Positions 1 to 64,000 of a stretch of DNA of 64,000 nucleotides are shown here, piece by piece. The notes beneath the pieces are model-generated. The model had not been told where the DNA came from and did not search any database. It worked only from the letters and a program-made list of their open reading frames with translations. This DNA is from Telopea speciosissima (lineage: Eukaryota > Streptophyta > Magnoliopsida > Proteales > Proteaceae): positions 8,192,862 through 8,256,861 of the forward strand of contig NC_057918.1 in NCBI RefSeq assembly GCF_018873765.1. The letters run 5' to 3'. The position numbers and the translations under genes were made by a program. Position 1 is the first letter of the stretch. Each line of letters opens with the position of its first letter.

Positions 1-216
1 GAACTACAGAACCTGAGGCCAGAGATACCACGTTGTTGCCCAAACTCCCTAGTAAATGTAATGAAGCGATGTTGGGATGCAAACCCTGACAAACGGCCCG
101 AGATGGACGAGGTGGTGTCTATGTTAGAGGCAATTGACACATCAAAGGGTGGGGGGATGATACCCCCTGATCAGCAACAGGGATGTCTGTGCTTCCGTAA
201 ATATCGAGGACCTTAG
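1..216 (+). CDS. Raf-like Ser/Thr/Tyr protein kinase, MRK1/STY type (C-terminal end, partial)
   Basis: The window opens inside a coding exon in frame 1 and reads 71 codons to a TAG at 214-216. The peptide holds the end of a kinase C-lobe: the subdomain XI core RCWDANPDKRP (the invariant Arg that pairs with the APE Glu), then EVVSMLEAIDTSKGGGMIP and a Cys-rich tail ending CFRKYRGP. From family knowledge this combination is typical of plant Raf-like MAPKKKs of the MRK1/STY group (Arabidopsis ATMRK1), cytosolic kinases of poorly defined substrates. The catalytic loop and N-terminus lie outside the window, so activity cannot be judged. Closely related paralogs exist, so the exact ortholog is uncertain. 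Confidence 0.9.
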   Translation, partial: ELQNLRPEIPRCCPNSLVNVMKRCWDANPDKRPEMDEVVSMLEAIDTSKGGGMIPPDQQQGCLCFRKYRGP

Positions 217-2000
217 GAAGATCATTCCTTGGAGTGAAGAAGACAAGTGACCAAGGTTTGTAGATTCAATTTGGAATCGAGTTCAAAGGAAAGTTGGGAT
301 TTCAGAATAGAAGAGGCAGTGGATGGTGTGGTATAGCCTGGGAGGAGCTCTGCAACCTCTTGTCCCATTATGGGAATAACCATGTAAAAGTTTTTTTTTT
401 TTTTTTTAATGAGACAAAGCTTTTATTTTGTTCTCTTTTGGTGCCCCTTTTTATTAATTACTAGAATGAAAGAAAGTAAGATATAAATTTATTTCAAATG
501 TGAACTAAATCAAAGATTTAAAGAAAGAAATTTCTTATTGACACTGATTGGCAGAAAAAGGAAAACTTTTGAAAAAAATAAGGACACAAATTCATCATTA
601 GTGTCATTACTACTTTAGTCTTATTGTGTGTTTTTTTTGCTCTCAATTTTCTGTTAAATAATTTGTAACTTTTTATCCTTGTAGTTTTAACATTTTTTTT
701 TTTTCAAAAATAGGGAAAACTTTGTTATTTCACATGTGTACTTGAAAACTGTCTGTTGCAGTAAAGAAGTTCCTAAAGATAGGATTCGGAATCCAGCAAA
801 GAAGCAGGATAGCATACAATGGAAATTTCCAAATTTTATGAAAATTCTGATTGAATCAAATCAACAGATGCGGTCTGAGTAATATCTTTCTTGAGGTCTA
901 ATTCTGTAGGTAAGAATGAAGTACTGAAATCTCAAAGCATCCCATAGACTGGATACTGTGATATAACAGATTCTTCCAGCAATATAGACTAAGATGATAG
1001 CAACAGAATACCAGAAAATCCAATGAGATAAGTTGTTGAAAACCAGAACCCAAATGGTTCAGAAATTAGAAGGTAAGAGTTCAATTAGGAATCTGAGAAA
1101 ACAGAGTTAGAATTAGATTTTGAAAACAGCAGTCAATAGAGAACTATATCCGGTTGTCAAATCTAAAACAAGAATTTTAGTCAAATCTCAGACCTGTAAG
1201 GTCTCAACAAATCTTTACCAAAATAGGAAACTGTAATCACAGCTAAGATTTGATCTTTATGTAGGACTATTAAATCAGACCAGGACAGCAAATAAGAAGA
1301 GATCAGATTCAACAGCATAGCTTGTTAATCAGTTAAATAAAACTGAAGAAAAGATGATGTGCATGACTTGGTTGGAATTCTGACAGTAAGGAAAGTAGAC
1401 AAGGAGTAAGGAGCTGAAATGGTTTGATCTGTGATCTGTAAATGGTCAGCTTCATAGGTCAGTAACGAGCTCAAGCTCCTTCTTATCCATATATGTAGGA
1501 CGCAACACTACCGATCCGGGCAGCTACGGCCTTCTTCTCCGAAATGTATTTCACTATTCGGAGCGGCCATTGTTGGATTCTCAATGAACATAAGCATGAG
1601 GAAAAACAGGTTGAAGCAGCCACTGTCGTAGTCTTTTCAGTTGCAATGTGGATTTCAGAAATATGACCTTAAATGGCTTTTATGGTAAATTAAAGCGCAT
1701 TGGAGAGGGAGTCGAAGAGCCAGAGCCGGAGGGAGAAGGAACAGGAACAGTGAAATACATTTCGGTGAACAAAGAATTCCTTTGCAAATAGCCATCATTG
1801 GGCATTTGGGCTTGGTAGGTTTCAGGGAACAGTGAAATACATTTTGGTCCTTCAACATATATGAGAAGAATGATGATCTTTAGATTTGTGGGGGAATACT
1901 TCATCCTGGCTGAAGGAAAGAAAAAAAAATTCCCATTAAATTAACAAAAACCAAAATTCTAGCACACTCAAAATTAAATAAAAAAATAAAAGAGACTATG
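217..2000. other. Kinase 3' UTR and intergenic DNA
   Basis: AT-rich sequence after the kinase stop. The first few hundred bases are presumably 3' UTR. Near 1536-1835 a motif resembling CAGTGAAATACATTT recurs three times in both orientations. Open frames here are short and resemble nothing I know. No gene seen. Confidence 0.6.
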
Positions 2001-2028
2001 GGGAACAATTTTGAATGTTTCAAATAAA

Positions 2029-2285
2029 GGAATAACTTCTTGTCACCAAAGTGTGAACTAACAAATTATAACCTCATATATTTTTTTTCCCTTCTTTTAT
2101 TATTTTCCAAAAATTGTTTAACGAGGGTAAATCTATCATTTAACATAGAAACTGCATTAAATGATAATTTTTTTGAAAATCTTTTTTTATCCATGCATTA
2201 AACAACTTTTGGAAATAAGAGAGGGATCAAAAAAATAAGGTTATAATTTGTTAGTTCACACTTTGGTGACAAGAAGTTATTCTCT
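2029..2285. mobile_element. Foldback MITE with ~47-bp terminal inverted repeats
   Basis: The left arm (about 2029-2076, AATAACTTCTTGTCACCAAA onward) is the near-perfect reverse complement of the right arm (about 2239-2285), with about 160 bp of AT-rich loop and no ORF. The similarity continues outward around a GGGAACAAT motif, so true ends may lie up to 25 bp further out. I could not settle a target-site duplication. A non-autonomous DNA transposon is the simplest reading. Confidence 0.8.
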
Positions 2286-2594
2286 TATTGTTCCCTATTA
2301 CTCTTTTTTGTTACAAAAAAGATGGGTTACAATCCTGTTGCCAACCTTGGTTACAATAAGATTTTTTTTATTTTTATTTTTACATAAAAAGAGAAAATTG
2401 TAAAATGGACAGTCATTGTCGGGTGAAAGGACTTGAGTACTAATCAAGTGAGAAACCAAAGTTTGTTTCCCTCCAAAAACCACTTTTCTCTTTTTTGAAG
2501 AACACATAATTTAGAAACGTTTGTAGCCAGGAGAGATCAGGGTAATTACTTCCCAAAGAATTAGTTTTACCATCGTAACAAGAGAATGAATCAT

Positions 2595-2740
2595 CTGCAC
2601 GTACCAACAGGTGAATATACATGTGAGAGTCAATCACATTTTAATTTTATTTCCATAAAAACCCCTCCTCACCTTGTAAATGGAAAAAATAGGACAGATG
2701 ATTAACTCTCACATGTACGTTCACATGTTGGTACGTGCAG
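2595..2740. mobile_element. Short foldback MITE
   Basis: An inverted repeat of about 42 bp: the left arm starts CTGCACGTACCAACA and the right arm ends TGTTGGTACGTGCAG, with a few mismatches and a spacer of about 60 bp. It lies about 500 bp downstream of the SUMO-protease stop codon. No coding content. Confidence 0.75.
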
Positions 2741-3246
2741 TGGAACCGAACTCTGTAACAACTTACTTTTCATTTTTCAGGTTTCAATCATATAAAAGGA
2801 TTCAACTAAATTCCAGATATTTACAGAGGATGTAGATAATATGCACAACCTTCAAAAGTTCCAGTTTCTATGGCTGTCCCATTTTCTTCTACACGAGATT
2901 TCAAAGATGGCTTCATGCGCCATCAGCTACTTTCTACAGTGTCTTCTGTGGCCCTTTTAACGTATCTATTGATATTCACACCTATTCACAAACTTCTAAT
3001 GACGCTCCACAGTCCAGGTACAGGTAGTATCAGTGACTTCTACAAGCTAATTCAGTAAAGTTGTACACAATCTCAGCAGTGATACACAAGGGATAGATGA
3101 TCCTGAGAAAGCATGGTATTCTCAATATATACAAGAGGCCATACATTTCTGTGCAGATGATGCCATAAGCAAACCCCACCTCAGGAGCAAATGCCCCCAT
3201 TCAGTCCATATCATCAGTGAACAATCGAAATGATCCTCAGTGTTCC

Positions 3247-6200
3247 CTACTCAAGCATCATCACCTGAGATACAGGTGATGATTCCCTGCTGCTAAGATC
3301 CTCCATTTTAGCATTTTCAAACTCTTCATTAAGCAATTCTCGAATCCTCTCTCTAAGTCCTGAGGCCTCTTCAGGTTCGAACCAGCGTTCGCCAAACTGA
3401 AGAACTAGAAGACATTAACGAAAGGAAAACAGTAGGACAAATGCCAATAGCTTTGAACTTGGAATATCTTACCATTGGTATATTTTTCTTCTTTATCCTT
3501 TCAGGGGCCTCCTCGATGAACCGCTCCATGAAGTAAAGCACAAAGATGCCACAATCATAGTCATTTTTCTGTTGGGGAACCTGCAAAGGATCACAGGGGA
3601 ATCCCATAAGCAAAAACGTAAACCGGAAATTATTAAGTTTGCACTATGAGAAATGAATACTTCAGAACTACCTCACTGACTAGAATGAAAATACAACAAT
3701 CTTGGGTAAAACAGAAAGGAAATAGAACAAAAAATAGCCCCTCATACAAACAGAAGTAAAGCCTGAAATAACAACAGCAGTGGAAAGGCAAAAGCCACAG
3801 AAAAACATAGAACTAGGTGGCACTGATTATAATTTAACATAAAGCCAACACGGAAACTAGACCTAGCACTCCTTGATTGGGCAAAAGATGCATAGCACCT
3901 AAACGTCTATTTATTGTTCTTCCATTGGTAGGCCGGAAATGTGTATAGGAAGCCACATAACAAGTAAAGAAATACAAAAGTATGTTACATATACATTAAT
4001 AAGGGAGAAAAAAAGATATGCAAGGAATATAACAGCTAAGAAAACAATTGTGAGAAAAACAAGCACAAAACTTGGGATACATGCCACACATCTTCCAAGA
4101 TTTTTACCATGATTCTTCTCTCAGTGATTTTATCTTGAAGGTTTCTCCACTCTCCATCTCCAATGGAAGGGTCCAGAGGTGCAACTTCTTCACTTACGTA
4201 TTTCCATTCTTCTTTTAAAAATCTGAAAAACATAAAGTATAGAAATTTAATCTTTATACAAACAAAACACAATTGAATTAGCAAATATGATTCCAAATTA
4301 ACAAGTACTATAAAAAAATCCCATGAAAGGGGCCATCAGCAGGTATGAGACATGCTTTCACAGGATCCTGGGAGGGATGGATGGTAGCTGGTCCTAACCT
4401 CCAGCATTTTTTCTATGAAGAAGCCAATCTTAAACTTAACCTGTGTCTTCACACTCACAGTTCTTTTTGTTTCTCATTTTTTCAGGTATAGATCACCAGA
4501 TAGTACATTAACACTCACCAATACACTTTAGCTCACCTTAATTCTCTCATGCTCGTGCATACATAATATGCCAAGGATGTCATACGACATAATGGTCACC
4601 ACCCAGATTTTATAGAAGAATAACTAAAACCAAATAGATTGCCAAAATCACATAATGAAGTTCAAACAAATATAAACGGATAAAAATCGATAGAAAGCGT
4701 AGTTGCGCTAAACTCTGATAGTATCAAAGAGTTTATAGGAATGGATAATAATAACTCATAACTGCACTGCAAGAAAGGGCTTCCATGGTCTCACCTTCTT
4801 ATGTTCTCAAAAATTTCACTACTTGTGTGGCATCCCAATGAATCCAAATGGAGGAGTATAATATGTCCCGATTCCTCATCCTTCTCCGGGTTACAAATAA
4901 TTAGCAAGCTCCAGTGCTTTCTGATTCCATCAGAAACCAGAAAAAAATAAATAAATAAAGGTCAAGCATAAAGTTGACTGGCACCCATTTCTGCATGAGA
5001 TAAGAAATGGAAATGAGGGGTTAAAACACGGGGAATGGGAAGAAATGCAATCAATACCATCTATAAACTTCCAATCCTTATAGGCAGCTCAGGAAAAACA
5101 TCAGTTCAGGGATCAAAGTTTTAAACCAACTCTTTTACAACCTTTGAAATGATTGCTTTACAAAAAAGGAATGATTATTATAAGAATATCAACGCTTAGA
5201 TGACCAGTAAGGGAGAGAAGAAAACCGAGAGAAGGGAAAAGCTAGAACACGATAGACTAGACTGCTCTATCGTGAACTGCTATAATCCTTCATATAAAGT
5301 AGAACTGACTCTGAGTAGGAAGTCTACCAAGAGTCAAAAGACTTGTTACAATGAAAGAAAAGTAAACAACTACCTAGTCAAATAAGCCTAATTAAAATAG
5401 TAAAGAGAACAACTCTAATTACAATTGGAAAGAGAAATAATAAATAAGCTATTAGACATGATCCCATGGAACATGCATGGAACACAACCCCACTTTTTAA
5501 CACTCCCCCTCAAGCTGGAGTATATATATCTCCCATACCCAGCTTGGAACCAGTAAGAAATGCAAGCCGGAATAGTGCCTTTGTGAACATATCACAAATG
5601 AAGTCGAAATCAGCTTTGCATAACCGCATTTCTCACAAAAATGACAATCGACCTCAAATGCTTAGTTCTCTCGTGAAAGACCAGATTACTGGCAATATAA
5701 ATCATAGCTTGATTATTACAATACATCTTCATACGTTTATCAACTGATAACCCCAATTCTTATATGAGAGATTTCAACCACATCAATTTCATTACAGTAT
5801 CTGTCATAGCTCTATACTCGATCTCTACACTTGATCGAGCCACTTATATTCCAAGTCACAAGATTACCACCAACAAATGTGCAATATCTAGTAGTTCATA
5901 TGTGATCATTGATAGCAACAGCCCAATCAGCATCAAAGTAACCCACAATATCAATGTGATAATGGCATCGATAAACAAGACCTTTGCCAGGAGCACCTTT
6001 AAGATACCTTAGAATGCGGCAAGCAGCATCCCAGTGAGCTTGTTTAGGATTCTCCATAAATTGACTAACAAATCTAATTGCAAAGGAAATATCAGGACGA
6101 CTAACATTCAAATAGATAAGTTCCCAAACCAGCCTTTTGTACTAATGTTTATCCATAAAATCTTTGTCATCACACGCCCCATGCTTCAAATTAGGATCCA

Positions 6201-9200
6201 AAGGGTTATCAACAGATTTACATCCCAACATGCCAGTCTCAGACAGAAGATCAAGCACATACTTCCTCTGAGACAAATTGACACCCCTCTTGCAACGAAC
6301 AACTTCAATTCCTAAGAAGTATCTAAGCATCCCCAAGTTCATCTAAAAATGCCGATGTAGATATGCCTTGACATTTTCGATACTAGAAGAGTCATTACCA
6401 GAAATAATAATATCATAAACGTACACAACAAAAATTACAACCTTAACCCCATGATGACGAAAAAATAAGGTGAGTCAGAGATGCACCGAGTGAATCCATA
6501 ACCACCAATAACTTTACTGAAGTTATCAAACCATGCATGAGGAGATTGTTTTAGCCCATAAATCACTAGTGAAGACAACACACTTTGGACACATTCTCCC
6601 CTTGAGCAACATAACCAGGAGTTACTCCATATAGACCTCTTCCTCAAGATCACCATAAAGAAAGGCATTCTTGATAACTAGCTGAAACATGGGCCAATAA
6701 GGTTAACATCTAGCGAGATAAGAACACAAACAAAATTTAGATGAGTCACAGGGGAGAGAGAGTCTCAAAATAGTTGACACCATACATCTAAGTATGTACT
6801 TTGGCAACCAAGAGAGCTTTCAGTTGCTCAACTAATAAATCTAGTAGACACTTTATTGTATACACCAAACGACACCTCACAAGCTCCTTTCCCGAGGGTA
6901 AGTCAGTAAGACGCCATGTTCGACGACCCAACAAAGCATCCATCTCAACATTCATAGCATTAGATGCGATAAAGCTTCCTAGTACTAGTAGGCACACACA
7001 TAGTAGAGAGAGAGAAAGCAAAATTGTGAAGTAAAGGTGGAAAATGAGACACAGTAACAAATTGAGAAATAGGATAAATAATATGAGATTGTTGAGTACA
7101 AGTGGAGAAATAAGAAAATCAGCATCCATCTGACAACTCTCAACAAAGAAGTATGGTATAGTTTCAAAATATGTAACATCGATCCTTGTCAGTAGATAGA
7201 TCCAGTAGAGTATTACAGCAGCTATTTGAGTTACTGTTGCATGTATTATATGGTAAGGAAACCCTAGATTGATTAGGGTTTCATAGATTAGGCAGAACAG
7301 CAGAATAGGTTGATGAAGGTCCTATTTGGACAATCAAACCAGAAATTGAATATGAGAGACGGTGAGATCAACAAAGCTCTGATACCATGTAATAATATCA
7401 AAGCTTAGATGACCAGTAACAGAGAGAAGGAGGAGAAAAGAAAAAACCGAGAGAGGGGAAAAGCTAGAACATGATAGACTAAACTGCTCTATCGTGAACA
7501 GCTATAATCTTTTATACAAAGTAGAACCAACTCTTAGTAGGAAGTCTACTAAGAGTCAAAGACTTCCTACAATGAAAGGAAAGTAAACAACTACTTAGTC
7601 TAATAAGCCTAACTACAATAGGAAAGAGAATAATTTTATTTACAATAGGAAAGAGAAATAATAACTATGTCATTAGACATGATCCCATGGTACACTATTC
7701 CAAGGAACACCACACTGTACACGGTTTAACAATTATCCTACATTTTGCATTTCTAAAAGGAGACCCATGCAAACAGTTCAAAGTAAATTCAGTTGGCATA
7801 ATTGTCTCTCAGCATAAAAAGAACTACTGCTTCACCAAGAAAAATGCCCAACATATGCTACACTATTAATCTAACAACATATCAGTGGCAAGTGATTTGG
7901 AAAATGGAAAAATGAAATATAATCCCTGCTTTCCTTTTTATACTTACATGTATTTCAGTCTGTAAGCATGCCTTTTAAATATCAATCAGGCATTCGAGAG
8001 TCCAGTTTTTCTGGACAAACACCTGTTTTTGCCATGTGGCAAAGTCAGATGGGGCTGAAATTTTGTAGACAGGTAGACCCCAAGGGCCCTCTGCTCACAT
8101 GTCAATTTTCAGCACAAATGGACTTTTCCAAGTGGCAAATAAAGCGTTGAAAAATTAAGGACCACCAAAATAATGCACAGGAAGGTATGCCCTTACATGG
8201 GAGGGCAAATGATTGAATTTGGTGGTCTGATATTTTACAAATGACCAATCTAGATCATTACCTACACATATCCAATGGCTGGAATTCCAAATCACTCTTA
8301 CACATGGCAAAACTAGCAGTGCCCGTCCACATATTCCCTCTAGACGTGCCCAAACAAAGACATTTTTACTGGCAAATAATTTGAAACAACTTACTTTTCA
8401 TGTATCGGCAAAAGTATGTATGCCTTCTGAAAAATATTGACACCTTTCCACCACCTTCTGAATTTCACGAATGCATCCTTCTGACTCCTCTACAATAAAA
8501 ACAGAAAATAAGTAATACATAAGAATGACTTTCCAAAAATCAAGGTCTTTAAAATGCAACAGTTGGAATTTCATAACATACCAAAGAATTATTACCAAAC
8601 TCTGAGAAGGTGTGATAATTCAAATGCACTTGCTTAAGACCACCATGGGTAGAAACCATCTAATGGATCTCACCAATGTTCAATGAGAGACTTGGTGAAT
8701 TTTTTTCAACTGGTAACAAATAGTTAATGACTAATGAAAATCAAATTGGCCTAGTACTGTATTCCTTTGTTCAGACGAGGAATAACAAAACGGAAAATCT
8801 TGGTCCAATCAATGCCAAGCTTCTTACTTTATAGACATACCAATGAATGATAGATCACTGAGTCAGAAGTTGGTACACAATAGAAACCATCTAATGGATC
8901 TCACCAATGTTCAATGAGAGACTTGGTGAATTTTTTTCAACTGGTAACAAATAGTTAATGACTAATGAAAATCAAATAGGCCTAGTACTGTATTCCTTTG
9001 TTCAGACGAGGAATAACAAAACGGAAAATCTTGGTCCAATCAATGCCAAGCTTCTTACTTTATAGACATATTTATAGACATACCAATGAATGATAGATCA
9101 CTGAGTCAGAAGTTGGTACACAATTAATGAAAATTATAAAATAATTGTAACAAATCATGCCAACTTGGATACCTAGTACATGTAAGCAGAGTTGCATATC

Positions 9201-12200
9201 AGAACCAAGATTCAGTTGCTTGGAGAATGAAGCAGTATTGTCAGAGTTTACGCAGAAAATTACCTTGTCTGATACAGCTTCCTTAAGCTTCTCATAGAAA
9301 TATGTATTGAAAAAATGATAATCACCTCTTGGTCTACCTGTTGGGGACACCAGTCTCCGTAGATATCTAGCACAATAAGCCAGAAAATTTTATCAATGGA
9401 AGCTTTACTAGCCACTAAAATTAAATTTCCACTAATGCAAACTACAACAATGGCATAACATGGGCCGCAAAAGCCATTCTGCCATAAATAAAAGACAAAT
9501 AGTATGATGAATTGTGGTTCTTGGTTTTGTAATCTGATTTTTGCGTAACACCAGCTAATGATAGTTGGTTATATATCCTCACTACATTAATAGTGATGCA
9601 GATCATAGAGAGGAGATTTGGAGGATATTCCTGAATATCCTGACAAAAGAAAAGATGATGGCTTTGTGCTTTTTTTCCTTGTGAGATGCAGTTGCACGGT
9701 GAGAGGCTTTGCAGAGTCGGTGTGATGCTGATGGAAGCTTAGGTGGGATCCCCAAGTCATATCCTTTTCTTTTTGCTATCATTTGTAAATAAATTTTAAA
9801 AAAAACAAATTAAAAAGAGTTGAAAAAAAAACCCATCATCGATTTAGGTTCATCTCACATTACAATTTTGTTGCGACTGATTCCTCGTTGGCTTTACTGG
9901 TTTGAGATCGATTCCGCATTATTTGGTATAAGAGCAATGGAGGGACAACAGACGAAGTCGATGATTGCTGAGTTCTACTTCCAATTGAAGGCTGATCAAG
10001 CGGATTTGATTCCTCGACTTTTCAAAATTCAAGGACGTCCATGCCAAGGAGAAATGATACAGATCATAAGTAGGGGATATGGAGAATATTCTAGAATATC
10101 AATAGGAGATTTGAGTGAGGAATATAATGTTAAAGATATTCCAGCTACTATGGGGATTGTGGGTTTCACTTTCTGACGTCTTACTTTCTATTTTGCAGGG
10201 TTGGATAGATATGCTACAATCCAACCATAGTTTCAATATTGTAATGTTCTAGATATTTCCTATTTTGAAGGAAGACTTAAGTTATAACGGATCCTCCTAC
10301 CATACTAGAGGTTTCCTATTTTGTTGGTTTCTATGAAGTTATAAATAAAGGCAAAGGGGCTTAGACCCTGTAACAATTGGGGGGAAAAGCGAGTTTTGGC
10401 TTCAACCTTATTGCTGAAGTGGTGATGATGTCCTTTTGGACTGTGGTGATGCCAGTTCCAGCCCTCTTGCTGGTGATTCCAAATCAGACCTTACTGTGGT
10501 GACTCAATAGGTTGGATATGGTGGTGATTCCATTCCCACAGGCCTTGGTTATACCTAAGCGGCTAAGAGTGTCAAAACCTAACCTAAACCGAACCGGTAA
10601 AACCGGCCTGGCCCGACCCACTTGAGCCCGATCCAAACCGAACCAAGGCCTTATCGGTTCACATTCGGTTTAGATTAGAGCATACTTCGTTTCGTCTCGG
10701 TTCGGGCTAAACCGACGTGCCACCAATTGGCCCACCTAATAGGACCGAACCGAATACTACAACCCACCCTCAAACCCTATATACTCTACTTATTCCCTAC
10801 CCAAAACAGCCTATATCTGGGTTTCAAACCAAACTGAACCCGAGTCCAACCTGAACCGAAAGCGGCCCGAAACCGAAAAGTCCTTATCGGTTCGGTTTCG
10901 TTTTCCTGAAACCCACACCGAAACCGAAAAAAACCGAACTGCCCGATTGACACCCTTAGTTATATCCTTTCTTGTCTCTTCTTTCATATGAAAGAAAAAA
11001 AACGAGAGAGTTGAAAAAAAATTCCATTATCGATGTACGTTTGTCTCATATAACGATCCTATTGTGATTGATCTCTCACTCGCTTTACTGGTTTGAGATT
11101 GATTCCGCATTAAATAGACTTCAACAGTCTTCCTTAATAAACTCCTTTACTTCATAAAATAAATAAAGAAGTAAGCAGGGTATTAAAAATAATAAGATGA
11201 GGCGTACGTACAAAACTCTTAATACAAACTCACCGAATGTAAAAATTCATAATAATTGACGATAAAAAAGCTTCAGGAGCAAGGCAGGCAATGTCTGAGT
11301 AACAAAGTTCAACGGATTCTGGATCATTTCTGTATTCGCAAATAAGTACATGGTTACAAGAACATGAAAGTCAAAACCGAAGCAACCAGTAGCTTTTGCT
11401 ATTTATATTCTGCATAATTTCCAGAACATAGACTTGGTGTGGTACCTGGAAGGGTAGTAGATTTTTGTATCCTTCTTCCTGAAAAAGGGCCGTTCATCAA
11501 ATCATTTGCCAACTCTATAGATATTTGTGCAGCTGGGACAGAAAAAGAAACAAAGATAGTATTGAAAGATTTAATTACTGTCCAATTGGTTGGCCTGCTT
11601 GCAGAGTAGTTTCCACAGAAGGACAATCTTCTTCATCGACAAGAACCACAGTCTGGTGACTCTGGCCCTGTTTCATAGTCTGGTGACTCTGGCCCTGTTC
11701 ATAAGTGTCAGAATGGATCCAGTACGAACATATATGGAACAAAAATTACAGGCTAAAATTAGCGCAGATTTTAATGATGGAAGCGTGTATTTTAATAGAA
11801 AACCAAGAGACACACAAAAAGCAACCAACAAAAGAAAAGTAGTTAAAAGCATCCTTCAATAGTTCAACCTATCTAGCAATGTTTAAGGTTTCACCGAAAT
11901 TTCGTGAAATATATAGGTTTCCCAAGATGACGAAACGAAACTCCATGCAACATGTAAAAAGAACAAGGTTTCAGTCAAAATTTCAACGAAATATTTGTTC
12001 CACGTTTTGGTACTGTTTCGACCGAAATTATACAAACCTTTAATATAAAAAATGTATAGTTTCAAACAAAATGGGTCAAAATTTAGACCCATTTCGTTGG
12101 TTTTGTTGGTTTTAACTCTAAGATTTATGGAAACTTAGTTTTTTGTGATTTGTAACCAAATCACTCACATAAAACTGTAAAAGTGTGGAACAAATTGTTG

Positions 12201-15200
12201 GGTAGTAATGGAACACATCGAATGTGACAATTTGTTGCATTTGTGGAAGTATTTTGCAAGATTCAAAGTAATGCATGAAACTGTCCTCTAGTACTAAATT
12301 TTGGGTGGAATAGGCCATATTAGAGAATGTAAACAGCAACGTACAGTACATACTACCAACCAAGGGTCTGAAGTCAAACTACCCTTTTGGGTTTGTTTTT
12401 TTATAGACCAAGGGCTATATTTAGCGGTCCTAAAATAGGGTTTCCTAGAAGTTTCGGGACTAATAAAGCCATTTTGGCCTTGAAACCAACTATCAAAACC
12501 ATCCACCAAAACCTTCTAAGTTTTGACCAAAATTTTGCGATTTCACAAAATATTTTGAAACCTAGAACCTTGCTATCTAGAGACCTTCGATTTCTCAAGT
12601 ATGTCCCTAAATATTTCTAGGTTGAATGTAAGATCTCCCAAGCAGTATAATAAAGAATTAATAATAGGAGCCATGACCATTGGAGAACATGTGTAAACAC
12701 CAACACAGCACTGAATTGATGTCTAGGTGTATCAATTATTATCAATTAAACTTTTTTTCCAAAGAAGATGCAAAACCACCAATCGTGGTAAGCTATAACT
12801 ACCTTAAACATAGATGTAAGGAAAAAAAAAGCAACTTAAGTGTATTGCGCACACATTTACATATAAAAGTATTTTTCTTCTCCTTGATGACACTAGATAA
12901 GTGTGTCAATCGGTTTGTGTTTGATTTCGGTTAATCAGGTTCTGAAATGGGTTAAAGGTTTTTACTCGGTTTCTACTCCTACTCAAACACAGTGTTCTCT
13001 GGCTTCTTCCCCTTGTACCGTTGCTTTCATCACTGCCATTCCAGCCAACCCAGCAGCTACTGCTTCATAAAATTGGTAGCTTTCCAGTGAAACAAAAAAC
13101 AATTGCAGAAAATAGGAAATACTAGGAGTGAGGTTGGAATTGAACTTGATGAGTTCTAAATTTTCATGAAACCGTACCAAAAAGCCAAGATATAAGACAG
13201 AGCAACAAGAAAGCTTCTTTTTAAGGTCCCATATATTAACCTCGCTTCTGTAATGAATTCGAGAACAGAGAGAGGACCTCAATTTTTTTTTTCTAACAAA
13301 GATTAGTGCATACTATAGGTAGGAACATAAGGGCACAGAAGCCTCGCAGATGAATCACCGAACCAGCGGATAAGACTCCTAAATTCCATCTATGAAGCTA
13401 CCAAGTGATACAAAGACAAGAAAATTTTGCACATTCCAACGAAAACACTCTTTGAATGAAGGACCAGAAACAGAGCAACTACCAAAAAACAACCAAATAA
13501 AAGAGCAAAATCCAGACGAGAAACAACCCAATATCTTCGAACTTCAATCATAGCAGAGGATAGAATAAGCAATAGAAAACCAGTTCGTTCCAACAACTCA
13601 CAACCTTTTTTCCAAAACCCAAGAAACGCCAGAAAGCCATCAAAGCAACCCAAATAGCAATATCGACAAAGTAGCAAAGCTTCTTCTTGCTAGGCAAGTG
13701 GGACGATGGGCTGTAGAGGAGTGTGCCGTATTTATTGCAACAGACCTCACGGTCGTCAGTATCGGCGAAATCGTACTTTCTTCAGGATGTGGAGATTTTG
13801 GGTTTGGCGGTGGCAGAAGGGTCGAGATGCTCCAACCGTCGCCTTTCTCAGTTTATCTACCTTTCTTGCAGTCCGGCACCCTTTCCCTCTCCTTTTCTCT
13901 CTCTCTCTGCGAAGTGCACGTGCCGGAAGGAGGAATCCCGACGTTTTTAACAAAGGTCTGTTATTTTGAAAGGTTGGGTTGAATTTTGCGCAGCCAGTTC
14001 TGATTTACAAGACAATTAGCATCCTTCATCAAATAACTCTGCAAAAATCTACACACTGCCCTTATGTGAAGAAATCTCATAATGGCACACAGTTCAAGAT
14101 ATCGGCATTGGTATTTGGTATCAGTATCAAAACCGACCGTATCAGTTTAATCATAGCAATCAATAGGCAGATACTGACGACCAATACCGTGGCGGTGGTA
14201 TCAGTACAGTACAGGAGGGGGTAAATTAATTCTATAAAATCAATATAAATATTTTTTAGGGAGAATGTTCTCCCCAGCACAGGCTGCGCCAGGCACATGG
14301 GCAGCCTGTGCAGAGGGCAAGGTGGTCATTGCACCCACCCCACCCCACGCCCCATATTTTCCAAAATAAAATGATCCAATCAAACCCCATACAATCGAAT
14401 CATATAGAAATTGGTATTGAGCGAGAGCAATTTTTTACACTTGAGACTATGGATGGCATGATTCCCATACAATGAGATTCACATGTGTTTTACCAAAACA
14501 AGATTCACATGTGAATAACGAGAGAATATTATGTGACAACCTTAAGTGTATGCACTACGCAGCATTTTCCTCGTGTGAGACAACTTAGGAAGAAAGTTTT
14601 CTGTAAGGGTGTGAGCATCCAACGCCCAGACATAAAAGGGGTGAAATGACCTCCCTACCCCCATGATTGGGGTACGCATGCTCTCCCATTGTGCCCCACG
14701 TGAACAGGGAGTCAGGGACCACATTCCTTCCACAAAGAACTATCCCGCAACAATTTTCAGCGAAAAAAGCATTGTCCAACAATGTCCCCCCATGCCATTT
14801 CACATGGGGGAGTGAAATGACCACCCAACCCTTAGATGCTTGTGAGCGCTCCCATTCCCCCCTCCCCCCCAACGCAACCTGGCAACAAAACCCTTTCCAA
14901 AAACTTAGGCAATATGAAAGAGGGTTCTCCAACTTGGAGGCTTAGAGAACACGTCAATCATAGGTGTGGCACCGCACGGTTCAACAATATAATTGCACGG
15001 TATTTGCCAAAACCCTAACTTTTTTTTCATAAAAAATTCCTAATTGTTATGGTTTTCTCCTTTATGTGCCTTCAATTTTTATAATTGTTCCTTCTGGCAT
15101 TTTTTTGGCCTGGTCTATCTACTGTTTATAGCCACTGTCTTGTTTTGGTAAATTATGTTGTTTAAAAAGAGCAATTGCATATGAATGCTGCATTCATGGG

Positions 15201-18200
15201 TAAATGATGCAAAAGAAGGTACCTTTCTAGTCCACGAATCAAGGGAACTCTGGAGCAGAGAAGATTTCCTCCTAGTCAAGATTAAAAAGTTAAAAAAAAA
15301 GTTCTATTCAAGACATAAACAAACCAGAGGTTATAGAACAAACAACCTACATTAGTCATGAGAAAGAAAACAAAAGTTCAAATGGCTACATAGATCCATA
15401 AGTGATACATGAAATCACCATTTATACATGACCACAAAATACATCAAAGTAGATCTATAAAAAGTAATACAAGAAGGAATGTTGCAAAACACTAGGACTT
15501 TAAGGTATTGAGCACAATTTATTTTCAGCATATAACTCAATTCTTACCTTCCTGCGGTTGTATTCAGTCACTGTAGTTCTAGGATGTTTTACCTTTTAAG
15601 AGCAATATACTTTCTTTCTTCTATCTGTTTTTTAATACAAATGGCACATGGCTTTGTTTCCTTCTTTTTTTTCTTTTTTTTTTTTTTTGGGGGGGGAAGA
15701 GAAGTGGGATTTTCTTTTTAGAACTCAATCTGAAACATTAAACTAGGTTATTTAAACAAAATTGTAGCTTCATTTTCTTATGTTTTTTGTATTATTTTAA
15801 CTTTTACTACCTTTGAAAGAATCAGAAGAATAAAACAAAGTATTCCTATTGATCCTATCTTCTGCACTTTTTTTATGTCACAATTCAGGCTGTCCAGAAC
15901 AAGCAGTTGCAATAAGAGCACCAATTGCTAGGACGAAGCACTTCAATGAACATCCTCTTTTTCTAACATTGGTTTAAATAGGCTTCACATGGTGCAACAA
16001 CAGCCATGTATATCAAAGAAGCAGAGGAAGTGCCGAAACAAGTTATAAAAAACTCGGAACCATTGTTACCAGGAAGTTTAGAAAAAGAATGGTGGGTATC
16101 AGTTCCAGCCCCCTATGGTGTACAGAAGGAAACACCATGACCTTAATTCGAGTGACTCCCATGTTTAATTGGAAGCTTTATGAAGATATGGGGCCCACGA
16201 GGGAGTTGGGATTATTATGTGGCTTAGATGTGAGCCTTGTTTTCCCTAACAGTGCCAAAACTACAAGATCCTGCATAAGAGAGAGAGAGACTGTTGACCA
16301 TAATTTTGACCAAACATTCCCCATAATTCCAACAGACAGACCAGCAAAATAGCACAATCATCACAAAACTATAGATGAAAGAGGTACATTAAAAATACAA
16401 TTAAACAATCATAACATTTTCAGTGCAATAGCAGCAGCAACAGCAGTGAAACAAAAAACAGTTGGGAGATAATTCGCAACCAAATCAGCAAATTATGTAA
16501 CACTGTAATATTGAAAGATCAAACTATAATTGAAATAAAAAAGCTTACTTCTTGAAGAAATGGCCAGACAAGTTTTCCTCCTGATGATCAAGAGAACTGG
16601 GAGCAATTCCCTTTTGATCACCTTTTTTTTTTTTTTTTTTTTTGATAAAAATTCCCTTTTGATCACCACCATTTGAGCATCGCTGTCTATCTTTATCATG
16701 ACAGCCAATATTCATAAACTTAAAGGGTGAATCTCTTGAAGACACTAAACGTGACTGATTTTCCTCATGTATCAAACGTCCATTCTGTCTAGCATCTTGG
16801 CGGTCACCAGAGTGTAAATATGAAAATTCCTTAGCAAATGCGTCTCCTCCAACACGAGTACTAGCATCTGACTGATTACAGAAAAGAGAAGCAATTTAGT
16901 TGCTCAGTTACAATAGAGACCAAAACAATTGTGTGCATAAAATTGAAAATCCCTTCATACCTTCGTTTCTAAGATTTCAATAAAACAAGAGGTAAATTCT
17001 GACTTTGCAGTGACTTGAGATGATTGAAACACGGAATTGGAACCACTGCATGCTCCTGAAATCCTCTCAGTATCAGAAGTTCACAAAATTGAAACCAAAA
17101 ACCTAAATAACATAAGTTCCTCCAACTAACAATATTCTCAAAGTCCATTCTTCAATGAATCAATGGTGAGACAACCAAAGCCCAGCATATATCAATTGAC
17201 ACAGTTTGCATTTAGCCAAACAAACATAGCCTAAATGCAAGCTAGCCACAAGAGAAAGCAGCAACTCAACAAAGTGAAGTTAGGACAGTCTAAGTTTGCA
17301 TTTGATAGAAGCATTCTCTCTCTTTTTTCTATTTCTTTTTTGAATAAATTGCATTAGTCATGTAACGTCATTGGAGAACCCAACATATGAAAGTATAGAT
17401 TAGATATGATCTGTTTGAGCATGAGGTATGAAATCATCCCATTCTGTTTCATATAACAATTGATCGTTTGGAAAGGCATCACAAGCAGGATGACGACAAG
17501 TAATAAATGGAAATAAGCTCCTTCTTGAAATCTCAGTCCAAGAGCAAGGACGAGGTTGAAGTAGTTAAAGTCGCCTTATTTTCATGTTTGCTATAAAGGA
17601 CAAGATTGAAGTAGAGGTGGAAAATGAGGCCAAGAGCAAGGACGAAATCAAGAACACCCCACAAGAAACCATCAAGATCCAGTATGTTCTTAAAGAGATA
17701 GACTTTGTGTTACCACCTCGTTTTTTCAACACAAAAGCTCCCAAGGTTGAAGACTTTATTCCTAACATCCACGAGCTGCCAAAGTTTTGTTATGGTTTGA
17801 AGACGGATGTTCACCATATAAAGTTGATTCCTTGACTTTGCAAAACTCAAGGTCGAGTTTCTCAAGCCGGGTAGAATTGATGCAGTTTTATCACCTAAAT
17901 GTGCTTATTTTATTAGAAAATAACCTTTGGATTGGGTTATGTATTTGTTGGCCTGTTGGGCCTTTGATCCAATGTGTTCTCATTGTAATGGGCCTATAAT
18001 ATGGATCGAGGCTAGGTGGGATGCTTAGTCATCAATACTCAAGTAAGTACTCCATTGTTTTCTGCAACTCCATATCCTGTCCGATGATTTCAATTACAAT
18101 GTTTTTTTGAATTAATTCGATTCCGCTACAATCTAATCCTTGTCGCTAATATCTGACTGCCATTCATATACACATTCATGACTCCATTAAAATTCTGCAA

Positions 18201-21200
18201 ACTAGGGATTGAAACTTGCTATTTTCAAGTCTCATTTGGATCTACCACCTGGATTTTATCCAGATCAGACCAATCTCTCAAATTTGGATTACGGGTTTCA
18301 GATTTTTACTGTCTTGACTGTTGACTCAAATCCGACCGTTAGAACATTGTTGTAATCTGGGATTTTCTTATTCCAATATTTTATGATCATTGACCAGAAT
18401 CTAAGTTCCATCAGATAAGGTTATTGTTGACCTAAATTCTGTTTTAGGCTTTTCCTTGAACCCTATAAAAAGAGGTGTGTAATCTAAACCTAGGGTTCAT
18501 CCTACTTATCCCCCACCACCAACTACCAAGTAATCCAAAATAAACTCACGTATCTACAGCTGATTCCCCACCTCCTGCCTCTATAAAACAAATTAAAAAC
18601 GAATAGGAGTAGAGAAAATCACAAATCAACACAGACCAGAAGTCCAAATTTGCAGAAGATCCCAACTGTCCGAGAATTAAGGTGGCTGGCTGGTACAATG
18701 TGGGCTGACAGCCAAGTACACCTTGCATCCATCAGTTAGTGCTTAATCTAAGACTTGAGTCAAACAAGGAGCTAGAGCAATCTGGAAAAATACATACAAT
18801 TTCCAAAATCATTGCTCTTATCAACAGGTTAATGTCTTAATAAGTGAAATCAGTTTCTCTAAGCAATTGTTTGCTTGTTTCGATCTTCTCGAGATCTTCA
18901 TTGTTTGGCGTTATTCTTCAGCAATTTGCTCCATAGGGAATTACTGCACTGCACGTTCACTTAGCAAGGAAGATATTTTGGCTGGGAGACTATCCTCGTC
19001 TGGAGCTTCTTTTGAAATTGTAGTGCTTTGAGACTTCCAAGCAATCAAATCGATTAAGCAATTGACTGGGTAGCAAAGTTACTATTGTCATCCTGTCTAA
19101 AGTCTTGGTAACAGAAAAGCATCGTAATGAAACCTCAGAAGGTATTATTTATTACAACCAAAGCCTTAAATATCGGTAGCCAGTGTAGTTTCAAGGATCA
19201 GGATTTTTTCAAGAGGATCTAGGAATGATCAGTCCCAGCAAATCCCAATCCCAATCCCAATCAGGATGCACTGGCTGATGCACTAAAAGAATTCGATGAT
19301 CCAACACAGAAATGAGAATTTGATAGAATCAAGAAGACTGACCTTACATGATTATGGATCCAACACAGCCGATCTCACCAAATAAGTTTATTCTAGAACT
19401 GATGCAAACAGAGCTTAAATGCCAGTCCTGTAGCAATTGAGTGCAATGATAAAAACCTTATTTGTCTGGTAGAAGGGTTAAGCTCTTATCTGACTTGTAA
19501 AGCTTGTAATTACTAATTTAAATGAAAAATGTTACATTTGAGCCATGGTTGTGAAATTAGAAAGGGTGTTCAGTTGGTTTTAAGCAGTTAGTTGGGCTGG
19601 TTACTTTCTAAATCCAGTCCTCCAGTCCTACTAGCCAAAGAGGAAATGTTGTGTATTCCGATTGCTTATAGCCTTGTACCAAATTAGAGTAGAGTTATTG
19701 CTCCCCTTGTTTGTGCCATTGAGTTCCTAGTGCTAAAGTGCCCATACGAAACTCTATTGAGTAATGGCTTGTCTGCTATACTTTTCTCTCTTCTTTTTTT
19801 CTCCTCTACTTCCTATTTTGCGTTGCTCGCTGTTTTTAGGTTATAGGATTGGTTGTGTTTGTAGTGATTTCTCTTTTGAGTGATTTTCTAGAAATCAAAT
19901 CAAGCTCATGTTTGGGCCCACCTGTAGGACACAATTTTGCTGCTCCAAATCACATACCTAAAAAGCTAGACATCTGAAATTAGTGAAAAATCCAACACTA
20001 TGGAAATCCAATACTTCAGTACTAAAACTAAGCAATACACATGCTATGACCGTATGAAGTTATGGTCATCCAATTGAATTCAACAGAGAAAGAAGACTAT
20101 GAAGTCAGAAACCATTAAAACATATGTCAGAAAAGATATACTTTAAGAGCTTTCAACAATGATTGGCATGAGATCTGAAATCAGTATAAAACTATAAATA
20201 GAACAAGAGTTAAAAATATACATAGATATAATTCTGATTCTGAAAGTTGAATAACAAACAGCTAAATCCAAGCAGGATTTCTGGTTTAAGATGGATACAG
20301 GTCACAAATAAACTGCACCTCACCCTCATATTGAAGGATCTCAGGAAGGTATTAAATAAATGAATTGAATAAAAAATAATTCATTAAAAAGAAACACTCA
20401 CATTATGAGGTCAAGGTATAAATATTCTCACCTGAATGACTTAACCTTCGGGACTGGGTGACATTCCTGCAGTCTTCATCAGCCTGATCAACAAAAATGA
20501 AGATAAATGATGGAGGTGACAATCTAATATTGATATATGTCAAGCATAAAAGGTTACCAATTGAGAACACATAATTTTAAGTCACAGCACTAGGGCAGAA
20601 AGGCAAAAGAATCACTCCCAACATAAGGTGTAGGGATGAAATGGTCGACAATCCCACAAAAACCATAGGTTGAAAAATTAAAAATGGTGTGGCTAGTCAG
20701 TTATTGCCACAAAGAAGATAAGAGGGAACACAAACCATCACATGTAAATTCACGTGGAAATTACAGCAACGTTTCATTAGGCTGTTTAAACTGGTTCAAG
20801 TCTAGATCAGAAGCATCTTGGTTTACCCTTGTAAAAAAATGGAACTACTGTTCGATAGGGCCTCATTTTTTAAGTCTTTGGACATCAGCCTCTTCCGTTA
20901 GTCTTATGTGATATAATAAGAAAATTCTTACGCTCCACCTCCCAAAAAAATTCAAAGCAGCAAGTAAGAACTCATCCATGGAGTCCACTTAGGGAGTTCA
21001 ATTTTCCTTTACTTTATTTAGATGCTTAGAAGTCCAATAAAATATCAAGCAGCTAGGTTAGTTAGGTAACTAAATTTTTTATTGTTACCAGCGTTACTTA
21101 ATCAGCCATGGGTCATCACCTGATTTGTCATCCAACTGAATTATACATTAGGCAAGCTACTCAATTTACATTTGAGAGGTTTATTTGATTGTTGAATCGT

Positions 21201-24200
21201 GATGGAAGTTTCTAAACCTGTCAAATCAAATCAATTTTAATTTTATAATTGATAGAGATTTAGATCTGATCTTGGCTGCTGTTTGCATGTTTTGTTCAAT
21301 TGTGATGTCAGTTTTTATTTTCATTTCGTCATAGGTTTTTTGGATCTGGAAGTTTCAAAATTTCTTTGCTTGATCTTTATATCAAGATTCAATTCAGATT
21401 TAATGCAAACTACTTTTCAGTAATCCTTTCAGACTAAACGCAAACTATTATTGTAAAAAGATCGTTTACATTTCAGAACTTATTATTAAGTTACTTAGTT
21501 GTTTCAGCAATCTCTTCAACTTCAACATTAGATTTTTGAGTTCTTTTCTAACTTGATCAGCCTCTAAATTACAATAAGATTCACTACTTTATTTAATTCT
21601 TGATACTATCCTCTACTCAGCACAACTCAACTAACCCTTTTCCCAACTAAATGGAGTTGGCTACATGATTCCTGTTTTGCCATTCAACACTGTTTAAAAC
21701 CACATTTATAGTTAAACTTGAAACATCCATATCTTTTGTCACTACTTCTTCCCTAGTAATATTTGGTCAACCCCAACTTCATTTAGACCATCTAATCTGC
21801 AAACTATCACTCCTCCTTACCCTTGCATTCAATGGCCTCCATTGTACATACCCTGACCACCTCAAACAACTCTCCTGCAACTTATCACCTATTGTGGCCA
21901 CCCCTAATTCACCTCCAATTCATTATTTATCTCTTCGAGTTTATTAGTTTTGGCTACCCTTATTTTATGTGTTGTTTCTTTGTTGTCCAACTAAGCTCCA
22001 TACAATATCACTAGTTTTATGGCTGTCCAATAACCATGAGGACAGCTTTCATCAGGCCAAATAAGAAAGTGACTCGGATAGAGCAGAGCTTCTTTTTCAT
22101 CCTGGCAGTCTGGATTCTGCTACAAGGTAGGGGTTCTCCCATGTCATTATGGAAGAGGATTCATCATGCATCATTGTGTGGATCAGGAATGCAGTGAAGA
22201 GGCCATATAGATTTGTGCACATCTACACATCAATCACCTAGCATCCACAATGAACCTCTCGTTCTGGTGGAGGTCAAGGACAGTTAGTGAGTCAGCAGAA
22301 TACTTGGTCAAACAAGAGGTTATGAGACTGAGAATCTGTTTTGAGTATAACTTGCCACAGCAAGCATGAAATTTTTTTTTCCCTCCTATTTTCCAGAGTC
22401 TTTCTTTTTTCTTTTCTAATGAGCAACCAGGAGAGAGGTTATTCAGTAGGAGGAATTCCCTACTAACCTAGCACAATAGGATAAAGCCATCTTATAATGA
22501 AAACAGATTATGTTACTCAAATGTGGCAAGGTTATGACTTATGATCCAGATATTGCATTTCGTGTAAACATTGGTACTGCTGCTATTGAAGTTCTCTTAC
22601 AGTTGGCAAATACAATCTTCAGCTAACACACATTCATGAATAGATCTACTGTTGGACAGCCAAATTTATAGTCCCAACTCCCAAGAGCAATTTTTTAATC
22701 AGCCAAGTCTCAGTGGAAATTAAGAAGCACATAATACAGAAAATAATAAGAAATATTAGCCCATGTAATCAGACCTAGGATTCCCAAGCATTCACACTTA
22801 GAAGTATGAACAATCACCCCCCTCAATTTGAGAACAATTATTAATTCACAATAAAAAATCTGAAATACACGGACCATGACGCAGAAACAGAACTCCCATA
22901 AGAGCCATACCATTCCAGCATTTTGCCGAGAACATTTCCAAATCAAATCATATTTACAAGACATTCAAATGATACCAAAAACATGTAATGGGTAGGTTTT
23001 GACGCTGAAATTGTCACAAAGAAAAGTAACAGAAAATATAATTGGACTTCTATACTTTTAGGATTAAGAGTATGTATATATATATATAACCCCAGAATAC
23101 CAACTGCTCTGACCCAAATACAGAGGAAACAAATAATCCAAATATAAATAGCTGTTTGGCCAAACCACAAGTCAGCTGCCCCGTATAACTTTTGGCCTCG
23201 TTCAGTGCTATGTGAGTCTTGTAAACAGACTCCTTTGTGCAGTTAGTGCTCCGCATAAGTCTCATATTCCTGAAAATATATAGATTGCAATCTCCTGGTA
23301 ACAGACATGGAATGGTCCCTCTATATTTAAAATCTAAGATACCCACTTTCCAAACCGATACAAATATTAAATAATAAAAAAAGCAGTGAAGATCAATGTT
23401 GTGTTGCTGTATGGCACTGATGAAAGTGTCCAAGCAATAACTTTATAAAACCTGGAAAATACATTATCATACTAGATTTGTCTCAAAATTTTAATATGAT
23501 AATGTGTCTGGCAATGCAATTTTTTATAGTTTAAGGCTTCTGGTATAAAGATAAGGCTTACTACTGTAAACCCACCCTTTGATCTTAGATTCAGAATGCT
23601 CATAATTTTGTGGATTCACAAGAGAGCCAGAACCAGATTCTTTCTGTTAAGTGATAATAGAAGAAATTTTCTGTGTCCTACTTTGACCAGCACAATGCAT
23701 AAAATGACTCGTCCATGAAACTAAGCACAATGCCAACCTAGCCCCACCATGCAATTCGTAAATATTGGCAAAGTTTGTGTCAAGCGAGACTCTCATAGGA
23801 TTCTACTAACGTTCAGTATTTGCTTGTCTAGGCCTAGTCTTCGGTGCTTCCACTGCAGGGTGAAATAATGATAAAAAGGGAAAAATACTTGAAACAGACA
23901 CTGCATACGCCATATATTATACATAGGGTGACGATGTTAAAATCTACAATAGAACTTAACACTCAATGCTACCAGAATAATGGAAAATATTGTATGTAGA
24001 ATACAAAAATGGGAGAGGGATTGGAGAATCCCACCCCTGGCTAACATTTCTTCTTGATCCTTCCGCATCAAAGTAGATCAATGAGCTGCCATTTGCAGTA
24101 TTACAGTCGTTGTTTATTCTGACATTAAACCCAGAGACAACTACTCGACCGACCACGTACCAATCTCGGAAGAGACAGAGAAAGGGGAAGGGGTGAAGAA

Positions 24201-24685
24201 ATAACTAAAGAGAACTATACGATAATCCTTGCGTACGGTTCATGAGCATCAACACAAGTAAAAAAAAAAAAAAAACAGAGGCAAGCGTAGTAGCTTTGAG
24301 ACTTGAAATGACGATCACTATATAAATGCATGGAACAAACAAAATCAGTGCCCCACGAAGCAACCTAATGGGAAAATGGACGAAAGGATAGTAAGAAGAC
24401 CTGCAATTGAAGGAGGCTTCTGCGATTTTTCTCGTGTTCGAGACGCTGGATTCTAATTCGAAGCTTAGCACCCTTGTCGGACAATTTGGGAGAGAGAATG
24501 TTGACGTTTTTTGCTAATCTGCAAATCGTTCCATCCAGGTTATGATCAGAAATGATTTGCAAGTCTTCACTCTGAGAGGATTGCTCGTCACGCACGACAT
24601 CCAGTTCTGCTGGATCGTCATCGTTATCGAGAATGACGTTCCAGTCGATAACCAGTGGTTTCTTTCCCTCCTTCCCTCCATCCAT
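3247..24685 (-). CDS. ULP1D: SUMO protease of the ULP1D/OTS1 - ULP1C/OTS2 type (C48 cysteine peptidase)
   Basis: Deconjugates SUMO from proteins (and matures SUMO precursors) in the nucleus; Arabidopsis OTS1/2 act in salt and growth signalling. Coding exons, 5' to 3' on the minus strand: 24685-24401, 20483-20432, 17055-16961, 16871-16549, 15271-15223, 11694-11579, 11329-11234, 9366-9264, 8489-8395, 4920-4795, 4222-4108, 3580-3473, 3396-3247. All have AG/GT borders and matching phases; the total is 1713 nt (570 aa). The start is the ATG before DGGKEGKK, giving the family's VIDW motif near residue 12; an upstream in-frame ATG at 24850 is less likely. The C48 domain covers about residues 310-550: HFFNTYFY, FRRWWKGVNIF, catalytic His407 (HWSLLI), Asp431 (HLDSLG), Gln489 and Cys495 (NDYDCG), all intact. 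Length fits the family (about 570-585 aa). The acceptor of exon 6 is ambiguous and exon 4 has an in-frame insertion. ULP1C and ULP1D cannot be told apart here. Confidence 0.93.
5179..5502 (-). repeat. 3' LTR of the copia element
   Basis: About 324 bp, matching 7388-7731 along most of its length. On the plus strand it begins TATAAGAATATC, a mutated TG end, and finishes TTTTTAACA next to the polypurine tract. It differs from its partner by scattered substitutions and small indels, so the insertion is not recent. Confidence 0.9.
7388..7731 (-). repeat. 5' LTR of the copia element
   Basis: About 344 bp, bounded on the plus strand by TGTAATAATATC and GGTTTAACA. The tRNA-Met type primer-binding site abuts its inner edge, which fixes the minus-strand orientation. 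The ATTAT target duplication follows at 7732. Confidence 0.9.
8650..9124. repeat. 231-bp tandem duplication in intron 8 of the SUMO-protease gene
   Basis: The segment beginning TAGAAACCATCTAATGGATC at 8650 is repeated from 8881 with only about one substitution noticed (AAATTGG against AAATAGG), plus a 12-bp extra TTTATAGACATA near 9070 in the second copy. Both copies lie wholly in the intron between exons 8 and 9, so the coding sequence is untouched. The near identity points to a recent duplication. Confidence 0.9.
9594..11112 (+). mobile_element. TRIM-like, internally deleted gypsy-type LTR element (contains a nested hAT element)
   Basis: Two LTRs begin alike (TGATGCAGATCATA at 9594, TGATACAGATCATA at 10055) and end alike (GATTCCGCATTA at 9921 and 11112). 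AATAG target duplications flank the element (9589-9593, 11113-11117). A primer-binding site (TTTGGTATAAGAGC, about 9922-9935) follows the 5' LTR. Only 133 bp of internal DNA remains; it joins a short ATG-led piece to the end of a polyprotein (LIPRLFKIQGRP) just before a GGAGAAA polypurine stretch. The 5' LTR is about 328 bp. The 3' LTR is longer because the 5' copy is deleted internally and the 3' copy holds a nested element at 10556-10958. It lies in intron 7 of the SUMO-protease gene, opposite in orientation. Confidence 0.82.
10556..10958. mobile_element. Non-autonomous hAT-like element nested in an LTR
   Basis: Ends carry TAAG(A/G)GTGTCAA inverted termini (inner left copy near 10564; right end TTGACACCCTTA). 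Imperfect 8-bp target duplications are seen: GTTATACC before and GTTATATC after. The body is rich in CCGAACCG and its complement. The uninterrupted site survives in the other LTR near 9759 (AAGTCATATCCTTTTC), which confirms the insertion. It shares terminal motifs with the elements at 24956 and 52247. Confidence 0.75.
11667..11694 (-). repeat. 27-bp tandem duplication at the acceptor of SUMO-protease exon 6
   Basis: On the minus strand the unit GGCCAGAGTCACCAGACTAT plus GAAACAG occurs complete at 11694-11668 and again, partly, from 11667 (GGCCAGAGTCACCAGAC). Each copy is preceded by an ACAG acceptor, and both are in frame with TVVLVDEED. Use of the distal or proximal site adds or drops nine residues (GQSHQTMKQ). 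Confidence 0.8.
11877..12572. mobile_element. Non-autonomous hAT element
   Basis: A 696-bp insertion bounded by a perfect 8-bp duplication CTATCTAG (11869-11876 and 12573-12580). The termini are CAATGTTTAAGGTTTC on the left and CAAGGTTCTAGGTTTC as the reverse complement of the right end. A CAAGG-type terminus with an 8-bp duplication is the signature of the hAT superfamily. No transposase ORF is present. It sits in intron 5 of the SUMO-protease gene. Confidence 0.88.
12983..13950 (-). other. Unexplained GC-richer stretch in intron 5 of the SUMO-protease gene
   Basis: About 13690-13950 is clearly richer in GC than its surroundings. Read on the minus strand it has a purine-rich run (GCAGAGAGAGAGAG) and a CACGTG G-box near 13917, like a plant leader. 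Further down at about 13000-13080, after a pyrimidine-rich stretch ending TGCAATTGTTTTTTG, a frame reads FYEAVAAGLAGMAVMKATVQ to a stop. I could not build a phased gene model and recognise no family. It could be a nested non-coding transcript, a captured gene fragment or chance. Confidence 0.25.
14245..14345. repeat. Foldback MITE arm
   Basis: GAATGTTCTCCCCAGCACAGG, followed by a CAGGCACATGGGCAGCCTG palindrome and a GGTGGTCATTGCACCCACCCC centre. This matches the complete element at about 27046-27183, but the right arm is not obvious here, so it is probably truncated. Confidence 0.55.
14590..14935. repeat. GC-richer MITE-like repeat block
   Basis: Contains opposed copies of GGGTGTGAGCATCC / GGATGCTTGTGAGCGCTCCC-type arms and repeated GTGAAATGACC(T/A)CCC motifs like those in the other foldback elements of this window. 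The ends are not fixed. Confidence 0.45.
16605..16667 (-). mobile_element. Retroposed poly(A) tail with 18-bp target-site duplication inside coding exon 4
   Basis: On the plus strand AATTCCCTTTTGATCACC occurs at 16605-16622 and again, identically, at 16650-16667. Between them are 21 T followed by GATAAA. On the coding strand this is a short TTTATC stub plus A21 flanked by 18-bp direct repeats, the hallmark of a severely 5'-truncated LINE-machinery insertion. The added 45 bp equal exactly 15 codons, so the reading frame survives and gains IKKKKKKK plus a second GDQKGI. Confidence 0.85.
17560..18145 (+). mobile_element. Ty3/gypsy-type 3' end remnant (pol tail plus LTR)
   Basis: An open stretch 17584-17835 (FVLPPRFFNTKAPKVEDFI...) ends at a pol-LTR junction resembling the one at about 9985-10060 (TTGATTCCTTGACTTTGCAAAA, then GGGTAGAATTGATGCAG). 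LTR-like sequence with GGGCCTTTGATCCAATG follows and ends around CGATTCCGCTACA. No 5' LTR is recognised. It lies in intron 2 of the SUMO-protease gene. Confidence 0.5.
18146..20400. other. Intron 2 sequence without recognisable features
   Basis: AT-rich intronic DNA of the SUMO-protease gene. A CTATAAAAAGAGG motif near 18462 may be an LTR promoter relic. I see no exon that keeps phase and no further repeat I can delimit. Confidence 0.5.
20484..24400. other. Intron 1 of the SUMO-protease gene (3.9 kb)
   Basis: Long AT-rich intron. Short (TA)n near 23069-23088. Open frames on either strand are short, low in complexity and without recognisable motifs. No delimited transposon seen. Confidence 0.6.
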
Positions 24686-24955
24686 TTCCACGCCCAACGG
24701 AAGCAAAGAAATGAAGAAGACACCTTCAACACTGCCGCACGCAGGTCGGTTGGAATCTGTTTGATGATTCTCTCCGGTTTCTCTCTGCGTCTTTCTTACT
24801 CGAAGACGGGGGAAATTGAAAAAAGAGTCCGAATTGGAAGAAGGAAACAAAAATGACAGAAGCAGAGTGAGTAAACCGGGCGGTCATTTGTCGTTATTTT
24901 GGAGGGTAAATTAAAGTCGTTGATGTTTATGAGACTTGTCATAGTGACATGTAGT

Positions 24956-25874
24956 TAAGGATGTCAATTGGGACGGTTCCCGTTATTTGGGAAGGGATGG
25001 AGTACTGGTACCGGTACTAAAAGTATTAATCCCAATACCGTTCCATTTAGTTAACGGTACCAAACCTAGATCCCAATCTCAATTACTAGTGGGACAGGAT
25101 GGTATCGGTTCTTAAACGGTTCTAGGCACTGTAGAAAAGGGGAAAAAAAGTTTAATTGTTTCTAATAAAGCAGGTTTATTAATGTTGTGGGATTTTTTCA
25201 CTATCATGAAATCTAAGTTGTCTACTGTTTTTTATAAAGCAACTTAAATTATGAAATCATAGTTCGTATAAAAAAAAAATTATGAAATCATAGTTTTACT
25301 TCTTCAAACTCCCTAAGATCACATGTAATAAGTTTTTCCTTTTCTTAAATCTAGAGAAGTCCTACAAAATAGAAGAATCCCATTGTGTTTTCTCTTTGAT
25401 TTTCCCAAACAAAACTTTATTTATCACACATGTCACGTGGTAGTATGGTATGAAATACCTAGTGCAAAAAAGGAAGAACCTAGTACATGTAGTTGGTCGA
25501 GGGAGGAGGGAGTAGCACTGTAGCAGGTTCTATGAGAGACTTCAAGCTACGGCTGTTGACCTGTTGTTCCTCTTTGGATTCAAAAGGCAATTAGTGAAAC
25601 CCTAATGAGTCGTAATTCTTATACCCTTTCTAAAAAAAAAATGATCTTATATACTCTTTCTTTTTAAACGGTGTTAGTAGTTTCGGTACCATCCGGTACC
25701 TAATTGGTCTTTCGGTACTGGTACCGTTGGGAATCTTGTCCCATCCCATTTATCATTCGGTACCAAAATCAGATACCAGTACCGTTCTATTAGTAAATGG
25801 GACGATCCGATACAGGATTTTAGCGGAACGATATTGGGACGGTTCCCGATTCCAGTCCCAAATTGACACCCTTA
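24956..25874. mobile_element. Non-autonomous hAT-like element, copy A
   Basis: A 919-bp insertion with perfect 8-bp target duplication CATGTAGT (24948-24955 and 25875-25882) and termini TAAGGATGTCAATTGGGACGG / CCAAATTGACACCCTTA. Subterminal DNA is full of GGTACCGGTACC-type motifs. The interior (about 25200-25500) matches the element at 52247-53149 in opposite orientation. No transposase. It lies about 270 bp upstream of the SUMO-protease ATG, within reach of its promoter. Confidence 0.9.
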
Positions 25875-26639
25875 CATGTAGTAATAACAAACTATAAGGG
25901 TGTGTTTGGTTGGCAAGAAAGGGATAAAATAGAAGAAGAAAAAATAAATAAAATAAAAATTTAAGGTATTTTCAGGATGGATGAGGGTTGGGATTTTCTG
26001 GCCTGAGTTAGGGCGGGGCCGGGCCTGGGCCCAGTTAAGGGAACTCAGGGTTGGGTTGGACTTTTAAAAGGCCTAGCACAACCTGATCCTGTTGCAATCG
26101 TATCACATATAGTCCATGCTCTATGCATAACTCACAAGAAAAGTACCAAAAAAAAAGAGAGAGTATTCCTTGTCAAAGCATTAGTATCATTGAACAAAAT
26201 GAAACTATGTTATGCGAATTAGTTGTAGAGAATAAGTCCAATGATTTTGTTTAACAATTCAATCTTTCAAAATCAAGTGATTTTATGAGGACTTCGAGAT
26301 TATTTAATTTGGTTTTGAAAGGGAGGATTTTTCCGGAAAAAACTTCCTCATAATGAAGAGTTGTTGGCCTCGCAATCCGGTCCTCTATGTTAGTTTAACA
26401 CTACCTTAACAAATAAATCGGCTCTCTATTTGAAACTCAGGTTTCAATTGATTATCTCAAACACTTTGCATGCCAAAATTGATTCACGATCAAATTGATC
26501 CAAGCACCCTAATGCATTCGATAATGAATTTCAACTAAATCATACCAAACAGAGTCTTAATTTTTTAAAGTCCAATGTATGATACTAAATGTTTTCAAAG
26601 TGTAGATGTATAGTTATTTTTCTTTAACCACGATTTAGA

Positions 26640-26760
26640 GTTGAGATCGACAAAGGGTCTGGAAACAGCCTCTCTGTGAAAGCGGGGGTAAGGCTGTGTA
26701 CGTTATAACCTTTTCCAAACACCGCAATGGCTGGAGCCTTGTGCACTGAAATGCCCCCAC
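26640..26760 (+). mobile_element. Au-type SINE (3' portion)
   Basis: Contains GGTCTGGAAACAGCCTCTCT, GGGGTAAGGCTGTGTACG and GGCTGGAGCCTTGTGCACTG in this order, the conserved 3' body of the plant Au SINE family. The tRNA-like head is not clear, so this is a 5'-truncated copy. Confidence 0.8.
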
Positions 26761-27045
26761 TATTCCTCAAAAGATTAAGATTACAAGATTATTAGACACA
26801 AGTGTCAATAAAATAAAGAAGAAAAAAATTCTTTTACTAAAAGAATATTTCTATATAGCAATAAAAATCTCCCCTTAAATCTCTTTATATTTTTTTTGTG
26901 TTTTTAATCTAAATCCAACTTTACAAGTTCGGAAGTCTCTAAATAATATGGTTGCCTTACAAAACCTCCTTCTTGTTTTTTTTGGGGAGGGTGGGGGGTG
27001 TAAAACGAAATCTATGTATCACTTAAAATAAAATAAAATAATATA

Positions 27046-27183
27046 TGGAAGAATGTTCTCTGTGTCGCATTGTAGCCTGCGCCCAGGCACATGGACAGCC
27101 TATGAGGGGGGCAGGGTGGTCATTGCGTCCATCCCCATGTGCCTGGGCACAGCCTGCGCTACGGCACAGAGAACAGCACCCCG
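27046..27183. mobile_element. Foldback MITE (near-complete palindrome)
   Basis: Left arm GTTCTCTGTGTCGCATTGTAG...CAGGCACATGG and right arm CCATGTGCCTGGGCACAGCC...GGCACAGAGAAC are reverse complements over about 45 bp around a GGTGGTCATTGC centre. Short spacer, no coding content. Target duplication not resolved. Confidence 0.75.
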
Positions 27184-27280
27184 TAATTCTATGATCAATA
27201 CAATAAAATCTCCAACCAAAAAACCGATGGTTCAAGGTCTTTTGAACTCTTTTAAGGTTGTATTGTTGGTCATCCAATCT

Positions 27281-27466
27281 GCGATATCCTCTACTGCCGA
27301 GCTGCCCGATAGGACCGTGCTGCCAAGACACAGCGAAACGTGCAATGACCGCCTTACCCCTACCTGAGCGCCTTACCCGAATGGGGGTAAAGCGATCATT
27401 GCATGCCTCACCGTGTCTTGACAGCACGATCCTGCCGGACAACTCGGTAATAGAGGATCCAAATTG
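27281..27466. mobile_element. 186-bp foldback MITE with 8-bp target duplication
   Basis: Flanked by TCCAATCT at 27273-27280 and 27467-27474. The arms (TATCCTCTACTGCCGAGCTG... and its complement ending CTCGGTAATAGAGGAT) pair for about 75 bp with mismatches. The arm sequence and the length of 186 bp resemble the MITE nested at 50977-51162, so both are one hAT-type family. Confidence 0.82.
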
Positions 27467-27552
27467 TCCAATCTAGTATCTTCTAGTTAAAAGATGAACA
27501 ATAGATAAATAAAATAATCCCAACCTCTCTCATATGACTTGTTTTTTTGGAA

Positions 27553-28672
27553 TTGGATAATTTACACATACCACCCCTGAGGTTTGACGAAAGGATAATT
27601 TTACCCCCCAGTTTTGAAAAATTCTACGTACCCCTTGAGTTGAGGTTTACAAATGCTAACACTTACCCCCAATTCCAGCGATGTCAAATGTCAGAACATG
27701 CCATTTTAGCTGCCTCTTCTAGTCTTTCTCCTCTGTTTCTTCTACCCTTCTACCCAGATAAAATACAGCTTAATCAATCGACCAATTATGATTTTTAATT
27801 GTCTTTATGCCGTATGATGGGATTTCTACAATCTCAATGTGAACAGTTATTGCAGTTCATGATGGCAAGAGTAACAACTGAAGAAATGTATCGCTGCCTT
27901 TGCAGTGGTCTTCACCCTTATCCTTTTTCTTTATCTTTTATCTTTTGTAACAAGAGTTTATCATCACCAGCGTCTGTAACTTGCAAAACCCGAAAGTAGC
28001 TAATAATCCAGTACCCAAGATCCTAAAAAAGCATCAATTTTTCAAGCTGAATCCTTCCGAAACCACTGAAAAACCCACTTAAAATATGACCCTCCACCTG
28101 GTAACAAACTATTAACTTTGAAAAAAAAACCCCAGAAGCCAAAATCGATATACAAATAAACGAAACCAATTTACCGTATCTTTATCAAGATCAAAATCGC
28201 CCTTTTTAACTTCTTGTTCTAAACTACATATAGTCTATACTCTTTTCGCCTCTGCAAATCGCTTCTTTCTCTATCTCCAAATTTCAGATCGACCAACCTT
28301 GACCTTCGATCTTCTATGTGTTGCAGGGTAAGAAATAGAGAGAAATGGTAAGAAAAGGGCGACGTTTTGATCAATCCAATCTCCAACCATGGAAGCTCAA
28401 ACCCAGCTTCAACTCCATCATGAGTTGTCGGTGCGCAAAGGGGGAGGATTTGGGATTTTACCCCAATTTCAAACCCTAAATGGTTGAAAGGGTTTTGAAA
28501 CCCAATGATAAGGGCAATTCAGTCAAATCTAAATTTTAAAGCAATTATTCATGAATTAACGGAATGGGCTTATTTGTTACCGTTTGCAAACCTCAGGGGT
28601 ACGCAGAATTTTTCAAAACTGGGAGGTAAAATTATCCTTTAGTCAAACCTCAGGGATGGTATGTGTAAATTA
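27553..28672. mobile_element. MULE-like element with ~95-bp terminal inverted repeats
   Basis: The left end (ATAATTTACACATACCACCC onward) and the reverse complement of the right end agree over about 95 bp, including CCTGAGGTTTGAC(G/T)AAAGGATAATTTTACC. About 1.1 kb long. The interior has gene-like pieces (pyrimidine-rich leader-like tract near 28240-28330, splice-like TTGCAGGGTAAG) but no ORF I can assign. Long inverted repeats suggest Mutator; poly(T) flanks hide any 9-bp duplication. Confidence 0.7.
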
Positions 28673-28689
28673 CCTCTTTTTTTTTAAAG

Positions 28690-29400
28690 CCCCTCGTGTG
28701 CTGTTTCACTTTTTAATAATACAACACTGATGAACCCTTTGTTTCTATTGCCAAATTTATCAACTAATCATAGTTATGGATAGCATCTCAGCTATACTTT
28801 TGGTGAAAAAGAAATGCATTGAAATTAAAAGAAAGATAAGAAACTATGAGAAAAATAATAATAATGTGTCCCTACCAATTCCTACTCTTGGATAAAGCTG
28901 CTAGGTTAATATGAGAAAGTTTACATAACATCTGTCCTTTTTTTTTTTGTGAAGATGTCCTATGACATCCCATTTAAATTGCACTAGTGATTTCTTGTTT
29001 GATCCCTCGTGCCTCGGCCTATTGTGCTGATCCTGTAATTCCAAAATCCATATGCGCAAAGACAAAGTGATTGTTAACGATCACAACACATACGCATCTG
29101 TTTTCTTTTGTGTTGGATTCAAAACTACTATCCGAAAAAATGAAAGTTTGATTAATGGAAGGTAAACCGATATAGAAGCCTAGAGGTAGGGATTATGGGA
29201 ATTCAAGTTGGTCAATTGGTCTTCGGTGGTGAGGGTGGGTAGATGATAGAAGAGAAAAAAGATCATTGATCCATCGATTGATTAGATGCATCAGCTGAAA
29301 TGGATTGGAGTAGATGTTACGAAAGGTTAGATTATTTATAGCTTACCAAATAAAATAACCTGTGATCGAAGTAATACTAAGAATAAAGGATTATTAGAAA
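28690..29400. other. Intergenic DNA, no gene seen
   Basis: AT-rich spacer between the MULE-like element and a gypsy fragment. Some of it may belong to the same decayed gypsy element, but I see no diagnostic motif. Confidence 0.4.
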
Positions 29401-29401
29401 T

Positions 29402-29545
29402 AATGGAATATCCTAAATGGTTGGTCAACATTGTGCTAGTACCCAAGAAAGATGGATGAGTGCGAATGTGCTTAGACTTAAAGGACCTAAACAAAGCAAA
29501 TCCAAAGGATGACTTCCTAGTTCCCTCTACCAATACGGCCTTCTA
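29402..29545 (+). pseudogene. Ty3/gypsy reverse-transcriptase fragment
   Basis: Reads EYPKWLVNIVLVPKKDG, stop, VRMCLDLKDLNKANPKDDF. This is the start of a gypsy RT domain (YPxWLxNxVxVxKK and the DLNKAxPKDxF block). An in-frame TGA interrupts it, and no LTR, integrase or further pol sequence is recognisable around it. Confidence 0.85.
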
Positions 29546-29633
29546 TCTGACTCCGTGACTAGATGGTAATACAATGGCACCCGAGTACATGCCTTCTATC
29601 TTTTATGAGAAGGGTTTTGTTGTGAATATTAGC

Positions 29634-29826
29634 TTTTCGGAGGATCGAGATCCTCTCCAGATCACTTGTGCACCGGACAATGTCCAGCGCACATCGTGCG
29701 GCTGGGGGGCTTCGATCCACACCATTGCACACATCCCGATGTAATGGCGTGTGGATCGAGGCCTCCCCAGCAGGACGATGTGCGCTAGACACCAATCCGC
29801 ACGGGAGAGGATCTCAATCCTTTCCG
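29634..29826. mobile_element. Foldback MITE
   Basis: Arms beginning TTTCGGAGGATCGAGATCCTCTCC and ending GGAGAGGATCTCAATCCTTTCC are inverted repeats that continue through CGCACATCGTG(C/T) and CGATCCACAC toward the centre. About 193 bp, no coding content. Confidence 0.75.
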
Positions 29827-30139
29827 GATGCCTTGAGCCACCCATGTGTTTCGACATGCAAAGAGATAGATGACCATGATAGTAACTTTTTTACCCCCAA
29901 AAACAAAAATGATAGTAACTTTAGGCCACTACGTACATTTGACCTTTTTCCTTATCATCTGAGCATTGTTTTGTCAGAGACCAAGTATATATATTTTTTC
30001 CGACTATTGTTGTATGGCTTCCAATGTTGAAGTGGTTTTTACCAAAAAAAAATAAAAATTGAAATGGTGTGTTACATTCATAACTATGCTGATTTAAAAA
30101 GAAAATTAACTTATAGAATTGCATCAAAAGCAAATGACT

Positions 30140-30300
30140 AAATGATAATTGGGGGAGGGTTGATTACCAGGCTGTGTGGTCCCCACACTAGAGGGGGGAC
30201 CAACAAGGAAGCACACAAAGGCATCTAACAGTAGGGGTGGGGCAATCATTTGCCCCCTCTTGTGTGTGGGTAAGGGGGACAACGTTCTTCTTTCCATAAT
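30140..30300. repeat. MITE-like GC-richer repeat
   Basis: Partly palindromic block (TGTGTGGTCCCCACAC, GGGGGGACC; CCCCCTCTTGTGTGTGGG, GGGGGACAACGTTCTTC) around a GGGGTGGGGCAATCATTTGCCCCC centre. It resembles the other foldback elements, but arms are weak and ends uncertain. Confidence 0.45.
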
Positions 30301-31146
30301 AATCATAATAATTTTTACCTTTGTTATTCAAGTCTTACATGTAATTAAACAATGATTTCAAATAGGACCCTTCAACATCAACCCTAGTATCATTTTTTTG
30401 GTCTACTTCATACAACTAAGGATGTGGATGTACATAGATAGTCCAAAATCCATTGGAGAATCCATATTTGAAAAATCTTCTTGAAAATATTTATATTTGA
30501 TCCATTTATAGTCAAAACATCCTGAATTGCAAAGACCAATTGACCCATTATTTGGTTAAACGATTAAGTTGGCTAAATGGGTCTAAGGCATGGTTTGAGG
30601 TATGAGTACTGTATTGTTCATATTGAATGATACGTATCGGTTTCAAGTGACCGATCTTAATACCATGCTGATACTATATGGATGACACGGTACAGACAAG
30701 AGATAAACTGATAAAAAAAACCTATTTTTAAAAGAGAATCATAGACAAATTTGTTCAATACAATCGATCTGACACCATATCGATATTTTGACCGATACCC
30801 ATTCATCTAAGGCCTTCAAACAATTGTGGAAGGAAATAGATCAATCATTGCATGATTTTTGTTTCATTATGTTTTTTCTTTTCTAGGTATCCAAACAAAT
30901 AAATGCAAACAACCCGACTTCTTCAACTCTCATCGAAAAAACCACAATTGAGAGATTAAATTTTTCCATTTCCGGCTAACCATTGTTAAAGAGTGTTTAA
31001 CCAAAATCTCAAAAGCAAATGGCTGCAAAAAAAACGACAGACGTCGACGAGAAGATCGACGAACGATGACGACGAGAACAACTCAAAAAAAAATTCTAAA
31101 AAAAAGTGAATCAACTGGAAAGAGTTTCCAGTGTTGATCATTGGTG

Positions 31147-32495
31147 TCAAATCGTCTCTTGAGTGGAGAGTTCCACCTGAGATTGAGATTCCTTCCCTGT
31201 ATCATCGTCTTTTGGTGTTGATCTGTAGTAGATTCCATATAGTATGAGTTGAGCTAAACCTCCCAGTGTTCCTATTGCATTTCCAGTCTGCAACATCACA
31301 AATTCCACTTATCAGTCCAAGAATTAAACTCTTCACGTAGTTTTTTTGTTTCTCTTTCTAATAATAGATAAAAGATTAAATTACCAGGAGGAATGGATCG
31401 AAACGGAGGAGCGCATAAATCAACCAACACACACCATTGAGAAAATTGGTCAGCGAGAGCAGAAATGGCATGTATTTAACACTCTTTGTTGTGATGACCT
31501 TTTTCTGGGGAAAAAAAAAATTCACAGAGAAACAAAAAAGAGAGTGAGAAAGGGGAAATTGAAGGAAAGAAGCGCAGCAGTAGTAGCAGAGTATAAACTT
31601 ACCATGATAAGGAGTGGCGACAGGTACATACAACAATTGAAGAACACACAAATAATCCCAACAAACAGAGTCCTCCTGGTGGTTGTGTGAAAACAGAGAA
31701 GCGCAATGACCACTATCACTGCAAAGAAAATTGCTTCAACCAACAGCACCAGACCAATTTTCATCTGCAATCAACAAATTAATAACCAAAATAGTGAATG
31801 TTTCAGTTCGTATTCTTGTAGAAAATTTAGTTTAGAAATTCCATCGTTTAGGTTAACGTACTCTCTTTTTGTTGGTGCCGTAAATGATAAAGACGAGGAT
31901 ATAGATGATCTCCAAAAAGAGACCGACGCTATTAATGGTGATAACAAGTAAACTATGGGGATGAACAAAGGGAAGACCATAGAAGACCCACATCGAACAA
32001 TTCAATATAGATGCAAGGTACGGATCAGGTTCGAATCCCTCCACCGCCTTCATCTTCCATATCTTGTATATAGTTGGCCTGCAAGTATGTACCAATCGAT
32101 TGTTCAATAACAAAATCTAAAATTACAAATTATATATAACAGAAACAGAGAGAGACGGAGATAGAAAGTTACATCGGAGATGCAAACAAGAAGAAAGATA
32201 TCACATTTCCTGCAACCAAAGACAAAGATCGAAAAAATTATGAATTCTTGCTGTAAAAAGTATAGAAATCATTACAAGAAGGTCCAGTACTGATCTATTA
32301 ACTATTTAAGAACACTTCAATTATTAATGCTCAAAGATTTCAATAATAAAGAAATAATTCATGGATTGAGAAAAAAAAAAGGAAAGAAATTCTAAATCAA
32401 AATCTAATCAACTAATGTAGTTTGGAATTGATCTGGATTCGCTTAAAGTTACCAATGACTCCGATGACAGTCCGAATGGATTCCGTATCAACCAT
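31147..32495 (-). CDS. SWEET: SWEET sugar transporter, clade II (SWEET4-8 type)
   Basis: Membrane uniporter that moves hexoses across the plasma membrane. Six coding exons, 5' to 3': 32495-32453, 32209-32173, 32078-31862, 31764-31603, 31504-31385, 31287-31147. All junctions are GT/AG and in phase; total 720 nt, 239 aa (family about 235-300). Two MtN3/saliva repeats, about residues 10-95 and 130-215, give the expected seven membrane helices. Recognisable blocks: [59 protein letters not shown]. Putative substrate-pocket residues Asn76, Asn196, Trp57 and Trp180 are present. The motif before Asn196 reads TGNAIG where most family members have PN. The short acidic C-tail ([12 protein letters not shown]) has no known signal. 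Best match by eye is SWEET5/SWEET4, which favours glucose-type hexose transport; the exact member is uncertain. Confidence 0.95.
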
Positions 32496-32767
32496 CTTTG
32501 TCTGACTCTTCTTCACAGATCAAGCAACACAGCAATTAGAGAAAGAAAAAAGAGAGTGTTTCTTGGATGGGGATCAAAGGAACACAGGAAAAAAAAAACA
32601 AAGAACTGATCGGTTTAAGTAAGAAATCAACTAGAACTCGGCTGCATTGGGAGAGTTTGAGTTTGAGTCGAAAACAAATTGTAGAGATCGATAGGGATGA
32701 AAAGTGATTTTGTTTTTTCAATTTTTGAATCGATTGAAACGAAAGAGTTTTTTATCCATTTGTATTG

Positions 32768-32779
32768 GATTTTATAGTT
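32768..32779 (-). promoter_or_regulatory. Candidate TATA box of the SWEET gene
   Basis: On the minus strand CTATAAAATCC lies about 275 bp upstream of the SWEET ATG. This fits a transcription start near 32740 and a leader of about 245 nt. Position and consensus are the only evidence. Confidence 0.4.
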
Positions 32780-33074
32780 TTATCTTTACCAGAAGAACAC
32801 TTGACGGGACGGAAGACTAGCGAATTTAAGGTGGCGGGAAAACCTCTTATCTTGGCCGAAAACACAGAAACGACCACTTGGGTGTTGGATTGCATGACTT
32901 CCATCTGACGGTTATTTTTTTACATTATTGACCTTATTTGTTATACTTATTACTAAATGAAGCCATCCATTATTATCCTATTCTTAAAACTGACAAGTGT
33001 CAGTTCCATTCATAACTGATCCGAATTACCAAAACAAAAGCTGAATTCCCTTTCCGGTAGCATTCCGCAAATAC

Positions 33075-33500
33075 GGGATTGGCCAGGTATTAGGATGATA
33101 GGATCATTGGTTTTGATGTACGGTATTGGATCGGGTTACTTTCAAAATCAATACAATACCGCTATGTTATCGGTACTAATTGGCCATATTGAACAATTTT
33201 ACGTCTGGAGTTTCTTAAAAATTGATTTATTTTTACTATTTTATCCTTTATTTGTACTGTTCCATTGATATGGTATCGGTATTGATCAAAATTGATTTAT
33301 TTTACTATTTTACCCCTTGTTTGTACTGTTCCATTGACATGGTATCGGTATTGATCACCTGCAAAATTGTGCAGTTTTGGCTGTAATAGGTGATCCAAAA
33401 CTGATACTTCAAACCATGATTAGGATTGGTGTCAGCCGATACCATTACGAATCACCTGATACGGTCAATCTGATCCCGATTCTTAAAACCATGTTCGGAC
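33075..33500. repeat. Dispersed GATACCGGTATC-rich repeat
   Basis: Contains many GGTATCGGTATTGATC / CCGATACC motifs. An internal near-copy covers about 33225-33290 and 33292-33355 (TTGATTTATTTT...TGGTATCGGTATTGATCA). Similar scraps occur at about 14100-14220, 30600-30800, 49390-49610, 56085-56165 and 59165-59270. Probably a degraded transposon family; no ends fixed. Confidence 0.5.
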
Positions 33501-33518
33501 GGTTAGGATGATAAGTAC

Positions 33519-33612
33519 TGTATCTATATCCATATCTATATCTTTTTCTTTTTAATTTTACATCTTGTATCTATATCCATATCTATATCTTTTTCTTTTT
33601 ATTTTTACGTAC
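33519..33612. repeat. Two copies of a 47-bp tandem repeat
   Basis: TGTATCTATATCCATATCTA followed by TATCTTTTTC... starts at 33519 and again at 33566, the copies differing at only a few bases. Confidence 0.85.
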
Positions 33613-34224
33613 TATATCTATGTCTGCTCCTTTTGTTTTTGGCAAACATCTGTATCTACTCGTTTTTTCACTGTATCCATTCAATGATAATACTATCAAC
33701 TTTTTTTTTGGTAAATAAAACAATCAACTTAACCCTATTCCTAACTAAATAGGGGAATCGTTATCCCCTCCAAGTCGTTGCTTCCTCCAATTCCTCCAAT
33801 TTTTCACATGGAAGCGGAAATGATCACCCTATCTTTTACCCGAAAACATTGCCCAAGGTGGGATCTTAGCTTTCAACCAAATTGGAAGTGATAAGCCTTC
33901 AACCAAACCCTAGGTCCTCTTAGCTCTACCCAAGCCCAGCTCGCCCAACTCAACCCGTGGTCAGGCTGGAATATCATAGCATAGGCCTAGCCCTATCGGG
34001 TTCAACCAACCCACCTTAGCGCTGAATGACTTTGGCAGCTCCTATTGTTGCCCTTTTTTGGCTAGTTAAGGCCGACTAGCCCTATTTTTTTTAATCATAT
34101 GTATGATATTATTATGTATAATTGTATATTATATTATATATTTATATATCCATAGTCGAATTTGGGCAGGTTCGGGCTTGTCAAGCCAAACTTGGACCCC
34201 TATTCGGTTACATAGATTTGTTTT

Positions 34225-34360
34225 TGGGTAATTTACTTGTACACCTCCTGTATTATGCCCCGGTTGCTTGACACCCCAATGTTTGAAACTATTACTTGAA
34301 CCCCCATGAAGCTTGACGGTGTTAGTTTGCTGTTAATGGTCTTGTAAAACCCAAATCGAT
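34225..34360. repeat. Fragment related to the MULE-like terminal repeat
   Basis: GGGTAATTTACTTGTACACC...TTGACACCCC...GAAGCTTGACGGTGTTAG resembles in layout the inverted-repeat arm of the element at 27553-28672. No opposite arm is evident. Low confidence. Confidence 0.35.
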
Positions 34361-35084
34361 TCAATCCAATACCAACAAAGGTGAAGGTGAAGAAGATGAC
34401 TGAAATTTTCCAACAAGGCTCATTGCTACAACTCCTCGACGAAGGTATATTTCTAAAGGGAAAATATAGAAAGATAAGATCAAGCTCCTAGCAAAGCTAT
34501 CAACAACCACAACAGCAAAATCAGAGTCAGCCGTAAAGAAAAGGTCATCCATAAGCCGGTTAGTTAAGCCTATCCATTTGCTTCTAGATTTTTGGTAAGT
34601 GTCTATCAAGTCTGAATATTCTCAAGAGACTCTCCTTTTTCGATCAATTTTTTTTTCCCTGCAAAACTCTGATAATAACAAAAGCTAAAGATTCTATGAG
34701 TAGCCATGCTCTTTTTCTTTGAACAATAGCAGCCATAAAATCAACCTTAGGAAACTTGGACTCCAACGACCAAAAAAATCTTACTTTTACATAAATAATA
34801 ACAAGATCTTTTCAATTATTTTGAAAACCCTTTCTTACTTTGACATTAATTAACTTTTGAGAATAAGGTAATGAACAATCCAAAAAAGATTATAATTTTA
34901 CAATTCATCATCTTGGTTACTACAAGATGCACTTGAAAGAAAGTGGGATAGAAGCCACATGACTTGTCATTTTTTATTTTTAGTTACCCCAATTCGAATT
35001 ATGTAAAGTTTAGTTGAGAAATTATTTTTTCAACAAAACTGGGAAAATAACTCTTCATTATGTAAGCACTCAAATTTAATATAT

Positions 35085-35139
<55 letters not shown>
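35085..35139. repeat. (TA)n microsatellite
   Basis: About 50 bp of uninterrupted AT dinucleotides. Able to form a cruciform or slip in replication, so the assembled length may be unreliable. Confidence 0.95.
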
Positions 35140-35141
<2 letters not shown>

Positions 35142-35529
35142 AGGAAAAGGACTTTGTGGTAAAAGAGTATGGTTCTTGCACCGAGATATCCTATTGATGC
35201 TTCCGTGCATGATCCCATTGATCCGTACTGATACAAGAGCCACACAAGACAAAGAACACATTCCCATTTTCTTTTATTTATGAGAAAAAGAATATAGTTA
35301 GATATTAGTATTAGATACATTGTGTTCATGATACAAAATAAGAAATTGCCCTACTATAGCAGTGTCGGACAAAATTCGAACCACCTCCATGAGATTTTTC
35401 CCATGTTTTCGTTGTTACATAGCTATGTGTTCTATTTCATATCGACATTAGTACTCCTAGTGTCATTATACTGTTTTGTGCTTGTTTCAACTTTGAACAT
35501 AAGATTTTTTTTTTTAATTTTTAATTTTT

Positions 35530-35696
35530 GGGAAGTAGTTTTCTATATGGGAGTGTGGCTTACGCCAGCACTCCCATGTGTCTATCTATCTCCTCCTTAA
35601 AATAATGGGATATGGGTGTCTTTTTACATGGAGAGGAGAGAGATAGACTCATGGGAGTGCTGGCGTAGGCCACAGTCTGGACAGAGATCTGTTTCC
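35530..35696. mobile_element. Foldback MITE, GGGAAGTAG family, copy 1
   Basis: Left arm GGGAAGTAGTTTTCTATATG...CGCCAGCACTCCCATG pairs with right arm CATGGGAGTGCTGGCG...GTTTCC. The same sequence recurs at 50892-51252 (interrupted) and 60317-60479. About 167 bp, no coding content. Confidence 0.85.
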
Positions 35697-35741
35697 TTTT
35701 ATTTTTATTTTTGATGGAATTGGAACAAAGATAACACATAT

Positions 35742-36010
35742 TTGCCATGTGTCCTATCGATCCGTGACCTGTGGGACACTTTTCGCAGCTGCACCTTCAT
35801 TCACCATGTAAGGGAGATTAATAGCTATGCAGATTATCTGGCTGGATTCACTTATACGGCCCAGATTTTTTGTTTTACTTTGGATGGCTTACCTTTGGTT
35901 CTCTCTGAAATGATTAAGAATGATGCAATGGAGAAGGTGTACTCTGGAATGTAATATGTAACTTTTTATCATATTAATGTAAGCATCCTTTTAACAAAAA
36001 AAAAAATTCC
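35742..36010 (+). pseudogene. 3' end of a non-LTR (LINE) retrotransposon, RNase H-like tail
   Basis: The frame 35742-35954 reads FRSCTFIHHVREINSYADYLAGF, the C-terminal motif of plant LINE RNase H domains (vREaNxxADxLA). A stop and a run of 13 A near 35996-36008 follow, as expected for a retroposed 3' end. Everything upstream is missing, so the copy is 5'-truncated. Confidence 0.7.
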
Positions 36011-36486
36011 CCACGGTAGATGCCCGAATACTTGCTTCCAACCCCGTGCTGGTGCAGGACCACGCAACCGGGCAACGTTCTAATTTTATTATCCGGCAGT
36101 TGAGTGTATTATGTATATCCCTTTAGATTATTCCGTTACACTTTACCCAAAAAAAAATAAAAAATAAAAAATAAAAATCCTTTACAGCCTTTTAAAGAAC
36201 GATGCGTTTTCCTTGTATGTGATTGGCCAATAGTGGTGCTGCTGTGCTCCTGAATCCTTCCCATCTGAATTTTACGAATTATTCATTTGAATCCGAATCG
36301 GATTCAAAAGAAATTAAAAAAGTCGCGATATATAGAAACTTACCGAATTATTGTCGGGCTGGGGTTCTGCGTTGAGAAGTATAGAACCGCAAGGTGAATC
36401 GTGTCTAGTGACTGAGACAAGTTTTTCTTTACTCTTTAGGGCACGCTCAAGAATCATCCATCGGTGGTTCTTCCAAACTCTCTCTA

Positions 36487-39400
36487 ATGGCGGAGTCTTA
36501 TTCCTCACCTGCGTTACCAGATGACCAGCCAGACACTTATGAATCTGAAAAACCGGACATTCAACCAACCCAACCAGATCCGTCGCAGCCTACGCCTGCT
36601 CCATCATCTTCATCGCCGTCGGAGTTGTCGGAGTTGCCACCTACGTCTTCAGCTGTTGCTTCTGTTCGTACTGTCGCAGAAACCCCTAATTCCAATTCTC
36701 TTTTGATAACTCCGCCGCCACCGTTGGTCCAATCATTCGTGCCGTCGTCAATTGCTCCTGGAGTTTTCCCTCCTTCGGCTCCCTCGTTCCGCACTGTGAC
36801 GCCAGTTCCTCTGCCGACTCCTCAGTTCACTCCCCTCACAAACCCTAATTTTCAGAATCATAACATTCAGAACCCCAATATACAGCCTCCTGGAGTTAAC
36901 CCTGTTTCTATCATGCTTCCCGGTGCGCCGGGCGGAGCTGGTTCGGTTACGGTATCAGTGTCTCCCTTGCGACCCGCTGGTATGTACCAGCCCCCCCCTG
37001 GTCAACCTCCTACTTCCGCCATGATGCCGATGTACCAGCAAATGCCCAATGGATTTATGTTGGCGCCTACTACTAATCATCAGGGAACGGTACCTCCTCC
37101 CGGTGGGTTATTCCTCCCTACCTATGTATCCCTCTGTTTTATTTGTGCATGCTTTCCGGCTAGTTTTTCGTCGGTGCATAGCTTGAATACGTCTGTAGTG
37201 CACTTTCAAACTTATTAACTATGGGTATTTATATGGTTAACCGTTGTGAACTTGGATACTGATGAAATATTAGTATTTGCTGTAACAATTTTGATTGAGA
37301 CTTTTTGTTTTGATTTTCGAAATTGTGTGCCCACTGTTAGCATAATAAATTATCTCCCCCCCTCCCAAAAAGAAAAGAAAAAAAAAAAAAAACGATAAAT
37401 TCAGAAAATAGGTCATCATCTGCTCTGAGAATCTTTTGTGTTTGGGTGGTAATAAACGTTGAGCAGTTGTTGTATTTGGTTTAATGCTGGGGCTTAGTGG
37501 ATAGGAGTTTTGTTTGGGAGGAGTCCCCGAGGCTGTGTGAGAAGTCCTGTTAGTTAGATAAGGGATGCATGAGGTATCGATGACGGGATGTTTTCTCCTA
37601 CAGTGTCGTGATCAATCACGGTGAGAAAAGGTCGGCAGGCTTCATCTCGCGGTTCTTTAAAGATCCCGTACTACAACACCTATGTTGGTATGCATAAATT
37701 CTCTTGGTTTCCTTGAATTTCGATGAAAATCTGTGTTCTTAAGAAGGACTTCTTGTTTGTGTTCAAATTATCCTTCGGAGTTTCCAGATTCAAATTTATT
37801 GATAGTGCCACCAATTGAGTCTTTTCATTTTACACAGTAAATAGTCGCTGGCTGCATTTCTTCTACTAAGCTATTTACTGGTAGATATAATGGTACTTTA
37901 CTTTTTGGCATTCATGGGTTCTTCATTGGCCCGGCAGCAGACCATGTTAGCAACTGATTGCTCATTGCGCTTGTGTTCCAAGGTATTACGATCTCTTTAT
38001 TACAGTACCTTTCTCCCTCTCCCTGTGTTCCTTTTTGTTTGTGTTCGTTATGCTGTGCAATTCAGCTGTTTAACTACTAGGCAACATAAAGATAATGGAA
38101 CTTCTAGTGTAGTGTTGAACCATCAATTTTCCTGGTGTGAGTGAGACGCTGCAAGTCTCATATTGCTCAGTTTCACAATTTTATGCCTGGGATATCTTCT
38201 GGGGGCTACTCTTGTGCAAGAAGATATCTATATAAGGTGAGTTGATTTTACATATTCATAGTTGATAAATTGGATGCTATTTTCTCCATGTTTCATCAGG
38301 TTATATATCCAGCAGGTGATAGTTGTCATGACTGTGCTGCCCCGTCTCTATTATGATTGTATTGTGTGGTAAAAAAATTTAATCATTGCTATCAAATTCT
38401 TTCCTCTTTGCATAGATATCTTTAATTGTGGGAAGGAGGATCATCAATTATTGTAGTTTCTAAGCTTGTTCTGACAAATTTGCATAGATATTGTTTGCAT
38501 TAATGCAGGAATTCCTCGGTTCCCTTCTCCATATCAAACTATGGTTCGCCCCGCCTTTCCTCTACGCCCACCTGGAGCAGGTGGTGTGCTTCCATCGCTC
38601 TCACGCCCTCCTATTCCTGGAATCCATCCTCCAATTGTTCCTCCTGTTGTCAGGCCAGTTCTTCCTATTGTTCCCTTAACGGAGAAACCTCAAACCACCG
38701 TTTATGTTGGCAAGATAGCTTCAACTGTGGAAAATGACTTTATGCTCTCTCTCCTTCGGGTTAGTTATTTATTTTGTTATTTTAGCAAAATGTTCTATAT
38801 TTGTTTTTCCGATTTTTCTTTGTGGTCTAGCTATGTGGAGTTTATTTTCATTAATTAGCTTTGTGGATATTTTCTTTTCATTGTTTCCTGAATGTTTAAT
38901 TCTGTATATTGTGAAGCTTTGTGGACCTGTGAAGAATTGGAAACGTGCTCAAGATCCCTCTGATGGAACTCCAAGAGGCTTTGGGTTCTGTGAATTTGAG
39001 TCTGCAGAAGGTGTTCTTCGTGCATTGCGCCTGCTGAGTAAATTTAATGTTGATGGGCAAGAACTGGTGGTATGGTTGGACTTATATTTCTTTCTTTTTA
39101 AATTATATTATTATATCTTTTGACTGCAAGGTTTCACCTTTTATTGTTGAAGTAATAGTGTCATGGCTAAATTGGTGACGGGTGGGAACTTTCCACCATG
39201 CATTTAATTCGATTTGTTTAAATATGCGATCTAGAGCAGTTTGTTGGACCCAGCCAAACCTGTTTGGGGAACCCAGACCAAGACGAACGGAATCCCAACC
39301 TTGTTCTGGTTCAATAGGATATTTAGGATTTACTTTATTTGGGAAATATATGTAATCTTTTATTTTGAGTAGCTAGTAGAAGTGTGGTGAAATTTCCAAT

Positions 39401-42400
39401 TTGAGTTTTATTGTGTTTCTATTTTTGTTAGTCTAAGTTTTAGGAAGTAATTAGGAGGATTTGTTTTCTTGGTTTTATTAATATATGTGTAACCCAATGA
39501 TGGGAGTAGATTTTGAGAACAAAAAGATGAGTTGAGCTTGTCTGGTGTGCCTGCGTGGCCTGGTTTGTTCGATTCCTTCCCGCCTTCTCTGTGATCTCTC
39601 TCTTATCTTCTTCTCCCAGCAATACCCCCCCTTTCTCTTCCTTGTGATCTCTCACCTTCATTTTTCTTTTTTGGTTTTCCTGGTTTCTGGGCAATGGTAA
39701 CAGTCCTTACAATTAGATTGAGGTCCATCAATTCAGTCCTTATCACCGAGAAAGTTTGGGGAAAAGGAAGTCCTACTTTAGGGAGACATTACCTGTGGAT
39801 TCCCATCCCAAACCTTGCTGTATGAGTGAGTTGCAGAACCAATTTTTAGATCAACTTTGCCCTTCTTTGCCAGTGGTCGTTTCAGACACCAAATACCTCA
39901 CTCCCATGTAGTGTTTGGCCTGATAATGGTGTGCATTCAATAGAACTCCTAGCCTCAAAATTGCAGACTCAGTTGTGCTTCCACAAAGGAGTTCTTCGTC
40001 TCGATCTTCCGCGAGCCATGAGTTCTGTGCTCAAGGATGAAAACGACTTATTTTAATGGAAATAAGCCTTGGGTTGGGTTATGTATTCATTGGGCCTTTG
40101 ATTCCATGTCTTTTCTTTGTAATGGGCCAATTTAATGAGCCTGAAATATGGGTCGAAATTAGGAAAACGAGATTTGCTTCATTAGTTTAGTTAGAGTCAT
40201 GTTTTGAGTCGGTTTCTTTCATCATTTTAGTTTCCTGGTCAGTTTATGTTACCTTATTAGTTAAGGATAGGGTTAGGCCTTTCCTTTTCAGTGTTTGAGT
40301 TTATTTTTGAGTTTTCTATATAAAGTTGTAAGGGGGGCAAGCATTGTAGACGAATTTGATTAATGAGATTGAGGAAAAAAAATATAATTTTGTGCTTTGC
40401 TCTGTGAGAGACCAAAACACGGTGAGAGGCTGTAGGTGAGAGTGGGATACTCGATTCAATCCTATCCTTCTTCTCTATTTTCTTCTTTGTTTCTATTTCA
40501 ATCGATTATGTTGTGTGATCTGCTTCAAGTTCTTCAATTGTTGCCTAGTTTTTTGAAGACCAAATCAGCATTGAATTTTATTCAAGAAGATCCTGCCTGA
40601 GGCTAGGTGCTTCGTGAACCATCTCTACATTCCTCTTTTAATTCCCTTTTTTTATATTGCTCTCCTCTGTATCCCTAAGTTTCTTTTATCTTTATTTTAT
40701 TTTCCCTTCCAAGATTACCCTTTTACTTATAAGTGTTCTTCACTCACATATGATGCCTTTGCTTTTGTTATTTGATTTCCTTTAATTACAATATCTCCAC
40801 TATCATCACTATTTGAGTTTTTTTGATTGGGTGGGCCTATAAGCGATCTGAATTGGGGTTTGTGACCCCGGATCCACATCAATATGTCCTCTTGGCTGCA
40901 TGTGTTTGCACCCACACAAATGCAGCCAAGAGGATCTATTGATGCGGATTGGGTGGGCCTATAAACAATCCGAATTGGGTTTTTGTGACCCCGGATCCAC
41001 ATCAATATGTCCTCTTGGTTGCATGTGTGTGCACCCACACAAACATGCAGACCCCCATTCACATGTTGGGGAAGGGCATTTATTGGTCTTTCGTTTCATG
41101 AGATTAATATAATTATGAAGACAAAAAGCAAGTATGGGTAATATTTGCATTAAAATAAGTGTGTCCAGTTTCATAGAGGGGTTTTTTTTATTTTTTAAAT
41201 TTATGTAAAAAAAGTTTACAAGAAAAAAGATAATTATGAAGCATGCTCTGCCGGTGAATCTCCCCACCCCTTTCGGGTGCTGGGTGTGTTTCTAAAGGAG
41301 TTTGAGGACATGTTCTTTATAGATCTTTGGCCTGGCTGGGACACGGTAGTTGAAGGAGACTAGATTCTTTCCCCCTTTTTAAAAAAAAAAACATATTCCT
41401 TTGTGTTGGAGGAGGTTGGGGTGGCTCTTCCTTTGCAGTTCATTAGCCCCTTGCATTTGAAATTTTCTTGGGGGTTTCTCTTCTTTCTTCCAGAAAAATT
41501 TTCTCATTAGAAAGATGGATCGCCAACAAATATCTACTGCAGTTTACTCAGATGATGTATGGTATAATGTGCATGTGGGAAAGAGATTTCTAAGCAGACA
41601 TTTAGACAGCCTTTTGTAAGTGGTTAGGCTATTTTGAACTACATGGATTGATGTGGCCATCCTGATTGCTGAATATAAGGGGCTCATTACATTGGCCATG
41701 GGGGTTGGTAAAGCTCACATGATGCATGTCTGTGCCATTTCCTTTAGTAGCAGTTCAGTGAAAGGTTTTCCAAAGAAATAATTATACTTTAGCAGTTTGA
41801 GGATGTTTGTAGGAGCTACCGTCAAGAATTTCATTTGGAAATTGGCAGTATCTACAAGTGTATCATTTCAACTGCTTAGTTAAACACTTTTTTTTGTTAT
41901 TGCTAGCGCATGTTTCATCATTGTCCTGTTTTCGATGAACTAAGTGTACTAAGTATGATACTTCTACAGCTCAATGTTAATCAAGCAACAAGAGAATACC
42001 TGGAGCGCTATGTTGAGAAGAAAACTGAAAGAGAAAAGAAACCCAACGAAACTGGAAACGAGGAAGAAAGTCAACCAGGTTCTGAGAAAAGCGAACCTCA
42101 AAGTACCTCTGAGAAGAAGGATGAGAGTGATTCAGCGGATAAAGAAAATCAAGATAGTTCCACCTTTGGTATTGTGACTGATGAAGATCAAGAAGCTGAT
42201 GGAGATGCTTTGGAGAAGCTTACAAGTATGATTGAGGAGAGGTTAAAGACCAAACCACCACCCCCTCCACCTGCTCCGACTACTGCTGATGGTTCTGCAA
42301 AGTCAAACTCTGAAATGCCTTCTAAATCAAGGGATGGGGACTCAGATGTGGATATAATGAAAAGTGGTGAGTTTTTGACAGATGCCAGTCCTTATGTTTT

Positions 42401-45400
42401 TATTTGTCTTTGTAGTATATAATCCTCTATGGTGTAAGTGCTCATATTCTTATAAATCCAAAATTACCGGATTGATGAGCTAATTCCACTAATCAGCAAG
42501 ACCCTAAACCCCATGTAGGATCGAATGCACTGAAGTACAGCAGGTCACCCTTGATTAACAGCAGTAATGAGGGTTGTTATAGGACTAGCAATTGGATCAA
42601 CAATAGGGATAGGCAGTGGTAATGAGGCACACAGAATATAAACACAATCTAAGGGTCAGATTGGTGCCCACAGCAGATGTAATGGGTGTGGCAGCTTGCT
42701 GTCAGAATTAGAAACTAAGTAAACTCTGTGGTCCTTGGTCTGAACAACTTCAAATTGACACTTAACAGTAGGTAATGTTGTCTTTGAGAATAGGAATCTG
42801 TGAAATTCTCTCTCAAAACGGATAATCAGAACCAAAGGTACAGAAGAATTCCCAAAATAGTAACGTTAGATCAACCAACAGTAGTAGCCTATAGCCACCT
42901 CAGATGGGGCTCAAACTATTATCGAAGGTAGGATGGAAGGGGGTCTCTTAAACACTTCAGAACATTAGGCATAGATGATGGCTGGATGGGAAGTAATGGC
43001 TCAAGAACAAAATTAACAACTCATAAGGAGAAAAAAAATTATAGAAACTTACACCTAAATCCAAAAATTATTCTTCTTTCTTTGATCTACATAAAGAGTA
43101 ATCTTGGTATTACAGTGATTACTCTGTCACTATGTCTGTGTGTTGAGTTGGGAACCTTGGGGCTTCTCTACCAGGATGTTCATTATTATGGTACAAATTT
43201 TCCAATTTGTGGAACCCCTCTATACATCTACACAATCTTTTAGTCCAGAATTAACAATTTTAACCACTGAACAAATTTATCACTCCTGATGCCAGAATTA
43301 CATTTGTTTGTCTCTAAGAAATTAAGAAGGGACCTACTAGTTGATGGTTAAATAATCTTGTCAAATTTACCCTTCTTTCAAAGAGCTCTCCTGCACGAGG
43401 TAGATGATTGCACAGCTCAGATTGATATATGTGCATAATTTGGGTAACAATAACTAGGTAAATGTAGTGGGAGTCTCTGAAAATTAGATGAGTCTCATGA
43501 GATGATGGGCATCATATCAGTGACTGCTTCAGGGCGGAGTTGGGTCAGATTTTAGGAAATTCTCTTCTGAGAACTGATTTGAACCTGTCATGGGTTTTGA
43601 AGTCTAAACCTGCTTCTGCCTTATTCCTATTAATGCTTGCCTGGTACCATTGCTAATGACAACACAGTTGAGGATGTTGATGAGAGTAGTGTTATTAACA
43701 ATATACTATAGTTCTGATTGTCATTTCTTTTATATTTGTGGTACTTTCTGTTTCTGTGATTCAACTGTGCCCGTTCCTAATCTTGTAGATGGAGCAGAAG
43801 ATAAAAACGATGATGAGACAACAAGTGAAAACAAGCCCACCAGTGAGAATGATAAGCCTGAAACAAGCTCACCGGACAGAAGTAGAAGGTATGACAGGCG
43901 AGGCAGAGATAGGGACAGGGGACGGGATCTAAAACGGGATAAGGAATGGGAACTGGAAAGGTATGAAAGGGAGAGAGAGAGAGAACGAGTTAGGAGGGAA
44001 AGGAATCGAGAGATGAAGATTCGAGAGGCTGATCGTTTGTACAAGGAGCGAGTTAAGGAGTGGGAGGTGAGAGAGAGAGAGAAAGAGTATCAACGCCAGC
44101 ATGAGAAAGAAAGGGAGAAGGAAAGGGAACGGGAACACCGTAGAGAGATCATGGATCAAGAGGATGAGAGTGATGATGATGATACAAGAAAGAGGAGGCA
44201 CAGGAGTAGTGTTTATGAGGAGAAGAGGAAGAAAAGGCAACGGGAGAAGGAGGACGACTTGGCTGACAGATTAAGGGAAGAGGAAGAAATTGCTGATGCA
44301 AAGAGGAGGGCTATCGAGGAGCAGCAGATGCGGAAAGATGAACCCAAGGTTGAGGTAGCTAATGGACTGGATGAGTCCATTGTGCAGGAAGAAAGTAATG
44401 GTGAACAGGCTTATGAGGGTGACTCTGGTCATTTTAATCATGCGGGTAAGTCTTTTGTGATTTGTTTGCATGTTGCCGGGCATCTTGTGCTTGTGAATGT
44501 ATATCTCTGTGTGAGTTTGTGTGTTTATGTGCTTGCGTGCATGCAAGTGTTTTGTTGCTGGTGGTCATGCTGGTGAGTCTTGTTTGTACTTGCTTGCATA
44601 TGCATGCCAATGATTCTGATTGGTGAATTCTATTATCTCGTGTTTGTGTGTATTTGCATGTATGCTTGATTTGGGTTCAAACTTCTATTTTATAGGGGAT
44701 ATGATTCTAGGTAATGGTATTGCTGATGAAGCAACCACGGTACCAGCTGCTGTTTCAGATATGAGGCAGAGTAGCAATGCGCCTGCTCGTAAACTGGGGT
44801 TTGGGCTGGTAGGATCAGGAAAACGAACTGCTGTTCCTTCGGTTTTCCATGAAGAGGATGATGATGATGCTGAGAAGGAGAAAAAAATGAGACCATTGGT
44901 TCCCCTTGATTACTCCACTGAGGAACTTAAAAGCATCCATCCTTCTGTTTCTGGGGCACCATCTTCAAATTTGGCTGCAGCTACTGAATTTGCTAAACGT
45001 ATCTCCAATTCTAATACTAAGGAAGAGAGGTCTGACTCTGACAGGGATAGAAATAGGCGTTCTACTGACAAGAGTCAACGAGATCGAGACCGCAATGATG
45101 AGGACAGTAATCATGCCAGAGATGAAAACAGGGAGAAGAAACTTGTAGATGCAAAACAGTTGATTGATATGATCCCGAAGACCAAAGAGGAGTTGTTTTC
45201 GTTTGAGATAAACTGGGCTGTCTATGACAAGGTATGGATTTTTTGTTGCACAAGACAGCTCTTTTACTTTTTCCCTTCTTTTAGAGTGTGGATCTATTGT
45301 GTAGAGCCGGAAACCCTGTTGTCAGATTATAAACTCATGGTCAAATTGACAACCTCTTAGAGGCAAAAACTGAAAGCCACAGGTATTCATTCACCCACCA

Positions 45401-46171
45401 TCCCCCAAGCCACCCGTTTTGAGGAACGGTGGGAAAAACAGAATACTGTGGTGACTGAGGAGTGAAGATTTACCAATGCTTTGCTAATGTATCCTCAATA
45501 TACTCTTACATGGACAACATTGTTGGTAACAAAGGACCAAGTGGCAGTTGGGTCTCGTTTATTACAAGTTGGGGCTACTTCTACGTTGACTTTATCCAAT
45601 GTAACACTATATTGTTTTCTATTCATTGAAAGATTTGGTTTGGAACAGGTTGAGGTGGGTTGGTCCAATGGAATGCAGACAGCCCAAATATAAAAACCAA
45701 AGTGGGTTAGACATAAAGTTGGGAGGAGGGGGGGGGGGTTCGGGGAAGTGAGTTCTATTGAACCTAACCTTGTGAAACAGGGAGAGAGGAGTCCACTGAT
45801 GAATTTATAGGCCTTATTTCTTACTAAATAAAGATTAAATATCTTAGGAAAATCCAATTTCAGTTTCATTCTTATGCATATAATGTTGAATATGTATGCT
45901 GTTTTGTTGATTTCAACAGCATGAGTTACATGAGAGAATGAGACCCTGGATCACAAAGAAGATTACTGAGTTTCTTGGTGAAGAGGAAGTGACTCTTGTT
46001 GACTACATAGTTTCCAGTACAAAAAAGCATGTACAGGCATCCCAGATGCTGGAGCTGCTGCAATCCATTTTGGATGACGAAGCTGAAATGTTTGTGCTGA
46101 AGATGTGGAGGATGCTCATTTTTGAAATAAAGAAAGTAGAGACGGGTCTTTCATTGAAGCCAAGGGCCTGA
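36487..46171 (+). CDS. RBM25: RBM25-type splicing factor (RRM and PWI domains)
   Basis: Nuclear RNA-binding splicing regulator; the Arabidopsis ortholog (At1g60200) affects alternative splicing in ABA signalling. Seven coding exons: 36487-37102, 38509-38759, 38917-39069, 41970-42366, 43789-44445, 44696-45231, 45920-46171. All are GT/AG and in phase; 2862 nt, 953 aa. Residues 1-266 are Pro/Ser/Gln-rich and disordered. The RRM is at about 267-345, split over exons 2-4, with RNP2 TVYVGKI and RNP1 RGFGFCEF. An acidic linker at 345-470 follows, then a long RE/RD/ER-rich coiled region at 500-680 (exon 5), typical of SR-like factors. The PWI domain is at about 852-945 (DMIPKTKEELFSFEINW, RPWITKKITEFLGEEE) and binds nucleic acid. 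The start is the first ATG (MAESYSSP). Intron 3 (2.9 kb) holds repeats. Nothing is missing from the domains. Confidence 0.96.
39241..40620 (+). repeat. LTR-like remnants in RBM25 intron 3
   Basis: A stretch starting TGTTGGACCCAGCC near 39241, and a second at about 40050-40620, look like retrotransposon LTRs. The second has GGGCCTTTGATTCCATG (also seen near 17960), a promoter-like CTATATAAAG near 40317, then a downstream GAATTTGATTAATGAGATTG transcript-like zone. No coding internal region or target duplication found, so solo LTRs or fragments. Confidence 0.45.
40824..41060. repeat. 123-bp tandem repeat with internal palindrome in RBM25 intron 3
   Basis: The unit starting GATTGGGTGGGCCTATAA occurs at 40824 and 40947. 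Each unit carries TGACCCCGGATCCACATCAA and ATGTCCTCTTGG(C/T)TGCATG. Between them CAGCCAAGAGGAT mirrors the latter, so the array folds back. Probably a partly duplicated MITE. Confidence 0.75.
42430..43640. other. RBM25 intron 4, no feature seen
   Basis: Intronic DNA of ordinary composition between exons 4 and 5. I see no extra phased exon and no delimited repeat. Confidence 0.55.
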
Positions 46172-47320
46172 AAAAAGCCAGGTATTTTCTTTCATGTGTT
46201 ATGAGCAGTATCATACCATTCTTTTATTGTCAATTTCCCTATAATTGTAGAAAACATAAATCAGATGGAAAAAGACTTATCCTTCCATTTGTCTCATGAC
46301 CCTGTTCTTCCTAAATGTGTATTAGTTTGCATAAGCAATCAAATGCCAATTTTGTTGTGGATTCTTATTAATGACACTTTCATTTTTGTTGAAAAATATC
46401 CCTCTGAGATGATTAATGTATCTGCCTGCCGCTTTGCCAGTGTTTTCTTCTGCTTGCATTTTTACCAGTGTGCTCTTACAATTGTGAATTGGTATAGCCA
46501 TTTGGGGGAGGTGAGTGATGTCGGTGAGTTTTATTATATTTTCTTTCATCGTTCTCTGCTTTGTATTGGATGTCTCTTTGCCCTTCGACAAATGATGCAT
46601 AGACTACTGGTTGTTGGTATCTAAAAATGCAGTGCGAAGATTTGATTCTTGTCTGCAGGTACGTCATACATAGCTGAAAATGTCAGTCAAATTTCATCAT
46701 GCATATAGTCTTGCCGAGTGATTTCAATATGGGAACTTTGTAATTAGTACAAACAGTAATTCAGCAATTAAGTCAGGTACTCTATAAATATAATAAATTT
46801 GCAACTGGACTCCTTTGATTTTTGTAGAAAATACGTCGAAGGGAAAATTTTCACCTTCAGCTTCCATCCAAAATGCTATAATTCTGCTATGCTATTGGTC
46901 ATTTCTCCATAAAAGTATTTTGCTTTGCTGGATTTTATATCCAATCAAAAAGAGCTTGAGTACGCCTAGAACGTGGCAAGGGAGGTGCTACAAAAGACAG
47001 TATGCATCTCTTCCATCTTGGTACCCTTTTTTTTTTGATAGAATTCCATCTCGGTACCTGAAAATCCAACTTTCTCGCTCTCCCCTCCTTCCCCCCTTTT
47101 TTCCCACCCGGCTAACTATGAAGCATCTGAGAAATTACTGAAAAGGAATATACTTTTGGGGACGCCAATGGTACCTCTTGCCAATGAGTCTGCCTAAATC
47201 CTCGCATCAATGGGGAATGGGGAGTTTATTCTTCAATGGATCTATGCGACTTGGTCATGTTGCAGGATCTAGTCTGGAGTCGTGGACCAAAAATCAGCTC
47301 TGTGCTCTCCTTTTAATGTA
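46172..47320. other. RBM25 3' UTR and flank
   Basis: Follows the TGA at 46169-46171. A CCAG/GTATTTT junction about 10 bases after the stop may be a 3' UTR intron donor. No other gene seen. Confidence 0.45.
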
Positions 47321-47323
47321 TTT

Positions 47324-47553
47324 CAGCTTTTGTTGGCTCTTTGACTTGAAGTTTATGGTGGTGTCCTTGATATTTCAAATTGCTTACTGATTCAGGATTC
47401 ATTTGTTTTTCTGTTCTGTGACAAATTGTCTCAAAATGTTAGCTTTGTTGGTTCTTTGACTTGAAGTTTATGGTGGGCATCCTTGATATTTTAAATTGCT
47501 TTTTGATTCAGGATTCATTTGTTTTTTTGTTCTGTGAAATAATCTCAAAAATA
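47324..47553. repeat. ~126-bp tandem duplication
   Basis: AGCTTTTGTTGGCTCTTTGACTTGAAGTTTATGG...GATTCAGGATTCATTTG occurs at 47324 and again from 47450 with scattered differences. Confidence 0.85.
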
Positions 47554-48049
47554 TTTGGGGATGGATCTCATTTCTGTATTATTTTCTACTGTTGTTCAAG
47601 TAATCAATGTTGAGGGATTGGTTTGCCCATTTTAGCTTGTTAGGATCTCATGCTATACTATACTAGTGATTGCATTGTTTTTTACATGTCAATGGAGATA
47701 GCGTTTGCAGCCCTCTATCTGTGGTGTGCATATGTTTGCTTGAGCAATAGGTAAACATTTGTACTCAAAGAAATAGTGGCACAAGCATTTTACTGTATTG
47801 TGGGTATGATCTAATATGCAATAAATGCCATTAGAAATTTTGAGTTTTGAGTTCCATTTGCGATTTCCAAGTGTTGAAATTTCTGCTTTCAATGTTGCCC
47901 CTAAGTGATGGTATCTCTTCTCACGGATACAGGGCTCTAGTCTTGGTGTATTCAGCCATGAGGGAACTTTCATTTTCCTCCATTATTGATAAGATATTCT
48001 TGTTTGCTGCCTTGCACTTGTGATCTTCTGTGATCGGAATATTCTATTG

Positions 48050-48800
48050 AAACATTTGAAAACTTTATAGGACAGCCATAAGACCAGAGATGTATGGAGC
48101 TGAGTGTTGGGTGACAAAATGAGGCAAAATAAATGTAGTTCAAATGAGGACGTTAAGTGAATGAGTGACAAAACTAGAAGAGATAAGAAATTAACAGGCT
48201 ATAGGTGCTTTAGGGGTGGCCCAATAAGACAAGTTGAAGGATATCTGTTTTAGGTTGTTTGAGCCTTTTTGATGTAGTCCATTCAAATGCGCCAGTGAAG
48301 AGTGAGAATTTGTAGATTAGAGGAGCAAAAAGAACCAAGTATAGGCTGAAGATTACTTGGGGTGATAGTGACAAAAGATATGAATGCCTTGGAACAGTGT
48401 AACAGGATTATTGTAGTCCACTCCATTAGTGTGAGAAAAGTTTAGTTAATATACGGAGCTGTGTTGGGTGGCAAAGATGCAACATGTGTAGCTGAAATGA
48501 GGATGCTAGGTGGATGGGGGGCAATACTAGAAGAGATAAAATAAGAGATAAACAGTTTAGAAGCGTTTTAGAGGTGGCTCAAGATAGATACTAATTGAGA
48601 GAGAGTTGTTTGAGGTGGGTAGTACATGTCCAAGGTGGTCCATTGAATGCATTGGCAAGGAGTGAGAGTTAACCATGGGAGTAGTGACAAAAATATGGAT
48701 GCCTAGGTTTAACTAGCAACATGGCTCTAAACGAAATGTTGAAAGAGAAACACTATTCATGTAGCCGACCCCATTTAATTGGGAAAAGGCTTAGTTGAGT
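48050..48800 (+). pseudogene. Decayed L1-like LINE reverse-transcriptase C-terminus (two partial copies)
   Basis: At about 48062 the plus strand reads RTAIRPEMYGAECWVTK, the RPxMxYGaECW motif of plant L1-type reverse transcriptases. A second decayed copy begins near 48440 (YGAVLGG..., EMRML) and runs to CATGTAGCCGACCCC...AAAAGGCTTAGTTGAGTTG, the usual 3' end of these elements. Many stops and frameshifts; inactive. Confidence 0.75.
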
Positions 48801-49639
48801 TGTAACTTCACAATGGCGGAGACATTCTTAGCATGCTGTTGGTGCTAATTTTATTTTTATTTGTAAGCTTGATGAGTTAATGCCACAAGAGAGTCGTCAG
48901 TAGTTGGGTATGGTTGCCTCGGTAGAGAACCAATCCAAGGATTAGGAGTGTGTTGGCAAAACTCATACTCTGACAGCTCAGCTTGGCAAGTCTGAACTTA
49001 TAATCCATATTGGCTTAATGGTTGGAGGTACTTAATCTCTCTCTTCCAATTTTTAATTCAATTGAAGCTTAATCTCTGCTAGTACCAAAAATTGAAAAGA
49101 AGCTCCTCCCATCTCCGCAAACAAACATGCATGTGCAATTATGGTACGCTCTGGATTCATTGCTAATTTTACTCTGTATTTCGTTTTGATGCATCTTGTG
49201 CTTTCACTTACGGCCCTGCTGTTGCTTCCACACTTCGTTTTGGGTGCTATGCTTTGGATTGAAAATGCTAATGTGAACCCAACTGTGAACACGCAAATGT
49301 GGTGTCCGTAACACAGACTGGGCATTGTGTTGTAGATTATTTGGAGGATTTAGGTTTTTTCCACCATTGGATTTGGTGTCGAGTGGGAACAGCAAGGTTT
49401 TAGTGCACGGTATTGGTCAACTTAGAAACTGATACAGTATCGGATCAATATTGGCACAGATTGGCTGTATCGGATAAATTTGCCACTGATTCTTCTTTTA
49501 AAAAAAAATGGGATTTTGACCATTTTATCCCTCTCCCTCCTCACTGATATGTTATGGACACAGTATCTGGATCGGTCACTTGCAAAACTGGTACATAAGG
49601 GCCCTCAAACTATGATGGGGCCCTCATGTTCATCAGGGA

Positions 49640-49715
49640 GTTTCTTCTTAGGTGGGTGGCTCCAAGGGGGGAGGCGGAGTCGAACTCAGGACCTTCAGCT
49701 TCCTTAGGCCTTGAC
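49640..49715 (-). repeat. Possible SINE fragment with B-box
   Basis: The reverse strand contains GGTCCTGAGTTCGACTCCGCC, close to the B box of a tRNA gene (GGTTCGANTCC), in a sequence without a foldable tRNA. Probably a truncated SINE. Confidence 0.4.
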
Positions 49716-49756
49716 CTTCGGGGTTTTTAGAAAAAAAATTTACTGTTAAATTTTCC

Positions 49757-49893
49757 TGCTACAAGGTTGGCAGCCAAGGAAATGGAATAATTCATTTCCC
49801 CTTTAGGTTCATAAATACTCTTGTAGGTTTTAATATTTTCTAAATACCTTTTAGATTCCATTTCTTTGGCTGCCAGCTGTGTAGCAGGAACAA
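49757..49893. mobile_element. Short foldback MITE
   Basis: CCTGCTACAAGGTTGGCAGCCAAGG... pairs with ...TTTGGCTGCCAGCTGTGTAGCAGG (about 32 bp, few mismatches) around an AT-rich loop. Confidence 0.7.
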
Positions 49894-50891
49894 TTCTGCT
49901 ACAAGTGTAGCAGCAAAATTTCAGGCAGGATTTTAAGCTCTCCTGAACTTTCTCCCAGTGAAGAACAAACCTTCTAATAGGTCCTTCAGGTCCTTCAGTG
50001 GAGAAATTCTTTTTACAACCAAGTATATGGTAAGACCATAGTGAAGACAAATGCTTCCAACACTTAAAAGTGAAGATAGAGGAACACACCACTTGGCCCT
50101 TTTCCTCCATGGACATTTCAAAATTTACTTGTGCACATTTTAACCCAATTGATCAATAATCAGAGATTGCTCAATAGTAACTTGTACTACACTTTTTTTT
50201 GGGGTAAAGACTTGTACCACACTTTTGCATCTATACAAGTTTAAAATGTACGTATTATTTTATAGGTCACGTTCAACCTCCAAAACCCGTGAATTAAGAG
50301 ATTCTCTCTTCACCATGGATAAAAGAAAATTGGCTTCTTAATTTTAGATCTTTTTATTAACCAAATGGAGATGGGCAGAGAGACAACAATTGGCCATAAA
50401 CACATGTGAAAGTGTACCTTATAACTTGCTTGGTAGACTAAATAAGTGGTGGTATGAACTATGAAATGGAATCCCGTTTGGAGTGCTTGAGTTTTGTAAT
50501 GGTAGGGTATCCTGACATCTGATTGTTCCTGACCCACCTTCACATGCCAGGTCCCACCTGAATGTGACAAGTGGACGCAGGACGGCTGGAAGGTGGTTGA
50601 TTGTAGTCTCTCTCCTCTCATCTCTAAACAATTCCCATGAATAGAATTCCTCTCTCTGAGTTAAGTTGACCTAATCACCCCAAAGGGATCAATTATTCAT
50701 GTGGGACTGGAATTCCACAAAGTAAACAGAGCCTTTGTACATGTGCAAGTGTCAATCACAGGCTGTCCATCTTTCTTGCCCTCGTGATTCCAACCTTCTC
50801 TCAACTAGTACACATGGTGCATGCATTGCATGCATCCTTGGTTTCTTATTGAGCCAAGCAAAGCAAGTTAGTGTAACCGGATTAACTTCTA

Positions 50892-51252
50892 GGGAAGTAG
50901 TTTCTGTGCGGGAGTGTGGTTTACGCCTGTACTCCCATGTGTTTATCTCTCTCCTCCTAAACATAAGGGGGAGAGGGGATTGTTATCCTCTGCTGTCCAT
51001 TGCCCGAACAGCACCTGTTGTCCCTTCACATGGGGGTGAAATGATGACTTAATGTTCCTGTCCGAACACATTGCCCGAGGGTGGTTAAGTCGTCATTTTG
51101 TGCCCCATGTGAGGGGACAGCACTGTGCTGTTCGGGCAGTGAACAGCAGAGAATAAAAATTCGGGAGAGGTGTCTTTTCATATGGAGAGGAGAGAGAGAG
51201 ACTCATGGGAGTGTTGGTATAGATCACATTCTTGGATAGAGATTTTTTTCCC
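50892..51252. mobile_element. Foldback MITE, GGGAAGTAG family, copy 2 (interrupted)
   Basis: The outer arms (GGGAAGTAGTTTCTGTGCGG...CTCCCATG and CATGGGAGTG...GGATAGAGATTTTTTTCCC) match the copies at 35530 and 60317. The centre is split by a 186-bp second element at 50977-51162. Confidence 0.85.
50977..51162. mobile_element. 186-bp foldback MITE nested inside another MITE
   Basis: Flanked by an 8-bp duplication GGGAGAGG (50969-50976 and 51163-51170). The intact sister at 60317-60479 shows the host MITE without this insert. Inverted arms share TCTCTGCTGT(C/T)CA(T/C)TGCCCGAACAGCAC over about 38 bp. Length and arm sequence match the MITE at 27281-27466. Confidence 0.87.
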
Positions 51253-51253
51253 T

Positions 51254-52246
51254 AACTTTCTATATCATGAATACAAACCATGTATCGTATTTGTGAAGAA
51301 GGGACCAGAGGATGAAAAATGAAGCAAAAGATAAACGTAAAAGAATCGAGTTTTTCTTATCTTATAGTGAAGAGAGAACCTCTTCATCCAAGGGATTGAC
51401 ATTCTAGTTGAACTACAAAAGGGTATTTCAAACCTTCAACAATTGGCGTAGAAGTTATTCACATCAAATGGATAGTTTGTTGACTGAAAGGTGAGAATAA
51501 TTATCACCTCCAATTCGCGGGCATCTCTAATTTCTCTAATAGGGGAAAGTGGACAGGGGTAAGGTCATCATTTTCATCCCTATGAGGAATTGTAGGAATT
51601 GGAGGGGATAACGATTCAAAAGGTGAAGAAAACTAAATCATAAAGTAGATAGGAAAAATATCTCCAACTGAGTGTGTAGTTCCATTTATTGTGGAAAAAA
51701 AGAGAGTGGTTTCATGCCCTCTCACATTTTGACCATGTGAATCCTTGTATTGACAATCTCTTTCTACTTTGAACATGGGTCTCCTATTAGATAAAACGAT
51801 TTCTCGTCCTCTCTCGTTCTCCTTAAAAAACATAAAAAAGAAAGAGTTCTCTAAACAAGTGGCATATAGGAGCACACCAATGAAATAATGGTTTCATTTG
51901 TAGAAAGACAATAAGGTTATTTCATGAGAAAAGTTAATAACGTACCCTTTACTGGCGGCTGAGAGAATCTTTTCCCAAAATAAACAAAGTAATAGGACAA
52001 ATGGGCCCGCAGAACCTACGCCCGGATCTAACAAATGCCACAGTGACTCCTCTGTCTAGGTGCATTCACTTACTCATAGTGGCCTCACTCCACTCATACC
52101 AGAGATTCACACCGTTGGATCAAATCCAAAATCGAACCAATCGATACATTAATGACAAAGTTTTTCTCCACCCATAGAGGACGGTTCCTTCCGTCTTAGG
52201 GTTCACAAACCTATCCTTTGTATGTTCCAAAATATGCTCTGTATAT
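51254..52246. other. Intergenic DNA with MITE scraps
   Basis: No gene. About 51500-51615 has a GGAGGGGATAACGATTC arm like the one near 33755-33790, suggesting another member of the foldback families. The rest is unremarkable. Confidence 0.45.
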
Positions 52247-53149
52247 TAAGGGTGTCAATTTGGGATTGGAACTGGGGACCGTCATAATACCGTCCCTCTA
52301 AAACCCAGTACCGGATCGTCTCATTAGTAAATGGGATGGTACTGGCATCTGATTTTGGTACCGAATGATAAATGGGACGGGATGGTTCTGGGATGGGATT
52401 TCCAACGATACCAGTACCGAAATACCAATTAGGTACCGGATGGTACCAAAACTACTAGTACTGTTTAAAAAGAAAGAGTATACAAGATCTTTTGTTTAAA
52501 AAAAAAAAAGGGTATAAGAATTACAACTCATTAGGGTTTCACTAATTACCTTTTGAATACGAAGAAGAACAACAGGTCAACAGCCGTAGCTTGAAGTCTC
52601 TCCTCACGAAATCTGCTACAATGCTACTCCCTCCTCCCTCGACCAACTACATCTACCAGGTTCTTCCTTTTTGCACTTCGTACTTTGTACCATACTACCA
52701 TGTGACATGTGTGATAAATAGAGTTTTGTTTGGAAAAATCAAAAAGGAAACACAACGAGATTCTTCCATTCTATAGGACTTCTCTAGATTTAAAAAAATG
52801 AGAAGCTTATTACATGTGATCTTAGGGAGTTTGAAGAAGTAAAACTATGATTTCATAATTTAAGTTGCTTTATAAAAAGCAGTAGACAACTTAGATTTCA
52901 TGATAGTGATAAAATTCCACAACACTAATAAACCCGTCTCGTTATAAACAATTAAACTTCTTCTTCCTTTTTCTATAGCGCCTAGAACCGTTTAAGAACC
53001 GGTACAGTCCTGTCCCGCTAGTAATCGGGACTGGGGTCAAGGTTTCGTCCCATTAACTAAATGGGACGGTACTGGGATTGACACTTTTGATACCGGTACC
53101 GGTACCGTCCCGTCCCAAATACCAGGAACCGTCCCAATTGACACCCTTA
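52247..53149. mobile_element. Non-autonomous hAT-like element, copy B
   Basis: A 903-bp insertion with perfect 8-bp duplication CTGTATAT (52239-52246 and 53150-53157) and termini TAAGGGTGTCAATTT / CCCAATTGACACCCTTA. It is the inverted counterpart of 24956-25874 with the same interior (AAGTTGCTTTATAAAAAGCA... TAGATTTCATGATAGTG). No transposase. Confidence 0.92.
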
Positions 53150-53157
53150 CTGTATAT

Positions 53158-53965
53158 CCTTTCCCCACCCTCTCCCCGCCCGCGGTGAATGGGATCTGTG
53201 GATGGATGCTATGGGCATTGAATAGGGATAAATATGGGGCTGAAATGACTAAAACCCCCTATTTGAAGTATTGTCGTCTGTTCCCAAAAGCAGCCATGCA
53301 TGAAAACTATCCCCTAATATTAATTCAGGAGCAATTTGCTTAAATATTACACATTTACTAATGGGAATCCATTAGTCTCTTGTAAGAGTTCAGAACGTTC
53401 TTAATGGATAATTAAAGCTTGCAATTATCCTAACCCTCTATTTATCATATAACACTTTGGCAGAAGAAGTTGAGTGTTTTAGGTTTTTTTTTTGATGAAT
53501 GGTTGAGTGTTTTAGTTGAGCTGATGTAACAACCCATTTTTGCCTGACTACCCTAAACTATTTTTATGGGTTTTCAATGTAGAAAAACATGAATTTAAAA
53601 CACAAACAACAATCACACATTTACACAAGGATTTACATGATTCAACAAGATTGCCTATGTTCACTATAAGATGATATCTACTTCACTATCAATGGAGAAT
53701 AAGGTTACAACTCCTCACATCTCTCTTAAATCGATTGCTGAGTAAAAACCCTCATTACAAATTTATATTGAAACCCTATACAAATAGTTTACCGAAATAC
53801 CAATATAACCTTAAAAATAATTTTTATAATCATTGCCAAATAGTTTCTACATTTTCAAGTTTTGCTAAACCTATATCACACACTGAATTTCAGGAGAGAG
53901 ATAGACACATAAATCAATCATTGTATTATCATTTTTATCTTTTCTTGGCTTTCAAGCATATATAT

Positions 53966-54008
<43 letters not shown>

Positions 54009-54881
54009 GCTTTATAATAGAAAAAAAAATGAACAACTATAGATGGGCATATATGTTTGACAGGTTCACAGTATTCATATTCGTCGCATTTATAAAAAAA
54101 AAGAAAGAAAAGAAGCACTAAGGGCTTGTGGTTCTACTTTATCATCTTCATCTTCATCTTCCTCATCATCACCTAATTCTTCACTCACACACAGACATAC
54201 CCACAAACTCAAAACGTATCTGTCATCTCATAAGCATTTAATTTTTTTTCTACTTGAAGATTCAAGTGATAGTGATATACATATATGCTCCATATTGGCA
54301 TTTATCCCTCCACAACATCAAGAGTAATTAAACACACTCTAGGCCTCTCCTTCACTTCACCACCACTTTTCTCCAAAAGTTAAAATATATTATGACCATC
54401 AATGGGTGAAAAAAAAATAATAAAATAAATCTTCCAAATGCATCACTGGTCAGAAGATACCACCACCAAGTAGTCTGTAACATTCCTAGTGAAGGAAAAA
54501 ACAAAAGCAACCATCCTAGCTAGCTATAGTTCTTTCTATTTCTATCCATCTGTCCATGCCCACTTCTCACATTCAAAATCACCTTTCTAAGAAAGGTTCC
54601 CATTCCACCAAATCTTTTCTTTTTCAATTTCTCTTTTTTTCACCTTTAGTATATTATCTTTAACAAGACTTGATTGATTTGGGAGGACTCTATAAGCTAT
54701 GAAGAACTAGAAGAAGGAGAAGAAGAAGAAGAAGAAGAAGTAGCAAAGTGAAGAAAGTAAAGAAAAGAAAAAGATCAAAGCTACTTGAAACATAATCATG
54801 TTTTTTCTTTAGATATACAACTTAGTATCTTAGTATTTTTATAATCTATAGAAGTATTATAAATAAAAAAATGGGGGAAAA

Positions 54882-54912
<31 letters not shown>

Positions 54913-55080
54913 AAAAGGAAACCTAAAAGGTAAGTGGTTGTTTCTTAGATTCCATGAATTGAGTGGGAGATAATATTTAGGAGATAGAGATGAGATACCC
55001 TTTCTATAGAATAATAGCTTACATCTTTTAACCTTTCAAATGATTCTCAGTACTGTTTTTATATCCTCTGTTGGGAACAA
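53158..55080. other. Gene-free stretch with simple repeats
   Basis: Holds (GA)n at about 53970-54005, (GAA)n at about 54711-54740 and (AAAG)n at about 54881-54910. Repeats of this kind are common in plant leaders and promoters, but I found no ORF or known microRNA sequence to support a gene. Confidence 0.5.
53968..54005. repeat. (GA)n microsatellite
   Basis: Uninterrupted GA dinucleotides over about 36 bp. Confidence 0.95.
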
Positions 55081-55099
55081 GGGAGACCCATATTCCTCT

Positions 55100-55305
55100 T
55101 TGGAATGGAATTTTATTTTTTTGATTGAGATCATAATAAATAACTTTATTTTCTATTCATAGATAATCTCTCATTGGTCGACAACTTGAGACCTATTTTT
55201 CTGTTGGGAATGGAAATTTTTTTTTTTTTTGTTTTGATTGAGATCATGATAAATAACTATATTTTTATTCATAGATAATCTCTCATTGGTCAACAACCGG
55301 CTAAC
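55100..55305. repeat. ~107-bp tandem duplication
   Basis: GGAATGGAA...TTTTGATTGAGATCAT(A/G)ATAAATAACT...ATTCATAGATAATCTCTCATTGGTC(G/A)ACAAC occurs twice in a row. Confidence 0.85.
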
Positions 55306-55884
55306 ACATGAATAATGATTGGATAGGAAACCATATTTTTTTTGATTTAAAGGCCTATTACAGCAATACACTGATTCTGGGGGGGATCAATTAATTAGTA
55401 ATTAATCAAATATTTCATCCATTTCAATCTCTTAATTATCATTTTTTTAATGAAAAATTATAGATAATTTGATGATGAGAGTTTATATATATATTGGCAT
55501 CATATACACTAGGGAGAGAAACATCCCTTTTGATTGGTGTCAGTATACAACAAGGGAGCCCACAATATCAATGACGAAAGAAGACATATTTTAGCGTATG
55601 GGTGCTATTTTTTTCCCTTGTAAAAAAATCAAAGAGTTAAAGTTTACTACATGAACATTCGAAAGACCATCGATGTTTGCCTTCTTGGCTAGCATATGTT
55701 TTAAATCCACCTGCGTCCTACTCGCTTGACTTAGATGACATTCATCTAGGTTCTTAAACTGAGTGTAAATATCAAACAAAACAGAAATAACCACCAATCA
55801 TAACTAGAGAATTATTTAATGATGCTGCCAAATTCTTTTAGAGAGAGTGCAAGAAAATAATGAATTTTATAATGATTCAGACGA

Positions 55885-56035
55885 AGACAATTGCTTGCTT
55901 AGTTGGTTGGTGTATTGCCAGTATAGTGTAGGCTACCAAGAGGTCATAGATTTGACTCTCCTATCTTCACCTTGTGCCACAAGACATCCGCAACTACTTC
56001 CCCTGTCTCTCTTGTAGTTGTTCCAAAGGAAGATT
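55885..56035 (+). mobile_element. SINE with tRNA-like head
   Basis: TTAGTTGGTTGGTGTATTGCC resembles an A box and AAGAGGTCATAGATTTGACTC a B box about 45 bp later. A non-tRNA pyrimidine-rich body follows. It does not fold as a tRNA; a degraded SINE is likeliest. Confidence 0.5.
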
Positions 56036-56039
56036 AGTC

Positions 56040-58900
56040 TGATCGATATTTGATTTTTTATTCAAATTTGTAAGCAAAATGGTCCAATCTGACCCAATAC
56101 AACCGATCTACATTAACATCAATATCGGCCAAGATCGATACCATTACCATGTTCTAAATCCCTATCTAGGTCTTGGAACCATATTTTGGGTTTACATTAT
56201 CAGTGTAAATTGATAAGCAATCACTAACATGGGATATGTTTGGCATGAGATCAAATCAAGGGGATCAATAGTATCCATTTTAACCAATTGAAGAACAGAT
56301 TAGGCTTCCTAAAGTCAACAAAAAACATATTAATCTTTTGTTTAAAAAAAGATTAATGTTTGATACTTTCTTCATATTTATTTAAAGGGTTGTGTACTTA
56401 GTTGACTCCAAATAGTTATGTATTGTGTAGGTAAAAATAATACCGACTAATTTTGTTAACAGGAGAAGAAAAAAGAAATTTCATATGTGCTTTTGATTTC
56501 TCTCTTTTTTTTTTCCCACTATAGGGAAAAGCTCATATTCTGTGGGTCCCACTTCGATGTGCTCCTTCCCCTAACTGATAACATGATCTCTCAAATTTTA
56601 TTCATAAAAATGAAAAAAAGAAAGAAAAAAGATTTCTCTAATTTTATTTCAATTTTTATACACCGATGGAAGTGGCCAGGCCAATAGCTATTTGCCACGT
56701 ATATAGAAGCTTCTTTTACCTTTCATCAACGGGTACTACTGCTCTGTGACGTTGGGCTATCCTTGTGGGCCCCGTTTAGTAGGTGGGCCCTGTTTAGTAG
56801 TTGGCATAGACTATAGAATATCTAGGGGTATTTTTGACCGGCACTATCGTATGTAACCACAATTGGTTATACTTAGATTGTCAACCATTATGAATAATAC
56901 CCATAAAAAATAGTACATTATCAATATCATGTATCATATGGGCAAGGTGATTTTAAGAGACGTAACGTATCAAATCAAAGAGACGCAAGATATGCTAAAG
57001 ACGCTCATCCGAATGGTCAAATAATACATAGATATGCTAAATACATGTAATATACAGTTTCGAATCATAAAATATCTTATTGTAAATATATAAATGGTAT
57101 CAGTTTGTTACAAGGATTTGAGTCGTTTTTACTTAATATAATAATGATCTTATGAATCATATATAATAAAAAAAAAACGAGAGAATGTCATCTACTTAAT
57201 CTAGTAATGATCCATGTTGATGCCAAACAACATAGGGGCATCAACATGGATAGGATTTTGGAATTTAGGAGGGGTTGGATGATAATTTTACACACTCCTA
57301 TGTCTTGGTGTAGGAACCAAGCGACCAATTAACATTTTTTTGCCCTAAAATTACATATCTTAAGACCATCTATGGGGTTAATTACATTGATATCGATGAA
57401 TTAATAAGAAAAAAGGAGAAAAGATTTCTGCTATTACATAGATTCTTTTATATCTTTCTCACATAAAAAATAATAGGATCCAGGCTAACATTCTCTCTCT
57501 TATTCTGTGGATCCCATGTGAACCCCACATAGATGATACCATTTTTTGCATCGCCATTGATTTGGTATAAGAGATTTTCCTAATTATTAATATCCCATAA
57601 ACATAAACAAGGTGTACAGCTAGAGATGAAGGTTTGGGGGGCTTCTTCTCCGAGGTAAGGGGCTGGCTCCAATGGAATGCACATTACATAAATTACCCCG
57701 CATGTCACATTCAAAGTAAGGGCAAAAGCATCACAAGAGTGTTTCATTCAATTCTAGATTTTGATATTAATGATTAAAATACCCTTTGATTCCAACTCAT
57801 GAAGTAGTAGATGGTAAATATTGCATATCACATGGATAAAATTGAAATTGAGCAATCATCTATTCATGTGATTAGAACCTGTTACTGTATGGGGAAGCAT
57901 CTCCAAGTGGTATTATCTTTAATAAAACCAAAAGAGATTGGACTTACCATTCGTATTATTAATTTGGAGAAAAGGACCATCCTAAATGGTCTTTTTATTA
58001 GGAGAAAGTTTTCCTACACCCATAATAGTAGTGTTTAACTACCATCCTAGCGTCCTAATACGTCTTCTTATTAGACTAATACCATCCGTTGTTGCATGAT
58101 ACCCTCTCCCGTCCATCCAAATGCCACGGTCAAAAGATTCCCCCTCATCACGGGAAACTTGTTTTTTTTTTTTAATGGGCAAAAGTTTTCCTTCATTGAC
58201 ATAAAAAGAAGAATTCTTTATCATGGGTGAAATAATCTCGTGATTGGACCTTTGGTCATCATAATACTTTCAACTCTTTTTGATGAAGTCGAAACTACCC
58301 TCTCCTAAATACTCCAAAATTGGAATTAAAATCCTCTATTGTACTGCAAGGTGTGCAGTGCACATCCTGTGGCACAACAAAAGCCATGTGTGCCACGTGG
58401 CCTCTACTGTGCCACAAGATGTGCATCACATACCCTGCAATATGATAGAGAATCCTGGTCCCCAAAGCTACTTTTAAAAGCAGTCCATAAGACTGCGAAG
58501 AGTTTATAGATACAAAAGGTGACCATATATCTTTGTCTCTATGGACGACAACTTTGTCATTCTTCCATTTGCATGTATTTGTCTTGTTTTACTGACCAAG
58601 CTATCAACAGACCAAAGCAAACTATAGGCTCTCATATTCTCCGTACTCATGCTAACCACATGATGAGTTTTCTTAGCAAAAATTATCAATTACAAAACTT
58701 CTTATTAAAAAAAATATATATATATATCATACTCAACGTAACCAAGCATTGGAAACATAGAACTAACACCGGGTAAACAAGTTGATAATTTTGTCCTAAT
58801 CAATTTGCCTTTGGTTTGACCTTCGTACAATATGAGGATTTTAAGTAATCGATATTTTAGGTTTACGTCAATCTCATGTTAGCATTGTAATAATATTTTA
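56040..58900. other. Intergenic DNA, no gene seen
   Basis: AT-rich. A GATATCGG-type dispersed scrap lies near 56085-56165. A partly palindromic GTGTGCAGTGCACATC...GATGTGCATCACAT block lies at about 58335-58440. Open frames are short and featureless. Confidence 0.5.
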
Positions 58901-58919
58901 TCTTTTTTATGATGTTAAA

Positions 58920-59050
58920 ATGTGGGCTTGGTGCAATGATCAAGGTTGCTCTGTTGTGATCAAGTGGTCGGATTCGAGTTTGAAAACAGTCTCACTGTAA
59001 AAATAGGGGGAAGACCAACGTGATATGAAGATCCATGCCCTCTCTCTAAA
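58920..59050 (+). mobile_element. Au-type SINE
   Basis: GTGCAATGATCAAGGTTGCTC...GGTCGGATTCGAGT (A and B boxes), then GAAAACAGTCTCACTGTAAAAATAGGGG. This is the order of the plant Au SINE, with substitutions. Confidence 0.65.
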
Positions 59051-59764
59051 CTTTTAATTTTTATTTGGGAGAGGATTATCTGAGTAAGCGGCACAGGGAG
59101 AACACACCAATAAGGTGCGATAAATAATGGCAAAATGATTTTTAAAAAAAATCATGTACTATATTTTGAGGGCAAAATGGTCAGATACGGCTGATCCGTC
59201 TCAGAATTGATATCGACAGCAACAAATACCGGTGCCGATACCGTACACTAAAACCCCGGTGTCAATCAGTATTTCTTTTTCCCAGTTGAAATCATTCCAT
59301 ACATAGTTATTGGTACGATATGTATTTCCAAAAGTATTATTACTTCATCAAACGTAACCAATTACGAATCCATAAAAAAGAAAGAAACTTGATTCCTCTC
59401 TTATCTCTATTCAAATTTAAGATTTGAAACGCGTCGACGACACGGCAAGAATAAACCTCAAAAAAAAAAAAAAGGGGTCCATGAGAGTTTCTACTTTATT
59501 CAATTCCTTTCATCTGGAAGATTAAGGTAAAGAGTATTCTGTTTTGGATCTTCCATATATGTGAATGAAGTCTCATTTTCCACCCTAGTCTCAACCCTTA
59601 TCCAAGAAAATGCAAGAATATTCACACTCTGAAAGCAGCTAAAATAGAGCTGATGTCATCCAAGAGAATAGAATTTTACATGTGGTTAACCTAGAGGATT
59701 CCTTATGAAAACCTTTTTAAAACATGGCTGTAGTAGCCCTTTCCTTACCTCAAGTACAGTACAT

Positions 59765-59882
59765 CTCAAGTGCACCAAAAAAGTACATTTGACGGTACAC
59801 CTTAAAGTGATTTTGTGTAAAACACTCCCCCAAGTGCATGTGCACCGTCAGATGTACCTTTTTGATGCACTTGAGGGGATAA
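59765..59882. mobile_element. Foldback MITE
   Basis: CTCAAGTGCACCAAAAAAGTACATTTGACGGT pairs with ACCGTCAGATGTACCTTTTTGATGCACTTGAG, leaving a loop of about 50 bp that contains a further mirrored CAAGTGCATGTGCACC. Confidence 0.8.
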
Positions 59883-60316
59883 AAAACCTTCTTTAAAGTG
59901 GATGTCAAATTCCAGCCTGAATAAGTTGGATTGATCAAAATCTGTCGGCAAAAACAAATCAAGTCGATGGCTTATTGGTTTAGTTTCGGTTTGAGTTTTA
60001 TAGAAAATGATAGAAAGTGAAAGAGTCATAACTAAACGTATTCAGGAATGATATCTTGTATTCTATGAACTAGGTTGTGAGCTGCCTTTAAAGGGTCGAT
60101 TAGGGGTCATTAGTGTTACTGGGAATTTTTTGGTAAATACAGAACTACTCTCATCTCTCCATGTATGTAGACACAGACCACATATATTCTTGTGTTGTGT
60201 AATTGTTTATTTGCTCTTTCGTTTGTTTTCTGCATCATATATAGAAGAATTTCGTTTATATATAACCAAACCCCAAAACCAATAAATATTGGGAAAAACA
60301 ATAAAAATATTTTTTT

Positions 60317-60479
60317 GGGAGAAAGTTCTCTATCCGGGCGTATCAACACTCCCATGAGTCTCTCTCTCTCTCCTCCCCATATGAAAAGACACCTCTAGCC
60401 CCTTGTTTTGAGGAGGAGAGAGATAGACTCATGGGAGTGCTGATGTAGGCCACACTCTCGGACAGAAAACTACTTCTCT
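60317..60479. mobile_element. Foldback MITE, GGGAAGTAG family, copy 3
   Basis: Uninterrupted copy in opposite orientation to 35530-35696 and 50892-51252. Arms: CACTCCCATGAGTCTCTCTC and AGAGATAGACTCATGGGAGTG. It lies about 600 bp upstream of the HD-Zip gene's TATA box. Confidence 0.85.
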
Positions 60480-60645
60480 ATTTTTTTTTATTAGTTTATT
60501 TTAATATATGAAAGAAGATTTCCCATGATGCCAATGTAGGAGAAGAATCTACATGCACACCAATGGGAGTGCGAAGAATGATATCATCCACAGAGAGTCA
60601 ACATAGTTAAGAACATGAGAGTGTGTTAAAGTGAGCTCCACAAAC

Positions 60646-60745
60646 CCCAAGGGGTCAGCTCAGGTGGTAAAACACCAACTCCTCAAAGAAGAGGTCATGA
60701 GTTCAAACCACTTTGGGGCCTATTCCCATCCCCTATTATACAAGC
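60646..60745 (+). mobile_element. SINE-like tRNA-derived sequence
   Basis: GGTCAGCTCAGGTGGTAAAACACC (A box) and AGAGGTCATGAGTTCAAACCAC (B box) are spaced as in tRNA-derived SINEs, with complementary CCCCAAGG / CTTTGGGG ends. It lacks a usable anticodon arm, so I do not call it a tRNA gene. Confidence 0.5.
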
Positions 60746-61100
60746 TCTTAATCCAAAACAAAAGAAATAAACAGAGAAAACAAAAATGAATCAGTACCAA
60801 CCCAGATAACGGATCCATAAAAGTCTATTAAACCGACCCAACAACAACCAAACTCAAGACTTTAGAGCCGATCAACACCGGCTGAACCGAACGTTTGATG
60901 CAAAAGAAAAAAAGGTGAGATCGCCAAGCGGATAGCCTGAGAAACCCGACCCGACCCAAGTACCCGACCGGAGGGCATGAGACTGCTTAGACTTTAGAGC
61001 GTGGGCCCCTTACCATTGCAGATAGCTCTCTACATTATCCAACGGCTACGAACCCCATCTTCCCCTTGCGCCAGTCTTCCTGCGGCGAAAAGTCCCTTAT

Positions 61101-61108
61101 TATATAAA
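61101..61108 (+). promoter_or_regulatory. TATA box of the HD-Zip gene
   Basis: TATATAAA, the best TATA match upstream of the gene. It predicts a transcription start near 61130 and a leader of about 760 nt, long for a plant gene and containing upstream ORFs. Confidence 0.6.
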
Positions 61109-61538
61109 GAGAAATCGCCGATAAAATACGAAGGGTATTAATGTCAATTGGGTACTACATTGATTTGATCCTATAAATTGGGGCCGTCCCACTTCTCTCA
61201 ACTTTAGCTGCAACAAGCAACTTACAGTGTGACTTAGCGTGACAGTGCGAGACAAACTGACGCAACTCCGCCTGAGTCCGATCACCTTTATCGACGCCGG
61301 CGTGCATCAGTCACCGGCACACCAGACCCCAAAAAATAAAACTAGAAAGCGCTTTCGATCTCTTCATCGAAAGCTGCTCTCCTTCTTCTTCAGCCCTTCT
61401 TTGATTCTCTTCGATTGAATCAAACTTAGTGACACCCATCTCTTTCTTAGGGACATAAATATCGAGTTTTGTTTTTGTTTCTTTGTCTCTGAGTGAGAAC
61501 GGTGAAAATCGGTGGAGCTGGGGAATATTGTGCGCGTG

Positions 61539-61625
61539 ATGGAATTTTGCATTTGTCCATTGGAGACTCCGACGAGGTTGCTGTGGAGTACTAGCTTCTT
61601 TCGCCACAAGATTATGATTTTCTGA
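61539..61625 (+). CDS. Upstream ORF in the leader of the ATHB-1-like gene (28 aa)
   Basis: An ATG at 61539 opens 28 codons (MEFCICPLETPTRLLWSTSF, then FRHKIMIF) ending at TGA 61623-61625, about 265 bp before the main ATG. From established knowledge the Arabidopsis ATHB1 transcript carries a conserved peptide uORF (CPuORF33) that represses translation. The position and size here fit it, but I have not compared the peptides. Two smaller upstream ORFs lie at 61141 (11 codons, only if transcription starts upstream of it) and about 61688 (3 codons). Confidence 0.55.
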   Translation: MEFCICPLETPTRLLWSTSFFRHKIMIF

Positions 61626-61888
61626 GACCAAACCTGCTATAAGAAAAACCAAGATTTCTACTGCCGAATCAAACATCATCTATAGTGTGATGTTTGGGTA
61701 GGGTGGTGGTGGGTTGCAGATCCGTTTTTCTTTGGCTTGTTTTCTGCTTTCCACCAGTGGAAAGTAAATCGACGGACGGCGGGGGAGGAGAAACCTTACT
61801 CAACGATCTGACAACGCAGTGACTCACAGAGTATCAGTAGTAGAGAGACAATACAACGGATAACCCACCCCCCACAGAGCTTTTCTGT

Positions 61889-63389
61889 ATGGATTCCGGT
61901 CGTCTCTTCTTCGATGCCTCCTGCCATGGGAATATGTTGCTCCTCGGGAACCCAGATTCCATCTTTCGAGGTGAGAATTGAAAGTTGGAACCCAAGAACT
62001 GACATTTTTCTGTGTTTTTTTTTCTTGTCTCAAACGGGTTTTCGCTCTATTGGAAATTTTTAAAATTTGTAGCTGATGCATGAATAATTTTGTTCAAGAG
62101 AAATTATTAATATCATGTGTAGCATGATCATAGCAGGACCGAGATCATTGCTGAACATGGAGGAAACCACGAAAAGGCGCCCCTTCTTCAGCTCGCCGGA
62201 AGAATTGATGGATGAAGAATTTTACGATGAACAGCTGCCGGAAAAGAAACGGCGCCTCACCCCTGAGCAGGTAAAGGGGGCACAGAAAAAATTAAAAATT
62301 CTTTCAAGATTTATTTGGAATATTCACAAAGGATTATTTCAAACTCATCTTGAACGTGATCATAAGAGCATCAATTCTTCATTTCATCTTTTCTCGAAAG
62401 AATTCCATATATTTTAATCAGATTATTTCTAATGTATCTAGTACCCTATCTGTTTTCTGGAAATTCGGGGGTAAACTGAATTTTAAACTTTTATTCTTTT
62501 CCGTATACAAATCGTTTGTCTATTGACAATGGACAGGTTCTCCTCTTGGAGAAGAGCTTTGAGACGGAGAACAAGCTGGAGCCTGAGAGGAAAACCCAGC
62601 TTGCCAGGAAGCTAGGCCTTCAGCCGAGGCAGGTTGCCGTGTGGTTCCAGAACCGCAGGGCTCGTTGGAAGACTAAGCAGCTTGAGAGAGATTATGATGT
62701 CCTCAAGTCCTCTTACGAATCCCTTCTCTCCAATTACGATTCCATCCTCAAGGAGAAGGAGAAGCTCAAAGCCGAGGTATATTCGCACTTTCACAGCTCA
62801 TAGCTCTACTTTTTCATTCTTCATTCTTTCACAGCTCAAAGCCGAGGTTTTTTCTTTGTTTTGAATTTATTTTTCTCTCCTGCAACTACCCAGAATTCTT
62901 TAATTACCCTTAAGAACAGAATTAAATCTTTTGAGAGATTCCCCTGATGTTTGAATTCTCTGCTTTGTAATCAATTGCGATGAACGGACGCAGGTGGTGT
63001 CTTTGACTGAGAAACTACTGTCCAAGGAAGCGACAGGAACGGCGGTGGGATCGGTCGGACCAATGGTCGAACCGCATGGAAGTATTTTGGGTCAGGAAGG
63101 AGTGGTTCAGATAAGTGTGAAGGTGGAGGACCGACTGAGCTCAGGGACTGGAGGGAGTGCCGTGGTGGACGTCGAGGAAGGTGGTCTACAGCCGGTAGAC
63201 AGCGGCGATTCATACTTTCCCGACGACGAATATCATAGCTGCATGGCCGGTGGAGGGCCCGATGGAATCAAATCGGAAGAAGACGATGGGAGCGACAATG
63301 GTGGAACCTACTACTCCGGCGTCTTTGCCACTGCCGACCATCAACCCCAAGAGACTTCTGAGTCCTTGGGCTGGTGGGTCTGGTCTTAA
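61889..63389 (+). CDS. HB1: HD-Zip class I transcription factor, ATHB-1 (HAT5) ortholog
   Basis: Nuclear homeodomain-leucine zipper activator that binds CAAT(A/T)ATTG as a dimer; Arabidopsis ATHB1 works in growth and leaf development. Four exons: 61889-61970, 62137-62270, 62537-62776, 62994-63389. All are GT/AG and in phase; 852 nt, 283 aa (ATHB-1 is about 272). The N-terminus ([20 protein letters not shown]) and [16 protein letters not shown] are diagnostic of the HB1 group. The homeodomain spans about residues 63-122, with recognition helix [10 protein letters not shown] at 108-117. Zipper heptads fall at Leu121, Leu128, Leu135, Ile142, Leu149 and Leu156. The acidic C-tail has [10 protein letters not shown] and DSCDSYFP-like DSGDSYFP, and ends GWWVWS where ATHB-1 ends WGWP. 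A long leader with a uORF suggests translational control. An intronic copy of the exon 3 end could act as a microexon. Confidence 0.96.
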
Positions 63390-64000
63390 AATACTTAATC
63401 CCTTCTTTCTTCTGTTCTTCTATAAAAACAGGTGTAGGGGTTAAAGGGAAAACGAAAAACGAAAAGTTCATACTTTATAATAAGTAAGAAGTCGAAGTGG
63501 GGAGGTTGTTTGGCTATGTTTCTGATTCCATGGATCTTATTCCTTCCTGAGAGATGGATATGTTGCAGCCTGGAAATGAAGTACAATAAATAGTTTTTGA
63601 AAATAATGTTCTTTTCATTTCCAACTACCCATTTGGAGCAAAGCCCCCCCAACCCTCAAAACATTGTTAAATAAGTTTTGGGTTCCAAGCTATAAACATT
63701 GGGTGCTATCGTCAATAGAGCTCAGAGATAAGCTAGACGCCATGATCAGATCTGCAACTGGCTTTAAAGATAATCTCACCTAGCTGGCTTTTGGTTTATC
63801 TTAGGTGGGTTTGTGAGGATACTACCAAAAATCCTCTCCATGACTCATTTGGAAGATGACGACAACGATAACGCCCAGTCACCTCAGTGTAACACTATCC
63901 TATGTGGATTCTGTAGTACTTGAAGGTGGGTGTGCGGGTAGTCAGCCAAATGACCAGTCAATCGTCACAGTCCAGAAGGAACAGAATACTGAAATAATGG
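63390..64000. other. 3' UTR and downstream flank of the HD-Zip gene
   Basis: An AATAAA-like signal (ACAATAAATAG) lies at about 63582-63592, roughly 195 bp after the stop, a likely polyadenylation region. The remaining DNA to the window end shows no gene. Confidence 0.6.

Follow-up and report, generated by a model that had tools for sequence, protein, structure and literature searches.

The window, by which we mean the whole 64,000-nt stretch of Telopea speciosissima DNA analysed here, lies on contig C3 and carries on its minus strand a gene whose exons, with the insertion found in one of them, are listed in Table 1. When the protein hand-joined from seven exon pieces was compared with Pfam, it matched Peptidase_C48 (PF02902) with an E-value of 3.6e-40 and 138.6 bits (cut-off 20.7), and the catalytic-region motifs HWSL, HLDSLG and PQQKNDYDCG were found. 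A Pfam scan of ten single ORFs, among them the insertion exon and the ORF at 24365..24883, gave no match above the cut-off. The gene is thus predicted to encode an Ulp1-type catalytic domain downstream of the insertion exon, which upholds the view of the preliminary description that the host is a SUMO protease. Like Arabidopsis OTS1/OTS2 (ULP1D/ULP1C), the window gene has a C-terminal Ulp1-type C48 domain after a long N-terminal half; unlike them, it carries the extra FIKKKKKKKGDQKGI in that N-terminal half. Its putative placement in the OTS1/2 subgroup goes by motifs, and we take its first exon and catalytic sequence to resemble those of OTS1/OTS2, the N-terminus included.

Table 1. Features of the SUMO-protease gene and of the insertion in its exon (window coordinates).
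Feature	Position	Strand	Basis or remark
ORF with probable first coding exon (MDGGKEGKKPLVIDW... from about 24685)	24365..24883	-	
Preceding exon, ends ACGAAG/GTATGA, in-frame join to host exon	16961..17055	-	Sequence reading and C8 alignment
Host exon, 323 nt (278 nt without insert), phase kept; splice sites also in C8 duplicate	16549..16871	-	Alignment to C8 duplicate, from DNA alone
5' (upstream) TSD copy	16650..16667	-	C8 duplicate has the site once
TTTATC, six-nt body; sampled L1-type LINEs here have this hexamer at their 3' ends	16644..16649	-	
A21 (T21 on plus strand), poly(A) tail, seven lysines	16623..16643	-	
3' (downstream) TSD copy, GGTGATCAAAAGGGAATT on coding strand	16605..16622	-	Abuts A-tract directly
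C48 catalytic exon block, HWSL...HLDSLG (His, Asp)	4794..4916	-	
C48 catalytic exon, VPQQKNDYDCG (Gln, Cys)	3473..3580	-	Sequence reading, Pfam
Last coding exon, FGERWFEPEEAS...MMLE-stop	3247..3396	-	Sequence reading

The preliminary description had reported an 18-bp direct repeat flanking 21 T and GATAAA within an exon, and we recovered exactly this arrangement at the same coordinates. Two copies of AATTCCCTTTTGATCACC, identical at 18/18 positions, enclose T21 followed by GATAAA on the plus strand, and the coding strand accordingly reads GGTGATCAAAAGGGAATT-TTTATC-A21-GGTGATCAAAAGGGAATT, that is, target-site duplication (TSD), TTTATC, A21, TSD. A repeat search of window positions 16500-16800 returned this 18-bp pair, with a spacing of 45, as the only direct-repeat family; the edges of the repeat are unambiguous, the bases flanking the two copies being different. 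Relative to a single 18-mer, the net gain is 45 bp or 15 codons, FIKKKKKKKGDQKGI. The minus-strand translation around the insert reads ...NGGDQKGI FIKKKKKKK GDQKGI APSS... in a frame that is open from 16895 to 16545, the lysines being encoded by AAA codons, and both the length of the A21 tract and the claim of a kept frame depend on the exactness of one assembly, in which a homopolymer error is possible. An AG acceptor precedes position 16871 and a GT donor follows position 16549 of the host exon, whose length is 2 mod 3 both with and without the insert.

Two hallmarks of LINE machinery are present at this site: a TSD within the usual range of ~5-20 bp, with identical copies here and an empty site in a duplicate gene on contig C8, and a poly(A) tract in sense orientation that touches the 3' TSD copy. 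Reverse transcriptase and endonuclease ORFs are absent from the insert, which consists of six nucleotides and a tail only; it is a product of LINE machinery and not an element itself.

The empty site in a duplicate gene

The duplicate gene, located near C8:11067.6 kb, has a matching exon with AG and GT at identical borders and an open frame, and the insert is absent from it. It contains GGTGATCAAAAGG once, followed by an equal number of bases, and the protein alignment of the two genes shows one clean 15-residue gap at the insert. The 45-bp gain of 15 codons described previously, comprising the poly-lysine run and the repeated GDQKGI, therefore corresponds exactly to the residues that the C8 duplicate lacks. 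The preliminary description had also named, as evidence against an insertion, a relative with the same 15 residues and no direct repeats; the C8 duplicate, which comes from the same genome and is the sole relative compared, is not such a gene. From this comparison, the insertion appears to be derived in the window copy. Precise deletion between the repeats would leave C8 looking like an empty site; the identical TSDs and the pure A21 tract, however, favour a young insertion over such a deletion. Furthermore, the two window copies are identical over the final five bases of the 18-mer, three of which differ in the C8 duplicate, indicating that the doubling postdates the start of divergence between the two genes.

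Between the window gene and its C8 duplicate, the insertion exon has a dS of 0.20 and a dN/dS of 0.97, against a dS of 0.22 and a dN/dS of 0.44 for five other coding blocks pooled; one of these five, the FLKEEW block, is unconstrained when taken alone (dS 0.16, dN 0.17). At 0.97, the stretch that received the insert is without protein-level constraint. Roughly a third of insertions keep the frame by chance. Given a dN/dS near 1 in the host exon, we prefer a neutral, tolerated insertion, which would be the simpler reading of its effect on the gene: 45 bp happened to keep the frame, and they fell in an unconstrained stretch. We infer that the insertion exon is expressed. The lysine run might conceivably serve as a basic patch, as a nuclear signal or as a place where ribosomes slide, all of these being hypothetical roles.

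In 80 kb of C8, a stretch that includes C8:11118001-11128000 (L017), we did not find the last two C48 exons, which carry the catalytic Cys and the C-terminus; the duplicate retains the HWSL and FLKEEW exons. The C8 gene may therefore be truncated, which would perhaps leave the window copy as the sole complete one of the two. Though perhaps truncated, the C8 duplicate is still valid as an empty site.

Two other features of the window gene were noted alongside this comparison. A tandem duplication of ~240 bp with 94.7% identity lies within it at 8650-9124, and in the C8 duplicate both of its copies are matched by a single stretch. Positions 5500-7330, upstream of the HWSL exon, hold decayed retrotransposon remains recognised by eye, which we take to be Copia-like, and pieces of them match dispersed stretches around the C8 gene.

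Recurrence of TTTATC-A(n) in the genome

Across the whole 823-Mb genome, TTTATC-A14 occurs at 360 places compared with 95 for the reversed pattern, so that composition alone predicts about a quarter of these places (95/360). We sampled the first 100 listed of the 360 places (contigs C1, C2 and the start of C3) and used as a control the first 70 of 100 listed exact-A18 tracts, unselected for the hexamer. TSDs were detected by ungapped local alignment (+1/-1.5) of the 36 nt after each A-run with the 66 nt before it, with the match starting at most 6 nt from the A-run and scoring at least 9, and with mismatched locus pairs as the null. A score of 9 was reached by 37 of the 100 TTTATC places. The body, measured from the TSD to the A-run, was 3-8 nt long at 33 of the 100 places (expected: 0.09) and 11-13 nt long at three (expected for all longer bodies: 0.5), and no body exceeded 13 nt within the 66 nt examined. 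One locus, L160, has a 1-nt "body" with a match that extends into the hexamer and was omitted from the body-length test.

Among the A18 control tracts, 6/70 reached a score of 9, with bodies of 6, 7, 10, 11, 17 and 22 nt. Bodies of 3-8 nt were thus found at 33/100 TTTATC places versus 2/70 control tracts (Fisher p 5e-7), and the ratio of short to long bodies was 33:3 versus 2:4 (p 0.004, L160 omitted). These two comparisons tie the class of short-bodied insertions to the hexamer. The six TSD-flanked control tracts (L072, L077, L080, L091, L102 and L112; bodies of 6-22 nt) end in CTTATC, GGTTACC, ATTCTAACCC, AAATATTTATT, ...ATACCC and a C-run ending CTC. As they were met in an unselected set of 70 tracts, near-bodyless retroposition is not confined to TTTATC.

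The 33 class members share a single anatomy: TSD, 0-2 extra nucleotides, TTTATC, poly(A), TSD. Their TSD pairs are identical in 18/33 cases, and by similarity of the 75-nt flanks over the 100 loci they fall into 32 groups; L132 and L169 have near-identical TSDs and dissimilar flanks. Between the TSD and TTTATC there are no extra letters in 10 members, and otherwise T (8), G (5), A (3), C (3), AT (2), TG (1) or TA (1), while bodies of 3 or 5 nt reflect a TSD match that runs into the T's. In 17/33 members the TSD match begins 1-5 nt after the A-run. If the 33 in the first 100 listed are extrapolated to all 360 tracts, there would be roughly 120 copies in the genome with tails of at least 14 A.

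The 63 places where a near TSD was not detected comprise 9 LINE ends and 54 others that fall into none of the three classes (bodyless by this test, longer body with a near TSD, recognised LINE end). Composition alone would explain roughly one in four of all places; the remainder may be eroded copies or retroposons of other kinds. When TSDs were sought up to 1400 nt upstream in the first 30 loci, some scores of 9-11 were obtained, which is near chance at that width, and we give these far matches no weight.

A T-rich priming site (TTTT/AA on the primed strand) is a preference of L1 and not a strict requirement. We analysed the nick in the 16 of 33 members whose TSD starts at the A-run, omitting the 17 with unclean edges. 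At least two A's precede the TSD in 8/16 of these clean-edged members compared with 12.7% of control positions (p 3e-4), an enrichment that would follow from priming on poly(A) by T's of the nicked strand. There are no A's at the nick in 6/16, as is also the case in the window copy, whose nick context, AATGGT/GGTGATCA, does not match an L1-type T-run priming site.

LINE 3' ends and the proposed mechanism

Recognisable LINE 3' ends account for at least nine of the 100 TTTATC places (L028, L043, L045, L052, L143, L147, L156, L176 and L177). When 54 loci of 3 kb each were compared, L043 and L052 were found to share two long collinear matches within 1.4 kb, one of which reaches the tail. Pfam identified zf-RVT and RVT_3 in L043 and RVT_3 in L052, and tblastn a zf-RVT-like stretch in L052; judged by their sequences, these domains represent the C-terminal part of a plant L1 ORF2. 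In L045, tblastn found a more distant RNase-H-like stretch (35% identity) upstream of TTTATC-A14, and the six others were assigned as LINE 3' ends by sequence. Eight of the nine ends (not L045) have the GGAACnTTGTTCC hairpin or a variant form (degraded in L028), followed by TTAATAAA in 5/8 (variants in L043, L176 and L177), mostly five variable letters, and TTTATC-A(n). In all-against-all comparisons (54 loci over long upstream stretches and 100 loci over 75-nt flanks), any repeat that extended to the tail in both members of a pair was a LINE 3' end, with the exception of one older repeat (L042, L057, L146 and L157) that itself bears the insertion.

The TTTATC of the window insert is the hexamer of these nine LINE 3' ends, an agreement over six nucleotides only and among loci chosen by TTTATC; by themselves, six nucleotides are too few to place the window copy in a LINE family. 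The constancy of TTTATC among the LINE ends is partly built in, since TTTATC was the search key. LINE-like ends that were not selected on it terminate in TTATC (a second LINE in L043) or TTTTCC (L108, recognised by motif only). Universal conservation of TTTATC at LINE 3' ends was also considered, and was weakened by this ascertainment and by L108. On the reverse strand of L143 (50-180), a 3' end with hairpin, TTAATAAA and TTTATC-A15 occurs twice in tandem, 72 nt apart, and the second copy has TTTACC instead of TTTATC.

We consider it very probable that the insert arose by tail insertion of an L1-type LINE, in which the tail and six nucleotides of the body were copied in sense orientation, the target site was duplicated, the frame was kept and the result was tolerated. 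Under this proposal, a poly(A)-tailed L1-type LINE RNA would have been engaged at the exon by a LINE endonuclease/reverse transcriptase, and target-primed reverse transcription would have copied the A(n) tail and then only the last six body nucleotides (UUUAUC). First-strand synthesis would have ended there, with immediate second-strand synthesis and filling in of the staggered break, to yield TSD-TTTATC-A21-TSD. The earlier proposal of a sense, almost fully 5'-truncated insertion by LINE machinery is thus borne out by the insert anatomy, the empty site, the recurrence of that anatomy at 33 places in 32 groups and the L1-type LINE bodies that end in the matching hexamer and A(n), all of which are directly observed. 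The six nucleotides would derive from a LINE RNA rather than from another RNA with that end, and the stop at a fixed point would be a property of the enzyme or of the template.

Repair of a staggered break would provide a different origin for the same structure: fill-in at nicks 18 bp apart would make the tandem duplication, and a filler, TTTATCAAAA, would be copied either from another locus or from this one, where the repeat contains ATCAAAA, and later be stretched by slippage. Small tandem duplications are a known outcome of breaks, on which Vaughn and Bennetzen and Schiml et al. have reportedly worked in plants; the insert and its own repeat both contain ATCAAAA, and the nick site in the window is not LINE-like. 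However, the hexamer with poly(A) was seen at 33 of the sampled places, which form 32 groups and differ in their TSDs, and ATCAAAA occurs in 0/16 clean-edged TSDs. As local templating would be unable to give one filler at unrelated sites, templating from the shared ATCAAAA was dropped once the hexamer had been found at such sites, and we regard repair as extremely unlikely. The donor could instead have been another poly(A) retroposon, a SINE or a processed mRNA ending in TTTATC, that was mobilised by LINE machinery and cut to six nucleotides. So short a body is compatible with a non-LINE source, and the control tracts with other ends (GGTTACC, ATTCTAACCC, AAATATTTATT and others, in 6/70 A18 tracts) indicate that short-bodied TSD insertions can end differently. 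Against this stand the single hexamer at a fixed position in 33/100 places and the identity of the tail-reaching repeats as LINE 3' ends, bar the insertion-bearing older repeat, and such a donor seems to us very unlikely.

An assembly artefact, in which the tract or its length is wrong through homopolymer error so that the frame is lost, or in which the site is misassembled, also merits consideration, as an A21 tract is hard to sequence and the comparison draws on a single assembly and no reads. Such an artefact would not make an 18-bp TSD together with the hexamer found at 33 sampled analogues, and we judge it quite improbable; a possible length error of one or two A's would affect only the claim about the frame and is compatible with insertion by LINE machinery.

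Returning to the L1-type LINE origin, we propose that TTTATC-A(n) may be a discrete, recurrent micro-retroposon formed because an L1-type reverse transcriptase halts right after the hexamer beside the poly(A), a model that we hold to be evenly balanced between right and wrong. The hexamer could be the part of the template held by the enzyme, with synthesis aborting at its edge, or a short UUUAUC-A(n) RNA could be the template and be copied to its end, with 0-2 nucleotides added; both options fit the data. Within this fixed-stop model, the window copy would be one more member of the class that was accepted as coding sequence, to which we likewise give an even chance. For human L1, it has been proposed that 5' truncation is caused by a premature switch to second-strand synthesis (PMC7617806), and for the R2 enzyme the non-templated addition of a few nucleotides at the template end has been documented (PMC8857657). 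The 0-2 extra letters could have arisen by such addition or from variable parents. A strong form of the former, in which the nucleotide before TTTATC (T, G, C and A all occur) is non-templated, was rejected given that LINE ends vary there too.

Relation to known insertions

L1 truncation points are usually described as scattered along the element, whereas 33 of the 37 cases with a near TSD described here stop 3-8 nt from the tail. In its TSD, 3' poly(A) and 5' loss, the insert is otherwise like 5'-truncated L1 copies made by target-primed reverse transcription (PMC7617806, PMC4859970). A homopolymer insertion within an exon is known from human NF1, where Wimmer et al. (2011, PMC3219598) ascribed a poly(T) insertion in exon 25 to an Alu, L1 or processed pseudogene that had been severely truncated. 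That insertion is a single pathogenic case of ~120 bp with poly(T) on the coding strand and altered splicing, whereas the window insert is 45 bp long, in sense and in frame, and belongs to a recurrent class defined by a fixed hexamer. In plant L1 LINEs, a 3' stem-loop presumed to be recognised by the enzyme is kept in one lineage, and other lineages were proposed to require only poly(A) (Ohshima 2013, PMC3747384). The motif described here differs from that work in being a terminal hexamer beside the poly(A), and the string TTTATC is absent from the main text of PMC3747384. Among the titles and openings of abstracts that a narrow search of open-access literature listed, there was no description of a six-nucleotide class with a fixed stop. 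Homopolymer insertions in exons and plant L1 3' ends are therefore known, and the fixed-stop class is, within this narrow search, apparently new.

How LINE reverse transcription ends, and how 5' truncation comes about, is an open question, and a truncation fixed within 1-2 nt would be a natural readout of early pausing or release by the plant L1 enzyme. In addition, proteins could in this way acquire short, lysine-rich, TSD-duplicated segments from retrotransposition with no recognisable element left behind, and repeat annotation would likely miss insertions that are this close to empty.

The older dispersed repeat mentioned above has TTTATC-A(n) at the identical place in all four of its copies. 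Two of these (L146 and L157) belong to the class and two (L042 and L057) fall below the score, and all four are copies of one event. Given this identical position, the insertion seems to predate the spread of the repeat, which could help to date the class.
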